Shown: positions 1 through 57,332 of the stretch, piece after piece
Position numbering within the stretch: the stretch's first letter is position 1
Layout of the letters: each line of letters begins with the position of its first letter
NCBI GenBank assembly: GCA_020444165.1
Contig: JAHLLK010000034.1
Span: 1-57,332 of the forward strand
Direction: 5' to 3'
DNA from: Deltaproteobacteria bacterium
GTDB taxonomy: Bacteria > Desulfobacterota > Desulfarculia > Desulfarculales > Desulfarculaceae
Length of the DNA: 57,332 bases
Position numbers and translations under genes: made by a program
The notes under the pieces: model-generated
What the model was told of the DNA's origin: nothing
The model's input: the letters and a program-made list of their open reading frames with translations, nothing else
Databases searched by the model: none

Positions 1-49
1 CCCGTTATAAAGGAGAGCAGCCGCTTTTTTCAAAAACCGATTACCTTAT

Positions 50-103
50 GTCGGGCGAAGTCTCGTTTCAGACCAGGCCTCGCGCGCTCCCGAAGTTGGG
101 CTG
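50..103 (+). repeat. left copy of a direct repeat flanking the first kinase gene
   Basis: This stretch and 4424..4476 begin with the same GTCGGGCGA block and end with the same 21 bases, at 83..103 here and 4456..4476 there (core GCGCTCCCGAAGTTGGGCTG). The middle parts differ but have nearly equal length (54 against 53 bases overall). The two copies lie on either side of the 540..4391 kinase gene. Seen directly; function unknown. No recombinase gene is near. Confidence 0.6.
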
Positions 104-444
104 TAAGAGACCTCTTTGGTTTGTCAGCTTAAGCAAGCGCCAATTAAAGCGATTACCCAAGAAACGCAGTTGGCTTGTTGGACCCACCCAACTGCCGGGG
201 GCTGGCTTTGCGTATTAACTTTCAGGTTATGGGGCTGTGTCGCGCGCTCCGCAACATGACCGAGCGCTCGCTCAGGTTAAATGTAGGCCGAAGGGGACCG
301 CCGTGTCAAGGGAAGAAGTGGAAGGGAGGAAAGGTGGGGAGCGGGCCTCGGACGCCGGGCCCGCGCTGGCCCCGCACCGGACGCGCTGCCGCCGCCCGGG
401 GAACGCCGCCGGGGGCAAACCCCCGGTTCCTGCCGCAAGAAAAT
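104..444. other. gap with no credible gene
   Basis: No ORF here has a ribosome binding site and family-like protein sequence. An inverted repeat CAGTTGG/CCAACTG lies near 168..194. The kinase reading frame stays open upstream as far as 237, but that extension is Arg/Pro-rich and lies upstream of a good promoter at 445..473, so it is treated as non-coding. Confidence 0.5.
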
Positions 445-473
445 TTGACCATTCACATACGCGGGGTCATAAT
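445..473 (+). promoter_or_regulatory. predicted sigma-70 promoter of the first hybrid kinase
   Basis: TTGACC (445..450), a 17-base spacer, then CATAAT (468..473), each close to consensus. Transcription would begin near 480, which fits a protein start at 540 and rules out the longer frame from 237. Predicted by eye only. Confidence 0.5.
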
Positions 474-539
474 ACCCCTGCCCGCCTAGTAATCTTGCAA
501 GCCACAGCGGTAACAACGGACTATCTTCAATGGATTACC

Positions 540-3500
540 ATGCAGGTGACCCGCGCCGAACATTGCGTTGAGAAACACCAGTCCGCCGAGTTATCGCCTT
601 GGCTCGTGCTGCTCCTTGTCCTGGCATTGACCCTTGCCGTGGGGCCTCCCGCCACGGCCGCCTCTCTCGAGACCCGCCCCCGAATCCTTATCCTCAACTC
701 CTATCACCCCGGCAACTCCTGGTCCGATGAGGAACAAAACGGGCTCTTGCAGGTGCTCCGTCAAGCCTATCCCCCGGACCACACCTGGATCGAATATCTG
801 GACACCAAGCGGTTTGCGGGCCCAGAGCACCTGGAACGCCTCCGGACCTTTCTGGCCGCCAAATACCAGGACCAGAAAATTGATCTGGTCGTGGCCCTGG
901 ATAACAACGCCCTGAGCCTGGTCTGCCGCGCGGAGCGCCAACTTTTCCCCGGGGTGCCCGTGGTCTTTTTGGGCATCAACGACTTTCACCAGGCCATGCT
1001 GGCCGGCCGGCCCAAGATCACCGGGGTGGTCCAGACCCTGGACGTGGCCGGCACCTTGGCTCTGGCCATGCAACTCCAGCCGGGAGTCAAGGAAGTCCTG
1101 GCCATCCACGACCAGACCCTTACCGGCCTGGCCGTGCAGGCCGAGCTGAAAGCCGCTCTGCAGATGCTTCCTGACGCCGGCCTCAAGGTCACCTTCACCC
1201 CGCCGGAAAGCTTCTCCAAAACCCTGGAGCGCGTGCAAGCCCTGGCCCCGGACCATCTGGGGTTGTTGCTGCCCTATCACCGGGACAGCACGGGCCGGGT
1301 ATTCGACTCCGCCGAGATCGCCCGGCTTGTCACCGCCACCAGCCGCGCGCCGGTCTATGGCTTCCAAGACTATCTCCTGGGCCAGGGCATCGTGGGCGGT
1401 CTGTTGCTCTCGGGCCGCCAGCATGGCCAAGAGGCGGGGCAGGTGGTGCTTAGGGTGCTGCGGGGCGAGGACCCGGCCGCCATACCGCTGACCAGCAGCC
1501 GCGTCGTACCCATGTTCGACGCCGCGGAAATGGCCCACTTCCCTCTGGTCCAGAGCGCACTACCCCCGGACACCATCCTGATCAACAAGCCGCAGTCGTT
1601 TTGGGAGCAATATCACCAGGGTATACTGACCGCCCTGGGGGTTTTCCTGGTCATGGCCCTGGTCATCACTTTCATGGCCGCGACCATGATCCGCCGCCGG
1701 CGCGCCGAAAAGGCCCTCCGACTCTCCGAGGAGCGCCTGCGGCTGTTGTTCGATTCGGCCAACGAAGGCATCCTGGTCAACCAGCAGGGCGTGGCCAAGT
1801 TCTTCAATCAAAGCATCCTCCAAATGTTGGGCTGCTCGGCCGAGGAATTCAGCCGGACGCCCCTGTTCGATTTCATCCATCCCGATGACCGCGAAATGAT
1901 CCAGACCAACTATCGCCGCCGGTTGGCGGGCGAAAAGTTCCCCAACAACTATCCCTTCCGGATCGTCGATCGCCAAGGCAGCGTAAAATGGGTGCATTCC
2001 AACAACGTGGCCCTTGATTGGGAAGGCCAGCCGGCCACCCTGAACCTCTTGACCGATATCACCGAGCAGCGGCAGGCTGAGGCCGGGCTGAAGGCCAGCG
2101 AAGAGAACCACAAACAAATCCTCGAAACCGCCATGGACGGCTTCTGGCGCACCGATCTGGAAGGCCGCATCAAAGAGATCAATCAGGCCTATTGCCGCAT
2201 GAGCGGCTATGCCGAGGCCGAACTTTTACACATGCGGACCAGCGAATTGGAGCACCCGGCGGACGAGGAAGGCGCCGCCCGGCGCCGGGCCAAGCTCCTG
2301 GCCGCGGGCGAGGACCGTTACGAGACCCGGCACCGGCGCAAGGACGGCAGCCTTTTCGATATCGAGATGAGTGTCCAGTTCAAGACGAGCGGGGACGGCG
2401 GGGAATGCATCGCTTTTTTACGCGACATCAGTGAGCGCAAGGCCACTGAAGAGGCCCTGGTGACCGAGCGCCGCCGCCTCTCCAACATCATCCGGGGGAC
2501 CAACGTCGGCACCTGGGAATGGAACATTGTCACGGGCGAGGCGGTTTTCAACGAAAAGTGGGCCGAGATCCTGGGTTACACCCTGGCGGAACTCTCGCCG
2601 GTCTCCGTGGACACCTGGCTCCGCTTGGCCCACCCCGACGACTTGGCCCTCTCCAAGGCGCTGTTGCGCCAACATTTCGCGGGGGAATTGGCGCATTACG
2701 AAATCGAAGTCCGGATGCGGCACAAACAAGGGCACTGGGTCTGGATTCTGGACCGCGGGCAGGTGGTGGCCTGGACCCCGGAGGGCAAAGCCTTGCTCAT
2801 GTCCGGCACGCATCAGGACATCACCGCCCGCAAGCAAGCCGAAGAGTGTCTCCGCCTCAGCGAGGACAAGTTCAAAAAGGCTTTTCAGGCCAGTCCCGAC
2901 GCCATCTGCCTGACCCGGGCCGAAGACGGTTTGTACCTGGAAGTCAATCAGGGCTTCACGCAAATGACCGGTTATGCCTGGGAGGACGTTGCCGGCAAAA
3001 CCTCCCTGGAAATAAATATCTTCCAGAACCCCGCGGTCAGGAAGCAAATCGGGGAGGGGATCAGGAGCCAGGGCGTGCTGTCCAACTTTGAAACCCAGTT
3101 CAAGCGCAAGGATGGCAGCTTTTTGCCGGGGCTGATGTCAGCCATCTACCTGGACGTGGACGGCACGCGGTGCGTACTGTCCATCACCCGGGATATCACC
3201 GAGCTCAAGCAGGCCGAGGAACAGCATAAGGAGCTGGAAAGGCAACTCCTGCAAGCCCAGAAGATGGAGGCCATCGGCACCCTGGCCGGAGGCATTGCCC
3301 ACGATTTCAACAACATCCTGGGCGCGGTCATGGGCTTCGCCGAGATCGCTTATGCGGACGCCCTGGGCGGGCGCACCTCCCCCGCCGACCTGCAACAGAT
3401 CCTGGCCGCCGCCCTCCGGGCCAAGGAACTGGTCCAGCAGATCCTGGCCTTCAGCCGCAAGAAGGACTTGGATCTCCGGCCCCTCGACCTGAGCAACGTG

Positions 3501-4391
3501 GTGGCCCGCACCGTGGCCATTCTGCAGCGTACCCTGCCCAAAATGGTCGAGATCGTCACCGAACTGAGCGATGCCCTGCCGCTGATCCAGGGCGATGCCA
3601 CCCAGATCGAGCAGATCTTGTTCAATCTGGCCTCCAATGCCCAGGACGCCCTGCCCGAGGGCGGCCGGCTGGTTTTCCGCACCGGCCAGATCACCCTGGG
3701 CCCGGACGATCCCCGGCGGCGCAGGGAGGTGGCCCCCGGAACCTACGTCCTGTTGGAGGTGGAGGACAATGGCCTGGGCATGGATGAAAAGACCCTGGCG
3801 CACGTTTTCGAGCCCTTTTTCACCACCAAGGAGGTGGGCAAGGGCACCGGCCTGGGCCTGTCCTCGGCCTATGGCATCGTGAAAAGCCACGGCGGCTATC
3901 TTGGCTGCGCCAGCCAGCCGGGCCGGGGCACCACCTTCACCATCTACCTGCCGGCCATGGCGGAAAACGGCCTGGGCCACCATGCGCCGGCCGGCTGCTC
4001 CCCAACCGACCTCCTGGGCGGCTCCGAAACCATCCTCCTGGTGGACGACGAGGCGCCGCTCAGGGAGATCGGGGCCCGCGTCCTGGCCAGCCTGGGCTAC
4101 CGGGTGCTCACCGCCGCCAGCGGCGAGGAGGCCGTGGCCCGTTACCAGTTGGAAGGTTCGGACATCGATCTGGTGATCATGGACATGGGCATGCCCGGCA
4201 TCGGCGGCCACAAGGCCCTCAAGGCCATCCTGGAGGCCAATCCCCGGGCCAAGGTCATGATCGTCAGCGGTTATGCCGCCGGTGATCAAATCAAGGAGGC
4301 CCTGGAAGCCGGTGGGTCCGGCTACGTGGCCAAGCCCTTCAAGCTCTCCGATTTGCTCGCCACCGTCCGGAGCGTATTGGACCGCAAATAA
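540..4391 (+). CDS. hybrid sensor histidine kinase with ABC-type substrate-binding sensor, four PAS domains and receiver
   Basis: A membrane sensor kinase of 1283 residues. An N-terminal membrane/signal segment (about 19-42) leads to a periplasmic substrate-binding-like region ([11 protein letters not shown] onwards, about 48-340) of the kind found in ABC_sub_bind proteins. A second membrane segment (about 360-385) ends in RRRR. Four PAS blocks follow (about 400-510, 520-640, 650-780, 780-900), then HisKA with phosphoacceptor His near 921 (GGIAHDFNN), an HATPase domain (about 1007-1137, with DNGLGMD and GTGLGLSS) and a C-terminal receiver with Asp near 1215 (VIMDMGMPG). The start at 540 fits the promoter at 445..473; the reading frame is open further upstream. 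No cognate regulator lies nearby. The ligand is unknown; a small periplasmic solute is an inference from the fold. Confidence 0.88.
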
Positions 4392-4396
4392 GCCGC

Positions 4397-4413
4397 GGCC
4401 CAGTGCCTGGGCC
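4397..4413 (+). terminator. hairpin after the first kinase gene
   Basis: GGCCCAG-TGC-CTGGGCC begins a few bases after the kinase stop codon. The stem is perfect (7 bp) but no T-run follows, so termination is only possible, not shown. Confidence 0.3.
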
Positions 4414-4423
4414 GGCAATACGG

Positions 4424-4476
4424 GTCGGGCGAGGTGGCCGGGAGACCCGACCTCACGCGCTCCCGAAGTTGGGCTG
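4424..4476 (+). repeat. right copy of the direct repeat flanking the first kinase gene
   Basis: Partner of 50..103: same GTCGGGCGA start and the same 21-base end, about 4.37 kb apart. This copy also holds an inverted repeat GGTCGGG/CCCGACC (4423..4429 and 4446..4452), so it could act as a hairpin or a protein-binding site. Confidence 0.6.
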
Positions 4477-4553
4477 ATCGTGGTTAATCCTACAAGCGGC
4501 ATGGCCCTGGCGACCGCGGCCTTTCGTAGGCGGACTCCGGGTTTTCCCCTCTC

Positions 4554-5696
4554 TCAGTCCCAAAGCTCCAGGTATTGATCCAGCCCGCCGCGAACCTGGT
4601 CGAAAATATTCTGGGCCGAGCTGCCGGCCATGGAGCCGGCCGTCTGGCCATTGGACAGGATGACGATGTCATAGTCCTGGTAGCGGTACATGGCCGCGGT
4701 GTAGACGCCGTCGTAGTCGCCGTTGTGACCCCAGGCGCCATGGGAGTTGGCCACGCCCAGGCCGTAGCCCACGTTGGGGTCATTCCCCACCGGCAGGGCG
4801 TCCAACTGGGCCTCGTGCATGGCCGGGCTCAACAGCGTGCCGGCCAGCAGGGCGTCCAGCCAGACCAGGAGATCACCCGCCGTGGAGATCATGCTGCCGG
4901 CGGCGCCGAACACCGAGATGTTGCGGCTGGTGGAAGAATCTTCCGCCAGGAAGGGGCCGGAGCCGTCGGGTTGAGTGGCCTTCAGGTAGCCGTGGGCGTA
5001 GGGGCTGGGCAGGCTGTTGTCATAGGGCACCGAGGTGTGGCTCAAGCCCAGGGGGGCGATCACCAGTTCTTGGAGCGCCTGCTGATACTTCTGGCCGGTG
5101 GCTTGTTCCAGTATGTACTCCAAGAGACGGTAGTTGAGGTTGTTGTAGTCGGCCACCTGCCCCGGCGGGTTAACCTGCCGGTTGACGTAGGACAAAATCT
5201 CCGGGACCGTGAATCCCCGCTCGGGCTCGGCCAGGGCCAGCGCGGTCAACTCCGCGCTGTTTTCCGAGTGATCCAGGCCGGAGCGCATGTCCAAAAGATC
5301 GCGCACCGTGATCTCGTCGCCGCCCGCCACCTGGCCGGGCATCCACTGGTCCAGGGTGTCCTCCAGCCCCACCTGACCCTGATCCACCAGCTCCAAAATG
5401 GCCGTGGCCGTGAAAGTCTTGGTGACGCTGCCGATGTGGAAGTAGAGGTCCTTTTGCATGGCCTGGTGGGTGGCCAGGTCCGCTTGGCCCTCGGTGAAGT
5501 AGGCCACGTTGCCCTCGCGGTCCCGGACGGCCATCACCGCCCCGGGGACCTGGCAGCCCTCCACCGCGGTGGCCAGGGCGTCGGCCAAAACACTGCGCAG
5601 GTCGTAGTTCAGTAAGGGCCGCGAGGCGGCCCGAGCGGCGGGGGAGGAACCGAAGCAGACGAGCATCAAGAGGATAAAGGCGAACTTCCGCGGCAT
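4554..5696 (-). CDS. exported serine hydrolase, class C beta-lactamase / D-Ala-D-Ala carboxypeptidase fold
   Basis: A penicillin-binding-protein-like serine hydrolase of about 380 residues. It opens with a signal peptide (MPRKFAFILLMLVCFGSS, then AARAAS). The nucleophile motif is SVTK in GSVTKTFTATAIL, the second motif is the YNNLNY region, and HNG in WGHNGDYDG takes the place of the KTG triad. The start at 5696 is preceded by GGAGAG on the minus strand; a start 75 bases further upstream (5771) is also open but would bury the signal peptide. The family covers esterases, peptidases and beta-lactamases, so resistance should not be assumed. The gene stands alone, with its own predicted promoter at 5793..5821. 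Confidence 0.85.
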   Translation of the reverse strand: MPRKFAFILLMLVCFGSSPAARAASRPLLNYDLRSVLADALATAVEGCQVPGAVMAVRDREGNVAYFTEGQADLATHQAMQKDLYFHIGSVTKTFTATAILELVDQGQVGLEDTLDQWMPGQVAGGDEITVRDLLDMRSGLDHSENSAELTALALAEPERGFTVPEILSYVNRQVNPPGQVADYNNLNYRLLEYILEQATGQKYQQALQELVIAPLGLSHTSVPYDNSLPSPYAHGYLKATQPDGSGPFLAEDSSTSRNISVFGAAGSMISTAGDLLVWLDALLAGTLLSPAMHEAQLDALPVGNDPNVGYGLGVANSHGAWGHNGDYDGVYTAAMYRYQDYDIVILSNGQTAGSMAGSSAQNIFDQVRGGLDQYLELWD

Positions 5697-5792
5697 GGCT
5701 GCACTCTCCATCCAAAGGGGGGAACACAGGGACAACCACAGAGGCGACTCGCCCATCCGTAGGCGCGGCATGATGCACGGTTATTTCGCCAA

Positions 5793-5821
5793 AAAGTAAA
5801 CCAAACTTTCCACGGCGTCAA
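5793..5821 (-). promoter_or_regulatory. predicted sigma-70 promoter of the serine hydrolase gene
   Basis: On the minus strand TTGACG (5816..5821), a 17-base spacer, then TACTTT (5793..5798). The predicted start of transcription lies about 90 bases ahead of the chosen start codon. Confidence 0.4.
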
Positions 5822-6112
5822 TAACGGCGATGTACGGCAAGAAATAGTGTTTAGGACTGATTGCCGTCCAGGGCGGCAAGGGCCGCCGCGCACGACCCCC
5901 TCTGCAGCATGCTGCAAAGAAGGATAATTTAGGGGAAGGTGAATCCCTACGCTGGTGAGGTCGCCACGGTGTACCTACTTGGGGCCACGCCTTCGCCCCT
6001 CTCGGCCAACAGACCTTTATGGATCGACCAAAACTAGAACTGCGGGGACATGCAGCTGAAGTCCAAGCAGCGATGGCGGTTTGTCAAACAGGCTAACCAT
6101 TTTATTGAGACT
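5822..6112. other. gap with no credible gene
   Basis: Mixed-composition spacer between two minus-strand genes. It contains a short palindrome GCAGCATGCTGC near 5904 and no ORF with family-like sequence. The three-hairpin repeat starts at 6113. Confidence 0.4.
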
Positions 6113-6212
6113 GTTGCACAAGGCTCCATGCCTGGTGCAACTATCGGCTTGGCAAAAGCGTGACTCCACCCCAGCAAGCAGAGCTTGCCGGGGGCCCTGA
6201 TTTTGCCAAGCC
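6113..6212 (+). repeat. three-hairpin dispersed repeat, copy A
   Basis: Hairpin 1: GTTGCAC (6113..6119) pairs with GTGCAAC (6135..6141) around a TCCAT loop. Hairpin 2: GGCTTGGCAAAA (6146..6157) pairs with TTTTGCCAAGCC (6201..6212); its loop holds a third stem GCAAGC-AGA-GCTTGC (6174..6188). The 44 or so bases from TCGGCTTGG to GAGCTTGCC match copy C at the right end of the window almost exactly. A tail beginning TCAC follows, as in copy B. Confidence 0.7.
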
Positions 6213-6374
6213 TCACGAGACCATGGCAGCCAAAAACTAGCAAAAAACATATAAGTGATTGTTATTATTATTGTTTGTCAGAAAAAAACCGTGCAATGGG
6301 CTCAAGGGGTGAAGTTCGTTCCCAGCCTAAGCCCTGCGGTTCACCAACCTATGCTTTTCCTTTTGGAAGGGGGT

Positions 6375-6424
6375 GTGGGGGAAACCTTTTCCTTTTGGCT
6401 TCAAAAGGAAAAGGTTTCCCCCAC
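6375..6424 (-). terminator. long hairpin after the acyltransferase-dehydrogenase fusion gene
   Basis: A perfect 23-bp stem (6375..6397 with 6402..6424) around a 4-base loop, starting 14 bases beyond the stop codon of the minus-strand gene. The stem is G-rich outside and A/T-rich inside. It is likely to stop transcription on the minus strand, though the T-run is short. Confidence 0.65.
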
Positions 6425-6437
6425 ATTTCTTACCCTC

Positions 6438-8906
6438 TTACTCCCCACCCTCCCACAAAGTCTTATACGCCTCGTTCAGGATCGGCAGGTCCAGGCCCAG
6501 GGCTTGGGCGGCGGTGTGGGCGGTTTTGAGGTCCAAATAGGGTTGGGGCCGCATTCGGTTGGCTTCCATCTGTTGGTGGAGCTTGGCGGCGCCGGCGGCG
6601 GCGTCCTTGCCCTTTTTGGCCTGGGAGCCCAGGCGGCGGCCAAAGTCGCGGCTGACGCCGCCCAGGCCGGCCGAGGCGAAGGTCACGGCCCAGGCGGGGC
6701 CGGCCAGGGTGAAGGTCTCGGGCCGGGCCCCCAGGGCCAGGCCGAGGCGCTGCACCTCGGCCCCGGCCCGGGCCATGTACCAGCCGGTCTGGGCCGGGGT
6801 CTGGATGTCTTGGCGGCCAAAGAGGAACTGGCCCCACAGGGCGTAGACCCGGGCCAGGGTGTCGGCGGCCATCACCCCCACCGGGTCCTTCTGGGTCACC
6901 ACCTCCAGGGGCGGCCACTTGAAAAGGTCGGCCAGTTGGGTCAGTGACGGCCCGTCGCCGGCCAGGATGCCGATGGTCGGGTTGCCCTCCACCAGGTCCA
7001 CGTCCTTCACCGCGCCCACCAGGGAGAACAGCTCCACGTCCTGGCGGCCGTGGCGGGCGGCCAGGTCCCGGGCCAGCGAGATGGGCAGCTTGTGGCTCTT
7101 GGCGTCGAAGCCCCGGGTGGCCACCACCAGTTTGACCTTTTGCTCGCAGGTGGCCAGGATTTCCACCAGGAACTTGGCCACGTCGTCCGGACCCACGGCC
7201 AGGATCACCTCCGAGGCCTTGCGGAAGGCTGCCGTGCTGTCGCTGGTCACGAACACGTTCTTGGGCAGGAGGTGGTCCTCGAAGCGGCCGGGATGGTTGC
7301 GGTGCAGGTTCAGCTCGGTGGCCACCTCGGGCCGCGAATCGTAGAGGGTCAGGCTGGCGTTGAGGTAGCGCTTTTCTTCCAGGATGCGGTTGCCCACCGC
7401 GCAGGCAAAGGCAAAGCCCCAGTCACCGCCACCCACCACCACGATGTTCTGGTCCGCGGTGGGGGAGTAGATGCGCCGGTCGCCGTGGGTGGCGTAAAAG
7501 GCCAGGCCGGCCTGGTTCTTCACTTCGGGCAGGCGGTGCAGGTCCTTTTTGAAGCGATACAGCACGCCCCGGCGCTTCAGGGTGGCCAGGCCATCGGCCA
7601 CCACTTCCGTCAGGGTGTGCTGGTGCAGGAAATCTTCCAGGTCCGGGTCGTGGCCAAAGGTGGCCCGGTGGTACTCCCGGAGCCGTTTGGTCTCGTCGTC
7701 CACCAGGGCGGCCAGGTCCACCTTGCCGCTCTCCAGGCGGCGGGCCCGCACCAGGCCCCGGGCCACCAGCTGACTGGCCATGACCTTCTTGGCCCCGGCG
7801 ATGTCCCGGATGGCGGTCAGCGCCACGAACTCGTCCAGGCTGCGGCCGCCCTTGTCCTGGGTGTGGGCTTCCTTCAGCTCCGACAGGAGCCAGGGCCGGG
7901 GAAAGGAGACAAAGGCCCGGCCGTAGAGGTTCTGCACCCGGCGCCAGACCCAGGAGCGGGGATGGATCAGGGCGGTGGCCAGGCTTTTCCAGAACCCGAT
8001 GCCCCGCACCCAGGCGCGCGCGCCCTTGCGGTCGGCCAGGGGCAGGTCCTCGGGCACGACGGAGTAAGACACGGCCACCGGCTGCACCACCACGTCGCCC
8101 GACACGTCCAGGGCGCCCCGCAGGGTCACCAGGCGGCGGGGGTAGCGCAGGCTGCCGTCGCGGCTGCGGGCCCCACCGTGCCAGGCCTCCAGGAAGATGC
8201 CCTGGGTGCCGCCGCACTCGCTGATGGCCCGGCAATAATTGTAGAGGCTGGCCAGGGCCTGGCGGCTGGCCCCCCGGCGCTGCACCACGTAGGAGCCGTT
8301 GATCAGCACCTTGGCGAGGCTGCCCACGGCCATCATGTTGTCGCCGGCCGCGAACAGGGGCAGGGGCAGGTCGTTGTTCAAGAGCACCCCGTCGGTGAGG
8401 AACTCGTCCATGTGCGAGGAGTGGTTCACCAGATACACCACGCCCAGGCCCTGGGCCTGGTACTGGCGCAGCAGTTCCAGGTGGGCGGTGTCCCGGCCGT
8501 CGGGCGAGGTGAAGGGCCGCACCGGGTCCGGGGAGTCGAACAATCCGTTGTAGACGGTCATCACCGCCACGGCGGCGGTGCGCAGGATCTCGAGTTCGTA
8601 GCGGCAGCGGATCTGGTCGACGAATTTGGCCACCTGAGCCGGGTTGCCGGGCTCGCCCTCGGCGGCCAGTTGGGTCAGGGTCAGCTCCCGGGCGGTCTGG
8701 ATGATGCGCTCCTGCAGCTCCTCGGGCCAGGAGGGGGGCATGTCGGCGAAACGCTCGGCCCAGGGCTGGCCGGACTCGGAGTCGGCGATGCGGTGCAGGA
8801 GCTTGATGAAATCGATGCGGTTGGCCGTCTTGACCACGTTCCGGGAGAAGGACCGCGAGAACTTCTTGGTCAGGGATTTTTTCCGCGGGCGGGGACTCGC
8901 CGCCAT
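6438..8906 (-). CDS. fusion of PlsB-like glycerol-3-phosphate (or DHAP) acyltransferase and GpsA-like glycerol-3-phosphate dehydrogenase
   Basis: One uninterrupted protein of 822 residues. The front half carries the four acyltransferase blocks of the PlsB/DHAPAT type: HSSHMDE (His162, Asp167), GSYVVQRRG (204-212), FLEAWHGGARSR (238-249) and VVQPVAVSYSVVPE (273-286). The back half starts at about 487 with a nucleotide-binding loop VVVGGGDWGFAFA, followed by GpsA-like landmarks (ILAVGPDDV, VVATRGFD, VEGNPTIGIL, SRDFGRRLG at 752-760). GpsA turns DHAP into glycerol-3-phosphate and PlsB acylates it, so the fusion could make lysophosphatidate directly from DHAP. The usual GpsA lysines are not evident (TRGF; ADTLARVYAL at 681-690), so an altered reaction such as acyl-DHAP reduction is possible; that is inference. 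The start at 8906 follows AAGGAGGTT. It is the last gene of the minus-strand sugar block, 74 bases after the SDR gene. Confidence 0.8.
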   Translation of the reverse strand: MAASPRPRKKSLTKKFSRSFSRNVVKTANRIDFIKLLHRIADSESGQPWAERFADMPPSWPEELQERIIQTARELTLTQLAAEGEPGNPAQVAKFVDQIRCRYELEILRTAAVAVMTVYNGLFDSPDPVRPFTSPDGRDTAHLELLRQYQAQGLGVVYLVNHSSHMDEFLTDGVLLNNDLPLPLFAAGDNMMAVGSLAKVLINGSYVVQRRGASRQALASLYNYCRAISECGGTQGIFLEAWHGGARSRDGSLRYPRRLVTLRGALDVSGDVVVQPVAVSYSVVPEDLPLADRKGARAWVRGIGFWKSLATALIHPRSWVWRRVQNLYGRAFVSFPRPWLLSELKEAHTQDKGGRSLDEFVALTAIRDIAGAKKVMASQLVARGLVRARRLESGKVDLAALVDDETKRLREYHRATFGHDPDLEDFLHQHTLTEVVADGLATLKRRGVLYRFKKDLHRLPEVKNQAGLAFYATHGDRRIYSPTADQNIVVVGGGDWGFAFACAVGNRILEEKRYLNASLTLYDSRPEVATELNLHRNHPGRFEDHLLPKNVFVTSDSTAAFRKASEVILAVGPDDVAKFLVEILATCEQKVKLVVATRGFDAKSHKLPISLARDLAARHGRQDVELFSLVGAVKDVDLVEGNPTIGILAGDGPSLTQLADLFKWPPLEVVTQKDPVGVMAADTLARVYALWGQFLFGRQDIQTPAQTGWYMARAGAEVQRLGLALGARPETFTLAGPAWAVTFASAGLGGVSRDFGRRLGSQAKKGKDAAAGAAKLHQQMEANRMRPQPYLDLKTAHTAAQALGLDLPILNEAYKTLWEGGE

Positions 8907-8980
8907 GGTGAACCTCCTTCATTTTTAGCGGCCCCAACTTTACCCCGGGCCGCCAAGCCTGGCAATCCGGCCGGCCGGGG

Positions 8981-9769
8981 CTACCAGGCGGTCCAGCCGC
9001 CGTCCAAGACCAGGTTGGCCCCGGTCATGTAGGCCGCGGCCGGGGACAGGAGGAACACCACCGCCCCGTTGTACTCGTCCTCGGCCGCCATGCGGCCCAG
9101 GGGCACCCGGCGTTGGTAGCCCTCCAGAAAGCGGGGGTCCTGCTGGTTGAACACGCCGCCCAAGGTGAGGGTGTTCACGCGCACCCCGCGGGGAGCCCAA
9201 TAGGTGGCCAGGTAGCGGGTCAGGTTCAACAGCGCGGATTTGCTGGCTGAATAGGCCACGGGCTTGAAAAAGGTCTCGCCATCCTGGCGGCGGTACTCAT
9301 AGAGGCTCTGGTCCGGGCTCACCACCCCGTAGATGGAGGCCACGTTGACGATGGCGCCGCGCCCGGCCCGGGCCATGGCCCCGCCCACCACCTGGCAAGT
9401 GAGGAACACCCCCTTGGCGTTGACCTCCATGACCTGGTCCCAGGACTCCTCGGGGTAATCCTCAAAGGGGCCGTTCTCCGCGGCCGGAGCCCCGGGCGGG
9501 GAGTCCAGGGCCGCGTTGTTGATCAGCCCGGTGGGGGCGCCCCAGGCCTCCTCCACCTGGGCCAGGCTGTGGCGCAGGCTGGCCCGGCTGGTCACGTCCA
9601 CGGCCAGATTGAGCTGCCCGGGCCGGCCGGCCGGCGGGGCGGTGCGGTCGAACACTGCCACCCGGGCCCCGCGGTCCAAGAGCGCTCCGGTGTACTGCCG
9701 GCCCAACTGGCCCAGGCCGCCGGTGATCACCACCACCTGGCCCGTGAGGTCGAACAAGGGATCAGGCAA
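8981..9769 (-). CDS. short-chain dehydrogenase/reductase (SDR) of the sugar cluster
   Basis: A 262-residue classical SDR. The cofactor loop is TGGLGQLGR near the N-terminus, NNAALDS gives the NNA element, and the catalytic pair is in YSASKSA (Tyr-x-x-x-Lys). The C-terminus ends in LVLDGGWTAW, typical of classical SDRs. The start is TTG at 9769, preceded by GGAGG and overlapping the upstream phosphatase gene by 8 bases, so the two are translationally coupled. SDRs also sit in legionaminate clusters (PtmA of Campylobacter), where they are thought to adjust a sugar intermediate. The substrate here is not known. Confidence 0.85.
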   Translation of the reverse strand: MPDPLFDLTGQVVVITGGLGQLGRQYTGALLDRGARVAVFDRTAPPAGRPGQLNLAVDVTSRASLRHSLAQVEEAWGAPTGLINNAALDSPPGAPAAENGPFEDYPEESWDQVMEVNAKGVFLTCQVVGGAMARAGRGAIVNVASIYGVVSPDQSLYEYRRQDGETFFKPVAYSASKSALLNLTRYLATYWAPRGVRVNTLTLGGVFNQQDPRFLEGYQRRVPLGRMAAEDEYNGAVVFLLSPAAAYMTGANLVLDGGWTAW

Positions 9770-10277
9770 GGGCCGTGCCTCCTTCCTCCAGAACCTCGGC
9801 CAACAAATCGCAGAACTCGCGCACCGCGCCGTGGCCCCCGGGCCGGGTGGTCACCAGGCGGGCCAGGCGCCGCACCGCGGGGTGGGCGTCGGCCACCAAG
9901 ACCGGCACCCCCACCGCGGCCAGGCAGTCCCGGTCGTTGAGATCGTTGCCCAGGTAGGCTGCTTGGGCGAGGGACAGGCCCCGCGCGGCCAGGATCTCCT
10001 CCAGCACGGCCAGCTTGTCGTCCAATCCCTGGCGGCAGGCCAGGCCCAGCTTGCGGCAGCGGTGGCCCACCACGGGGTTCTTCTCGGTGGAGAGCACCAC
10101 CAGCTCCACCCCCAGGCGCTTGAGCCGGGCCAGGCCCAGGCCGTCGGCCCGGGTGCAGCGCACTGCCTCGCGGCCGTCCTCGAACACGTACACCGCGTTG
10201 TCGGTGAACACCCCGTCGAAGTCAAAGGCCACCAGCCTGACCGCCCGGAGCGCCTCCCGGTCGGGGGGAGAGATCAT
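9762..10277 (-). CDS. HAD-family sugar-acid phosphatase, KdsC/YrbI type
   Basis: A compact 171-residue HAD phosphatase with no cap domain. Motif I is FDFDGVFTDN, motif II is STEKN, the conserved lysine is in GLDDKLAVL and motif III is YLGNDLNDRDCL. This is the KdsC pattern, which removes the phosphate from 3-deoxy-octulosonate or nonulosonate 8/9-phosphates. The start at 10277 overlaps the synthase stop codon by 4 bases (ATGA), and the upstream in-frame extension is Gly/Pro-rich and unlikely to be translated. Its presence suggests that the neighbouring synthase makes a phosphorylated product (as in the sialate-9-phosphate or KDN-9-phosphate routes); this is inference from context. Confidence 0.88.
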   Translation of the reverse strand: MISPPDREALRAVRLVAFDFDGVFTDNAVYVFEDGREAVRCTRADGLGLARLKRLGVELVVLSTEKNPVVGHRCRKLGLACRQGLDDKLAVLEEILAARGLSLAQAAYLGNDLNDRDCLAAVGVPVLVADAHPAVRRLARLVTTRPGGHGAVREFCDLLAEVLEEGGTALA

Positions 10278-11326
10278 GCCTCCAGGTCCTCCCAGGCCAA
10301 CATCTGGTCCGCGGCCAAGGGCCGGGCCAGCTTGCGGCCCACCACCACGTCCCACTCGTAGGGATGGAGCCCCCCTGCCGGAGATTTCAGGGCCAGGTCC
10401 GCCTCGCCGAGCACGGCGCCGGCGGCCAGGTCCCGGGCGGCCACGATGGCCTTGCCCATCTTCATGATGGGCTTCTCCTCGCTGGGCAGCACCCGCTTAA
10501 CCCCGTCGCCCATGGCCTCCCGGGCCCTTTGGAGGTCCCTGACCAACTTGCGGAGCCCCTCGGGCTCCAGGCTGAAGGCGTGGTCCGTGCCTTTCATGGC
10601 CCGGTTCAGGGTGAAATGCTTCTCGCTCACCCGGGCGCCCATGACGTAGGCCACCACACTCATGGCGATGCCGCTCTGGTGGTCGGAGAGGCCCAAGACC
10701 GCCCCGGGGAAGCGCTCGCGGTAGGTGTCCAACACCCGCAGGTTCATCTCCCGGGGCTCGCAGGGGTAGGCCGCGGTGCACTGCATCAGGCAGATCTGGT
10801 CGTTCAGGGGAGCCACCGCTTCCCAGGCCCGCTCCACGTCGGCCAGGGTGGACCCGCCAGTGGAGATGAACATGGGCCGGCCCAGGCGGGCCACGTAGCG
10901 GAGCAGCGGGATGTTGCGGAGGTCGCCCGAGGCCATCTTGTAGGCCGGCATGTCCAGCTCGGCCAGGAAATCGGCGCTCTTGAAGTCAAAGGCCGTGGCG
11001 AACATGGTGAGGCCCAGCTCGGACGCAAAGGCCAAAAGTTCCTCGTATTCCCGCCGGCCGAACTCCAGGGCCTCGCGGTGCCGGCCATAGGTGGGGCCGA
11101 AGCTGTTCTCGTTCTCATAGGGCGCGTCGTACAGGGCCCGGCTGAAGAGCGTGCGATTGTCCCGCTTTTGCAGCTTGACCGCGTTGGCCCCGCAATCCTT
11201 GGCCCGCCGGAACAGCTCCCGGGCCTTTTCCAGGCTGCCCTGGTGATTGTGGCCGATCTCGGCGATGACGTAGCAGCCGCTCTGGTCGTCGATCACCTCA
11301 CCCGCTACGATAAGTCTTCCCGGCAT
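10274..11326 (-). CDS. NeuB-family nonulosonate (sialic-acid-like) synthase
   Basis: 350 residues with the NeuB barrel signature: VIAEIGHNHQGSLEKA, then NAVKLQKRDN, MASGDLRN, FISTGGSTLADV, LMQCTAAYP and LGLSDHQSGI. The C-terminal part (about 285-345, RDLAAGAVLGEADLALKSP) is the SAF antifreeze-like domain that closes the active site. NeuB enzymes condense phosphoenolpyruvate with an aldose to give a 3-deoxy-2-ulosonic acid. The start follows GAGAAGG. No epimerase (NeuC) or aminotransferase gene is beside it, so which aldose it uses cannot be read from the window. Confidence 0.9.
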   Translation of the reverse strand: MPGRLIVAGEVIDDQSGCYVIAEIGHNHQGSLEKARELFRRAKDCGANAVKLQKRDNRTLFSRALYDAPYENENSFGPTYGRHREALEFGRREYEELLAFASELGLTMFATAFDFKSADFLAELDMPAYKMASGDLRNIPLLRYVARLGRPMFISTGGSTLADVERAWEAVAPLNDQICLMQCTAAYPCEPREMNLRVLDTYRERFPGAVLGLSDHQSGIAMSVVAYVMGARVSEKHFTLNRAMKGTDHAFSLEPEGLRKLVRDLQRAREAMGDGVKRVLPSEEKPIMKMGKAIVAARDLAAGAVLGEADLALKSPAGGLHPYEWDVVVGRKLARPLAADQMLAWEDLEA

Positions 11327-11498
11327 CTAAGCCTTCTCTTTGGCGGAGAGGCCTGGCGGCCCTTCCGGTCGGGCAACGGGCCTTCCCTGGCCCGCCGCCA
11401 TGGTTGTCCTTCTGCACCCGCGCGCCAGCCCCGGCGCTTCGGTCGCTGCTGAGACGCGCCCAAGGATGGCCTTCCCCATTAAAACACTAAAGTTTTTT

Positions 11499-11519
11499 GG
11501 GGGAAGGGGGGGTTCCCCC
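11499..11519. terminator. G/C-run hairpin between the transketolase and synthase genes
   Basis: GGGGGAA (11499..11505) pairs with TTCCCCC (11513..11519) around seven G. It is preceded on the plus strand by AAAACACTAAAGTTTTTT. A closely similar A/T-then-G block lies beside the 14456..14499 terminator in the opposite orientation. It may weaken read-through in the 221-base gap after the transketolase gene. Confidence 0.35.
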
Positions 11520-11547
11520 CACATTCCTCTTTTTCTCCTAAAACCTC

Positions 11548-13476
11548 TTAACCAACCTCCCCCAAATCCCGCCGCACGGCGGCGGCCAGGTGGGCCGCGT
11601 CCAGGCCGTGGTGGGCCAGCACTTCGTCGGGGTCTCCCCAGGCCGGCACGCCGGTGACGGCCAGTTGCCGGAGGGTAGTTTGCCGGAATTGGGGGTCGTT
11701 CCACAGTTCGGCCCTGAGGGTGTCGGCCAGGCCGCCTTGGGGCCCGTGGTCTTCCAGTATATAGAGCAACTCCACCCCGGCCAGGGCCGTGGCCAGCCAT
11801 TTTCGGTCCAGGCGGTTCAGCCAGGGCTGATTGATGACTTTGAGCTCCACCCCTTCGGCGGCCAATTCCTCGCCGGCGGCCAGCGCCTGGGCCAGCATCA
11901 GGGGGCCGTAGGCCAGGACCGCGGCCCGGCCGCCGGCCCCGGCCAGGACAGCGCCGCGGCCCGGGGCCAGGGTATAGCCCGGGGGCAGGGTGAGTTCCCG
12001 GGGGCTGGGCGTGATGGGCAGGCGGAGGGCCACCGGGCCCGGGGCCTCTTCCACCGCCCAGGCCAGGGCCTGGGCCGCCTCGTCCGGGTGGCAGGGATGG
12101 ATAACCGCCATGCCCGGCACGCTGCCCATGAGCGCGGCGTCGCGCACGCTCTGGTGGGTGTGCCCCGGGCCGGCTGGCACCAGGCCGGCGTAGTGGCAGG
12201 CGTAGATGATGCGGGTGCCCTCGGACGCGTTGTTGTAGATGTGCTCGGCCGCCCGGCCGGTGAGAAAGGACGCGAAGCTGTTCACCACGGGCAGAAGGCC
12301 GTGGCGGGCCAGGCCCCCGGCGGTGGAGACCATGTCCTGCTCGGCGATGCCGCTCTCGAGGAAGCGCTCCGGGTAGGCGGCGCGGAAATCCTCCAGACGG
12401 CAGTCCAGGGAGAGGTCCGCGTCCAAGACCACCAGTTCGAGGTGCCGGCCGCCCAGTTCGGTGAGGGCCTGGCCATAGCCCTGGGCCACGCTCTGGGCCG
12501 AGAAACCGGGCCAGGTGCGCGGCAGCGGCGGCACCTCCCCGGCCTGGGGCGGCTCCAGACCCAGGTTGGCCAGGGCCTTGCCCAGCCGGGAGGCGATGGC
12601 TTGCCGGGCTCGGGCGTAGGCCTCGTCATTGGGCGCGCCGGAGTGCCAGCGGTACAGGCCGTCGTCCTGGGCCAGGGCCAGGGGGTGCTCCATGAAGGCC
12701 ACGCCGCGGCCCTTGATGGTGTCGGCGATGATCACCCGGGGCCGGTCCGGCGGGGCCTCGCCGCCCAGGGCGGCCAGGAGCTGGTGGAAGTCGTGGCCGT
12801 CAATGCGCTCCACCCGCCAACCAAAGGCCCGGAACTTGGCCGGCAGGTCGCCCAGGGGGCTGGTCTCGGCCACCAGGCGGTCGGACTGCACCTTGTTGTG
12901 GTCCACCACCACGGTGAGGCCGGCCTCCTGGTTGGCCGCGGCCAGGAGCGACTCGTAGATCTGGCCTTCCTGCAGCTCGCCGTCGCCGGTCATCACGAAC
13001 ACCCGCCCGCCCCGGCCCAGGATGCGCCGGGCCAGGAAGGCGCCCTTGGCCTTGGCGATGCCCATGCCCAGGGACCCGGTGTTGAACTCCATGCCCGGGG
13101 TGGACACGTCCGGGTGGCCGCAGGGCCCGGCCAGGCGGCGCAGCGCCAGGAGGTCCTGGTCGCTCATGAGCCCCAGGGAGTGCAGCACCGCGTAGAGCCC
13201 GGGCACGTCGTGGCCCTTGGAGGAGAAATAGATGTCCCGTTCCGGGTGATCCAGGCCCACCGCCGCCGTGTTCAGCACCGCGTAATAGAGGGTGGTCACG
13301 ATGTCCAGGCTGGAGAGGCTGGAGCCCAGATGCCCCGAGCCGGCCCGCTTCACCGCGGCCAGGGTGTTGAAGCGGCACATGTCGGCAAGGAACGCGAGCT
13401 TCAGGGGCAACAAAAGCTCGGAGTCCCGCACGCGGGCGAACTCCGGGGCAGGGTAGATGCTGGTGTCCACAGGCAT
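11548..13476 (-). CDS. transketolase, full-length single chain
   Basis: A 642-residue two-domain transketolase. The thiamine-diphosphate domain shows GSGHLGSSLS, the metal/diphosphate signature GDGELQEGQIYESLL with the closing VVDHN, and TIKGRGV. The pyrimidine domain carries the catalytic Glu in FLESGIAEQDMVSTAGGLA, and the C-terminal domain follows. Transketolases move two-carbon ketol units between sugar phosphates. Sitting between the cytidylyltransferase gene (42 bases upstream) and the synthase gene, it is more likely a pathway-specific enzyme that shapes the sugar precursor than a housekeeping copy; this is inference from position. The start follows a GGAG-poor leader, so exact initiation is less certain. 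Confidence 0.88.
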   Translation of the reverse strand: MPVDTSIYPAPEFARVRDSELLLPLKLAFLADMCRFNTLAAVKRAGSGHLGSSLSSLDIVTTLYYAVLNTAAVGLDHPERDIYFSSKGHDVPGLYAVLHSLGLMSDQDLLALRRLAGPCGHPDVSTPGMEFNTGSLGMGIAKAKGAFLARRILGRGGRVFVMTGDGELQEGQIYESLLAAANQEAGLTVVVDHNKVQSDRLVAETSPLGDLPAKFRAFGWRVERIDGHDFHQLLAALGGEAPPDRPRVIIADTIKGRGVAFMEHPLALAQDDGLYRWHSGAPNDEAYARARQAIASRLGKALANLGLEPPQAGEVPPLPRTWPGFSAQSVAQGYGQALTELGGRHLELVVLDADLSLDCRLEDFRAAYPERFLESGIAEQDMVSTAGGLARHGLLPVVNSFASFLTGRAAEHIYNNASEGTRIIYACHYAGLVPAGPGHTHQSVRDAALMGSVPGMAVIHPCHPDEAAQALAWAVEEAPGPVALRLPITPSPRELTLPPGYTLAPGRGAVLAGAGGRAAVLAYGPLMLAQALAAGEELAAEGVELKVINQPWLNRLDRKWLATALAGVELLYILEDHGPQGGLADTLRAELWNDPQFRQTTLRQLAVTGVPAWGDPDEVLAHHGLDAAHLAAAVRRDLGEVG

Positions 13477-13518
13477 GGAGCGTGTTCTCCGTTCGGGGGC
13501 GGGGAGGCCGGTTGTGAA

Positions 13519-14265
13519 TCAGGGCAGGGGGTAGGGCGAGGCCTCCACCGGGGGCAGCGCGCAACGCCCCTCGGCCACCCATTTTTCCAACAGCTCGAAA
13601 TCGCTCTCGTAGTCCACGGCAAAGCCTTCGCAGGCGTCGGTGAAGAACGGCGCCACCACCCGGCCCTCCCGGGAGTGGGTCTCGGGCACCACCCGGGCCC
13701 AGGCCATCTCCAGGCTGGAGTTCTGCACGTAGACCTGGGGGCAGTCCTGGTATTGCCGGGCGTGCCACGGCACCCCCAGGTGGTCCTGGTCCAACAGGGG
13801 CCGGATTCGCTCGCCCTCTACCACCCACATCTTGCCGGGGTGTTCCTTGACCAGTTGCACCGCCCGCAAGGAATCGATGCCCGGCAGGGAGACGAAACGC
13901 GCCATGGCCCGGCGGATGGTGGCCGGCAGCCGCAAGGGGCTGGTGGGCCGCAGGATGCTGAAGGTGTCAAAGGGCTCGCCCAAGGCCCCCAGCGCGTGGG
14001 CCAGCCACTCGATGTCCGGGCTGGTGCTGGTGGCGAACTCCGCCGGCCGCAAAAAGGGCGCCTCGGCCCCGTAGTGCCGGGCGATGTCCTGGAACAGCTC
14101 GGAGTTGGTGGAGACCACCACCCGCGCATAAAGGCCGGCCTGCCGCGCGGCCGCGATGGTGTAGGCCAGGAGAGGGTGCCCCAAAAGGGGGCGGATGTTC
14201 TTGTCCTTGACCCGTAGGGAGCCGCTGCGCGCGGGAATCAGGGCCAGGTTTTTCAGGTCAGCCAA
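13519..14265 (-). CDS. CMP-nonulosonate cytidylyltransferase (NeuA family)
   Basis: 248 residues. The nucleotide-binding signature is LALIPARSGSLRVKDKNI, followed by LAYTIAAARQ, VVVSTNSE and the substrate-side block LRPTSPLR, all typical of CMP-sialate/CMP-legionaminate synthetases. The reaction activates the free acid sugar as its CMP ester for transfer by a glycosyltransferase. The start chosen is TTG at 14265, 9 bases after AAGGAGG; a longer frame upstream is Arg/Pro-rich and ignored. It is the first gene of the minus-strand sugar block. No glycosyltransferase lies in the window. Confidence 0.88.
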   Translation of the reverse strand: MADLKNLALIPARSGSLRVKDKNIRPLLGHPLLAYTIAAARQAGLYARVVVSTNSELFQDIARHYGAEAPFLRPAEFATSTSPDIEWLAHALGALGEPFDTFSILRPTSPLRLPATIRRAMARFVSLPGIDSLRAVQLVKEHPGKMWVVEGERIRPLLDQDHLGVPWHARQYQDCPQVYVQNSSLEMAWARVVPETHSREGRVVAPFFTDACEGFAVDYESDFELLEKWVAEGRCALPPVEASPYPLP

Positions 14266-14455
14266 CTGCGAGGACCTCCTTGGACGCCCGGGGCGGGCCG
14301 GGCCGCCGGAACGGGGCGCTTCCCGCCCTTGTACTAACACAGCCGCGCCGAAAGGGGAAACCCTGTTACGAAAGCTTCCCCGCCGGCCGGGTATATCTTA
14401 ACCAAAAGGCGGGAAAAAGCACCCCCCAGGAGACTGTCGGAGAAAGGGGAAGATG

Positions 14456-14499
14456 GGGGGGGAGGGACCCTTTTTTGTAAAAAAGGGTCCCTCCCCCCC
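14456..14499 (-). terminator. strong hairpin after the glyoxalase-family gene
   Basis: A perfect inverted repeat: 14456..14476 pairs with 14479..14499, G-rich outside and T6/A6 inside. It lies just past the end of the minus-strand VOC gene and upstream of the sugar cluster, separating the two transcripts. Confidence 0.65.
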
Positions 14500-14513
14500 A
14501 CCCCCAAAAAACT

Positions 14514-15143
14514 TCAGGGTTTTTTCCGGGTTGAGGAGCAGCCCGCCTTCTGGGACCATTTGTCGCGCCAGGCGTCCAAAAGCTCCCGGCCCTCCCCGGG
14601 ATAGGCGGTCCACTCCTCCGGCGGGGTGGGGCGCGCCGGCTGGGGCCAGTGCCCCGGCTGGGGGTCGGGGCCCTCCAGGGCCACCCCCGAGGGCTCGCGG
14701 TCCACCAGGGCCGGGGACTCGCGGGGATCGAAGCCCGGGATCACCACGCTGAACTCCAGGGGCACCCCGTTGGGGTCGAAGGTATAGATGGAATGGATGA
14801 AGCCGTGGTCAATGACCTCGCTCACCCAGAAGCCGGCCGCGTCCAGGCTGTCCTTCAGCCGCCACAGCGCGGCGTGGTCCTCCACGGTGATGGCCAGGTG
14901 GTCGAAGATGAAAGGTCCCTTGGCCGGGTAGCCGTGATCCTTCTCTTCCACCGGCTCCACTTCCGGCCACTCGAAAAAGCCCACCAGATCGCGCGCGGAA
15001 AGCTCGAAGAAATACAGCCGCCCGCCTTCCCGGCCCAGGCCGGCCACCAGCCTGAGCCCCAGGAGATCCCGCCAATAGCGGATGGTGGCCGGCAGGTCCC
15101 GGGTGGCCAGGACCAGGTGGTTGACTCCCTTGTGACGGGGCAT
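14514..15143 (-). CDS. glyoxalase/VOC-family metalloprotein
   Basis: 209 residues. Two beta-alpha-beta-beta-beta modules of the vicinal-oxygen-chelate fold: the first starts GVNHLVLATRDLPATIRYW, the second FDHLAITVEDHAALW and ends in GVPLEFSVV. The His of NH, the His of DHL and the Glu of LEF are the likely metal ligands. A Pro/Gly-rich tail of about 60 residues follows the fold. The start at 15143 was chosen because homology begins at once and AAAGGAT lies upstream; the longer frame to 15212 is Ala/Arg-rich. VOC proteins include isomerases, lyases and dioxygenases, so the substrate cannot be named. Confidence 0.8.
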   Translation of the reverse strand: MPRHKGVNHLVLATRDLPATIRYWRDLLGLRLVAGLGREGGRLYFFELSARDLVGFFEWPEVEPVEEKDHGYPAKGPFIFDHLAITVEDHAALWRLKDSLDAAGFWVSEVIDHGFIHSIYTFDPNGVPLEFSVVIPGFDPRESPALVDREPSGVALEGPDPQPGHWPQPARPTPPEEWTAYPGEGRELLDAWRDKWSQKAGCSSTRKKP

Positions 15144-15373
15144 GCGAGCATCCTTTCCCGGGGCGGCCGCCGCCGCCCCCCGCCGGGCTTGAGACCCTTT
15201 CCTATATTCCAATTATCCTTGACAGCGGGGGGACGATGATCTAATTTCGGCACACTTCGTCACACCATGAAAGCTTTGCGGGACGCTGGGTTAGTCCCCG
15301 CGGCCGCCAGCAGCCCTCCGGGTGGCGGGGGGTCAGCTTTGGCTTGACGAGTTGTGCGCGAGTATGTTAACAG
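15144..15373. other. divergent intergenic region ahead of the dsr operon
   Basis: Spacer between the minus-strand VOC gene and the plus-strand rsbRD-dsr operon. TTGACG (15344..15349) with a 17-base spacer to TTAACA is a possible weak promoter for the plus strand. No gene seen. Confidence 0.3.
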
Positions 15374-15402
15374 TTTCACGTTGTGGAAACGTGAAATTTT
15401 TT
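15374..15402 (+). promoter_or_regulatory. palindrome with T-run upstream of rsbRD-dsrMKJOP: attenuator-like hairpin or operator
   Basis: TTTCACGTT (15374..15382), loop GTGGA, AACGTGAAA (15388..15396), then TTTTTT (15397..15402). As RNA it has the form of an intrinsic terminator and lies about 100 bases ahead of the first gene. As DNA the symmetric GTGAAA-type half-sites also resemble CRP/FNR-family operators. The two readings cannot be told apart from sequence alone. Confidence 0.5.
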
Positions 15403-15503
15403 GCATTCTTATCAGCCATTAGCGATCGCCCCGGCAGGGGCGCGTTCCGCGGGGAGTGCCGTGGGCGGCCAGGGGATCGGTACGGCGGGAGTGATACCCG
15501 GTA

Positions 15504-16064
15504 ATGGAACTCAGCGAGTTTCTGGCCAAGAAAAAGGGCCCGGTCCTCGACGCCTGGATTTCCGCCATCGTCGCCACCTATCCCGAACAGACCGCTCAAT
15601 TCCTGCGGCGCAAGAAAGACCGCTTCCTGAACCCGGTGGGCCACACCATCCAGAACGAAACCGACAACATCCTGGAGCAGTTGCTCCTGGACGAGCCGGA
15701 CTTCGAGGCGCTGACCGGGTTCCTGGACAAATTGATCCGCATTCGGGCCATCCAGGACTTCACCCCGGCCCAGGCGCTGGATTTCGTGTTCGCCCTGAAG
15801 CCCATCATCCGCGAGTTGGTGGAGAAGGCGGGCATGACCGACGACTTGGCCCGGCAGGTGCTGGCCATGGAACGGCGGGTGGATCAGCTGGCGTTGCTTT
15901 CCTTCAATATATACATGGCGTGTCGTGAACAGATATACCAGATCAGGAGCAAGGAACTGGCCAACAACACCTACATGGCGCTCCGGCGCGCCGGGGTGGT
16001 GATGCCGGGAGAAGATGCGGCTGAGCTGGAAGAAGATTCAGAAGACAACAACGGGCTAACCTAA
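15504..16064 (+). CDS. RsbRD N-terminal domain protein heading the dsrMKJOP operon
   Basis: 186 residues, all-helical. FLAKKKGPVLDAWISAIVATYP at the start is typical of the RsbRD_N domain (stressosome RsbR N-terminal-like). There is no STAS domain behind it, and the C-terminus is acidic (EEDSEDNN). It starts 16 bases ahead of dsrM, so co-transcription is very likely. A gene of this type commonly precedes dsrMKJOP in sulfate-reducing Desulfobacterota (known context). Its role is unknown; a regulatory or assembly role tied to the Dsr complex is a guess. Confidence 0.8.
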   Translation: MELSEFLAKKKGPVLDAWISAIVATYPEQTAQFLRRKKDRFLNPVGHTIQNETDNILEQLLLDEPDFEALTGFLDKLIRIRAIQDFTPAQALDFVFALKPIIRELVEKAGMTDDLARQVLAMERRVDQLALLSFNIYMACREQIYQIRSKELANNTYMALRRAGVVMPGEDAAELEEDSEDNNGLT

Positions 16065-16080
16065 AGCGAGGTGGCATTTT

Positions 16081-17118
16081 ATGTACGCCGTTGTCTCGGT
16101 CCTTACAGTTTTGGTTTTGATGGCCATCGCCTTGGCGGGGGTGGCGGGAGCCGGTCTGGACGTCCTGTTCGGCGTGATCATACCCTACGCGGCGTTGATC
16201 ACCTTCTTCGTGGGCGTGGCGGTCCGGGTCATGGACTGGGCCGGTTCTCCGGTACCTTTCCGCATTCCCACCACCGGCGGCCAGCAAAAAACACTGCCCT
16301 GGATCAAGCAGAGCAAGCTTGACAACCCCTACACGGGCGGGCAGGCCTTTCTCCGGATGGTGTTGGAGGTCCTGACCTTCCGATCACTGTTCCGGAACAC
16401 CAAACTGGACTTCCGCCAGGGTCCGGTCATCCGCTACAGCTCGGAGAAATTCCTCTGGCTGTTCGCGCTGATGTTCCACTACGCCTTCCTGGTGGTCCTC
16501 CTGCGGCATCTGCGCTTCTTCCTGACGCCGACGCCCGAGTGGGTGTTGGGGCTGGAGGCCCTGGACGGCTTCTTCGAGGTGGGCCTGCCCCAGCTTTTGT
16601 TGTCGGGCGTGATCCTCTTCGGCGCGGTGGGACTTTTGTTCACCCGCCGCATGTGGATTCCCACGGTGCGTTACATCTCGCTGCCGGCCGACTACTTCCC
16701 CCTGTTCCTGATCATGTTCATCGCCCTCACCGGCATCGCCATGCGCTATCTCTTACGGGTGGACGTGACCGGCATCAAGGAACTGACCATGGGCTTGGCC
16801 ACCTTCCACCCCACGGTGCCCGAGAACCTGAGCCCCTGGTTCTACTGCCACTTGTTCTTGGTTTGCTGTCTCATCGCCTACTTCCCCTTCAGCAAACTGA
16901 TGCACCTGGGCGGCGTGTTCCTGAGCCCCACGCGCAACCTGGCCAACAACAGCCGGGCCAAGCGGCACATCAACCCCTGGAACCCTCCGGATATCAAACC
17001 CCACTCCTACGCGGCCTATGAAGACGACTTCCGCGAGGAGATGGTGGAAGCCGGCATACCCGTGGATAAGGAACTGGAGCCCGCAGAGGGTGACCCCGCA
17101 GAGGGTGAAGAGGAATAA
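16081..17118 (+). CDS. dsrM: DsrM, membrane cytochrome b subunit of the DsrMKJOP complex
   Basis: 345 residues with several hydrophobic spans and the NarI-like cytochrome b region (about 120-300). Spans such as LFALMFHYAFLVVLLRHLRFF and FYCHLFLVCCLIAYFPFSKL carry the histidines expected for heme b. The N-terminal short spans (VVSVLTVLVLMAIALAG) are usual for DsrM. The protein is thought to exchange electrons with menaquinol and pass them to DsrK. The C-terminal tail is acidic and repeats AEGDPAEGEEE. It lies two bases ahead of dsrK. Confidence 0.92.
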   Translation: MYAVVSVLTVLVLMAIALAGVAGAGLDVLFGVIIPYAALITFFVGVAVRVMDWAGSPVPFRIPTTGGQQKTLPWIKQSKLDNPYTGGQAFLRMVLEVLTFRSLFRNTKLDFRQGPVIRYSSEKFLWLFALMFHYAFLVVLLRHLRFFLTPTPEWVLGLEALDGFFEVGLPQLLLSGVILFGAVGLLFTRRMWIPTVRYISLPADYFPLFLIMFIALTGIAMRYLLRVDVTGIKELTMGLATFHPTVPENLSPWFYCHLFLVCCLIAYFPFSKLMHLGGVFLSPTRNLANNSRAKRHINPWNPPDIKPHSYAAYEDDFREEMVEAGIPVDKELEPAEGDPAEGEEE

Positions 17119-17120
17119 CT

Positions 17121-18594
17121 ATGGCTGACAAACTCCCCAAGCCTGAAGTTCTAGGCAACATAAGTCATCAGCCGCCCCACAAGGGCTGGATGGACACCAA
17201 ACCCGAGTTCCGGCCAGGTACCTATCTCTACGCGGTCAACCCCAAGTCCCTGGAGGCCCTGCATCAGCCGAACCCCCGGGAATGGAACCCCACCGACGCG
17301 GACTGGAAGCTGCCGGCCGACTGGCAGGGCACGGTCAGGGAAGGCATCAAGGACCGGCTTAAGCGGTTCCGCTCTTTCAAGCTGTTCATGGACATCTGCG
17401 TCAGGTGCGGCGCCTGCGCGGACAAGTGCCACTTCTTCATCGGCACCGGCGACCCCAAGAACATGCCGGTCCTGCGGGCCGAGCTGTTGCGCTCGATCTA
17501 CCGCCAGGACTTCACCACCCTGGGCAAGGTGCTGGGCAAGATGGCCGGCGGCCGCAAGCTGACCGAGGACGTGCTGAAAGAGTGGTTCTACTACTTCTTC
17601 CAGTGCACCGAGTGCCGCCGCTGCTCCCTGTTCTGCCCCTACGGCATCGACACAGCCGAGATCACCATCATCGCCCGCGAGCTGTTGAACCTTTTGGGTT
17701 GCCAGATCGACTGGATCGGCACCCCGGTGGCCAACTGCAACCGGACCGGCAACCACCTGGGCCTGAAGCCGGCCACCTTCAAGGAAAACATCGAGTTCAT
17801 GCTCGATGACATCGAAGAGTTCGTGGGGGTGCGGCCCGAGCCCACCTTCAACCGCAAGGGGGCCGAGATCCTGTTCATCACCCCCTCGGGCGACGTGTTC
17901 GCCGATCCCGGCATCTTCACCCTCATGGGCTACCTGATGCTCTTCGATCACATCGGGCTGGACTACACCTGGTCCACCTACGCCTCCGAGGGCGGCAACT
18001 TCCTGGCTGGATCGCCCGGTGAGCCCCATCACCGGCACGGTGTTCGAGAACGCGGCCTCCACCAAGATGGTGCACATCACCGAGTTCACCGCGGACCTCA
18101 TCAAGAACAACAAGCTGAAGCTGGACCCCAGCCGCAACGACCACCTGACGGTGACCTACCACGACTCCTGCAACCCCGCCCGCGGCATGGGCATGCTGGA
18201 GGAACCCCGCTACGTCATCCGGAACGTCTGCAACAACTTCGTGGACATGCCGCCCCAGACCATCCGGGAGCAGACCTTCTGCTGCGGCAGCGGCTCCGGT
18301 CTGAACGCCGGCGAGTATCTGGAGATGCGGCTCCGGGGCGGGCTGCCCCGCGGCAACGCGGTCAGATACGTGCAGGAGAACGATGGCGTCAACATGCTGG
18401 CCTGCGTCTGCGCCATCGACCGCGCCGTGCTGCCGGCCCTGAATGACTACTGGGCCCCCGGCGTAGCGACCTGCGGGGTCAGCGAGCTGGTGGCCAACGC
18501 CCTCGTCATGGAGGGCCAGTTGGAGGACCGCATCTGCGACCTGCGGGGCGAGGAAATCCCCCATCTGGCCGGGGCGGCCGAGGAAGAGGAGTAG
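17121..18594 (+). pseudogene. dsrK: dsrK, HdrD-like iron-sulfur subunit, frameshifted and internally shortened
   Basis: The first about 293 codons (to about 18000) give a normal DsrK front with two ferredoxin clusters, CVRCGACADKC near residue 93 and CTECRRCSLFC near 162. The frame then runs into unrelated Arg/His-rich sequence up to a stop at 18446. The rest of DsrK (VSPITGTVFENAAS... HDSCNPARG... FCCGSGSG... CVCAID) continues in the +1 frame from about 18016 to 18594. Total coding length is about 490 codons against roughly 540-550 in the family. The stretch normally lying between GGNF and PVSPITG (including a Cys-containing GGECGHMWR-like segment) is absent. At the junction CTGG is doubled (TTCCTGGCTGGATCGCC). 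Either a real lesion or an assembly error; DsrK is considered the catalytic HdrD-like subunit, so a real lesion should disable the complex. Confidence 0.88.
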
Positions 18595-18597
18595 ACC

Positions 18598-18984
18598 ATG
18601 AACGACAAGGGCAAGATAGTCGCCGGCCTGATCATCTTCCTGGCCGTGTTCTCCTTCCCCTTCTGGTACAACCTGGGCCAGGCCAAACCGATTCCCAAAC
18701 CGGAGCTACCGGCCAAGAAGGTGGCCACCCAGTGCGTGGAGGCCACGGCCTACATGAAAACCTCGCACATGCGGGTGCTGGACATCTGGCGGAACTCCGT
18801 GGTTCGTGATGGCAACCGCTTCTACGCTTCGGAACTGTCGGGCAAAGAGTTCGATATGAGCTTGTCCAACACCTGCATGCAGTGCCACACCAGCAAGGTC
18901 AAGTTCTGTGACCAGTGCCACAACTACGTGGGGGTGTCGCCGTACTGCTGGACCTGCCACATCGAGCCGAAGGAGAAGAAGTGA
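18598..18984 (+). CDS. dsrJ: DsrJ, periplasmic triheme cytochrome c
   Basis: 128 residues. An uncleaved-looking N-terminal membrane anchor (IVAGLIIFLAVFSFPFWYNL) is followed by three heme c sites: CMQCH, CDQCH and CWTCH, all in the C-terminal half. Three hemes and this length are the DsrJ hallmark. The family is known for an unusual axial ligand on one heme; the Cys in VATQCVEA near residue 46 could be that ligand (inference). It starts 3 bases after the dsrK stop and overlaps dsrO by one base. Confidence 0.92.
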   Translation: MNDKGKIVAGLIIFLAVFSFPFWYNLGQAKPIPKPELPAKKVATQCVEATAYMKTSHMRVLDIWRNSVVRDGNRFYASELSGKEFDMSLSNTCMQCHTSKVKFCDQCHNYVGVSPYCWTCHIEPKEKK

Positions 18985-19757
18985 TGTCCCTGGACAGAAG
19001 AAGATTTCTGAAACTGGCCGGCCTCACCACCCTGGTGGGGCTGGGGGGCACCGCCGGTTGGGAGCTTTTGCGTCCCGGGGCTCTGGAGGCGGCACAGGAG
19101 ACACCTAACCCCGGGGCCCTCACGGCCCGCCGGTGGGGCATGGTCATCGACATGCAGAAGTTCACGCCGGAGACGGCGCAGGCTTCCATCGATGCGTGCA
19201 ACTACTACCACAACGTGCCCACCATCGACACCAAGCAGAATATCAAGTGGATCTGGCTGGCCCCCTACCTCAACGTCTTCCCGGAGACGGAGAACCCCCG
19301 CGCCAGCGAAGCGGTGGAGACCGCGGACTTCATCACCATGTGCAACCATTGCGACAATCCTCCCTGCGTGCGGGTCTGCCCCACCCAGGCCACTTTCCGC
19401 CGCGAGGACGGGATCGTGATGATGGACATGCACCGCTGCATCGGCTGCCGCTTCTGCATGGCCGCCTGCCCTTATGGCTCCAGGAGCTTCAACTTCATGG
19501 ACCCGCGGCCCCACATCAAGAAGGAATACCCCCGCTACCCCACCCGCACCCGCGGCGTGGTGGAAAAGTGCACCTTCTGCTCCGAGCGTCTGGAGGTCGG
19601 CCAGCTTCCCTACTGTGTGGAAGCTTCCGGCGGCGCCATGGTCTTCGGTGACGTGGACGACCCCGGCAGCGAAGTGCGGCAGATCCTGCGCCAGCGGTTC
19701 AGCATCGTGCGTAAACCAAACCTGGGCACCCATCCCCAGGTTTACTATCTTGTATAG
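18984..19757 (+). CDS. dsrO: DsrO, periplasmic Tat-exported ferredoxin-like subunit
   Basis: 257 residues. A Tat signal DRRRFLKLAG opens the protein, followed by a hydrophobic stretch. Cysteine clusters follow in CNHCDNPPCVRVC, CIGCRFCMAACPYG and CTFCSERLEVGQLPYC, the layout of a NrfC/HybA-like multi-[4Fe-4S] electron carrier. The start at 18984 shares its A with the dsrJ stop (TGATG) and puts the Tat motif at the N-terminus; the longer frame from 18915 does not. Together with the membrane partner DsrP it forms the periplasmic arm of the complex. Confidence 0.92.
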   Translation: MSLDRRRFLKLAGLTTLVGLGGTAGWELLRPGALEAAQETPNPGALTARRWGMVIDMQKFTPETAQASIDACNYYHNVPTIDTKQNIKWIWLAPYLNVFPETENPRASEAVETADFITMCNHCDNPPCVRVCPTQATFRREDGIVMMDMHRCIGCRFCMAACPYGSRSFNFMDPRPHIKKEYPRYPTRTRGVVEKCTFCSERLEVGQLPYCVEASGGAMVFGDVDDPGSEVRQILRQRFSIVRKPNLGTHPQVYYLV

Positions 19758-19766
19758 GGGTCCGTT

Positions 19767-20924
19767 ATGCTGGAAAAAGCGCTAAGCGGAAGCAAAGTCT
19801 ACTGGACTTGGCTCACCTTCCTCCTGGTGGTCTCGGGCGTGGGCTTCGGCGCCTACCTGATTCAGTACAATCAGGGCTTGACCATCACCGGTATGAGCCG
19901 TGACGTCTCCTGGGGCTTTTACATCGCCCAGTTCACCTACCTGGTCGGCGTGGCCGCTTCGGCGGTGATGCTGGTTATGCCCAAATACCTGCATCACTAC
20001 AAAAAATTCGGCCGCATCGTCATCCTGGGCGAGTTCCTGGCCGTCTCCGCCGTCCTCATGTGCCTGTTGTTCATCATCGTCGACCTTGGCAAGCCGGAAC
20101 GGGCCCTGAACGTGCTCCTGAACCCCACGCCCAATTCCATCCTGTTCTGGGACATGATCGTGTTGAACGGCTATTTGGCCATCAACATCGTGGTGGGCTG
20201 GGTCACCCTGGAGGCCGAGCGCAAGCAGCTCGAGCCGCCGGCCTGGATCAAGCCCTTCATCTACCTGTCCATCCCCTGGGCGGTCAGCATCCACACGGTC
20301 ACGGCCTTCCTGTACGCCGGTCTGCCCGGCCGGGGCTTCTGGCTCACCGCCATCATGGCCCCCCGCTTTTTGGCCTCGGCCTTTGCCTCGGGCCCCTCGG
20401 TGCTGATCCTCCTGGCCTTCCTGGTGCGCAAGATCTCCAAGTTCGACCCGGGCAAGGAGGCCATCCAGAGCCTGGCCAAGATCGTGACCTACTGCATCAT
20501 CCTCCATATATTCTTCTTCCTCCTGGAGGTGTTCACGGTCATGTACAGCCAGATCCCCAGCCACATGACCCACCTGGAGTACCTGTACTTCGGCCTGCAC
20601 GGGGCGGGCCGGCTGGTGCCCTTCATGTGGACGGCCATGTTCATGGGCTGCACGGCCATCGCGCTCCTCATCGTGCCCAAGTGGCGGAGCAATGAGAAGC
20701 TGTTGGGCCTGGCCGCGGTGCTGGTCATCTGCGCCACCTGGATCGACAAGGGTCTGGGCCTGTTGACCGGCGGTTTCGTGCCCAACCCCTTGCACGAGAT
20801 CACCGAGTACGCGCCCACCGCCCTCGAGCTGACCATCACCGTCGGCGTGTACGCCATCGGCGCCCTGGTGCTCACCGTGCTGTACAAGGTGGCCATCGGG
20901 GTGAAGGAAGAGATCCGGGCCTAA
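19767..20924 (+). CDS. dsrP: DsrP, NrfD-family integral membrane subunit
   Basis: 385 residues, almost entirely hydrophobic, with about ten membrane spans. GFYIAQFTYLVGVAASAVMLV and LFIIVDLGKPERALNVL are typical of NrfD/PsrC quinone-interacting subunits. It forms the second membrane module of DsrMKJOP, taking electrons between menaquinone and DsrO. It is the last gene of the operon; a strong terminator follows. Confidence 0.93.
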   Translation: MLEKALSGSKVYWTWLTFLLVVSGVGFGAYLIQYNQGLTITGMSRDVSWGFYIAQFTYLVGVAASAVMLVMPKYLHHYKKFGRIVILGEFLAVSAVLMCLLFIIVDLGKPERALNVLLNPTPNSILFWDMIVLNGYLAINIVVGWVTLEAERKQLEPPAWIKPFIYLSIPWAVSIHTVTAFLYAGLPGRGFWLTAIMAPRFLASAFASGPSVLILLAFLVRKISKFDPGKEAIQSLAKIVTYCIILHIFFFLLEVFTVMYSQIPSHMTHLEYLYFGLHGAGRLVPFMWTAMFMGCTAIALLIVPKWRSNEKLLGLAAVLVICATWIDKGLGLLTGGFVPNPLHEITEYAPTALELTITVGVYAIGALVLTVLYKVAIGVKEEIRA

Positions 20925-20978
20925 GCCGGACTCCGGCCCCGGCCGCTGGCGCGGCCCTGGGCCGTCTCGCGAAAAAGA

Positions 20979-21016
20979 CCCCGGCCGCCGTCCCTGGGAC
21001 GGCGGCCGGGGTTCTA
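20979..21016 (+). terminator. terminator of the dsr operon
   Basis: A 16-bp perfect GC-rich stem: 20979..20994 pairs with 20996..21011, with a very tight turn, followed by TTCTATCTTTT. It starts 55 bases after the dsrP stop codon. Confidence 0.8.
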
Positions 21017-21028
21017 TCTTTTGAGATC

Positions 21029-21056
21029 ATTGCACGGAGCGTCCTGCCCCGTGCAT
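21029..21056 (+). repeat. three-hairpin dispersed repeat, copy D (hairpin 1 only)
   Basis: ATTGCACGGAGC (21029..21040), GTCCT, GCCCCGTGCAT (21046..21056). It matches hairpin 1 of copies B and C apart from one base in the left arm. Hairpins 2 and 3 are absent, so this is a fragment. Confidence 0.6.
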
Positions 21057-21464
21057 CGGCCTCCTTTTGGGGCCGGGGAGGGCGGAGTGGCGCCCCGTGG
21101 CACGGACCCTCGGCCGCCGGGGGGCGCGCGGCGGTCCGCCGGGCAGGGCCGCGGAGCCGGGCTCTTTTCTGGGGGGAGTAGGGCGGCGGGTGGCCCGCAA
21201 CGGCCCCGGGCTCCGGCGCACCCGTCCACTAGGGAGAGCGGTGGGCCGGCCGGGGCAGGTCAGCCCTGCCGTAGGCTCCGGCGCGGGCGCTGCCGGAGGA
21301 CGCGTGACGGGGCGAAGCCCCCCGCAGGCGCCGCCCGGCCCGGGGGCACAGGCCACCTTCCGCGCCCGCGGGCGCGTGGCCAAGAGCCGGCCAGCTTGGT
21401 TGCTCGGCGCAATCCGCTAAGCCAAACAACCCGCGCGGAAACCGGGAGCGGCCTGGGGGGCCGC
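21057..21464. other. GC-rich spacer without a credible gene
   Basis: Very GC-rich sequence between the dsr operon and the RRM gene. Open frames exist on both strands but encode only Arg/Gly/Pro/Ala-rich sequence with no domain. No RNA gene recognised. Confidence 0.4.
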
Positions 21465-21719
21465 TCAGTAGCGCGGACGCTCCAGGGCCTCGTTGACCCG
21501 TAGCGGCCGGCCGCTCATCTGCGAGCCGTTGGCGGTCTCCAAAACCGCCATGGCCTCGTTATCCTCCATCTCCACGAACCCGAAACCCCGGGAGCGCCCG
21601 GTCTGACGGTCCATGATGACCCTGGCGGAGATGACTTGACCGAACTGCTCGAAGTGCTCGCGCAAATCCGCGTCGCCCGCGCTGTAGGGAAGGTTGCCCA
21701 CGAAGAGTTTTTTCGGCAT
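21465..21719 (-). CDS. RRM-domain RNA-binding protein
   Basis: 84 residues, a single RNA-recognition motif: RNP2 is KLFVGNLPYS at the start and RNP1 is SRGFGFVEM near residues 43-51. This is the size and type of the cold-inducible RNA-binding proteins of cyanobacteria and many Gram-negatives. The start at 21719 gives the exact family N-terminus (MPKKLFVGN); the frame stays open upstream for about 90 codons but is Pro/Gly-rich. A predicted promoter at 22013..22042 would give a 5' untranslated leader of almost 290 bases, recalling cold-shock mRNAs. Confidence 0.9.
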   Translation of the reverse strand: MPKKLFVGNLPYSAGDADLREHFEQFGQVISARVIMDRQTGRSRGFGFVEMEDNEAMAVLETANGSQMSGRPLRVNEALERPRY

Positions 21720-22012
21720 GACGTAACCTGACTCCCAACCTGGGGCGGGCGGAGGAAAGCGCCGTGCCTCCGCCGGGCCGCCGCCCAGGAAATCCGGAAC
21801 CGGCTCACGGGGAGCCGGCGGCGGGAACCTGTTTTCCCTGCCGTCCCCCCCGCGTGGCGGGTGGCCCAAGCTGGGACCAGACGGCCCGGCCGGCGGGTAA
21901 CTCCGGCCTGGTGGCCCCAGCGGTGCGGGTCGATGCCCCAAGGCGCCGGTCCCCCGTCCCGGCGCGGCCAGTCGCGGGGCGATGGGTGCCAGCACCCTGT
22001 TTAGCCTGTCAA

Positions 22013-22042
22013 AGCATAGTTTGCACAGGGGTTATGTGTCAA
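22013..22042 (-). promoter_or_regulatory. predicted sigma-70 promoter of the RRM gene
   Basis: On the minus strand TTGACA (22037..22042), an 18-base spacer and TATGCT (22013..22018). The -35 matches consensus fully. Distance to the start codon is about 290 bases. Confidence 0.45.
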
Positions 22043-22179
22043 GACCGGTGACAGACCGGGGTAAAGGCCGGCCCGGCCCACCGGCCGCGGAGCCGGGCCA
22101 CGGCGCGACGGGCCTCCTTCCGGGGGCCGGCCAGGGGAACCGCTCCCTGCCCGGACCGGGTTAGGGCCCCTCACAGGGT

Positions 22180-22287
22180 GTTGAAAAAGACCATCCATGG
22201 CCTTTTTCAACCCATCTTGGCAAAGGCGTCGTTTTGCCAAGATGGACAAATTGCTTGCCTTTTCAAGGCCGCGCAATTTGGCGCGCC
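22180..22287 (+). repeat. three-hairpin dispersed repeat, copy E
   Basis: Hairpin 1: GTTGAAAAAG (22180..22189) with CTTTTTCAAC (22202..22211), loop containing CCATGG. Hairpin 2: CCATCTTGGCAAA (22212..22224) with the TTTTGCCAAGATGG at 22232..22245. Hairpin 3: 22245..22287, GACAAATTGC... to GCAATTTGGCGCGCC, 39 of 43 bases identical to copy F. It lies between the RRM promoter and the MFS gene end. Confidence 0.75.
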
Positions 22288-22298
22288 CTCCCCGGGGT

Positions 22299-22326
22299 CC
22301 CCAAACAAGCCGTAGCTTGTTTGGGG
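22299..22326. other. 12-bp hairpin next to repeat copy E
   Basis: CCCCAAACAAGC (22299..22310), loop CGTA, GCTTGTTTGGGG (22315..22326); a perfect stem. No T-run. It could be a fourth element of the repeat or a terminator core. Confidence 0.4.
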
Positions 22327-22345
22327 TGGTCCCTGGCGCGCCCCG

Positions 22346-22367
22346 CAGGCTGTTTTTCAACAGCCTG
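22346..22367 (-). terminator. hairpin at the end of the MFS transporter gene
   Basis: CAGGCTGTT (22346..22354) pairs with AACAGCCTG (22359..22367), ending one base before the minus-strand stop codon region. Short T/A content in the loop only, so termination is possible but not strong. Confidence 0.35.
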
Positions 22368-23654
22368 CTAAACCATCGGCTCCCGATTGTAGGTCTCCCG
22401 CAGGAACCCCGCTCCCACCAGGGCCAACCCCGCGCAAACCAGATAGGCCACGAACACCGCGCTGAACATGGGCGTGGTGTAGGTGCCGCCGCTGCCCTGG
22501 TTCTCCAGGATGCGTCCCACCAGGGGCTGCATCACCGCGCCGGCAAAGAAGGGGAACAGGTTGATGAGCCCCACCGAAGTGCCGGCGATGGCGACCGGGA
22601 ACAGCTCCTTGGCCATGGTGAAGCCCACCGGGGCGATGGCGCTGGCCACCAGGCTCACCACGAAGAACCAGGGGTAGAGGGACCAGGCCGGCAGGAAATC
22701 CGGGGCCCAGGCCAACGGCAACAGGCAGACCAACAGCAAGGCCGAGGTCAACAGGAGGACCTTCTTGCGGGAGCGGAAAACCCGGTCCGAGAGGTAGCTC
22801 AGGAAGGGGCTGCCCAGGATCATGGCAAAGGCTGACAGCGAAAGGATGAAACCCACCTGCTTTTGGGGGAGCCCATACACCCGGGCCAGGAAGGGCCCGG
22901 CCCACAGCCCGGCAAAGCTGAAGAACACCGCGAAGGTGCCGGCGAACCACAGGGCCAGGGGCCAGAAATGGCGGCAGGACAACACCAGCTTGGCCCCCTG
23001 CCACAGGCCGAGCGCCGCGGGAGCCTGGCCGTCGGCCGGGGCCACGGCGTGCTCCACCGGGGGATAGCCCAGATCCTCGGGCCGGTTGCGCACCAAAAAC
23101 CACACCCCGGCCATGACCAGCACGGTGAGCCCGCCCATGGCCATGAAGCTGCCCCGCCAGCCCAGGAAGCGGGAGGCGTAGTCCAGGGGCGTGGCCGCGG
23201 TGTAGGCCCCCACGCCGCCCATGGCCATCAACAGGCCGGTCATGAGGCCGAATTCGGACCGGCGGAACCAATGGGTGAGGATCTTCAAGGCGGGCACAAA
23301 GACCAGGGCCACCCCCAGGCCCACCAGCAACCGGGCCAGGGTGGCCACCAAGGGGGTTTGGGCCAGGCCGAAGAGAAAAGACCCCACCGCGGCCAGGCCC
23401 AGGAACAGGGTCATGGAGCGGCGGGGGCCCCAGGAGTCGGACAGGAGCCCGGCGGGGATCTGCATCAGGGCGTAGGGGTAGAAGTAGGCCGAGGCCAGCA
23501 CCCCCATGAGGGTGGGCCCGGCCGCCAGGTCGGACATGATTTTTTCGGCCACCACGGCGGGGCAAAGGCGGTGGAAATACACCAGGACGTAGGCCAGGGC
23601 CACGATGGCGAAGATGAGCCAGCGATAGGAAGTGGGGGCGGCAGGTCTTTCCAT
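22368..23654 (-). CDS. major facilitator superfamily transporter
   Basis: 428 residues with about twelve membrane spans in two halves joined by a hydrophilic loop (VRNRPEDLGYPPVEHAVAPADG, given in part). The sequence GLLSDSWGPRRSMTLFLG after span 2 is the MFS motif A (DxxGRR-like), and DRVFRSRKKVLL is its counterpart in the second half. N-terminal features (YVLVYFHRLCPAVVAEKI) match the group of putative organic-anion/sugar-phosphate transporters (GlpT/ExuT-like). The start follows TGGAGG. The substrate is not predictable; the gene stands alone. Confidence 0.88.
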   Translation of the reverse strand: MERPAAPTSYRWLIFAIVALAYVLVYFHRLCPAVVAEKIMSDLAAGPTLMGVLASAYFYPYALMQIPAGLLSDSWGPRRSMTLFLGLAAVGSFLFGLAQTPLVATLARLLVGLGVALVFVPALKILTHWFRRSEFGLMTGLLMAMGGVGAYTAATPLDYASRFLGWRGSFMAMGGLTVLVMAGVWFLVRNRPEDLGYPPVEHAVAPADGQAPAALGLWQGAKLVLSCRHFWPLALWFAGTFAVFFSFAGLWAGPFLARVYGLPQKQVGFILSLSAFAMILGSPFLSYLSDRVFRSRKKVLLLTSALLLVCLLPLAWAPDFLPAWSLYPWFFVVSLVASAIAPVGFTMAKELFPVAIAGTSVGLINLFPFFAGAVMQPLVGRILENQGSGGTYTTPMFSAVFVAYLVCAGLALVGAGFLRETYNREPMV

Positions 23655-23964
23655 GGGAACCTCCAGAGCGGACCGCGGGGTTGGGTGCTGGGGCTGCCCG
23701 AGGAAGCGAAAAAGAGAGGTTAGCGGCAGCGAAAACCGGAGCCGAACGGGAACCCGGGCCCGGAAGCGGGGCTCCCGCCCCTCACTTTAATTTTTTTGGC
23801 CGTCGCGGCGCAAGAGGGGGCGCGAGGGCGGAGGCCGGGAGGGGAAAATGGGGCCGAGCTTCGGCCGGGGACACCTTTTCTTCCCGGTGGGCTCGGTTTT
23901 GTGCTAAGCAAAATGATTAATCAGGCTCGATTGACTAGACCTATACCCGCTAAGCCGCCTGCAC
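23655..23964. other. divergent intergenic region
   Basis: Shared upstream region of the MFS gene (minus) and the second hybrid kinase (plus). It contains an AT-rich patch near 23795 (TTTAATTTTTTTGG) and another at 23900..23950. No clear promoter or gene seen. Confidence 0.3.
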
Positions 23965-26892
23965 ATGACACAGCTTTGCCTGCCCACCTGTAGGGCCAGC
24001 TTGGCCACGATGCCTTTGCTTGGTCCTCTTGGCCTCTCGCCCCGCCGGAGAGGAAGCGACCTGCCCAGCGGGCGCTTGCCGGTCGTGGGCTTTCTGGCGC
24101 CTATCCTGTTTTTGGTGCTATTTCTGGTGATTACCCTGGTTGGCTCCCCCGCGGGAGCGGCGGAGGGCCGCCGCCGGGTGGTGGTGGTGGGCTCCCAGGG
24201 CTCCCCGCCCTATGAGTTCCTGTCCGCGCACGGCGAGCCTCGGGGCATCCTGGTGGATCTCTGGCGGCTCTGGTCCGAGGCCACCGGGGTGGAAGTGGAG
24301 TACCTGCTCACCGAACCGGACCAGGCCCTGGATTTGGTGCGCCGGGGCCGGGCCGATGTGGTGGGCGGTCTGGTGGGCCTGCCGGCGGTGGAACCGGGCC
24401 TGGCCTACAGCCCGCCCCTGCTCTCCGTTCCGTCCTACGTGTTCTTCCCCCGGCAGATGCCGGCCTTGAAAGGTTTGGAGGACCTGGCCGGCTTCGCGGT
24501 GGGCTTGGCGGCCCGGGACCGGGCCATCCGCGGCGAGGCCTTGGCGGCCGGGGCCCGGGTGGAGAACTTCGCCACCTACGAGGAACTCCTGGCCAGGGTG
24601 CTGGCCGGGCGGCTCAAGGTGTTCGTGGCGCCGGACCCGGTGGCCGGTTATCTCCTGGCCCGCCAGGGCCGGGAGGGAGATTTTCTCCGCTCGGAACAGC
24701 CGGTGGCCGCGGGCCTGGTGCGGGCCGCGGTGGCCGCGGACGACGAAGCCCTGCTGGACCTGGTCAACAACGGCTGGCAGGCGGTGACTTCCGAGGACCG
24801 GGCCCGGGTACTGGACGCCTGGAGCGGCCGTCCCTTGGAAGTGGCGGGCCCGGGCTTGGTCTGGCTGCTGCCGGCCCTGGCCTTTGGGGCGCCTTTCCTG
24901 GCCGCGGTCGGGCTCTGGTGGGGCAACCGCCGTTTGCGCGGGCGGCTGAACCGGGTGGCGGGCCGCCTAGCCCAGGTGGTTTCGGACCTGGATGACTCCC
25001 GCGACGAGGCCCGGGAGCATCAGGAGAAGTACCGCCTCCTGGTGGACAACCAGCCGGACCTCATCGTGGAGGCGGACCTGGCGGGGCGGCTGTTGTTCGT
25101 GGGCCCCTCCTTCCTGGCGACCACGGGCAAAAACGTGGAGCAGGTGCTGGGGCAAAACTTCTGGTTCCTCACCCACGCCGACGACATCGGGCCGGTGCAG
25201 GACATGTTCCACCGCCTGGCCTTGCCGCCCTACACCGCCCAGCTGGATTGCCGGCTGTTGGCGGTGGGAGGCTGGCGCTGGTTGGCCTGGACCGCCCGGG
25301 CGGTGCCCGACGAGTTGGGCCGGCCCCGCACGGTGGTGGCGGTGGGCCGCGACATCACCCGCAACAAGGAGGCCGAGCGGGAGCGGGGCCGTCTGGCCGC
25401 CATGGTGCACCAGGCCAAGGAGGGCATGGTCATCGCCGATCCTGACGGGCAGGTGGTGTACGCCAACCCGGCCTTCCTGCGCCTGTCCGGCTTCTCCTGG
25501 GCGGAGCTGGCCGGCCGCGACCTCTTGGAGCTGCACGGCGGCCTGACCGCCCACGCCCAGAAGGAGATCGCCCAGGTCGTGGCCCAGGGCGGGGTGTGGA
25601 CCGGGGTGCTCTCCCCCCGCAAAAAGGACGGCTCGCCCTACGAAGTGGAGTCCAGCCTTTTCAAAATCACCTGCCCCGATCACCAGAGCGCCGGCACCGC
25701 GGTGATCAGCCGGGACGTGACCCATGAGATGATGCTGGAGCGCCAGTTGGCCCAGGCCCAGAAGATGGAGGCCATCGGCACCCTGGCCGGAGGGATCGCC
25801 CACGATTTCAATAACCTGCTCACTTCCATCATGGGCTACACCCAGATGGTGCAGCGCCTGACCACCCAGGACAGCCCGGCTCAGGGCCACCTGGAGCAGG
25901 TCCTGACGGCAGGGCGGCGGGCCACCTCCCTGGTGGAGCAGATCCTGGCCTTCAGCCGCTACAGCGAGCACAACCTGCGGCCGGTGCGGCTGTGGGGGGT
26001 GGTGCGGGAGGCGGTGGAGTTGGTGCGGGGCTCCCTGCCCCGGAGCATCACCCTGGTGCCGGAGCGGGGCACCAGCGGCGACTGGGTTCTGGCCGATGCC
26101 TCGCGGCTCTCCCAGGTGGTGATGAACCTCTTGACCAACGCGGTCTACGCCCTGAAGAAGTCCGGCGGCGAGATCCGGGTGGCCCTGGCCGAGCGGGGGC
26201 CCGGGGAGGAGGGATTGCCGGCCGAGGATTCGCCGGAGGGCGCCGGGCTGCTGGTCTTGGAGGTGAGCGACAACGGGCCGGGCATGGACGCGGCCACCCA
26301 GGCCCGCATCTTCGAGCCCTACTTCACCACCAAGCCGCCGGGCGAGGGCACCGGTATGGGCCTGGCCCTGTGCCGCGAGGTGGTCACCGGCCTCCAGGGG
26401 AACATCGAGGTGGAGACCGCGCCGGAGCGGGGCACCACCTTCCGGGTGCTCCTGCCCGCCCTCGCCCAGCCCGGCGGGGAGTCCCCCGGAGCCGCGGCGG
26501 TGGGGCCCATGGCCGGCAACGGGGAATGCATCCTGTTGGTGGATGACGAGGGCGCGGTCCTGGCCCTGTGCCAGGAGCTCCTCTCCGACCTGGGCTACCA
26601 GGTCACGGCCCTGGCCGAGCCGGCCGAGGCCGCCGACCTTTTGCGGGAGGGCGCCCTCCATTTCGATATGTTGATCACCGACCGCCAGATGCCGGGCTTC
26701 TCCGGTGAGCAGTTGGCCCAGACCGCCCTGGAGCACCACCCCGGCCTGCCGGTGATCCTGTGCACCGGGCTCAACGGTCAGGTGGGCCAGGGTGACGACG
26801 GGCTGTTCCGGGCGGTGGTGCACAAACCGTTTCAAATGAATGAACTGGCGCGGACGGTCCGTAAAGTTCTGGACGAAGCCGGGGTGAATTAG
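23965..26892 (+). CDS. hybrid sensor histidine kinase with SBP_bac_3 sensor, two PAS domains and receiver
   Basis: 975 residues. A membrane segment (about 42-62) precedes a periplasmic amino-acid-binding-like domain (SBP_bac_3 type: SPPYEFLSAHGEPRGILVDL, then RGRADVVGGL, about 70-290). A second membrane segment (about 300-320) leads into PAS 1 (about 352-470), PAS 2 (about 480-590), HisKA with His near 613 ([11 protein letters not shown]), HATPase (DNGPGMD, GTGMGLAL) and a receiver with Asp near 906 (MLITDRQMPG). It has the same build as the kinase at 540..4391, but with a different sensor. Neither 23965 nor the next ATG (24010) has a good ribosome binding site, so the start is uncertain. A 109-residue SCP2 gene follows at 48 bases. 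Confidence 0.85.
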   Translation: MTQLCLPTCRASLATMPLLGPLGLSPRRRGSDLPSGRLPVVGFLAPILFLVLFLVITLVGSPAGAAEGRRRVVVVGSQGSPPYEFLSAHGEPRGILVDLWRLWSEATGVEVEYLLTEPDQALDLVRRGRADVVGGLVGLPAVEPGLAYSPPLLSVPSYVFFPRQMPALKGLEDLAGFAVGLAARDRAIRGEALAAGARVENFATYEELLARVLAGRLKVFVAPDPVAGYLLARQGREGDFLRSEQPVAAGLVRAAVAADDEALLDLVNNGWQAVTSEDRARVLDAWSGRPLEVAGPGLVWLLPALAFGAPFLAAVGLWWGNRRLRGRLNRVAGRLAQVVSDLDDSRDEAREHQEKYRLLVDNQPDLIVEADLAGRLLFVGPSFLATTGKNVEQVLGQNFWFLTHADDIGPVQDMFHRLALPPYTAQLDCRLLAVGGWRWLAWTARAVPDELGRPRTVVAVGRDITRNKEAERERGRLAAMVHQAKEGMVIADPDGQVVYANPAFLRLSGFSWAELAGRDLLELHGGLTAHAQKEIAQVVAQGGVWTGVLSPRKKDGSPYEVESSLFKITCPDHQSAGTAVISRDVTHEMMLERQLAQAQKMEAIGTLAGGIAHDFNNLLTSIMGYTQMVQRLTTQDSPAQGHLEQVLTAGRRATSLVEQILAFSRYSEHNLRPVRLWGVVREAVELVRGSLPRSITLVPERGTSGDWVLADASRLSQVVMNLLTNAVYALKKSGGEIRVALAERGPGEEGLPAEDSPEGAGLLVLEVSDNGPGMDAATQARIFEPYFTTKPPGEGTGMGLALCREVVTGLQGNIEVETAPERGTTFRVLLPALAQPGGESPGAAAVGPMAGNGECILLVDDEGAVLALCQELLSDLGYQVTALAEPAEAADLLREGALHFDMLITDRQMPGFSGEQLAQTALEHHPGLPVILCTGLNGQVGQGDDGLFRAVVHKPFQMNELARTVRKVLDEAGVN

Positions 26893-26939
26893 TAGAATGA
26901 GCCTTCATTCAGAATAGCTTACCTCAAGGAGGACTATCC

Positions 26940-27269
26940 ATGGCCTTTAGCAATGTGGCTGATATCTTCGAGGGCATGCCCAAAGCCTTTAACGCCGCCG
27001 CGGCCGGCAACGCCGACCTGACCTTCCAGTTCGACCTGAGCGGCCCCCAGGGCGGCACCTGGAACGTGGTGGTGAAGGACGGCGCCTGCCAGGTGAACCA
27101 GGGCGCGGCGGAAAAACCCACCGTGACCATCGCCATGGCGGACACGGACTACCTGGACATGATCAACGGCAAGCTGAACGGGGTCACCGCCTTCATGACC
27201 GGCAAGCTGAAGGCCACCGGCGACATCATGGCCGCCCAGAAGCTTTCCAGTTTCTTCAAGCTGGCCTGA
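26940..27269 (+). CDS. SCP2 sterol-carrier-domain protein
   Basis: 109 residues, a stand-alone SCP2 fold: LTFQFDLSGPQGGTWNVVVKDG, then the conserved PTVTIAMADTDYLDMINGKLN and FMTGKLKATGDIMAAQKL. The fold binds hydrophobic ligands such as lipids or acyl-CoA. AAGGAGG lies 7 bases ahead of the start. The inverted repeat GAATGA/TCATTC at 26895..26910 sits between the kinase stop and this gene and could be an operator or weak terminator. The true ligand is not known. Confidence 0.9.
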   Translation: MAFSNVADIFEGMPKAFNAAAAGNADLTFQFDLSGPQGGTWNVVVKDGACQVNQGAAEKPTVTIAMADTDYLDMINGKLNGVTAFMTGKLKATGDIMAAQKLSSFFKLA

Positions 27270-27498
27270 TAGGGACGGCTGCAACCGGCCGCCCGGGTCC
27301 GCCGGGGGGCCTGCCCCCGGCCTTGCCACGCGGCGGGTGCGAGGGGGCGCCCGCGTGCCCGGGCTCCCGGCGAGGCTCCCCTCCCGCGCCCCCGGGGCGT
27401 GGAGAGAGTGGTGCGGCCGGGCGGCGGGTTGCTCCCCGGCCTGAAAAGGAGGCCTTGTCCCGGAACCGAACGCCCGGGACCGGGCCGCCGAAGACAAA
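27270..27498. other. GC-rich spacer without a credible gene
   Basis: Convergent region after the SCP2 gene. Strongly GC-rich with no domain-bearing frame on either strand. Ends at the hairpin 27499..27533. Confidence 0.4.
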
Positions 27499-27533
27499 CA
27501 CGCCCCTGGGAAGTGGAACTTCCCAGGGGCGTG
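27499..27533 (-). terminator. 16-bp perfect hairpin in a convergent intergenic region
   Basis: CACGCCCCTGGGAAGT (27499..27514), loop GGA, ACTTCCCAGGGGCGTG (27518..27533). Read on the minus strand it is followed by TTTGTCTT, so it could end transcripts of the 27700..28053 gene; the plus-strand side lacks a T-run. Confidence 0.5.
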
Positions 27534-27566
27534 GCCATTTCAAACTCGGTCCGGCCTCTGGCAGGG

Positions 27567-27675
27567 GGTTGCAAAAGTCCCTCCATGGCCTTTTGCAACC
27601 TAGATTGGCAAAAACGTGGTTTCGCCAACCTAGACAAATCGCTTGCTTCTTCATGGCCGCGCAATTTGGCGCGCC
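27567..27675 (+). repeat. three-hairpin dispersed repeat, copy F
   Basis: Hairpin 1: GGTTGCAAAAG (27567..27577) with CTTTTGCAACC (27590..27600), loop with CCATGG as in copy E. Hairpin 2: TAGATTGGCAAAAACG... to TTCGCCAACCTA (27601..27632), imperfect. Hairpin 3: 27633..27675, nearly identical to copy E. It lies 24 bases from the end of the Tyr/Pro-rich protein gene. Confidence 0.75.
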
Positions 27676-27699
27676 TCGCAGGTTGTTCCTGCCAGGGGG

Positions 27700-28053
27700 C
27701 TAGCCCTGCGGACCTCCCCGGTAGGGGCCCCGCGGCGGATAGTAGGGCCGGTAGCCCCCGCGGTAAGGCGGCGCATAGTAGCGGGGGGCGCGGTAGTAAC
27801 CCGGCGCCGGGACATAGACCCCATAGCCCGGGTACACCACCGGAGGCGGCGCGTAGTACACCGGGGGCGGCGCATAATACACCGGGGCCGGGGGACAAGC
27901 CGCGGCGGCGGCGATAGCCCCGATGGTCAGCCCCACGGTGGCCCCGATCAACCAGGGCAGGGCCCCGTGGCCGCCGGCCTCGGCGTTCTGTACGGCCCGG
28001 CCGCCCAAGGTCAACGCGGCCACGGCCAAGGCGATCACCACGAACTTCTTCAT
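27700..28053 (-). CDS. exported Tyr/Pro-rich small protein of unknown function
   Basis: 117 residues. A signal peptide (MKKFVVIALAVAALTLGG) is followed by a Gly/Ala hydrophobic span (PWLIGATVGLTIGAIAAAAA) and then a C-terminal half made of PVYYAPPP-like repeats turning into YRGGYRPYYPPRGP. Similar proteins with a glycine-zipper-like span and PxxYY tails occur widely in proteobacterial envelopes without known function. AGGAGG lies ahead of the start on the minus strand. It follows the Spy-like gene by 19 bases and so probably belongs to the ECF sigma operon. Confidence 0.75.
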   Translation of the reverse strand: MKKFVVIALAVAALTLGGRAVQNAEAGGHGALPWLIGATVGLTIGAIAAAAACPPAPVYYAPPPVYYAPPPVVYPGYGVYVPAPGYYRAPRYYAPPYRGGYRPYYPPRGPYRGGPQG

Positions 28054-28072
28054 TGTAAACCTCCTGACCTAC

Positions 28073-28627
28073 CTACTTGCGGTCACCGGATGGCGGGGGC
28101 GGCGCCGGGGCGAGGCCGCCTTCCGCCGGGGGCGGCGACTGTCTCCAACCGCCGCGGTCCGACCGGCGGCTCTGGAACATACTCTTTAGACGCAGATAGC
28201 GATCCAATCTTAGAACCTGACGCACTTCCCATAAAAAATTTGATTGGGCCAGGGAGCGCCGGGCCTGGGCCTGGGCGATCTCCTGGAATTTGGCCTCAAC
28301 CTGGGCCTGTTCCGGGTGCTCCTGATCGAACAGGCTGTCCAACTCGGCCCGGGCGATCTGGATGCGGCTTTTTTCCGCAATGCGGGTCTTTTGCAGGGCC
28401 AGGTGCTTCTGGTCCAGGGTCTGCACCTCCTCGGCCGTGAGCTGCAGCGCCTTGACCAGGACCGGGTCTTGCCACCATTTGCGCAGGTCCCGGTCCCGGT
28501 CCCCGTCCCGGTCGCGGTGGCTGCCCGCGGCCCCCGGGGTGGGGCTCCCCAGCCCGGCAGCCAGCAAGACCAGGGCCAAAGCCAAGGCCAGGCCGGCCGG
28601 CCTATTCAGCAGCCGCGATTTTGCCAT
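28073..28627 (-). CDS. Spy/CpxP-like periplasmic protein
   Basis: 184 residues. A signal peptide (LALALALVLLAAGLG) leads to a charged RDRDGDRDRD stretch and a helical core with VKALQLTAEEVQTLDQKHLAL, the LTxxQ-like pattern of Spy/CpxP/ZraP proteins, followed by an acidic and basic helical hairpin and a Pro-rich tail. Such proteins bind misfolded proteins or metals in the periplasm and feed back on envelope-stress signalling. The start at 28627 follows GGGGGAGG and overlaps the anti-sigma gene by 22 bases. Its place in an ECF operon resembles CnrX/NccX-type sensors (analogy only). Confidence 0.75.
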   Translation of the reverse strand: MAKSRLLNRPAGLALALALVLLAAGLGSPTPGAAGSHRDRDGDRDRDLRKWWQDPVLVKALQLTAEEVQTLDQKHLALQKTRIAEKSRIQIARAELDSLFDQEHPEQAQVEAKFQEIAQAQARRSLAQSNFLWEVRQVLRLDRYLRLKSMFQSRRSDRGGWRQSPPPAEGGLAPAPPPPSGDRK

Positions 28628-29097
28628 GTTCCTCCCCCTTTCAGCAGTTCCACCAAATTCCACTCCGGGTCATCGTTTTCGGCCGGGGCCGTCTCGTCCG
28701 GCGGCCAGGCCGGGGTCTCGTCTTCGCCGCCCAGGAGAAACTCCTGGAACGGGGGCAAGGGCAGGCTGCCGGTCTGCCCAAAGGCCGGCCCGGTAAGCCC
28801 TGCCGGGGCCAGGACCTCGGCGGTCCAGCCCGGCGGCGGCGCCATCGTGCCCGGGCGGAGCCCGGGGCCGGGCCAGAGCCACAAGGCCAAGAGGAGCGTG
28901 GCGGCCAGGGGCGCGGCGGCCAGGGGCGCGGCCCGGGACCAGGACCGGACGCGCAACGGCCTCCCGGCGCGCGCCGCGGCCAGGAGCGGCCGCGGGGGGG
29001 AGGGCAGCCGGCGGGCGGCCCGGGCCAGGCGATCCAGGTCTCCCCGGAGTTCAGCCAGCTCCGGGGCCTCCTCGCCAGGGTGGGCCGGCCGGCTCAT
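28606..29097 (-). CDS. probable membrane anti-sigma factor
   Basis: 163 residues with one membrane span (APLAAAPLAATLLLALWLWP, about 56-75), an N-terminal cytoplasmic part of some 55 residues with a helical start (PELAELRGDLDRLARAARRL) and a C-terminal periplasmic part that is acidic and ends WNLVELLKGGG. It shows no zinc-binding HxxxCxxC motif. The start at 29097 overlaps the ECF sigma stop by 4 bases (ATGA). The anti-sigma role is inferred from topology and position; the sequence alone is not family-diagnostic. Confidence 0.65.
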   Translation of the reverse strand: MSRPAHPGEEAPELAELRGDLDRLARAARRLPSPPRPLLAAARAGRPLRVRSWSRAAPLAAAPLAATLLLALWLWPGPGLRPGTMAPPPGWTAEVLAPAGLTGPAFGQTGSLPLPPFQEFLLGGEDETPAWPPDETAPAENDDPEWNLVELLKGGGTWQNRGC

Positions 29098-29723
29098 GGC
29101 TCCAGCTCCCGCAAAAAGGCCCGGAACTGCCGGTCGGCCTTGAACTTGGCCAAGGCGCGGTAAAGATGGGTCTTCACCGCGCTGACATGCAGGTCCAGGG
29201 CCTGGGCGGTTTCCGGCAGGGTCAGCTCGTCCACGAACCTGAGCAAGAAGACCTCCCGTTCCCGGCGGGAGAGCCTCTGGCTGAACTCGTGCAGCCGGCG
29301 GTGAAACTCTCCCTGCCAAACTTCGTCAAAGGCGTTTTCTCCCGGAGCGGCCACCGCTTCCTCGGCAGGGTCCGCCTCCCAGGCGGGCCCCAGCCCCACC
29401 AGGCCCCAGAGCCGCTCCCGCCGCCGGAAATCCCGCACCTGGTTCAGGGCGATGCTGAACAGCCAGGGGCGGAAACTGGCGGGCTGGGCCAGGTGGGGCA
29501 AGCCGGCCTGGGCCTTGAGGAAAACCTCCTGGGCCAGGTCCTCGGCCTCCCCGGGCCGCCGCAGCCGGAGCGCGATCATGCGGTGAATCTCCGGCCAAAA
29601 GAGGTTGGCCAATTCCTCCCAGGCCGCCCGGTCGCCGGCCCGGGCCTCGCGGGCCAACCGGGCGATCTCGGCGGGGGCAAGCTCGGGCGCGGCCGGGGCC
29701 GGCGGGCGGGGAGCGGGGCTCAA
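29094..29723 (-). CDS. ECF-family RNA polymerase sigma factor
   Basis: 209 residues with a Pro/Ala-rich start. Region 2 shows the DLAQEVFLKAQ signature and PWLFSIALNQVRDFRRR; region 4 shows LSRREREVFLLRFVDELTLPETAQALDLHVSAVKTHLYRAL (a helix-turn-helix, positions about 151-191). It lacks regions 1 and 3, as ECF factors do. The start is TTG at 29723, preceded by CAGGAG. It is the first gene of a four-gene unit with the anti-sigma, Spy-like and Tyr/Pro-rich genes, which suggests control of an envelope response. No clear self-matching promoter motif could be picked out by eye. Confidence 0.9.
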   Translation of the reverse strand: MSPAPRPPAPAAPELAPAEIARLAREARAGDRAAWEELANLFWPEIHRMIALRLRRPGEAEDLAQEVFLKAQAGLPHLAQPASFRPWLFSIALNQVRDFRRRERLWGLVGLGPAWEADPAEEAVAAPGENAFDEVWQGEFHRRLHEFSQRLSRREREVFLLRFVDELTLPETAQALDLHVSAVKTHLYRALAKFKADRQFRAFLRELEP

Positions 29724-30176
29724 GTCAGTCTTCTCCTGGCGGCGCCTTGCATCAGAGGAGATGTCCGGGCCGCTTGTGTGGTCTACAAAAAAAAAACCAG
29801 AGTGATTTTTTTGAGGCGGCAGCCCGGCCGGGCGTGGCCTCCAGGAGCGGGGTGGCGGGAGACCGCCCCGCGCATAGGTCTGATTTCCCCATCACAATGG
29901 GAAAAAACCCGGCCGCGGGACCAGAAAAATTCCTAGCCCGGGACTCCCGCAAGACTTCAGTCTAGCTCCCGAAGGCCGGCCAACGCAAGCTCCCGTCCGG
30001 GGAACCAGCTTGACTCCCCGCACGGCCCGGCCTAAGATAGGCAACCATCCCGGTGCCTTGTTCGGCCGGGTACTCCGGCGGAACAGGTGGCGGAGTACTC
30101 TCTTCTGGCTCCCCTGGGAAGCTGGCGGCGCACGCCGGAGCTCCCAGGGCAGCGGGCAAGGATTCCGGGGCCCCAC
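29724..30176. other. divergent intergenic region with a ten-A run
   Basis: Region between the ECF operon (minus) and the Hpt-GGDEF gene (plus). It contains A10 at 29787..29796 and T7 near 29809, both within the likely ECF operon promoter zone. The rest, up to 30176, is mixed sequence with no credible gene. Confidence 0.35.
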
Positions 30177-31544
30177 ATGAATCCGGTCATCGATGGCGAA
30201 CTGAAGCAAGCCTTTCTGTCGGAGTGCTTTGAGCATCTCGACATGATCGAGGCGGATCTCCTGGACCTGGAGCGCGGCAAGATGAGCTGGGGTCCAGAGG
30301 TGATCCACCGCATGTTCCGTGGCATGCACTCGGTGAAAGGCTCGGCCGCGGTGTTGGAGCTGACCGGCATCGGTCAGCTCAGTCACCTTTCGGAAACCGT
30401 CCTGGAAAAGCTGCGCGAGGGCGAGTTGCAACCCTCGGTCCGGTTGGTGGAGATCCTTTTGGCCACCCTGGACCGCCTGCGCTTTCTCACGGCCAATCTG
30501 GAGGAACACCAGGACGAGGCGAGCCCCCGGGAGACTGCTTCCCTGCGGAGTCTCCTGCAGCCCGCCCCGCCGCCCCCCCCGGAACCCCCGCCCGAGGCCG
30601 CGGACGCCGCGCCGGTCCCGGCCTGGCAGCCGGCGGACATCCCCGCGCCCGGGCCACCCCGCCAGGTGAAGGTCCTGGTGGTGGACGCCAACCTGGCCGC
30701 CCGCTCCATGGTGCGGGGGCTGTTGGCGCCCCGGGAGGTGACGGTGCGGGAAGCGGCCAGCGCCCAGGAGGCCCTGGACCTCTTGGCCGCCGACCCCGAG
30801 GTGAAGCTGGTGGTGGTGGGCCACTCGCCGCCCGCGGTCAACGGACCCGGCCTGGTGGGCCGCCTCCGGAGCAAATACGACCGCCGTCATCTGGCCATCG
30901 TGGGCCTCAGCGACCGCAGCAACGCCGGCCTCACCGCCGCCCTGCTCCGGAACGGCGCCAGCGATTTCGCGTCCCGGCCCCTGGTGCTGGCCGAGTTCCT
31001 GCGCCGGGTGGACCTGAACCTCGAGCTGGTGGGCCTGTGGGAGGCCCTGGAGCAGAGCGACCGCCACGACCGCCTCACCGGGCTGCACCACGGCAAATAC
31101 TTCATGGAAGAGGGCCGGCGTCTGTACCAGCAGACCAAGAGCCGGGAGGAAGACCTGAGCCTGGCCCTGGTGTGCATCGACAAGCTCAAAAACATCAACG
31201 AGCACTATGGCCACCAAGGCGGCGACGCCTGCCTGCAACAGGCGGGCACGGTGCTGCGCCAGACCTTCGGGGCCCGCGGCCTGGTGGCCCGGCTGGGCGG
31301 CGGGGAATTCGCCGCCCTGGTGCCCGGCCTGGACGAGGCCCGGGCCCGGGTGATCCTGGAGGTGGTGCGGCGGCATTTGGCCGGGCTGGAGGTGCTCTAC
31401 GGCGACAAGAGCCTCAAGATGACCGTGTCCATCGGGGTCACCACCGATCCCGGCTCCTCCCTGGAGGAGATGGTGGCCCTGGCCGGCAAGCGGCTGGACC
31501 TGGCCCGCCGCTCTGGCGGCGATGTGGTGATGCAGGACACCTGA
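30177..31544 (+). CDS. Hpt-receiver-GGDEF protein with degenerate receiver and GGGEF active-site motif
   Basis: 455 residues. Hpt domain (about 8-105) with phosphoacceptor His51 in HSVKGSA; a Pro-rich linker (APPPPPEPPPEAAD); a receiver-like domain (about 165-285) that begins KVLVVDANLAARSM but has LVVVGHSPPAVNG where the phosphorylatable Asp should be; and a GGDEF domain (about 295-450). The GGDEF signature reads GGGEF (374-378): Gly376 replaces the metal-binding Asp/Glu that cyclases need. No RxxD inhibitory site is evident. The layout recalls PleD with an added Hpt. It is probably a scaffold or c-di-GMP/GTP-binding protein, not an active cyclase (inference). The start at 30177 was chosen because Hpt homology begins at once. 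Confidence 0.82.
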   Translation: MNPVIDGELKQAFLSECFEHLDMIEADLLDLERGKMSWGPEVIHRMFRGMHSVKGSAAVLELTGIGQLSHLSETVLEKLREGELQPSVRLVEILLATLDRLRFLTANLEEHQDEASPRETASLRSLLQPAPPPPPEPPPEAADAAPVPAWQPADIPAPGPPRQVKVLVVDANLAARSMVRGLLAPREVTVREAASAQEALDLLAADPEVKLVVVGHSPPAVNGPGLVGRLRSKYDRRHLAIVGLSDRSNAGLTAALLRNGASDFASRPLVLAEFLRRVDLNLELVGLWEALEQSDRHDRLTGLHHGKYFMEEGRRLYQQTKSREEDLSLALVCIDKLKNINEHYGHQGGDACLQQAGTVLRQTFGARGLVARLGGGEFAALVPGLDEARARVILEVVRRHLAGLEVLYGDKSLKMTVSIGVTTDPGSSLEEMVALAGKRLDLARRSGGDVVMQDT

Positions 31545-31841
31545 GCCCCGGCCCCGGACGGGGGACTCCGCCCAGGCCAGCTTCCCACGGTTTCCCGCCA
31601 GCGGGGTTTCCCCCCGGCCGCGTAGGCCGCGGCGTGACGGCATAAATTGCGGCGGGTCGCCGTGGGGCTGGTCCCCGGTGGCGGCGGCCGCGGGGGGGCG
31701 TCTCCGGGCCCCCTGGGTCTCCCGTGGGGGTGACCCGGGAAGGATTCTCCGCCGGCCGGGGCGTAACCCCTGGCCAGGCGTCACCCGGCTCCCTCCGCGG
31801 GCCGGGGCGCGGTCCCCCCCGGCGCCCGCCACCCCTTCCCA
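31545..31841. other. GC-rich spacer without a credible gene
   Basis: Convergent region between the GGDEF gene and the lipoprotein gene. Very GC-rich with frequent CCCGG runs and no domain-bearing frame. Confidence 0.4.
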
Positions 31842-31886
31842 AAAAAAACTTGACCCTGGCCCGGGGCGGGTGGCCCCGGGCCAGGG
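31842..31886 (-). terminator. terminator of the lipoprotein gene
   Basis: CCCTGGCCCGGGGC (31854..31867), loop GGGTG, GCCCCGGGCCAGGG (31873..31886). On the minus strand it is followed by TCAAGTTTTTTTT, a proper T-run. Confidence 0.8.
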
Positions 31887-31937
31887 TGGGTTGTCGTGGT
31901 CCGCTGGCGGGCTCCGGGCCGGGCCCGGAGCCGGAAT

Positions 31938-32357
31938 CTACTGCCGGCCGGAAAGCACCTGGGTGATCTTATTATCGGAAAGCTGCACCACCACGGTCAT
32001 GTCCAGCTCCTTGAAGAACAAGTGGTCAAATTCCTTGTCCGAGCTGGGCAGCTTCTCGGGCTTGCCGTAACGCTCCTCCAGAGAAGTGGAAACCGGCGCG
32101 AAGTAGTGCAACTCGGGCAGGTTCTTGAACATGGACTCCCGCACCATGGCCTTGGGCATGGGGGTGGGGGTGGGTCCGCTCATGGTGAAATCCGGCGCCG
32201 GAGGCGGCGTGGGGGTGGGAGTCGGCGTGGGCTGAATGTGCGTTTCCGCCTCCTGGGATTTATCCTCGCTGGGGCCGCAGCCCGCGGCCAGCATCAGGGC
32301 CATGGCCAGGGCGGCCGCGACCAAGATCACACGCAATGTCATCACGCTTCTCAACAT
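31938..32357 (-). CDS. lipoprotein of unknown function
   Basis: 139 residues. A type II signal peptide ends in the lipobox LAAGC. A PTPTPTPTPPP linker (about 43-53) and a second TPTPMP stretch lead to a small C-terminal domain (MFKNLPELHYFAPVSTSLEERYG... VVVQLSDNKITQVLSG). That domain recalls small BamE/SmpA-like lipoprotein folds, but I do not recognise it with certainty. GGAGGAT precedes the start. It stands alone with its own terminator. Confidence 0.75.
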   Translation of the reverse strand: MLRSVMTLRVILVAAALAMALMLAAGCGPSEDKSQEAETHIQPTPTPTPTPPPAPDFTMSGPTPTPMPKAMVRESMFKNLPELHYFAPVSTSLEERYGKPEKLPSSDKEFDHLFFKELDMTVVVQLSDNKITQVLSGRQ

Positions 32358-32627
32358 GCCGATCCTCCGGAAAATGAATATTGTCAGCCGCCTTGGGCTT
32401 TGTGACCCACCCGCTCCGGCCGGTTGGCCCGAGCAAACACCTAGGGCCCCAGAGGGCCCCTGTTTAAAATTATATACCGCCGCCCGACTTTTGGGGTCCA
32501 GCTTCTAAAATTCTAAGGGCAGGGGACAGTCCCGGTCAATGCTGGGTAATTGCGCCTTTGTAAGGACAAGTGCTAAAGTTGGTTGAGCGTGCGCGTCCGG
32601 ACCGCATTCCACGGAAAGAAGGTAGCT
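32358..32627. other. divergent intergenic region
   Basis: Shared upstream region of the lipoprotein (minus) and the seven-PAS protein (plus). It contains an AT-rich patch near 32463..32475 (TTTAAAATTATATA) that may serve promoters on either strand. Confidence 0.35.
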
Positions 32628-35600
32628 ATGGGTCTGGATTCCAGGGACGCTGAGGAGCTGCAACAGGAACTGACCCGCCTGCGGGCGGAGTTGGCCCGTT
32701 TGCGCGCGGAGGCCGCCGCCCGGGAGGAGCGGGAGGCCGGCGGCGCGCCCCGGGACTGCTTTTCCCTGTTTACCGAACCCGCGGTGTACAAGGACGCGGA
32801 CCTGGTCATCCGGGAAGCCAACCATGCTTTCCTGCGTATGGTGGGCCGCCACGCCCCGGAGGTGCTGGGCCGCCGCGACCAGGACCTCTTCCCGGCCGAG
32901 GAGGCCGGCGTCTTCGCCCAAGAGGATCAACTCTCCCTGGCCAGCGGCCAGCCCCGGGAGGCCGAGACCCACCTGACCGGCCTCACCGGCTCCCGCTGGG
33001 TGGTGGTCTGCCGCCGGCCCCTGCCGCCCCGGCCGGGCCGCCCCGTCGGGCTCATCATCACCTGGCGGGACATCACCGCCCGCAAGGTGGCCGAGGAGCG
33101 CCGCCGGGAGAGCGATGAGATTTCCCGCCGGTTGTTCCAGGGGGCCCGCGACGCCATGGTCGTGGCCGATGCGGCCGACGGCCGGCTCCTGAACGCCAAC
33201 CAAGCCTTTCTGAAGCTCTATGGCTACCAGCTCTCCGACCTTTCCGGTCACACCCTGGCCGATCTGGAGGCCCCGGGCGGGGCGAACGGCCTTGACTCGC
33301 CGCCGGCAACCTACAGCCAGCGGGTGCTCCGCCGCCTGCACCACAAAAAGGGCGGCGAACTCTTCCCGGTGGAGGTCTCCTTCACCACTTTCCTCCGCGG
33401 CGGCCGGGAAGCCGTGTTGACCGTGATCCGCGACCTCACCGAGGCCGAGGTCATGGACCAGGCCCTGTTGGAGAGCCAGGAGCGTTTCCGGGCCTTTTTC
33501 GAGCAGGCCGCGGTGGGTATGGCCCTGGCCAACCTGAGCGGGGAATTCCTCCTGGTCAACCACCGCCTGGAAGAAATCCTGGGCCATCGCCCCGGGACTC
33601 TGGCCGGCCGGCCGGTCCGGGGCCTTTTGGAAGCTCCGGAGACGGACAAGCTGGCCCGGGGAGTGTCCCGCCTGGTCGCCGGGGAGATGAGCCGCTTCTA
33701 CCTGGAAACCAGCTTCCTGCACACGGCCGGCCAGCGGCAGTGGGCCAAACTCACGGTCTCCCTGGGCCGGGATCATGAGCACCGTCCCGCCTACTACATC
33801 GCGGTGGTGGAGGACGTGACCTCGCGCAAGGTGGCCGAGGAAGCCCTGATGGAGAGCGAGCGGCGCTACCGCGACCTGTTCGAGGACCACCAGGCCATCA
33901 AGCTCCTGGTGGACCAGGACAGCGGGGCGGTGGTGGACGCCAACCCCGCGGCCTGCGAGTTCTACGGCTACAGCCATCCGGAGTTGACCCGCCTCCACCT
34001 GGCCGACTTGAACGGCCTCGGCCCGGCGGAGTACCGCGAGGCCATGGAAGAGGCCCGCCGGTTGGGCAAGAAGTGCGTGGAGGAGCAGCACCGCCTGGCG
34101 GGCGGGGATATCCGCTGGATGGAAAGCCACACCGGGGTGGTGACCGTGGAGGGCCGCACCGCCTGGTACGCCATCCTGCACGACATCACCGCCCGCCGGG
34201 CCATGGAGGAAGCCCTGGCCGAGCACATGAACTTTCAGCGCACCCTCATCGACACCATCCCCAACCCGGTGTTTTTCACCGACCGGGCCGGACGCTACCT
34301 GGGCTGCAACCGCAACTTTGAAGCCTTTCTGGGGGTCCGCCAGGAACAGCTTCTGGGCCGCACCCCCGCGGAAGTGGGTCCGGCCGAGCTGGCCAAGGTG
34401 CAGCAGGACACGGTGCGGCTCTTGGAGGAGACCGGCGCCGCGCCGGCGGGCTGGCGCTTCGAGGCGCGTTGCCAGCGCCAGGACCGCCAACCCCGGCAGC
34501 TGATCGTGCACTTGGCCGCTTTCACCGACGCGGCGGGCCAGCCGGCCGGCCTGGTGGGCACCCTGGTGGACATCACCGAGCAGCGGGCCGCCCGGGAGAA
34601 GCTGCAATACCAAAACACCCTGTTGACCGCCCAGAAGGAGACCAGCCCCGACGGCATCCTGGTGCTGGACTCCCGGGGCCGCATGCAGGACTGCAACCAG
34701 CGCTTCCTGGAGATGTGGGGCTGGGCCGACCAGGGAGCGGCTTGCCCGCCGCCCGAGGACATGGCCCCGGCCCTGCTGGGCCGCCTGGTGGATCCCCGGG
34801 CCGCCCGCCAACTGCTCCTGCACCCCGACGGCACCGGCCCCGGGGCCGAGTCCCGGCTCCAGCTCCACCTGGGGGACAACCGGGTGTTCGAGCAGTACAG
34901 CCGCCCGGTGGGGGACGCCCAGAGCGGGAGGTGGGGCCGGGTGTTCTTCTTCCGCGACCTGACCCAGCGGGTGCAGATGGACGCGGAACTCCGCCAGGCG
35001 ATCTCCCTGTTGCAGGTGGTGGTGGACACCATGCCGGCCCACATCAGCCTGGTGGACCCCCAGTTCACCGTGCTGGACCTGAACCGCCGCCGCCTGGAGG
35101 CCCTGGACAACCCGGACAAAAGCCAGGCGGTGGGCCGCAAGTGTCATGAGCTTTACCAACACCGCGACACCCCCTGCCCCAACTGCCTGGTGCTCCAGGC
35201 GCTGGACCAGGGCCAAATGGTGACCCGGGTGAACGATCCCGGCGACGAACTCCATTTCGGCCATCCGGTGCAGTTCTACGCCGTGCCCATCAAGGCGCCG
35301 TCCGGCCAGGTAACCGCGGTGGTGGCCATCGCGGTGGATATCAGCCAGCTCCGCCGCGCCGAGGAGGAGCGGATTTACCGCGAGCGCCTGCAAGCGGCCA
35401 TCGAGACCGCCGGCGCCGCCTGCCACGAGCTGAATCAGCCCCTGCAAGCCATCCTGGGGTTGGCGGAAATGGCTTTTTTACGTTTGGAACCCGGCAGCCG
35501 CGCCCAGGCGGATTTGGAGAAAATCATCGTTCAAACCCAGCGCATGGGCGAGATTACCGGCCGTTTGCGCAATATCACCTCCTTCCACACCAAGAGGTAC

Positions 35601-35645
35601 GTGGGAAATACGCACATTCTGGATTTGGACAGCTCCACGGACTGA
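32628..35645 (+). CDS. multi-PAS sensor protein ending in a HisKA dimerisation domain, with no ATPase domain
   Basis: 1005 residues, soluble. After an N-terminal coiled coil (LQQELTRLRAELARLRAEAA) come about seven PAS/PAC blocks (roughly 45-160, 165-285, 285-405, 410-530, 535-655, 660-780, 785-910), each closing with a DITxRK-like stretch. The C-terminus is a HisKA-type helix pair with phosphoacceptor His near 933 (CHELNQPLQAILGL). The protein then stops after about 72 more residues; no N, G1 or G2 box of an HATPase domain follows in any frame before the next gene. PAS 7 holds CPNC (TPCPNCLVLQAL), a possible redox or metal site. It may be phosphorylated in trans or act as a dimerisation partner (inference). 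AAGAAGGTAGCT precedes the start. Confidence 0.85.
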   Translation: MGLDSRDAEELQQELTRLRAELARLRAEAAAREEREAGGAPRDCFSLFTEPAVYKDADLVIREANHAFLRMVGRHAPEVLGRRDQDLFPAEEAGVFAQEDQLSLASGQPREAETHLTGLTGSRWVVVCRRPLPPRPGRPVGLIITWRDITARKVAEERRRESDEISRRLFQGARDAMVVADAADGRLLNANQAFLKLYGYQLSDLSGHTLADLEAPGGANGLDSPPATYSQRVLRRLHHKKGGELFPVEVSFTTFLRGGREAVLTVIRDLTEAEVMDQALLESQERFRAFFEQAAVGMALANLSGEFLLVNHRLEEILGHRPGTLAGRPVRGLLEAPETDKLARGVSRLVAGEMSRFYLETSFLHTAGQRQWAKLTVSLGRDHEHRPAYYIAVVEDVTSRKVAEEALMESERRYRDLFEDHQAIKLLVDQDSGAVVDANPAACEFYGYSHPELTRLHLADLNGLGPAEYREAMEEARRLGKKCVEEQHRLAGGDIRWMESHTGVVTVEGRTAWYAILHDITARRAMEEALAEHMNFQRTLIDTIPNPVFFTDRAGRYLGCNRNFEAFLGVRQEQLLGRTPAEVGPAELAKVQQDTVRLLEETGAAPAGWRFEARCQRQDRQPRQLIVHLAAFTDAAGQPAGLVGTLVDITEQRAAREKLQYQNTLLTAQKETSPDGILVLDSRGRMQDCNQRFLEMWGWADQGAACPPPEDMAPALLGRLVDPRAARQLLLHPDGTGPGAESRLQLHLGDNRVFEQYSRPVGDAQSGRWGRVFFFRDLTQRVQMDAELRQAISLLQVVVDTMPAHISLVDPQFTVLDLNRRRLEALDNPDKSQAVGRKCHELYQHRDTPCPNCLVLQALDQGQMVTRVNDPGDELHFGHPVQFYAVPIKAPSGQVTAVVAIAVDISQLRRAEEERIYRERLQAAIETAGAACHELNQPLQAILGLAEMAFLRLEPGSRAQADLEKIIVQTQRMGEITGRLRNITSFHTKRYVGNTHILDLDSSTD

Positions 35646-35677
35646 CCCCCGCGCCGGGGTTCATTTGCGCCCTCCTC

Positions 35678-35706
35678 TTGCCCTGTTCACAAATAGAGAT
35701 TAATAA
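35678..35706 (+). promoter_or_regulatory. predicted promoter of the phosphoribosyltransferase gene
   Basis: TTGCCC (35678..35683), a 17-base spacer, TAATAA (35701..35706), in an AT-rich stretch that stands out from its surroundings (35690..35730). Confidence 0.35.
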
Positions 35707-35748
35707 TTAATTAAAGTAATATTCATTTGTAGCGCTGGAGAAGCCAAT

Positions 35749-36417
35749 GTGACCTGGGGGAGCCCGCTATTTCGTGACCGTCGTCAGGCAGGAGAGGTGC
35801 TTGCCGGCCTTCTTCCGCCCCTGGCCGGGGCGGATACGTTGGTGCTAGCCGTGCCCAACGGGGGCGTGGCGGTCGCGGAACCCCTGGCCCGCCAGCTGGG
35901 GGCGGTGCTGAAGCTCCTGGTGGTCCGGAAAATCCAGATCCCCGGCAACCCCGAAGCCGGTTTCGGCGCGGTGGGGGCCGGCGGGGGCCGGGTATTGGAC
36001 CAGGGCCTCTTGGCGATCCTGGGCCTCAGCCCGGCCCAAGTGGAGGCCCAATCCGCCAAGGCTCGGGAAAGCGTGCGCCGCCGCTTGGCCGAGTACGGCG
36101 AGTGGGCCCGCCTGCCTCCCCTGACCGGGCGCACCCTCCTCCTGGTGGATGACGGCTTGGCCAGTGGCAGCACCATGGCCGCCGCGGTGGAGCTGGTGCG
36201 GGCCGAGAAACCGGCCCGGGTGGTGGTGGCGGCGCCCACGGCTTCGGCCCGGGCGGTGAGCCGTTTGAAGCCCCTGGTGGATCAGCTCCTCACTCCCCAC
36301 GTGGAGGAGGGGCCGAGCTTCGCAGTGGCCAGCGCTTATGAGAACTGGTACGACGTTAGCCGCGAGGAGGTCTCCGCGATACTGACCTCCTTGCCCAAAC
36401 TGCAGACGGGGACTTAA
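35749..36417 (+). CDS. type I phosphoribosyltransferase-fold protein
   Basis: 222 residues. The PRPP-binding loop is LLLVDDGLASGSTMAAAV (about 128-145), and the early LVLAVPNGGVAVAEPLARQL is typical of the COG1926-like group of predicted phosphoribosyltransferases. The base specificity of this group is not known. The start is GTG at 35749, 9 bases after CTGGAG. An ArsR regulator gene follows after 87 bases with a hairpin between. Confidence 0.85.
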   Translation: MTWGSPLFRDRRQAGEVLAGLLPPLAGADTLVLAVPNGGVAVAEPLARQLGAVLKLLVVRKIQIPGNPEAGFGAVGAGGGRVLDQGLLAILGLSPAQVEAQSAKARESVRRRLAEYGEWARLPPLTGRTLLLVDDGLASGSTMAAAVELVRAEKPARVVVAAPTASARAVSRLKPLVDQLLTPHVEEGPSFAVASAYENWYDVSREEVSAILTSLPKLQTGT

Positions 36418-36428
36418 CAACAAGGAAA

Positions 36429-36450
36429 TATTTGGCCGCAAGGCCAAATA
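36429..36450 (+). terminator. GCAA-tetraloop hairpin between the phosphoribosyltransferase and ArsR genes
   Basis: TATTTGGCC (36429..36437), loop GCAA, GGCCAAATA (36442..36450). A stable 9-bp stem without a T-run; it may be a processing site, a weak terminator or an operator for the adjacent ArsR protein. Confidence 0.4.
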
Positions 36451-36504
36451 CCTGACCGGGAGCAGTTCCGCCCGGCCGGGCGAAGCCAGCCCTGGAGGTA
36501 CCCC

Positions 36505-36828
36505 TTGACCTTTAACGACAAAATGGCCCGTTTGGAGGCGCGCTCCCGCATTTTGAAAGCCCTGGGGCATCCCAGCCGTCTCATGATCGTGGAGGAATTG
36601 TCCCGCGGTGAACGCTGCGTGGCAGACCTCACCGGTCTGGTTGGCGCGGATATGTCCACGGTTTCCAAGCACCTGTCCCTCTTGAAGTCGGTAGGCATCG
36701 TCGACGACGACAAACGCGGTAATCAGGTCTTCTACCAAATCGCCACCCCGTGCGTGCTGAACTTCTTCGACTGCTTGGAACAAGTGATGGAGGCCAACGT
36801 GCAGCGGCAGATCTTCCTGGCCCGCTAG
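36505..36828 (+). CDS. ArsR-family winged-helix repressor
   Basis: 107 residues. ILKALGHPSRLMIVEELSRG opens the domain; the recognition helix lies in MSTVSKHLSLLKSVGIV and the wing in RGNQVFYQI. The helix that holds the metal site in ArsR/SmtB reads ERCVADL, with one Cys in place of the ELCVCDL pair, so a different ligand set, or redox sensing, is likely. The start is TTG at 36505 after GGAGG. In related bacteria such ArsR genes often lead a permease and a thioredoxin-like protein; here the thioredoxin-like gene follows at 37314 and no permease lies between. Confidence 0.87.
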   Translation: MTFNDKMARLEARSRILKALGHPSRLMIVEELSRGERCVADLTGLVGADMSTVSKHLSLLKSVGIVDDDKRGNQVFYQIATPCVLNFFDCLEQVMEANVQRQIFLAR

Positions 36829-37088
36829 GGCCGGGGGGACAAACCTGCGGCCGGTCTGAGGCGGCGGACGTTTCCGGGTATGAGGATGCCTGGAAGGGTG
36901 CGGCCGGGAGAGCGGCTCCAGGAGCCGCCGGGGAGCACCCCCGGGCGGCAGCGGGATAGCCTTGTCCAGGCCCGGGCCGCGGCCCCCCGGAGCCGCCGGG
37001 GGGGACCCCGCGCGGTGAGGGGGACAGCTTTGCCCCGGCCCAGCCCCGGCCGCGGAGTGGTATACTCGTACCTGGAGGCCATTGCATG
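36829..37088. other. GC-rich spacer without a credible gene
   Basis: Extremely GC-rich sequence after the ArsR gene. No recognisable gene or RNA. Composition changes sharply to AT-rich at 37089. Confidence 0.4.
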
Positions 37089-37138
37089 GTGAAACACATA
37101 AAAAGTGTTGATATTATGTCAAAAATGGCTGTGAAACA
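37089..37138 (+). promoter_or_regulatory. AT-rich control region with a repeated GTGAAACA
   Basis: GTGAAACA occurs at 37089..37096 and again at 37131..37138, 42 bases apart (about four helical turns). Between them lie AACAC/GTGTT and TTGA/TCAA inverted repeats. It lies upstream of the thioredoxin-fold gene, separated from it by repeat copy B. Confidence 0.35.
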
Positions 37139-37183
37139 TGATTACGGCAGGCAATGGCCGATGCGGGCCAAGGATGGCCCGCC

Positions 37184-37279
37184 AAATTGCAAGCTTCAAA
37201 AAGCTTGCAATTTGTGAGGCTTGGCAAAACCGCTTTTTTGCCAAGCCGACATTGCACGGGGCAGGACGCCCCGTGCAAT
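37184..37279 (-). repeat. three-hairpin dispersed repeat, copy B
   Basis: On the minus strand, hairpin 1 is ATTGCACGGGGC/GCCCCGTGCAAT (37268..37279 with 37251..37262), hairpin 2 is GGCTTGGCAAAA/TTTTGCCAAGCC (37236..37247 with 37218..37229) and hairpin 3 is AAATTGCAAGCTT/AAGCTTGCAATTT (37201..37213 with 37184..37196). The order of the three hairpins is the same as in copies E and F, read in the opposite orientation. Confidence 0.75.
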
Positions 37280-37313
37280 GCTCTCACCTGGTGCAAAGGT
37301 GCAAGGAGAGGCC

Positions 37314-37841
37314 ATGGCCGAAGTGAAGACCATCAAGGTGGGCGGGAACCAGGTGGGCCTGGTGGGCCTGGCCGAGGCCCTGGAGGAGCTGGCCCGAGCG
37401 GGCGTGGACCCGGGGGAGCCCGGCCTGGGGGCGCGGCTGGTGGAGCGTTTGTCCGTGGCCAACTACATCGCCGGGCCGGCCCGGGAGAAGTACGCCGCGG
37501 CCCTGACCCGGGAGTACCATCGCCACCTGGGCCTGGCCGTTACCGAGGAGCGGGCCGCCGGCCTGGAGGTGCTGATCCTGGGCCAGGGCTGCCCCCGTTG
37601 CCACGACCTGCACAGCCGGGTGCTGGCCACCTTGGAGCGCCTGGGCCTCCCGGCCCGGGTGGAAGAGGTCACCAACCCCGCGGTCATCCGCGAGCTGGGC
37701 GTGTCGGCCACCCCGGCCCTGGTGGTGGACGGCCGGGTGGTGGCCGCCGGAGCCCCGCCGAATGACGCCCAACTCACCGAAATCCTGGGCGAGGCCCGCC
37801 AGGGCCGCTACGCCCCCCTGGGCCTGTCCACGGCCAAATGA
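37314..37841 (+). CDS. thioredoxin-fold redox-active disulfide protein
   Basis: 175 residues in two parts. The N-terminal half (IKVGGNQVGLVGLAEALEEL ... ANYIAGPAREKYAAALTREY) is a small domain seen in front of such proteins. The C-terminal half (about 85-160) is the short thioredoxin fold with the active site CPRC in LILGQGCPRCHDL and the cis-Pro loop SATPALVVDG. This matches the small redox-active disulfide protein 2 type. The start at 37314 follows AAGGAGAGG. It probably works with the upstream ArsR regulator, though repeat copy B lies between and separates them by almost 500 bases. Confidence 0.82.
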   Translation: MAEVKTIKVGGNQVGLVGLAEALEELARAGVDPGEPGLGARLVERLSVANYIAGPAREKYAAALTREYHRHLGLAVTEERAAGLEVLILGQGCPRCHDLHSRVLATLERLGLPARVEEVTNPAVIRELGVSATPALVVDGRVVAAGAPPNDAQLTEILGEARQGRYAPLGLSTAK

Positions 37842-37941
37842 GGCCCTCTGACTCCCCCTGCGCAAAAAAATGCTTGGCCCTCCGGCCCTCGGCTGGTAAT
37901 TCCTGAGTAAACCAGGAGTAAATCACGGGAGAGGGGGAGCC

Positions 37942-38733
37942 ATGCCGCGGAGCCAGGCGGAGGAGGGACTGCTGGAGATCATCCAGGAGATCGCCGAGGG
38001 GCGCTACTCTGACCGCATCATGGAGCTGACCAAGCCCGAGGCGCCGGAGTTCATCCGCACCGTGGCCGAGGCCATGGGCCTGATGATGGTCAAGGTGGAG
38101 GCCCGCGAGTTCCGCCTGGAGGCCCTGGTGAAGGAGCTCCAGGAGGCCAACCGCACCATCCGCAAGAACAGCTTGGCCACGGTCACGGCCATGGCCCAGG
38201 CCCTGGGCGCCCGGGACACCTACACCGAGGGTCACGTGGACCGGGTGTCCCGCCTGGCCGAGACCATGGCCCTGGACCTGGGCCTGGACCGGGGCGAGGC
38301 CGAGTTCGTGCGCCTGGGCGGGCTGTTGCACGACATCGGCAAGATCGGCTTCCCGGACTCGCTGTTCGACGACCACGGCGGCAAGAACCCTCCCGAGCTG
38401 GTGAAGGCCATCATGGCCCACCCCCGTCTGGGCGCGGAGATCCTGGCGGGCCTGGAGTTTCTGGGCCCGGCCTTGGACTATGTCTATTGCCACCACGAGC
38501 GTCTGGACGGCAGCGGCTATCCCCGGCGGCTCAAAGGCGAGGACATCCCCCTGGGGGCCCAGATCCTGGCCGTGGCCGACAGCTTCGACGCCATGACCAC
38601 CGACCGTCCCTATCAGAAAGGTTGGGAAATCCCCAAGGCCGTGGCGAGGTTGCGGGAGCTGTCCCCCCAGAAGTTGAACCCCCGGGTGTTGGATTCCCTG
38701 GCGCGGGTGTTGGCCGAGGGCGACCCGCGCTGA
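37942..38733 (+). CDS. HD-GYP-domain c-di-GMP phosphodiesterase
   Basis: 263 residues, cytoplasmic. An N-terminal helical region (about 1-75, EIIQEIAEGRYSDRIMEL then LRLEALVKELQEANRTIRKN-like coiled coil) leads to the HD-GYP domain. The motifs are complete: HVDRVSRLAETM, HDIGKIG near 130-136, HPRLGAEIL, HHERLDGSGYP and ADSFDAMTTDRPY. It is therefore a probable active phosphodiesterase cleaving c-di-GMP. GGGAG lies upstream of the start. No sensor domain is fused; the N-terminal helices may link to a partner. Confidence 0.88.
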   Translation: MPRSQAEEGLLEIIQEIAEGRYSDRIMELTKPEAPEFIRTVAEAMGLMMVKVEAREFRLEALVKELQEANRTIRKNSLATVTAMAQALGARDTYTEGHVDRVSRLAETMALDLGLDRGEAEFVRLGGLLHDIGKIGFPDSLFDDHGGKNPPELVKAIMAHPRLGAEILAGLEFLGPALDYVYCHHERLDGSGYPRRLKGEDIPLGAQILAVADSFDAMTTDRPYQKGWEIPKAVARLRELSPQKLNPRVLDSLARVLAEGDPR

Positions 38734-38822
38734 GCCGCCGTGGGGGGGTGAGGGGCGCGCAAAAGGGCTCCCCGGGGCATATCCACAAGAGAACAAGTTA
38801 AGATTAAAAACTAGCAAATTGG

Positions 38823-38851
38823 TTGCCAAACAAGTTCACATGTAATACAAC
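38823..38851 (+). promoter_or_regulatory. candidate promoter upstream of the HdrA operon
   Basis: TTGCCA (38823..38828), 17-base spacer, TACAAC (38846..38851). The -35 differs from consensus by one base and the -10 is weaker. Confidence 0.3.
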
Positions 38852-38952
38852 ATATTGAAACAAAACGATATTTTTGCACAACGCCAATTTTTTTCTTGCC
38901 AGGACCGCATAAAACCCCCATGTTGGGGTAGAAGATGAGGCATCCGGGTTTC

Positions 38953-38980
38953 GGAGAGTCCCTAGAGGGCTCCTTTTTAT
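38953..38980 (+). terminator. terminator or attenuator ahead of the HdrA operon
   Basis: GGAG...CTCC with inner CCC/GGG around TAGA (38953..38973), followed by TTTTTAT. It either ends the HD-GYP transcript or attenuates a transcript begun at 38823..38851. Confidence 0.5.
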
Positions 38981-39081
38981 TTGCATTTTTGAGATGACGT
39001 ATTACTAGTAAAATGGTAGGAAATCTTTTGGCGCCGGCTGGCCGGCGCAACCTACCTCGCTTAACTCCGGAGCGGCAAACC

Positions 39082-40422
39082 ATGACCCCCACGACATCGA
39101 GCCAGGAGCAAACCCCTGGGGCCGCGACCTTCGACGCCTTGGTTCTGGGCGGCGGGATCGCCGGCATGCAGGCGGCCCTGGACTTGGCCGAGCAGGGCTA
39201 TGAAGTGGCGCTGGTGGAAAAGGGACCTTCCCTGGGCGGCAACATGATCAAGCTGTCCAAGGTCTTCCCCACCCTGGACTGCGCCAGTTGCATAACCACC
39301 CCCAAGATGGCCTCGGTGGCCCACCACAAGCGCATCACGATCTTCACGCTGTGCGAGCTGCAAGAGGTGGCCGGCGAACGAGGCGACTTCCGCGCCACCC
39401 TACGCCAGGAACCACGCTACGTGGACCCGGACAAATGCATCGGCTGCCTGAAGTGCGAGATGAACTGCCCCATCCTGGTGCCCAGCGACGAGCAGGGACG
39501 GGTGACCGCCCGCAAGGCCATCTACATCCCCTACTCCAACGCCATTCCCATGGTGCCCCGCCTGGAGGTGGAGAGCTGCATCCTTTGCGGGCGTTGCGCC
39601 CGGGTCTGCCCCACCCAGGCGGTGAACTACTTCGAGGAGCCCCGGGTGCTGACCCTCAATTTCCGCGCCCTGGTGGTGGCCACGGGCTACCGGCTCATGG
39701 AGGACTATCCGGCCAAGGTCTGGAACCTGGCTGCCCCCCTGCCCAACCTCATCGACTCCCTGACCATGGAGCGCCTGTTGGCCCCCACGGGCCCCTATCT
39801 GAAGCTTCTCCGCCCGGGCGACGGCAAAGTGCCCGAATCGGTGGCCTTTTTGCAGTGCGTGGGCAGCCGCGACCCCCAGCTGGGCGTGCCCTACTGCTCC
39901 CGGGTTTGCTGCATGTACCACATCAAGCAGGCCATGCTCCTGGCCCGCGAGCACCCGGGCATCAAGCTCACGGTGTACTACATCGATCTGCGTTGCTTTG
40001 GCAAAGGTTACGAGCAGTTCCTCTTGAACGCCCGGGCCGCGGGCATCGAGTTCGTCAAGGCCCGCGCCGTGGTGGAGGGGGCCAGCCCGGACGGCGGCAT
40101 CCGCCTCCGCTACGAGGATCAGGAGGACGGCGGCACCCTGAAGACCCGCGACCACGACCTGGGGGTCATGGCCCTGGCCCTGTTGCCCCAGAACGTCTCC
40201 CGCGAGGTCCCCGGCCTGGCCCTGGCCCCGGACGGCTTCCTGGCCCCGGCCCAGCCCAAGCTGGCCCCCACCCTGACCAGCCGGCCCGGCGTGTTCATGG
40301 CCGGCGTAGCCGCCGGTCCCAAGGACATTGTGGACACGGTGGTGGAGGCCGGGGCGGCGGCGGCCGAGGCGGCCATCTATCTGGCCGCCCTGGACTTCAA
40401 AGCCAAGCACGCGGCAGCGTGA
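39082..40422 (+). CDS. HdrA-like FAD/iron-sulfur protein 1
   Basis: 446 residues. FAD-binding loop LVLGGGIAGMQAALDLAEQG with LVEKGPSLGGNM; a cysteine pair in LDCASCITTPKMA; two ferredoxin clusters CIGCLKCEMNC and CILCGRCARVCP; then SVAFLQCVGSRD, YCSRVCCMYHIKQAM and the C-terminal FAD-closing block PGVFMAGVAAGPKDI. This is a heterodisulfide-reductase-A-like flavoprotein of QmoA-like size, lacking the N-terminal CHCGGNI domain found in the next gene. It acts in the cytoplasm, probably in electron transfer or bifurcation. The start at 39082 was chosen because the upstream 23 codons are basic and lack homology. Confidence 0.85.
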   Translation: MTPTTSSQEQTPGAATFDALVLGGGIAGMQAALDLAEQGYEVALVEKGPSLGGNMIKLSKVFPTLDCASCITTPKMASVAHHKRITIFTLCELQEVAGERGDFRATLRQEPRYVDPDKCIGCLKCEMNCPILVPSDEQGRVTARKAIYIPYSNAIPMVPRLEVESCILCGRCARVCPTQAVNYFEEPRVLTLNFRALVVATGYRLMEDYPAKVWNLAAPLPNLIDSLTMERLLAPTGPYLKLLRPGDGKVPESVAFLQCVGSRDPQLGVPYCSRVCCMYHIKQAMLLAREHPGIKLTVYYIDLRCFGKGYEQFLLNARAAGIEFVKARAVVEGASPDGGIRLRYEDQEDGGTLKTRDHDLGVMALALLPQNVSREVPGLALAPDGFLAPAQPKLAPTLTSRPGVFMAGVAAGPKDIVDTVVEAGAAAAEAAIYLAALDFKAKHAAA

Positions 40423-40459
40423 GCGGATGGCACCCATGGACAAGCAGCGGAATTTAACC

Positions 40460-42418
40460 ATGACCAGCCAGACAGACAGCCAGACGCCCCGGGTGGGGGT
40501 TTACATCTGCCATTGCGGCGGCAACATCTCCGATCACGTGGACGTGGAGGCCGTGGCCGAGGCCGCGGCCCGCATGCCCCACGTGAGCGTCTCCCGGCGC
40601 AACCTCTTCATGTGCTCCGACCCCGGTCAGGAGCTGATCATGGAGGACATCCGGGAGGGTCTCATCGACCGGGTGGTGGTGGCTTCCTGCTCCCCCAGCC
40701 TGCACGAGACCACCTTCCGCCGGGCCCTGATGCGGGCCGGCCTGAACCCCTACCTCTATCTGCACGTGAACATCCGCGAGCAGGTGAGCTGGGTGGCCGA
40801 GGGCGCCCCGGCCACGGAAAAGTCCATCGCCCTGGTGGCGGCGGCCGTGGCCAAGGTGAGCCTGGTGGCCCCCCTGGAGCCTATCCGGGTGGAGGCCCTG
40901 GATCACTGCACCGTGGTGGGCGGCGGCCCGGCCGGCCTGAAATGCGCCTGGGACCTGGCGCTCCGGGGCAGCCAGGTGACCCTGGTGGAGAAGACCCCCT
41001 TCCTGGGCGGCTGGCTGGGCAAGCTGGACCGCCTCTTCCCCACCGGTGAGAAGGCCGCCGACCTGTTGGGCTACCTGGCCCAGCGGGTGCTGCGCTCGCC
41101 CGAGATCACCGTGCTCACCTCGGCCCAGGTCACGGCCCAGGAAGGCTACATCGGCAACTTCAAGCTCACTATCGAGCGCCGCCCGCCCGAGGACCCGGCC
41201 CTGTTGGAGTCCCTGGCCTTTGCCCGGGCCCAGGGCGCGCCCGGCGAGATGGTGGTGCCCGGCCTGGGGGTTTTGCCCCAGCCCGCGCCCCCGGCTCTGG
41301 AGACGATCCACCTCACCACCGGCACCGTGGTCATGGCCACCGGCTTCACCAACTACCGCCCCCAGGTGGGCGAGTTCGGCTACGCCGAGATGCCCGAGGT
41401 GCTGACCCTGGCCGAGTTCATCCGCTTGCGGGCCCAGGCCGACCGGCCGGGGCGCTATCTCGAGATCAACGGCCGCAAGATCCGCAGCCTGGCCATGGTG
41501 CACTGCGTGGGCTCCCGCCAGGTGCCGGGCGTGCACCAGCCCGACGCGGAGGGACGCCTGTACCAGCATTGCTCCCGCACCTGCTGCAACGCGCTCCTCT
41601 ACAACGCCCTCCAGGTCCGGCTGGACCACCCGGGCACCGTGGTCTACGACTTCTACCGCGACATCCGGGCCTACGGGCGCTTCCACGAGGAGGTGTACCA
41701 GATGGCCTCGGCCAACCAGGTGCGCTTCCTGCGCTTCGCCGCCGGCCGGGAGCCGCTGATCGCCCGCTCCTCCGAGCCGGGCTACGCCTTGGAGGCCACG
41801 GTCACCGACACCCTGAGCCTGGACGAGGAGCTGGTGGTGCCCCTGGACCTGGTGGTCTTGGGCACGGGCATGCGGCCCGGCGAGATACGCGACCTGGTGG
41901 AGGTCATGAAGTGCCAGACCGGCCCGGACGGCTTCCTTCAGGAGGTGCACCCCAAGATCCGGCCGGTGGAGATCGCCACCGCGGGCATCTACCTGGCCGG
42001 CACCTGCCAGGCGCCCATGGACGTGGGCGAGGCCACCGCCGCGGCCAGCGCCTCGGCGGCCAAGGTCTCGGCCGTCCTCAGCGCCGGGATGGTGGAGCTG
42101 GAGCCCTTCGTGGCCCAGGTGGACCGCACCAAGTGCAAGGCCTGCCTCACCTGCGTGCGCACCTGCCCCTTTGGGGTGCCGCACATCCAAAACGGCCGCG
42201 CCTTCATCGAGCCGGCTTCCTGCTATGGCTGCGGCCAGTGCGCCGGCCAGTGCCCGGCCGGGGCCATCAACCTGGCCCACTTCAAGGACAACGAGATCCT
42301 GGCCGCGGTGCGCCAGGCCGTGCAGCCCGAGATCCTGCCAGCCCAGCCCATCGTGGTGCCGGGCGAGGCGGACGGCGCCGGCCTGGAGCAGGGCCTGGGG
42401 GGAGGTGAAGCGGCATGA
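40460..42418 (+). CDS. HdrA-like FAD/iron-sulfur protein 2
   Basis: About 652 residues with the full HdrA plan: N-terminal GVYICHCGGNISDHVDV, a CSPSLHETTF segment, the FAD loop VVGGGPAGLKCAWDLALRG with VEKTPFLGGWLGKLD, CVGSRQ, CSRTCCN, and a C-terminal 2x[4Fe-4S] ferredoxin (CKACLTCVRTC and CYGCGQCAGQC). It ends without an MvhD domain, unlike QmoB. Starts at 40427 and 40436 are also open; 40460 was preferred because the family N-terminus begins about ten residues before GVYICHC. It lies 37 bases (or 4, if 40427 is used) after the first HdrA gene and overlaps the winged-helix gene by 4 bases. HdrB, HdrC and MvhD partners are not in the window. Confidence 0.85.
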   Translation: MTSQTDSQTPRVGVYICHCGGNISDHVDVEAVAEAAARMPHVSVSRRNLFMCSDPGQELIMEDIREGLIDRVVVASCSPSLHETTFRRALMRAGLNPYLYLHVNIREQVSWVAEGAPATEKSIALVAAAVAKVSLVAPLEPIRVEALDHCTVVGGGPAGLKCAWDLALRGSQVTLVEKTPFLGGWLGKLDRLFPTGEKAADLLGYLAQRVLRSPEITVLTSAQVTAQEGYIGNFKLTIERRPPEDPALLESLAFARAQGAPGEMVVPGLGVLPQPAPPALETIHLTTGTVVMATGFTNYRPQVGEFGYAEMPEVLTLAEFIRLRAQADRPGRYLEINGRKIRSLAMVHCVGSRQVPGVHQPDAEGRLYQHCSRTCCNALLYNALQVRLDHPGTVVYDFYRDIRAYGRFHEEVYQMASANQVRFLRFAAGREPLIARSSEPGYALEATVTDTLSLDEELVVPLDLVVLGTGMRPGEIRDLVEVMKCQTGPDGFLQEVHPKIRPVEIATAGIYLAGTCQAPMDVGEATAAASASAAKVSAVLSAGMVELEPFVAQVDRTKCKACLTCVRTCPFGVPHIQNGRAFIEPASCYGCGQCAGQCPAGAINLAHFKDNEILAAVRQAVQPEILPAQPIVVPGEADGAGLEQGLGGGEAA

Positions 42419-42765
42419 GCGCCTCAACCGCCAAAATCGCCAAGTCCGGCAAGTCCGGCTCGGACAAGCCCCGCCTGAAGGAACTCAGGGAAGCGCGGGC
42501 CAGTCTCATCTCCCAGGCCCAGGAGCGCATGAAGTCCCAGAACCAGGAGGTGGGCCTGTTGCGCAAGGCCCTGGCCGAGAGCGCGCTCACCGTGCCCGAG
42601 CTGGCCGGCCAGACCGGCCTCAGCGGGGAGCGGGTCCTGTACTACGTGTCCAGCCTCATGAAGTACGGTGAGCTGAAGGAAGAAACCCTGGACGGGCACT
42701 ACTACCGCTACGCCCTGGTCCCCAAGGAGAAGCCCCGCAAAAAGTCCCAGACCGAGGGCTGCTGA
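42415..42765 (+). CDS. small winged-helix protein of the HdrA operon
   Basis: 116 residues. A Lys/Ser-rich start and a charged helix precede a winged-helix fold: TVPELAGQTGLSGERVLYYVSSLMKYGEL gives the helix-turn-helix (positions about 60-88) and DGHYYRYALV the wing. The C-terminus is basic and ends in QTEGC. ATGA overlap with the upstream HdrA gene makes translational coupling almost certain. It could be a regulator of the operon or a structural partner of the flavoproteins; the sequence cannot decide. Two terminators follow. Confidence 0.75.
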   Translation: MSASTAKIAKSGKSGSDKPRLKELREARASLISQAQERMKSQNQEVGLLRKALAESALTVPELAGQTGLSGERVLYYVSSLMKYGELKEETLDGHYYRYALVPKEKPRKKSQTEGC

Positions 42766-42777
42766 CCCTCGGCTTTT
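42752..42777 (+). terminator. first terminator of the HdrA operon
   Basis: CCGAGGG (42752..42758) pairs with CCCTCGG (42766..42772), then CTTTT. The loop includes the stop codon of the winged-helix gene. Confidence 0.65.
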
Positions 42778-42798
42778 ATTGCCGCCCGAAACACCGCA

Positions 42799-42826
42799 CC
42801 CCGGAGCCCCTGGCTCCGGGGTTTTT
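42799..42826 (+). terminator. second terminator of the HdrA operon
   Basis: CCCCGGAGCC (42799..42808), CCT, GGCTCCGGGG (42812..42821), then TTTTT. A textbook intrinsic terminator 34 bases after the winged-helix stop codon. Confidence 0.85.
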
Positions 42827-42911
42827 GCGTGGTGGGGCGCTGGGACCCGGGGCGGGGGGTGGTTTGGGGCAGGGCGGGGGTGCAGGGCCCGGCGGCGCGG
42901 GTGGCGGGGGC

Positions 42912-44768
42912 TCAGCCCTCGGCGGCCGACAACTCCACGGTCACGGCGGTCTCGCCCTGGCCGGTGGTCATGGAGATGCTGCCGCCCTGGGTCTCGGCGA
43001 TGAGCCGGGCGGAATAGGTGCCCAGGCCGGTGCCGCCCTTTTTGCCGTGGGTGGCGTACTTTTCAAAGAACTTGTCCCGCACCGGCTCCGGCACCTCGCC
43101 CTGGTTCCGGACCGTGACCCGGCAGGCCTCCCCCCGGCAGAGCTGCACGGAGAGGGAGCCGCCCGGCGGCGAGGCCTCCAGGGCGTTCTTGATGAGATTG
43201 CCCAGCATGGTGTAGCACAACAGCTCCTCGCCCAACACGACGAAGTGGCTGCCGTTGCCCGGCGCGCCGCCCTCCACGGCCACCTCCACCCGGAGGTCCT
43301 TCTCCCGGCAGGCCAGGCTGTTTTCCTCCAGGATCTTCCGCACCACCTCGGCCAAATCCACCGGCTGGGGCTCCAGGGTATAGGTGCCCCGCTCCATGTG
43401 GTAGAGGTCCAGGGAGAGGTTGATGAGGTTCAGCATGCGGTAGCCCGAAGCCCGGATGTGCTCCAGGAGTTCGCGTTGGGCCGGGGTCAGGTTGTCGTCC
43501 AAGAGGAGCACCATGGGCAGGCCCACCACGGCCGAAAGCGGCGTCTTCAGGTCGTGGCGGGTGATGCGGTCCACCTCATCCTTCAGCTCCTCGGCCGCCT
43601 TTTGTTCGGTCACGTCGTCGAAATGGGTGAGCACCATGTCCGGGGGCACGTAAGCGTAGGTGATGATCATGAAGCGGGTGAGGCCGGTGCTGCGGAAGCG
43701 GTAGGAGGTGGCCCGGTGGCGCACGTCCTTTTGGGCATAGCAACCGGCCAGATCGGCCTGGATCTCGGGCATGTCCTCGTAGATCTCCCGGGCCGGCCGG
43801 CCCAGGTAGTCGGTGACCCGTTTCAGGGTCACCTCCTCCATGGCCTGGTTGTAATCCATCAGCACGAAGTCGCCGTCCCGGGCCTGCCAGGTCAGGGTGG
43901 GCAGGGGGATGTTGTGGTACACCGACCGGAGACGTTCCTGGCTGGCCTGAATGTCGGCCCGGCTGCGGGCCAGGTCCTTGAACAGCACCTCATAGGGCCG
44001 GGTCAGGGAGTTCTCCATGACGGCCTTGTAGATGAGGTAGAAGGAGAGGATTTTCAGGTAATGGCCCAGTTGGTTGAACAGGCCGAACACGTCCCGGTAG
44101 AGGGTGAAGCACAGTTCGGCCAGGATGGTCAGGGCCATGGACCAGATCATGCAAACCAGGACGTAGGGTTCGAATTTTGCCCGCCGCCGCCACACCAGCC
44201 CGATGCCGGTCAGGAGAATGCCCGCGATCAGGTACTCGCTCACCCGCTTGAACAGGGTCAGCCCCTGGCCTTCCTGGAAACAGGTGGGGAAGTGCCGCGT
44301 GAAGATGAGCGTGACCAGCGCGGCCACCACCAGGCCGTAGGCGGCCAGCAGCCGGGTGGGGTGGGGCTGGTGATCCACGAAATACACCGCGACCACCAGG
44401 GACAGGGCCTCCAGATAGCGCGAAGCTATCCAGAATTGGGTGGGCACGTCGGCGCTGAAGCCGGGCAGGGCGTTCAGGCCCTTGTAAGTGAGAGTGTGCA
44501 GGAGGTCCAGGCTCCCCACGGCCAGGAAGGCCACCCCCAGGAACATGATATAGGTGTTGCTGCTGACGCGGCGGGTGTTCCAGGCCACCATGAAGATGCC
44601 GCCGGCCACCACCACGCTGAAAAGCTCGGCCAGGCTGTGGAACAGGTTGTAGGAGACCAGGCTGCACAGGTAGAGACCAAGGAAAATCAGGCCCCAGGTC
44701 ACGATCTGACCCGGCGCCGGCAACCATTGGCCCTCGCCCCACGCGCTGTCTTCGCGGGTCTCGGTCAT
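42912..44768 (-). CDS. membrane histidine kinase with MASE3-like sensor and PAS domain
   Basis: 618 residues. About seven to eight membrane spans (about 20-255) form a MASE3-like sensor (NLFHSLAELFSVVVAGGIF; GSLDLLHTLTYKGL). A PAS domain follows (about 280-390), then HisKA with His405 (ITRHDLKTPLSAVVG) and an HATPase domain with NLIKNALEA (N box) and a GTGLGTYSARLI G box. There is no receiver, so it needs a separate response regulator, which is not nearby. The start at 44768 follows CTGGAGG; a longer frame upstream is Cys/Arg-rich and not credible. Confidence 0.87.
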   Translation of the reverse strand: MTETREDSAWGEGQWLPAPGQIVTWGLIFLGLYLCSLVSYNLFHSLAELFSVVVAGGIFMVAWNTRRVSSNTYIMFLGVAFLAVGSLDLLHTLTYKGLNALPGFSADVPTQFWIASRYLEALSLVVAVYFVDHQPHPTRLLAAYGLVVAALVTLIFTRHFPTCFQEGQGLTLFKRVSEYLIAGILLTGIGLVWRRRAKFEPYVLVCMIWSMALTILAELCFTLYRDVFGLFNQLGHYLKILSFYLIYKAVMENSLTRPYEVLFKDLARSRADIQASQERLRSVYHNIPLPTLTWQARDGDFVLMDYNQAMEEVTLKRVTDYLGRPAREIYEDMPEIQADLAGCYAQKDVRHRATSYRFRSTGLTRFMIITYAYVPPDMVLTHFDDVTEQKAAEELKDEVDRITRHDLKTPLSAVVGLPMVLLLDDNLTPAQRELLEHIRASGYRMLNLINLSLDLYHMERGTYTLEPQPVDLAEVVRKILEENSLACREKDLRVEVAVEGGAPGNGSHFVVLGEELLCYTMLGNLIKNALEASPPGGSLSVQLCRGEACRVTVRNQGEVPEPVRDKFFEKYATHGKKGGTGLGTYSARLIAETQGGSISMTTGQGETAVTVELSAAEG

Positions 44769-45066
44769 CCGGCCTCCAGGCGTCGCCGCTGTCCCGGTCC
44801 TATTGAGGAAAAACCCCGGACAGGGTCCGAGGCAGGCGGTTTCCGGGCAAGGGCGGTTTGTGCACACTTGACGACGATTGCAACAGTATAGCTTAAGAAC
44901 ACGCCAAAAGGGAACCGCTTGTGACGGCTGGGAATACGCGCACAACTATTGGGTGATTGCGGCTGGCGCCCGCGGGGATTTCCCGGCTTGGCGGGCCCCG
45001 GCCTGCCGCTCCGGTCGCCCCGGCCGGGGGGGCTGCAGCCCCAGGGCCCTCCCGCCTGGCGGGGGG
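44769..45066. other. gap between two minus-strand genes
   Basis: Contains a possible -10 element TATACT on the minus strand (44885..44890) for the kinase gene, with no good -35. The part next to the protease gene (44990..45066) is GC-rich. No gene seen. Confidence 0.3.
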
Positions 45067-46470
45067 TTACAGCCCCAGGCGCAGCCGGTTGTGCCCCCGC
45101 TGCACCACCAGGCTGATCTGGCGGCGGTGGCGGCAGCGGGCCACCTCGGCGGGGAAGGCGGCGGGGTCGTTCAGGGGCATCCCGCACAAGGCCAGCAGCA
45201 GGTCGCCGGGTTGCAGGCCGGCCTCGTCCGCCGGGGAGCCGGGGCGCACCTGGGCCGCTTCCAGGGCGGCGCCCTTTTCCAGGCCATAGCGCCGGGAGGT
45301 GCGGGCCGACAGGTCCGCGACCCTGAGGCCCAGGCGGCGCCAGGCCAAATGGTCGGCCTCCTCCGGGGTCATGGCCCGGGGCGTGACCGTGAGGGTGGTG
45401 CGTTGGCCCTTGGCCGGCATGATCTCGAGCTCCACCGGCTGGTCCGGCTCCAGGCCGGCCATGATGGCCTCGTAGTGGCTGGAGTCCTCCAGGGTGTGGC
45501 CGGCCAGCCCCAGGATCACCTCGCCCCGCTTGAGCCCCGCGGCCGCCCCGGGGCTGTCCCCCGCCACCTCGCGGATCAAGGCCCCGCCGCTGGCCGCGGG
45601 CAGGTCGAAGTGCCGGGCCAGGCGGGCGTCCAGGTCCTGCAGCGAGAGGCCCAGCCACAGGGGCCGCATCTGGCCGTAGCGGGTGATGTCCTCCACCACC
45701 CGCCGCACCCGCCCCACCGGAATGGCGAAGCCGATGCCCTGGGCCCGCTGGATGATGGCGGTGTTGATGCCCACCACCTCGCCGTCCACGTTGACCAGGG
45801 GCCCGCCGGAGTTGCCCGGGTTGATGCTGGCGTCGGTCTGGATCAACCCGCTCAAGGTGGTGTCGTCGTCCGTGGGCACCTGGCGGTCCACCGCGCTCAC
45901 CACGCCCGCCGTGACCGTGTGCTGCAAGCCAAAGGGGTTGCCGATGGCGATGACCGTCTCGCCGATCATCAGGTCATCGGTCTGGGCCAGGCGGGCCTGG
46001 GGCAGGGGAGCGCCCTTGACTTCCACCTTCAGGAGGGCCAGATCGCCAAAGGGATCGGACCCGGCCACCTGGGCCTGGAAGACCCGGCGGTCGGCCAACT
46101 GCACCCGGATGGCCGTGGCCTGGCCCACCACGTGGCGGTTGGTGATGATGAGCCCCCGCCGCCCGTCCACGATGAGCCCGGAGCCCAGGGTGCGTTGCTC
46201 GCGCTCCACCGGCCGGAAGAACTCACGGAAGAAGCGGTCCAGGAACTCATCACCGCTCTGGAAGGGGTTGGCCATGCGCTGCACGCTGGTGGTGGAGATG
46301 TTCACCACCGCGGGGCTCAGGCTCCGCACGGCCCGCACCACCGGGGTGGTGCGGGTGGCGCGGTCGGCCCGGGCCGGCGGGACGGAAGCCAGGCAGAGGG
46401 CCAGGGCCAAGGCCAGTACCGGGACCACGGCCCGGGCCGCCCGGCGCGGCCGGCCAAGCCGGGGTCTCAT
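45067..46470 (-). CDS. HtrA/DegP-type periplasmic serine protease with two PDZ domains
   Basis: 467 residues. A signal peptide ([21 protein letters not shown]) precedes the trypsin-like domain: His in IITNRHVVG, Asp in [11 protein letters not shown] and Ser near 221 in NPGNSGGPL. Two PDZ domains follow (about 275-365 and 375-460), with the ligand loop [11 protein letters not shown] in the second. This is the standard DegP/DegQ plan: degradation and chaperoning of damaged envelope proteins. It is encoded directly after htpX with a 4-base overlap (ATGA), so the pair forms a membrane and periplasm quality-control unit. Confidence 0.92.
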
Positions 46471-47450
46471 GACCAGTCGATGCCGCCCCGGCCGCGGCCG
46501 GGGGCGGAGGGCCGGCCCGGGCCGGCCGCCGGCGGCGGCGGAGGCGGCGGCGGCGGGGCCACGTGGGTGTCGTAGCCCGGCCGGCCGCCGGGCTGGGCCC
46601 CGCCGGGGCTCATGGCCCGCAGCCGGGCCATGCGCTCGGCCATGGGAGGATGGGTGGAGAACAGGTTGGCCATGGCGCGGCCCGAGAGCGGGTTGACGAT
46701 GAACATGTGCGCGGTCTGGGGGTTGGCCCCGGCCATGGGGCGGCGTTGGTTGAAGCTCTCCAGCTTGCCCAGGGCGTCGGCCAGGGCGCCGGGGTCGTGG
46801 GAGAGCTCGGCTCCGGCCCGGTCGGCCAGGTACTCCCGGCTGCGGCTCACCGCCATCTGGATCAAAAGGGCGGCCAGGGGGGCCAGGATGGACATGGCGA
46901 TGAGGCCCACGATGCCGCCGCCGCCCTGGTTGTCGTCCCGGGAGCCGCCGCCGAAGATGGCGGCGAAGCGGGCCAGGTTGGCCAGCACCATCACCGCGCC
47001 GGCCAAGGTGGCGGCCACGGAGCTGATGAGGATGTCCCGGTGGCGCACGTGGCCCAGCTCATGGCCCAAAACGCCCTTCAGCTCCCGGGGGGAGAGCAGG
47101 TCCACGATGCCCCGGGTGACCGCCACCACGGCGTGGTCGGGGTCGCGGCCGGTGGCAAAGGCGTTGGGGGTCTCATTGTCGATGAGGTAGATGCGGGGCA
47201 TGGGCAGGCCGGCCTCCTGGGTCAGCTCGCGCACCATGGCGTGGATGCCTGGGGCGCGGGCCTCGTCCAGGGGCTGGGCCCCGTACATTTTGAGGACGAT
47301 CTTGTCGCTGTACCAATACGAAAAGAAGTTCATGGCCGCGGCAACCACCAGGGCGATGAGCATGCCGGAACGGCCGCCAAGGAAGCCGCCGGCCGCCACC
47401 AACAGGCCGGTGAGGGCCCCCAACAGAAGCACGGTCTTGAATTGATTCAT
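46467..47450 (-). CDS. htpX: HtpX-family membrane zinc metalloprotease
   Basis: 327 residues, M48 family. Two N-terminal membrane spans ([19 protein letters not shown] and [17 protein letters not shown]), then the zinc motif HELGH in [16 protein letters not shown], two further spans and the third zinc ligand Glu in [29 protein letters not shown] is the usual C-terminal signature. A proline run (PPPPPPPPP) and Gly/Arg-rich tail of about 45 residues is extra compared with the family; it corresponds to a GGC-type simple repeat near 46528..46560. The start at 47450 follows GAGGAAGG. The protein cuts misfolded membrane proteins. Confidence 0.92.
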
Positions 47451-47574
47451 GTTTCGAACCTTCCTCGTCGTGGTTCGCCCGGCGGGGTTGCCCGCCCGAA
47501 GCGGGGTCGCCGGCCAGGGGCCCGCGCCCCGGAGCCGGCGCCATATGCGGCCGGAGCGTGGCATTCTCTGGAAA

Positions 47575-47603
47575 AACTTAAGTGCGGGGTGCGCTATTGT
47601 CAA
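47575..47603 (-). promoter_or_regulatory. predicted promoter of htpX-htrA
   Basis: On the minus strand TTGACA (47598..47603), a 17-base spacer and TAAGTT (47575..47580). It stands back to back with the surE promoter, the two -35 boxes being 11 bases apart. Confidence 0.5.
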
Positions 47604-47614
47604 CCCGCCCCGGA

Positions 47615-47644
47615 TTGACACCTGCGACCGGCCGGGAGTAGACT
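47615..47644 (+). promoter_or_regulatory. predicted promoter of surE
   Basis: TTGACA (47615..47620), 18-base spacer, TAGACT (47639..47644). Transcription would begin only a few bases before the surE start codon, which also lacks a clear ribosome binding site, so the message may be nearly leaderless. Confidence 0.45.
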
Positions 47645-47654
47645 CCCCCTCGTT

Positions 47655-48431
47655 ATGCTCATTCTCCTGACCAACGACGACGGGGTGTACGCCCCGGGGC
47701 TCCGCGCCCTGAACCAGGCGCTCCTGCACGCCGGGCACGAGGTTTTCGTGGCCGCGCCGGAAACGGAGCAGTCGGCGGTGGGCCACGCCATCACCCTGGT
47801 GGACCCCATCCGGGTGCGGCCCCTGGGCCCGCCGGCCGGGCTCTCCGGCTATGCGGTGGATGGCACCCCGGCCGACTGCGTGAAGCTGGCCGTGAGCGAG
47901 CTGATGCCCCGGCCGCCGGAGCTGGTGGTGAGCGGCATCAACCAGGGGGCCAACGTCGGCTTCAACCTCTTCTACTCCGGCACGGTGAGCGCGGCCACCG
48001 AGGCGGCCCTCATGGGTCTGGCCTCCCTGGCCTTTTCCTACAACAGCCACCGGGACCAGGACTTCAGCCAGTCCGCCCACATCGCGGCCCGCCTGGTGGG
48101 CCTGTACCCACGTCTGGCCCCGGATCCGGTGGTGAGCCTCAACGTGAACCTCCCGGCGGTGGACCTGGCGAAGATCAAGGGCATCCGCCTGGCCCGCCAG
48201 TCCACGGCCCGTTTGGGGGAGAAATTCCTCCGCCGCACCGACCCCCGGGACCGGGTGTATTACTGGCAGGCGGGGGAAACCCAGTCCACGGACGGGGGAT
48301 CCGACGCCGATTATCCTTTGCTCAACGATGGTTACGTGACCATCACCCCGGTGCGCCACGACCTCACCCACGAGGACGAGTTGCGTCGTCTGGGCACGCT
48401 CACCAGCCTCTTGAACTGGCCTATGGACTGA
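47655..48431 (+). CDS. surE: SurE, 5'/3'-nucleotidase
   Basis: 258 residues. The family N-terminus is complete: [16 protein letters not shown] with the metal-binding Asp pair, [13 protein letters not shown] with the Ser ligand, and [22 protein letters not shown] with the Asn ligand. The protein removes phosphate from nucleoside monophosphates and is linked to stationary-phase survival in other bacteria. It is transcribed away from htpX-htrA. In many bacteria it sits beside pcm or nlpD; neither is present here. Confidence 0.95.
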
Positions 48432-48434
48432 CCA

Positions 48435-48473
48435 TGGGGTATTTCACCCCACGCCCAAGGGGTAGTTTACCCC
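48435..48473 (+). terminator. tandem hairpins after surE
   Basis: TGGGGT-ATTTC-ACCCCA (48435..48451) and GGGGTA-GTT-TACCCC (48459..48473), close behind the surE stop codon. No long T-run follows, though the downstream sequence is AT-rich. Confidence 0.45.
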
Positions 48474-48570
48474 AAATGATCTAACCATTGTGTGCTTGTA
48501 ACACTTGGAACAGATTACTAGTCTTTCGGTTAGATTTTCTACAAATCAAGTAAAATCAAATAGAAACAAT

Positions 48571-48600
48571 TGCACAAACACTAGTTTCCCAGTTTGTGCA
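48571..48600 (+). promoter_or_regulatory. inverted repeat next to the sigma-54 promoter
   Basis: TGCACAAAC (48571..48579) and GTTTGTGCA (48592..48600), a perfect 9-base inverted repeat with a 12-base centre. GTTTGTG is repeated directly after it (48601). It ends 5 bases before the sigma-54 -24 element and could be a regulator-binding site. Confidence 0.5.
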
Positions 48601-48605
48601 GTTTG

Positions 48606-48621
48606 TGGCACGTATATTGCT
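48606..48621 (+). promoter_or_regulatory. sigma-54 promoter of the zinc-ribbon gene
   Basis: TGGCACGTATATTGCT matches the -24/-12 consensus TGGCACG-N4-TTGCW at every defined position and has the correct spacing. Transcription should begin near 48632, 57 bases ahead of the start codon at 48689. It lies in an AT-rich island (48475..48630). Confidence 0.8.
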
Positions 48622-48688
48622 TATTAGTGGGCAGCGCGTTCAACCGAGAGCCCTAACGCTGAACCAGGTAATTTTGGGGAGACGACAA

Positions 48689-48862
48689 ATGCCCGCTTAC
48701 AATTATAGTTGCACCAATTGCGGCAACCGGGAAACTCGTATCGCCGGCATCGATGACCACACCGTCCTGTGTGATCAGTGCGGACAGGTAATGGTTCGCC
48801 GGGCCGACGTAGAGAGCCTCCTGGCTTCCTATGCCGCCACCGCCAAGCGGGCGGAGAAGTAG
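48689..48862 (+). CDS. 57-residue zinc-ribbon protein (FmdB/regulatory-protein-like)
   Basis: A very small protein with two CxxC knuckles: YSCTNCGNRETR near the start and VLCDQCGQVMVRRADV about 20 residues later, the FmdB-like zinc-ribbon pattern. A short helical tail (LLASYAATAKRAEK) follows. The start at 48689 follows GGGGAGACGAC and puts the first knuckle at the usual distance. It stands alone and is driven by a sigma-54 promoter, which is unexpected for so small a protein; its role is unknown. Confidence 0.8.
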   Translation: MPAYNYSCTNCGNRETRIAGIDDHTVLCDQCGQVMVRRADVESLLASYAATAKRAEK

Positions 48863-49161
48863 GGTTAACCCTACCTTAACCGGAACTTAACCCCAGCGGA
48901 GAGCCCGCGGCGGGCTCCCGGCCGGGGCGGGACAGGACCCCAAGCGGGTTCGGCCCGCGGCGCACTTCCGGGCGCCCGCTCCCACCCAACCAAGCCCCCC
49001 ACGGCCCTGCCGGTCGCCTCTGGCGGCCGGTGGGGCCAATCTTTTTTATAGGAATTTTCAGGCCCTCGCCCTCCGGCGCCAGCCGCGCCCGGCCCGGGTC
49101 TCCCGGGGTTTTTCCGGGGTGATGGGGCAAAATGCCCCAACATTTCTCCCTCACGGCCGGC
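48863..49161. other. GC-rich spacer without a credible gene
   Basis: Between the zinc-ribbon gene and the Exb/TonB promoter. Contains a frame on the minus strand with Gly/Pro/Arg-rich sequence only. GGGTTAACCCTACCTTAACC lies just after the zinc-ribbon stop codon. Confidence 0.35.
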
Positions 49162-49192
49162 TTGACAAAAGCCAAAGCATTCTCCATATAAA
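49162..49192 (+). promoter_or_regulatory. predicted sigma-70 promoter of the Exb/TonB operon
   Basis: TTGACA (49162..49167) with TATAAA at 49187..49192 (19-base spacer; ATATAA gives 18). Both boxes are near consensus and the only good pair ahead of the operon. The leader is about 105 bases. No Fur-type palindrome seen. Confidence 0.5.
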
Positions 49193-49304
49193 ACTATAAC
49201 GCTCCCCGGGACGCTGTTCCGCGTCCCGGGGCCTTCTGCCCGTTGGCCCCTGCCCCCGTGCTCGCGCCTCCGCGCGCCCGGGGCCGGTTTTCCGGGAGGA
49301 CCTC

Positions 49305-50249
49305 GTGTCGCTTTCCCGTTCCCGCCGGGTTCCGGCCCCGGCGTTCTCGCTGCTGATCCTGATCCCGGTCCTGGTCTTGCTGGTGAGCTGGGAGGGGGGC
49401 CCGGCCTGGGCCGCGGAGCCGGCGCGTCCGGCCTCCCCCACCCCGTCCCCGCCTTCTGCCGGCGCGGCCCCCAGCGCGGCGGGGGTGCGGGCCGCGGCCG
49501 AGGCCGCGGTGGCGCTCCGCCGCCAGGCCCAGGCCGCCCGGGACCGCTTCGCCGCCGAGCGCCAGGAGCTGCTGGCCCGGGCCGTCACCCAGGAGGCCGC
49601 CCTGGCCCGCCTCACCCAGGAGCGGCAAAAAACCCGGGCCTATCTGGCGGACCAGCAAAGCAAGCTGGCCGCCTTGGAGCATCAGCTCGCCGCGACCCAG
49701 CGCCTGCGGCAGGAGTTGGCTCCCCTGCTGGATCAGACCCTGGCCGAGTTGCAGCAATTGGTGGAGGAAGATCTGCCGTTCCAGGCGGCCGCCCGCCGCC
49801 AAGCCCTGGCCGAGACGGCCCGGGTGCTCAACGATTACGACGCCGATCCGGCCCGCAAGACCGCCCGGCTGTTCACGGCGCTACAGGCCGAGGCCCGCCC
49901 GGGCTCCACGGTGGAGACCTGGTCCGGCGAGCTGGACCTGGCCGACGGCCCGCGCCGGGTGCGCTTTCTGCGCCTGGGCCGCCTGGAACTGTTTGCTCTA
50001 AGTCTGGACGGCCAAGAGGCTTGGCGGCAGGAGCGGGGCAGCCGCGAGTTCCGGCCCCTGGAGGATTTCCACCGCCAGCTGGCGCAGGCCGCCGATTTGG
50101 CCGCCAAGCTCCGGGTGGCCGCGCTGGTGGAAATTCCCCTGAGCCTGGCGCCCCGGGAGGTTCCGCCCGCCGCGCCCGCCACCCCGGCCCCGGCCGGCCC
50201 GGCCCCCGCGGACCAGCCGGCCCCCGCGGCCCCGACGGGAGGGGAGTGA
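49305..50249 (+). CDS. DUF3450 periplasmic coiled-coil protein of the Exb/TonB operon
   Basis: 314 residues. A signal peptide (FSLLILIPVLVLLVSWEGGPAWA) is followed by a Pro-rich stretch, a long coiled coil (about 60-145, rich in Ala/Gln/Glu) and a mixed domain with TVETWSGELDLADGPRRVRFLRLGRLELFALS, typical of DUF3450. The tail is Ala/Pro-rich. Start is GTG at 49305 after GGGAGGACC. DUF3450 genes regularly precede exbB in this type of TonB operon. The protein probably helps the motor in the periplasm; no enzymatic site is seen. Confidence 0.85.
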   Translation: MSLSRSRRVPAPAFSLLILIPVLVLLVSWEGGPAWAAEPARPASPTPSPPSAGAAPSAAGVRAAAEAAVALRRQAQAARDRFAAERQELLARAVTQEAALARLTQERQKTRAYLADQQSKLAALEHQLAATQRLRQELAPLLDQTLAELQQLVEEDLPFQAAARRQALAETARVLNDYDADPARKTARLFTALQAEARPGSTVETWSGELDLADGPRRVRFLRLGRLELFALSLDGQEAWRQERGSREFRPLEDFHRQLAQAADLAAKLRVAALVEIPLSLAPREVPPAAPATPAPAGPAPADQPAPAAPTGGE

Positions 50250-50252
50250 GCC

Positions 50253-51713
50253 ATGGCCCGCCGGCATACTCACCATCTTGCCCCCCGGGGCCGCGGCGGG
50301 CTCCGCCGCCTCACCTGGGGGCTCTTGGGGGGGCTCGCCGCCCTCGCCCTGGGGGCCGGGCCGGCCCCGGCGGCCGACTTCGCCACGGTGGCGGCCCAGG
50401 TGACCGCCGACCGGGCCGTGGCCGAGCGGGAACTGGCCCAGACGCGGGAGACCCTGGCCCAGGAGCGCCAGGCCCTGGCGGCTCGCCTGGCCGAGCTGGC
50501 CCGGCGGAACGCCGCCCTCACCGCCCAGCTCAGCCAGGATCAGGCCGCCCTGGGCGAGCTGAGCCGCCGGCGGGCCGCGGCGGCGGAGCGCCTGGCCCAG
50601 GAGCAGGGCTCCTTCAAGGAACTCTCCGGCCTGGTGCGGGCCGCGGCCCGGGAGCTGTTGGGCCTGGCCCGGCGCTCGGCGGTCACCGCCCAGGCGCCCG
50701 GCCGCCTGGCCCGGCTGCGGGCCCTGTTGGCCCCGGGCAACTTCGCCGGCCTGGAAGAAGTGCGGGAACTGGCCGGGCTGTACCTCCAGGAGATCCGCCT
50801 GAGCGGGCAGGTGGCTCGCTGGTCGGCCCCTCTGGTGGATCAGGAGGGCCGCGAGATCACCGGCCAGGTGCTCCGGGTGGGCGGCCTGAACTCCTTTTAC
50901 CAAACCCCGGACCAAGAGGGCTATCTGGAGCCCAGCCCCGACACCGGCCGCCTCCTGGCCCTGGCTGGCGACATGCCCCGGGCCGCCGCCCGTGACTTGG
51001 CCGCCTATCTGGCCGGCACGGGCCAGGCCCTGTACCTGGACCTGACGGGCGGGGCGGCCCTGCAGCAAATGGCCCACCAGGAGACCTGGCAGGAACGCCT
51101 GGCCGCCGGCGGACCCCTGGTCTGGCCCATCCTGGGCGTGGGCCTGGTGGCCCTCTTGCTCCTGGGCGAGCGCCTGGTGTTCCTGGGCCGGGTGCGGGCC
51201 AACACCGACCGGGTCATGGGCCGGGTGGCCGCGTTGGTGGTGGCCGGCGACCTGGCCGGCGCGGGCCGCGAGGCGGACCGCCTGGCCGGCCGGCCCACGG
51301 GCCGGGTGCTGGCCCGGGGCCTGGCCCTCATGGGCCAGTCCCGCGAGGTCATCGAGACCGCCCTGTCCGAGGCGGTCCTCCGGGAACTGCCCCGCCTGGA
51401 GCGTTTTCTCACCGCGCTCAAGGTGCTGGCCGGGGTGGCGCCCTTGTTGGGGCTGTTGGGCACGGTCACCGGCATGATCAACACCTTCCAGGTCATCACC
51501 CTGTATGGCTCCGGCGACCCCCGGCTGTTGGCCGGGGGCATCAGCGAGGCCCTGGTCACCACCCAGCTGGGCCTGGGGGTGGCCATCCCCATCCTCCTGG
51601 CCGCCTCGCTGTTGGGCCGGCGGGCCCAGAACCTCACCTCGGACCTGGAGGAAAAGGCCCTGGGCCTGGCGGCCGCCCTGATCCAGGCCCGGGAGAACGG
51701 GGGCCCCCGGTGA
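50253..51713 (+). CDS. ExbB/TolQ-type proton channel with long periplasmic N-terminal domain (TtpC-like)
   Basis: 486 residues. A signal peptide-like start and a periplasmic part (about 35-275) with a strong coiled coil (ERELAQTRETLAQERQALAA) precede the MotA/TolQ/ExbB domain: one span at LVWPILGVGLVALLLLGERL and two at APLLGLLGTVTGMINTFQVI and LVTTQLGLGVAIPILLAASLL. The extra periplasmic domain marks the TtpC-like group first described in Vibrio TonB2 systems. It starts 3 bases after the DUF3450 stop and overlaps the next gene by 4 bases (GTGA). Confidence 0.88.
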   Translation: MARRHTHHLAPRGRGGLRRLTWGLLGGLAALALGAGPAPAADFATVAAQVTADRAVAERELAQTRETLAQERQALAARLAELARRNAALTAQLSQDQAALGELSRRRAAAAERLAQEQGSFKELSGLVRAAARELLGLARRSAVTAQAPGRLARLRALLAPGNFAGLEEVRELAGLYLQEIRLSGQVARWSAPLVDQEGREITGQVLRVGGLNSFYQTPDQEGYLEPSPDTGRLLALAGDMPRAAARDLAAYLAGTGQALYLDLTGGAALQQMAHQETWQERLAAGGPLVWPILGVGLVALLLLGERLVFLGRVRANTDRVMGRVAALVVAGDLAGAGREADRLAGRPTGRVLARGLALMGQSREVIETALSEAVLRELPRLERFLTALKVLAGVAPLLGLLGTVTGMINTFQVITLYGSGDPRLLAGGISEALVTTQLGLGVAIPILLAASLLGRRAQNLTSDLEEKALGLAAALIQARENGGPR

Positions 51714-52339
51714 ACGAGGCCCTTAACGAGGCATGGTTCCGGGCCGGGGATTTCCTGGCCGCCGGCGGTCCCCTGATGTGGCCCCTGGCCGCCCTGTCCC
51801 TGGGGCTGTGGGTGTTGATCCTGGCCGGGTTTTGGCGCCTGGGGCGGCTCGCCCGGGAGGATTTGAGCCTCACCACGGCCACGGCGTTCCTGACGGCCGG
51901 CCGCGCACCGGATCCGGCGGGAGGGCCCCGCGCCGCGGCCCTGGCTGCCTTCCTGACCCGCCCGGCCCGGGCCCAGGCGGCCCGGGATTTGTGGTGGGAG
52001 GCGGCGGTGCGGAGCCAGGCGCCCCGGCTGCGGGGCCTGGCCCGGCCGGTGATCACCCTGGCTGCCGTGGCTCCCCTCTTGGGGCTGTTGGGCACGGTAA
52101 CCGGCATGATCGACACCTTCCAGGCCATCCAGGAGTTTGGCACAGGCAATGCCCAGGCCCTGTCCGCCGGCATAAGCCAGGCGCTGATCACCACCCAGAC
52201 CGGCCTGGTGGTGGCCATTCCCGGCCTGTTCGCCGGTTACTGGCTGCGCCGCCAGAGCCGGCTCCTGTTGCAGGGCCTGACCGTGTTCCACCGCGAGGTG
52301 GCCGGCTGGCTGGAACGCGGGGAGGCGGCGCCATGCTGA
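51710..52339 (+). CDS. exbB: ExbB proton-channel subunit
   Basis: 209 residues, the compact ExbB form: first span LMWPLAALSLGLWVLILAGFW, then after a cytoplasmic stretch APLLGLLGTVTGMIDTFQAI and LITTQTGLVVAIPGLFAGYWL. The second and third spans are nearly the same as in the preceding gene, so the operon encodes two paralogous channel proteins. GTG start at 51710, overlapping the previous stop by 4 bases; the stop overlaps the exbD start. Confidence 0.9.
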   Translation: MNEALNEAWFRAGDFLAAGGPLMWPLAALSLGLWVLILAGFWRLGRLAREDLSLTTATAFLTAGRAPDPAGGPRAAALAAFLTRPARAQAARDLWWEAAVRSQAPRLRGLARPVITLAAVAPLLGLLGTVTGMIDTFQAIQEFGTGNAQALSAGISQALITTQTGLVVAIPGLFAGYWLRRQSRLLLQGLTVFHREVAGWLERGEAAPC

Positions 52340-52761
52340 GGCTGCGGGGCGGGCTGGACACGGGTTTTCGGCCGGACGGCGACGAGCCGGAGATCAACAT
52401 GGCCCCCTTGATCGACATGGTGTTCATCCTGCTGATCTTTTTCCTGGTGACCACCAGCTTTGTGCGGGAGGCCGGCCTGGAGGTGGAGCGGCCCCGGGCG
52501 GCCACGGCCCAGGTGCAGGCCGCGGGCTCGTTGGTGGTGGCCGTGGGCCGGGAGGGCCGCATCTTCCTGGAAGGCCGCCGGGTGGAGTTGGCCGGCGTGC
52601 GGGGTCTGGTGGAGCGCTATTTGGCCGAGAGCCCCGGCGGGGCGGTGGTGGTGGCGGCCGACCGCCTGGCCCGGGCCGGGCTGGTGATCGAGGTGCTGGA
52701 CCAGTGCCGCCTGGCCGGCGCCTCCCGGGTGGCGGTGGCCGCCCGCCCGGAGGCCTCATGA
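52333..52761 (+). CDS. exbD: ExbD motor subunit
   Basis: 142 residues. Cytoplasmic start, one membrane span with the proton-carrying Asp in APLIDMVFILLIFFLVTTSF, then a periplasmic domain ending VLDQCRLAGASRVAVAARPE, as in ExbD/TolR. The start at 52333 lies inside the end of exbB (ATGCTGA) and the stop overlaps tonB by 4 bases. With ExbB it couples proton flow to TonB movement. Confidence 0.92.
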   Translation: MLRLRGGLDTGFRPDGDEPEINMAPLIDMVFILLIFFLVTTSFVREAGLEVERPRAATAQVQAAGSLVVAVGREGRIFLEGRRVELAGVRGLVERYLAESPGGAVVVAADRLARAGLVIEVLDQCRLAGASRVAVAARPEAS

Positions 52762-53420
52762 CCACGCGGACCGCGGGCAAGGGCCTCACGGTTTTGGCCG
52801 GGGCGGCGGCGGTCAATTTGGCCTTGTTCGGCCTCTTGCCCCTGCTGCTGAGCCGCACCCCGCCGCCCCGTCCCCTGGCGCCCCTGTCCCTGGCCGTGTT
52901 CCTGCCGCCGGAAGAGGCTCCCACCCCGCCGCCGGTGGAACCGCCTCCGCCGGCGCGGCCCGCCCCGCCGCGGCCGGCGGAGCAGGCGGCCCGCAGCGCG
53001 GCGGCCAGCCCCCTGGCCCCGCCGTCCCCGCCGCAAATGTCCCTGCCGCCCCTGGACCTGTCCCTGTCCCCCCGCCTGGACCTGGGCCCGGCCGTGCCGG
53101 CCCTGCCGCCGGGACCCCGCGCTCCGGCGGCCCCCGGGGTGCTGGACCGCCCGCCCTTGCTGCTCCACCGGGCGCCGCCGCCCTATCCCTTTGACGCCCG
53201 CCGCCGCCGCTTGGAGGGCTGGGTGCGGGTGCGTTTTCTGGTGGACCGGGAGGGCCGGGTGGGCCGGGTGGAGCTTTTGGAGGCGCGGCCGCCGGGGGTG
53301 TTCGAGGAGACCGTGCTGCGGACCCTGCCCACTTGGCGCTTCGAGCCGGCTCTGGCCCAGGGCCGGCCCCGGGAGGAGTGGGTGGAAACCCGGGTGAGCT
53401 TCCAGTTGGCGCGGCCATGA
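52758..53420 (+). CDS. tonB: TonB-family energy transducer
   Basis: 220 residues. One N-terminal membrane anchor (VLAGAAAVNLALFGLLPLLL), a long Pro-rich periplasmic linker (about 55-135) and the TonB C-terminal domain: YPFDARRRRLEGWVRVRFLV, then DREGRVGRVELLEARPPGVF and LPTWRFEPA. It should reach outer-membrane receptors. ATGA overlaps with exbD before and with the TPR gene after. Confidence 0.9.
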   Translation: MTTRTAGKGLTVLAGAAAVNLALFGLLPLLLSRTPPPRPLAPLSLAVFLPPEEAPTPPPVEPPPPARPAPPRPAEQAARSAAASPLAPPSPPQMSLPPLDLSLSPRLDLGPAVPALPPGPRAPAAPGVLDRPPLLLHRAPPPYPFDARRRRLEGWVRVRFLVDREGRVGRVELLEARPPGVFEETVLRTLPTWRFEPALAQGRPREEWVETRVSFQLARP

Positions 53421-54649
53421 AGCGGCCGGCGCGCGGGAGATCGGCCGGCGCCCTGGCCCTGGTCATGATCCTGGCCCTGGGGCTGGGTGGGGCCTGGCTG
53501 GGGGGCCCGGCCTGGGCCGGGGACTGCCCCCAACCCCGGCCCCGGGTGCCGGAGGAGGTGGCCCGGGAGCTGAACCAGGTCCGCGAGGCCCTGGCCGCCG
53601 GCCGTCTGGCCGCGGCCCGCCGGGGCCTGGCCGAGCTGGCCGGCCGGGCCGGCGAGGGGGCCCGGTTCCACCTGGCCTTTCTCCAGGGGGCCCTGGCCTC
53701 GGCCGAGCACAAGAAACAGGAAGCGGTGCGGGAGTTCTCCCGCACGGTGGAGCTGTATGCCTGCGACCCGGCCGCCTGGCAGAATCTGGGCGCGGCGCTG
53801 TACGCGGCGGGCCGGCTCGCCCCGGCCGGCCGGGCCCTGGAACGGGCCGCCCGCCTGAGCACCCCGCCCACCCCGGACCTCTTGCACCAAGCCACCCTGA
53901 TTTATCTGGCCGCCGGGGAGAAAACCCAGGCCCTGGCCCTGGCCCAGGAGCTGGCCCGCCTCCCCCGGCCGGAGCCCGCCTGGTGGGCCGCCCTGGTGGA
54001 GGCCCACCTGGCCCTGGAGCAGTACGGCCCGGCCGCGAGGGCCCTGGACCGGCTCTTGGAGCGCCAGCCGGGGCGGGCCGCCTCCTGGCGGCTGGCCGCC
54101 GGTTTGGCCGCCCGGCGGAAAGACTATGCCCGGGCCGCGGCGGCCCAGGCCGTGGCCTATCACCTGGAGCCGCCCCCGGCGGCCGGCTGGCGGCAGCAGG
54201 GCGAGCTGTACCGGGCGGCGGGTCTGCCCCTGGCCGCGGCCGCCGCCTATGGCCGGGCCTTTGCCCACCCGCCCACCCCCGCCGAGCAGGAGTTCCTGGC
54301 CGCCCTCTACCTGGAGGGACATCGCCTGGACCAGGCCCGCGAGGCCGCCCAGGCCGCGGTGGCGGCCGGGAAGAACGCCCCCCGGCTGGCCCTGTTGGCC
54401 CAAGTGGAAGAGGCCGCGGGCGAGGCCGCTCTGGCCCGCCGGATCTACGCCCAGGCCGCGGCTCTGGCCGACCCCGGCGGCCGCTACAGCCTGGCCGCGG
54501 CCCGGGCCGCCTGGCGGCAAGGCGACCTGGCCGGGGCCGAGGCGGCCTACGCCCAGGCCGCGCGCCGGGTTAGACCCGGCTCCGCCGCCGCGCGGGAGAC
54601 CTCCCAGGCCCTGACCTCGCTGCGCGCCTACCTGGCCCGCGCCGAATAA
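53417..54649 (+). CDS. exported TPR-repeat protein ending the Exb/TonB operon
   Basis: 410 residues. A signal peptide (LALVMILALGLGGAWLGGPAWAG) is followed by Ala/Leu-rich helical repeats throughout, several with clear TPR spacing (DPAAWQNLGAALYAAGRLAPAG; AGWRQQGELYRAAGLPLAAAA, given in part). Such TPR proteins close TonB2-type operons and support the Exb/TonB complex in Vibrio and Shewanella. 4-base overlap with tonB at the start. No terminator with T-run was seen directly after it. Confidence 0.85.
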   Translation: MKRPARGRSAGALALVMILALGLGGAWLGGPAWAGDCPQPRPRVPEEVARELNQVREALAAGRLAAARRGLAELAGRAGEGARFHLAFLQGALASAEHKKQEAVREFSRTVELYACDPAAWQNLGAALYAAGRLAPAGRALERAARLSTPPTPDLLHQATLIYLAAGEKTQALALAQELARLPRPEPAWWAALVEAHLALEQYGPAARALDRLLERQPGRAASWRLAAGLAARRKDYARAAAAQAVAYHLEPPPAAGWRQQGELYRAAGLPLAAAAAYGRAFAHPPTPAEQEFLAALYLEGHRLDQAREAAQAAVAAGKNAPRLALLAQVEEAAGEAALARRIYAQAAALADPGGRYSLAAARAAWRQGDLAGAEAAYAQAARRVRPGSAAARETSQALTSLRAYLARAE

Positions 54650-55081
54650 AAAGGCACATCTTGGTCACAGCTTAGACCCAGGAATTACATTTTGGTGGCC
54701 TTAAGAGAAAAAATTCACTTCAGCGGGTTCCGCAAACGGTATACGGTTGCCACGGGCGAAAGCTACCCCTAGACTTCGTTAATTCCGTTCGGCCCAAGGC
54801 GAGCCGGAGGGAGCTTTGAACCCCGGCGTCCGGGCTGGGGAAGATGGCATCACCGTTGCACCGTCCTATAGTCGAACCCCCTCCGCACGTCCAGCCTGCC
54901 GGCGAGGGGGTGGCGAGGGCGGGTGCCTGCCCACAAAAGACCGGGCTTTGACTCGGCACCACAACCAGGCATTGAAGCACAATCGCAGGCTGCATCCCCG
55001 GCGGGGATCTCTCCCTGCCGGGAGGGGGCGCGCCGGGACGGCTCTCTCCGCAGAGCCGCCCCCGGTCAAGGAGGACCAGAG
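54650..55081. other. long leader region ahead of the chemoreceptor gene
   Basis: 432 bases. The first 130 are AT-richer and hold the near-palindrome GCAAACGGTATACGGTTGC at about 54731..54749. A GGGCGAAAGCTACCC stem with a GAAA loop follows. The structures do not match the c-di-GMP riboswitch consensus or another named riboswitch. The remaining 300 bases are GC-rich and apparently non-coding. Confidence 0.4.
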
Positions 55082-57121
55082 ATGCGGTTCGGGTTAAGAG
55101 GCAAGCTGATTCTGCCCATCATCGGGGTGGTGGCGGTTTGTCTGACGGCAATCGTAGGACTGGTGTTTTACCAGGCACAGAAGAGCATTCGGGAGGAGGT
55201 GTTCGCGGGACTGATCAACCAGACGGAGGAGACAGCCCATCATATCGACGAATGGCTGGAGAGCCGGGCCGTGGACCTCACGGACTGGACCTATAACGGC
55301 GTGCACCTCCGGGCCCTGGACGGCGAGGCCACGGCATTGGAGAGTTCCTCGCTGCGCTGGGAGGACAAGGTCAAGGTCTACGGCTTTTACGAGAGCCTGT
55401 TTTTGATGAACCCCGAAGGCAAAATCGTCAGCGGCTCCAACAGCAAAATCATCGGCCTGGACATGAAGGACCGGGCCTACTTTGGGGAAGCCATAAGCGG
55501 CAAGACCGCGTTTTCCCCGGTCATCCTGAGCAAGGCCACCCAGAAGCCCATCTTCGTGGTGGCGGTGCCGATCAAGGATTCGGCCGGCCAGATCAAGGGC
55601 GTGTTGGGCGCGGCCATCCAGTTGCAGCACTTGCAGGCCTTGTTCCTGGACGGGATGAAGGCCGGCCAGACCGGCTATGCCTTCATGGTCTCCGCCCAGG
55701 GCTTGGGCCTGGTCCATCCCAATCCCAAGCTCCTCATGAACGACACCTTGGGCCGCACCAGCTTCGGGCAGGAGATGGTGCGCCAGCGGGAGGGCGCCCT
55801 CACTTACGAGTGGGACGGCCAGGACAAGGAGCTGGCCTTCCATCAGGTGCCGCTCACCGGTTGGATCGTGGCCGTCACCGTGCCGCTCCGGGAGATCCTG
55901 GGCGGGCTCGCCGCCGTGACCCGGTACGCCGGGCTGGGAGGCCTGATCTCCCTGGTCTTGGCGGCCGTGTCCATCTGGTTCGTGGTGGGCCGCATCACCG
56001 GTGTGATGGGCAAAGCCGTGAAGCACCTGGGCGAGGTGGCCCAGGGTGACCTCTCCCTGGAGGTGGACCCCCGCCACCTGGCCAGCAAGGACGAGATCGG
56101 CGACCTGGCCCGGGCGGTGCAGGCCCTGGTGACGGCCCAGCGGGAAAAGGCCAAGCTGGCCGAGACCATCGCCCAGGGCGACCTCACCCACGAGGTGACC
56201 CTGGCCTCGGACAAGGACGGCTTGGGCCACTCCCTGGACCATATGACCAAAAACCTGGCCGGTCTGGTGGGCCGGGTCAGTCAGGCCTCCTTCCAGGTGG
56301 CCGGCGGCGCAGAGCAGATCACCGCCTCCAGTCAGGCGCTCTCCCAGGGCGCCACCGAGCAGGCCGCCTCCCTGGAGGAGATCTCGGCCTCGCTCTTGGA
56401 GGTGGGAGGCCAGACCGGCACCAACGCGGACAATGCGCGCCAGGCCGAGCTCCTGGTGGGCTCGGCCCGGAAAGCGGCGGACAAGGGCGATCAGGAGATG
56501 CGCCAGATGGTGGAAGCCATGAACGGCATCAAGGACTCTGCCCAGGAAATCGCCAAAATCATCAAGGTTATCGACGATATCGCCTTCCAGACCAACCTGT
56601 TGGCCCTGAACGCGGCGGTGGAGGCGGCCCGGGCGGGGTCCCATGGCAAGGGCTTCGCGGTGGTGGCCGAGGAGGTCCGGAACCTGGCCGCCCGCAGCGC
56701 CAAGGCTGCCCGGGAGACCGCGGAGATGATCGAGGAGTCCATGCACCGGGCCGAGGAAGGGGCCGAGACCGCGGGGCGCACCGCCGCCTCCCTGGAGAAC
56801 ATCAGCCGGGAGATCACCAAGGTCGACGGCCTGGTGGCGGAGATCGCCGCGGCTTCCCGCGAGCAGGCCGAGGCCGTGTCCCAGTTGAACCAGGGCCTCT
56901 CCCAGATCGACATGGTGACCCAGGCCAACACCGCCTCGGCCGAGGAAACCGCGGCCGCGGCCGAGTCCTTGAACGGCCAGGCCAAGCTGTTGCAGGACAT
57001 CCTGCAGCAGTTCCACGTAGGGGGCAACGGCAATGGCAATGGCAATGGCCACGGCCGGCGCCGGACCGATTCCGGTTACCTGAGCGGGGAAGGCGACCTG
57101 CGCCGCCTGCCCGGAGCGTAA
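55082..57121 (+). CDS. methyl-accepting chemotaxis protein with periplasmic Cache sensor
   Basis: 679 residues. First membrane span [21 protein letters not shown], then a double-Cache-like periplasmic domain (about 35-275, with FAVGAAD-like landmarks [20 protein letters not shown]), the second span ([19 protein letters not shown]), HAMP (about 300-385) and a long signalling coil with the conserved tip [20 protein letters not shown] and [15 protein letters not shown]. The C-terminus carries an [10 protein letters not shown] run encoded by a GGCAAT-type repeat and has no CheR pentapeptide. AAGGAGG precedes the start at 55082. The ligand is unknown, as is usual for Cache receptors. Confidence 0.93.
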
Positions 57122-57153
57122 AGCCAAGAAGACTGAAATCTGCAACCTGAAAT

Positions 57154-57185
57154 GGGGCGGGGGCCAAAGCCCCCGCCCCTCCTGT
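57154..57185 (+). terminator. terminator hairpin of the chemoreceptor gene
   Basis: GGGGCGGGGGC (57154..57164), CAAA, GCCCCCGCCCC (57169..57179), then TCCTGTC. A strong stem with a poor T-run. Confidence 0.55.
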
Positions 57186-57256
57186 CTTCCTGCCGGCCGA
57201 CAGGGCCTGCTTGGCCAGCCATGCACGGGGCATCCTGCACCGGGCATCTGGAGAGC

Positions 57257-57332
57257 ATTGCACGGGGCGTCCTGCCCTGTGCAATGTCGGCTTGGCAAAA
57301 ACGTGACTCCACCCCAGCAAGCAGAGCTTGCC
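57257..57332 (+). repeat. three-hairpin dispersed repeat, copy C (cut by the window end)
   Basis: Hairpin 1: ATTGCACGGGGC (57257..57268), GTCCT, GCCCTGTGCAAT (57274..57285). Hairpin 2 begins GGCTTGGCAAAAACG at 57289 and carries the same CCACCCCAGCAAGCAGAGC insert as copy A; its right arm lies beyond the window. A degenerate extra copy of hairpin 1 precedes it (57221..57247). Confidence 0.7.

Follow-up and report, generated by a model that had tools for sequence, protein, structure and literature searches.

A PlsB-like acyltransferase joined to a GpsA-like domain: a probable pseudo-dehydrogenase in Desulfarculales and a sister family that keeps the dehydrogenase residues

In bacteria, PlsB and PlsX/PlsY are the main known routes for the first acylation of glycerol phosphate. 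Acyltransferases that act on DHAP and on glycerol-3-phosphate (G3P) have motifs in common. A described fusion of a GPDH domain is DsGPDH of Dunaliella salina (PDB 6iuy), in which we take the partner to be a phosphatase and the GPDH to be active; in both respects it differs from the acyltransferase-GpsA (AT-GpsA) fusion examined here. Mycobacteria provide a published case, according to an excerpt of PMC10593935, of bacteria that lack PlsX/PlsY and rely on other acyltransferases. A literature search that covered open-licence papers only found no study of an AT-GpsA fusion, and the words 'fusion' and 'fused' have no occurrences in PMC6431249. Two families of such fusions are distinguished below, type I and type II. 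Public records label their members '1-acyl-sn-glycerol-3-phosphate acyltransferase', 'glycerol-3-phosphate dehydrogenase' or hypothetical, and the type II records are named glycerol-3-phosphate dehydrogenase or hypothetical protein.

The window, which is the whole stretch of 57,332 nucleotides analysed from contig JAHLLK010000034.1, carries a type I gene on its minus strand. Its single 822-residue frame begins with a PlsB/GPAT1-type acyltransferase (AT) and continues, from about residue 484, with a GpsA-type fold. The original prediction of a one-frame PlsB-like/GpsA-like fusion is confirmed by the open reading frame, Pfam and homologues, and a likely ribosome binding site and the nucleotide-binding fold that it had placed from residue 487 are likewise seen. 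The features are as follows.

6438..8906, minus strand: type I AT-GpsA fusion gene, 822 residues plus stop (open reading frame and translation, Pfam, homologues)
8913..8919, minus strand: likely ribosome binding site AAGGAGG, 6 nt ahead of the ATG (read from the sequence)
8007..8516, minus strand: acyltransferase core, residues 131-300 (Pfam and conservation)
8406..8423, minus strand: motif I, HX4D, H162 to D167 (alignment of 219 type I rows)
8277..8279, minus strand: motif II arginine, R210 (same alignment)
8160..8177, minus strand: motif III, GGARSR, residues 244-249, an EGxRSR motif with Gly for Glu and both arginines retained
8046..8084, minus strand: motif IV, residues 275-287, QPVAVSYSVVPED (alignment of 219 type I rows)
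7461..7496, minus strand: junction motif YATHGDRRIYSP, residues 471-482, of which the type II counterpart is FYAYHADRRIYP
6897..7448, minus strand: GpsA-like Rossmann domain, residues 487-670 (Pfam and fold prediction)
7416..7433, minus strand: GxGxWG nucleotide-binding motif, G492-G497, partly worn across the type I family
7113..7115, minus strand: R598, at the site of Lys120 in human GPD1 numbering (alignment)
6849..6854, minus strand: A685-R686, at the site of Lys204-Asn205 in human GPD1 numbering (alignment)
6441..6896, minus strand: GpsA-like C-terminal helical domain, residues 671-822, conserved less than the Rossmann part

Conservation by region was calculated from 47 aligned fusions. 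The AT core is the most conserved large region of the type I protein, with a mean top-residue frequency of 0.74 and 40 of 170 columns invariant; the two subdomains of the GpsA-like half score 0.60 and 0.50. The junction region (residues 468-486) reaches 0.86, the highest value among the six regions tested. Residue counts for the wider family come from 219 of 231 type I rows (160 of 164 proteins among the matches listed and 59 of 67 loci), those shorter than 740 residues having been left out. This set includes near-copies and falls to 194 rows at 95%; the AT residues are just as well kept after this de-duplication.

The AT half looks active, judged by its sequence. Fold prediction assigns it a GPAT fold, and His162 of motif I, Arg210 of motif II and both Pro276 and Pro285 of motif IV are each present in 219/219 rows; Asp167 is found in 218, with one gap. 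In motif III, Arg247 is invariant and Arg249 is Arg in 215 rows and Lys in four. The Glu of motif III is not kept. At this position, which aligns to Glu of 9vuq and 8e4y, all 219 rows have Gly (G244), a comparison that rests on alignments to solved GPATs and to the PlsB-like protein of genome G043. The window protein therefore differs from the PlsB/GPAT1/DHAPAT class, whose motif III has Glu, as well as by its extra GpsA-like half, and its acceptor or rate may differ from those of PlsB. Arg247 and Arg249 align with R318 and R320 of GPAT1. In an excerpt of PMC11011501, both of these GPAT1 residues touch G3P in simulations, and R320 also forms a salt bridge in 8E50.

The window protein scores 34.3 bits with TIGR03703 (PlsB) against a curated cut-off of 618.5 bits, which marks it as a relative and not as PlsB itself. 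Its GPAT_C match is below the Pfam cut-off. A profile of the N-terminal half returned 239 matches, and the best 120 of these are all fusions by Pfam, except for P0123 (511 residues), which may be a fragment.

The C-terminal half of type I looks dead as a dehydrogenase. We take K120 and K204 to be the catalytic lysines of GPD1, and Asp260, Arg269 and Asn270 to belong to its active site, with human GPD1 numbering taken from a 6e8y alignment. Among the 219 type I rows, Lys occupies the K120 site once (locus L050) and the K204 site (residue 685) never, and Asn occupies the N205 site (residue 686) once; neither lysine site shows one consistent replacement residue in the alignment. By sequence alignment at low identity, K120, K204, N205, D260 and N270, which GpsA and GPD1 possess, are lost in all 47 aligned fusions, R269 is retained in one and T264 in 11. 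In contrast, stand-alone GpsA proteins from the same genomes keep K120, K204, N205, D260, T264, R269 and N270 in 18/18 cases; these references are 18 of 22 loci, three having been dropped because they had no motif match and one because it is cut by a contig end. PF07479 gives 180.8 bits for a stand-alone GpsA, 25.6 for the window protein and 28.1 for the fusion of locus L015, and a Pfam scan found no PF07479 match in those of L029 (the Smac51 homologue) and L066.

The fold itself appears to have outlasted these residues. The C-terminal half is assigned a GPDH fold that is predicted to be intact, and the GxGxWG motif is complete in the window protein and present to varying degrees across the 219 rows (G492 in 213, G494 in 184, W496 in 205 and G497 in 189). 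Type I also has conserved residues of its own in this half: D674 (218/219), Y688 (217/219) and W739 (215/219). The stem of the type I family is long, at 1.48 changes per column.

The same two-domain order recurs across genomes, both in the type I family, which is conserved in Desulfarculales, Adiutrix-type bacteria and Desulfobacterales, and in a type II sister family from Desulfomonilaceae. Type II fusions have the same architecture, the junction motif and a similar length, and the two types are collinear over 726 columns (E 1.3e-88). Type II was represented by 111 rows (106 at 95%), consisting of 103 of 114 matches (at least 700 residues) and eight open reading frames from genomes. Unlike the window protein, in which the dehydrogenase residues are lost, type II retains K120, K204, N205, D260, T264 and R269 in 111/111 rows, and the AT His in 109/111. 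In 8/8 genomes, GpsA searches matched nothing but the type II fusion; among 394 sampled genomes, these eight ranked directly behind 19 strong ones. A Pfam scan gave no match for the AT half of the type II protein of L167. Two fusions (L162:3-2432 and L163:150-2648) keep the dehydrogenase residues, but their AT His is replaced by Tyr and the second Arg of motif III by Ile, the reverse of the loss seen in the window protein.

The distribution of other GpsA and acyltransferase genes was surveyed with genome profile searches for the fusion, GpsA, PF01553, PlsX, PlsY and PlsB. As to the loss of stand-alone gpsA that the original prediction proposed to look for, a strong separate GpsA (E 5e-46 or better) occurs in 22 of 23 type I fusion genomes; only G003, an assembly of 1.8 Mb, gave none. 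Among these 23, PlsX has five clear matches and a weak one in G020. Six genomes of the set are Desulfarculales-type, and all of these but G015 have both PlsX and PlsY; normal separate gpsA and plsX/plsY genes are what the prediction had named as counting against it. Eight of the 23, all named as Desulfobacterales or as one of its families, carry a PlsB-like protein that matches at E 1e-125 or better but stays below the curated cut-off, and partial PlsB-like proteins occur in G009 and G008.

PlsY was followed through the class of Smac51, represented by 30 genomes for which a completeness filter of 90 was requested. The fusion is present in 26; it is split over two contigs in G033 and lies in two pieces of one frame in G042, and the matches in G022, G025 and G026 each cross one stop codon. 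PlsY is found in 15 genomes. Fusion and PlsY coincide in 13, the fusion occurs without PlsY in 13, PlsY without the fusion in two, and neither in two. In the 13 genomes with the fusion and no PlsY, the PlsB-model (TIGR03703) search matches only the fusion itself. These absence calls come from HMM searches whose controls matched (PlsY in 8/14 and PlsB in 2/14 control genomes), with gaps in metagenome-assembled genomes remaining. Profile searches found no fusion, PlsY or PlsB match in G031 and G032, which belong to the same class. One type I fusion (P0074) comes from a eukaryote transcriptome (eukprot) and is probably bacterial contamination.

Of the 13 fusion genomes in which PlsY was not found, one, G015, carries the name Desulfarculales and the other 12 are Adiutrix-type. 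The loci identify five of these 12, including Candidatus Adiutrix intracellularis and Smac51, and the remaining seven are presumed to be Adiutrix-type from score and order only. The Smac51 chromosome is complete; it carries the fusion, and PlsY was not found in it. Besides the fusion, it has two PF01553 proteins: a 277-residue PlsC-like frame and a 1,136-residue protein with MFS, acyltransferase and AMP-binding domains. Because 13 of 26 genomes have neither PlsY nor another PlsB match, the fusion is the best candidate there for the first phospholipid acyltransferase. In most other fusion genomes it coexists with a known acylation system.

The genes around the fusion vary by lineage in a comparison of 67 loci and the window. 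Upstream on the same strand (window 8981-14340, minus strand) lie genes for an SDR, a HAD phosphatase, a NeuB-like synthase, a transketolase and a cytidylyltransferase, a set that looks like a nonulosonic acid or surface-sugar cluster; its NeuB and HAD frames share positions 10274-10355. Downstream, also on the minus strand (4554-5771), is a gene for a serine hydrolase that Pfam places in the Beta-lactamase family (PF00144). One protein cluster, zinc-ribbon-like by eye, lies mostly directly upstream of the fusion in 26 loci, and another that looks lipoprotein-like lies mostly downstream in 21; both are confined to the Adiutrix-type half of the list. In L186 (G386) and L188 (G324), the type II fusion is preceded by GT2 glycosyltransferase and PsbP-like genes, and genes for an OB/HD-domain protein and for a release factor come after it; in L187 (G053) it is flanked by Usp and GNAT protein genes. 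Gene context was dropped as functional evidence because no conserved lipid operon or lipid-gene neighbour was seen among the 67 loci and the window.

The preferred reading, to which we assign a probability of about 0.7, is that type I proteins are acyltransferases with a pseudo-dehydrogenase, derived from an ancestral DHAP-to-lysophosphatidate fusion that type II has retained. The window gene product would be an acyl donor:glycerol-3-phosphate (or DHAP) sn-1 acyltransferase of the PlsB/GPAT1 class. In its N-terminal half, His162 and Asp167 would perform the chemistry and Arg247 and Arg249 would hold the acceptor phosphate. The C-terminal half would retain the GpsA fold for structure, dimerisation or ligand sensing. 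Presumably, the ancestor had an active GpsA half and both made and acylated G3P, and both sites would survive in type II; in type I, a separate GpsA may have freed the dehydrogenase half from its task, leaving the fold as a structural or sensing partner. Against this reading stand the five Desulfarculales-type genomes with PlsX/PlsY and the eight Desulfobacterales-type genomes with a PlsB-like protein, where the fusion need not be the main GPAT. The Gly of motif III, the T264 and R269 that some of the 47 fusions keep and the lack of a conserved lipid-gene neighbour also count against it. The first acylation in Adiutrix-type bacteria could also be performed by a PlsC-like or Aas-like protein instead.

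The motif III Gly of all type I rows, and the presence in two orders of PlsX/PlsY or a PlsB-like protein beside the fusion, would suit an enzyme that only resembles GPATs and acylates a lysophospholipid or another phosphorylated alcohol. This is unlikely given the retained motif III arginines and the 13 of 26 genomes with no PlsY or other PlsB match. The channelling originally proposed, in which the window protein would carry out both the reduction of DHAP to G3P and the acylation of that G3P, is consistent with two folds predicted in one chain and with type II, where the dehydrogenase residues persist and no second GpsA was matched in 8/8 genomes. However, the catalytic Lys, Asp and Asn are missing from 47/47 type I fusions and Arg269 from 46/47, and a separate GpsA occurs in 22 of 23 genomes, which makes this route very unlikely for the window gene; the bifunctional idea fits type II, and is plausible one branch away.

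A dehydrogenase half that remains enzymatic, with non-canonical residues and an altered chemistry or substrate, would explain its intact predicted fold, its own conserved residues and a GxGxWG motif largely retained at G492 and W496. We give this very little credence, since neither lysine was replaced by one single residue, G494 and G497 are more often lost, the type I stem is long and conservation is below that of the AT core. Scarcely credible is the acyl-DHAP order, also proposed originally, in which the AT would act on DHAP and the second half would then reduce the resulting acyl-DHAP, feeding ether-lipid synthesis. The domain order fits it, as do the motifs common to DHAP and G3P acyltransferases, but it needs an active reductase, whose residues are lost in type I. 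Moreover, Desulfatibacillum ether lipids are attributed, in an excerpt of PMC11150832, to Ger, a reductase of glycerol esters that is proposed to act once phospholipids have formed, and no support for ether-lipid coupling of the fusion was found.

A more far-reaching scenario is offered tentatively, as one that we doubt more than we believe. AT-GpsA would have begun as a single-chain DHAP-to-lysophosphatidate enzyme. In Desulfomonilaceae it would still be the only GpsA-type G3P dehydrogenase, producing G3P at the site of its acylation. The dehydrogenase of the window's lineage would have turned into a sensor, of redox state or of triose phosphate, by which the first acyltransferase of membrane-lipid synthesis is gated; Adiutrix-type bacteria would have no first acyltransferase other than this gated enzyme.

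The two families bear on lipid synthesis in different ways. Type II suggests that G3P synthesis and acylation have been joined in one chain. In type I, the domain that looks dead sits beside a partner that looks active, and the pair of types offers a natural comparison between a working enzyme domain and the same domain retained minus its catalytic residues. For bacteria such as Candidatus Adiutrix intracellularis, in which the fusion was found and PlsY and PlsB were not, the fusion is a natural candidate for the first acylation.
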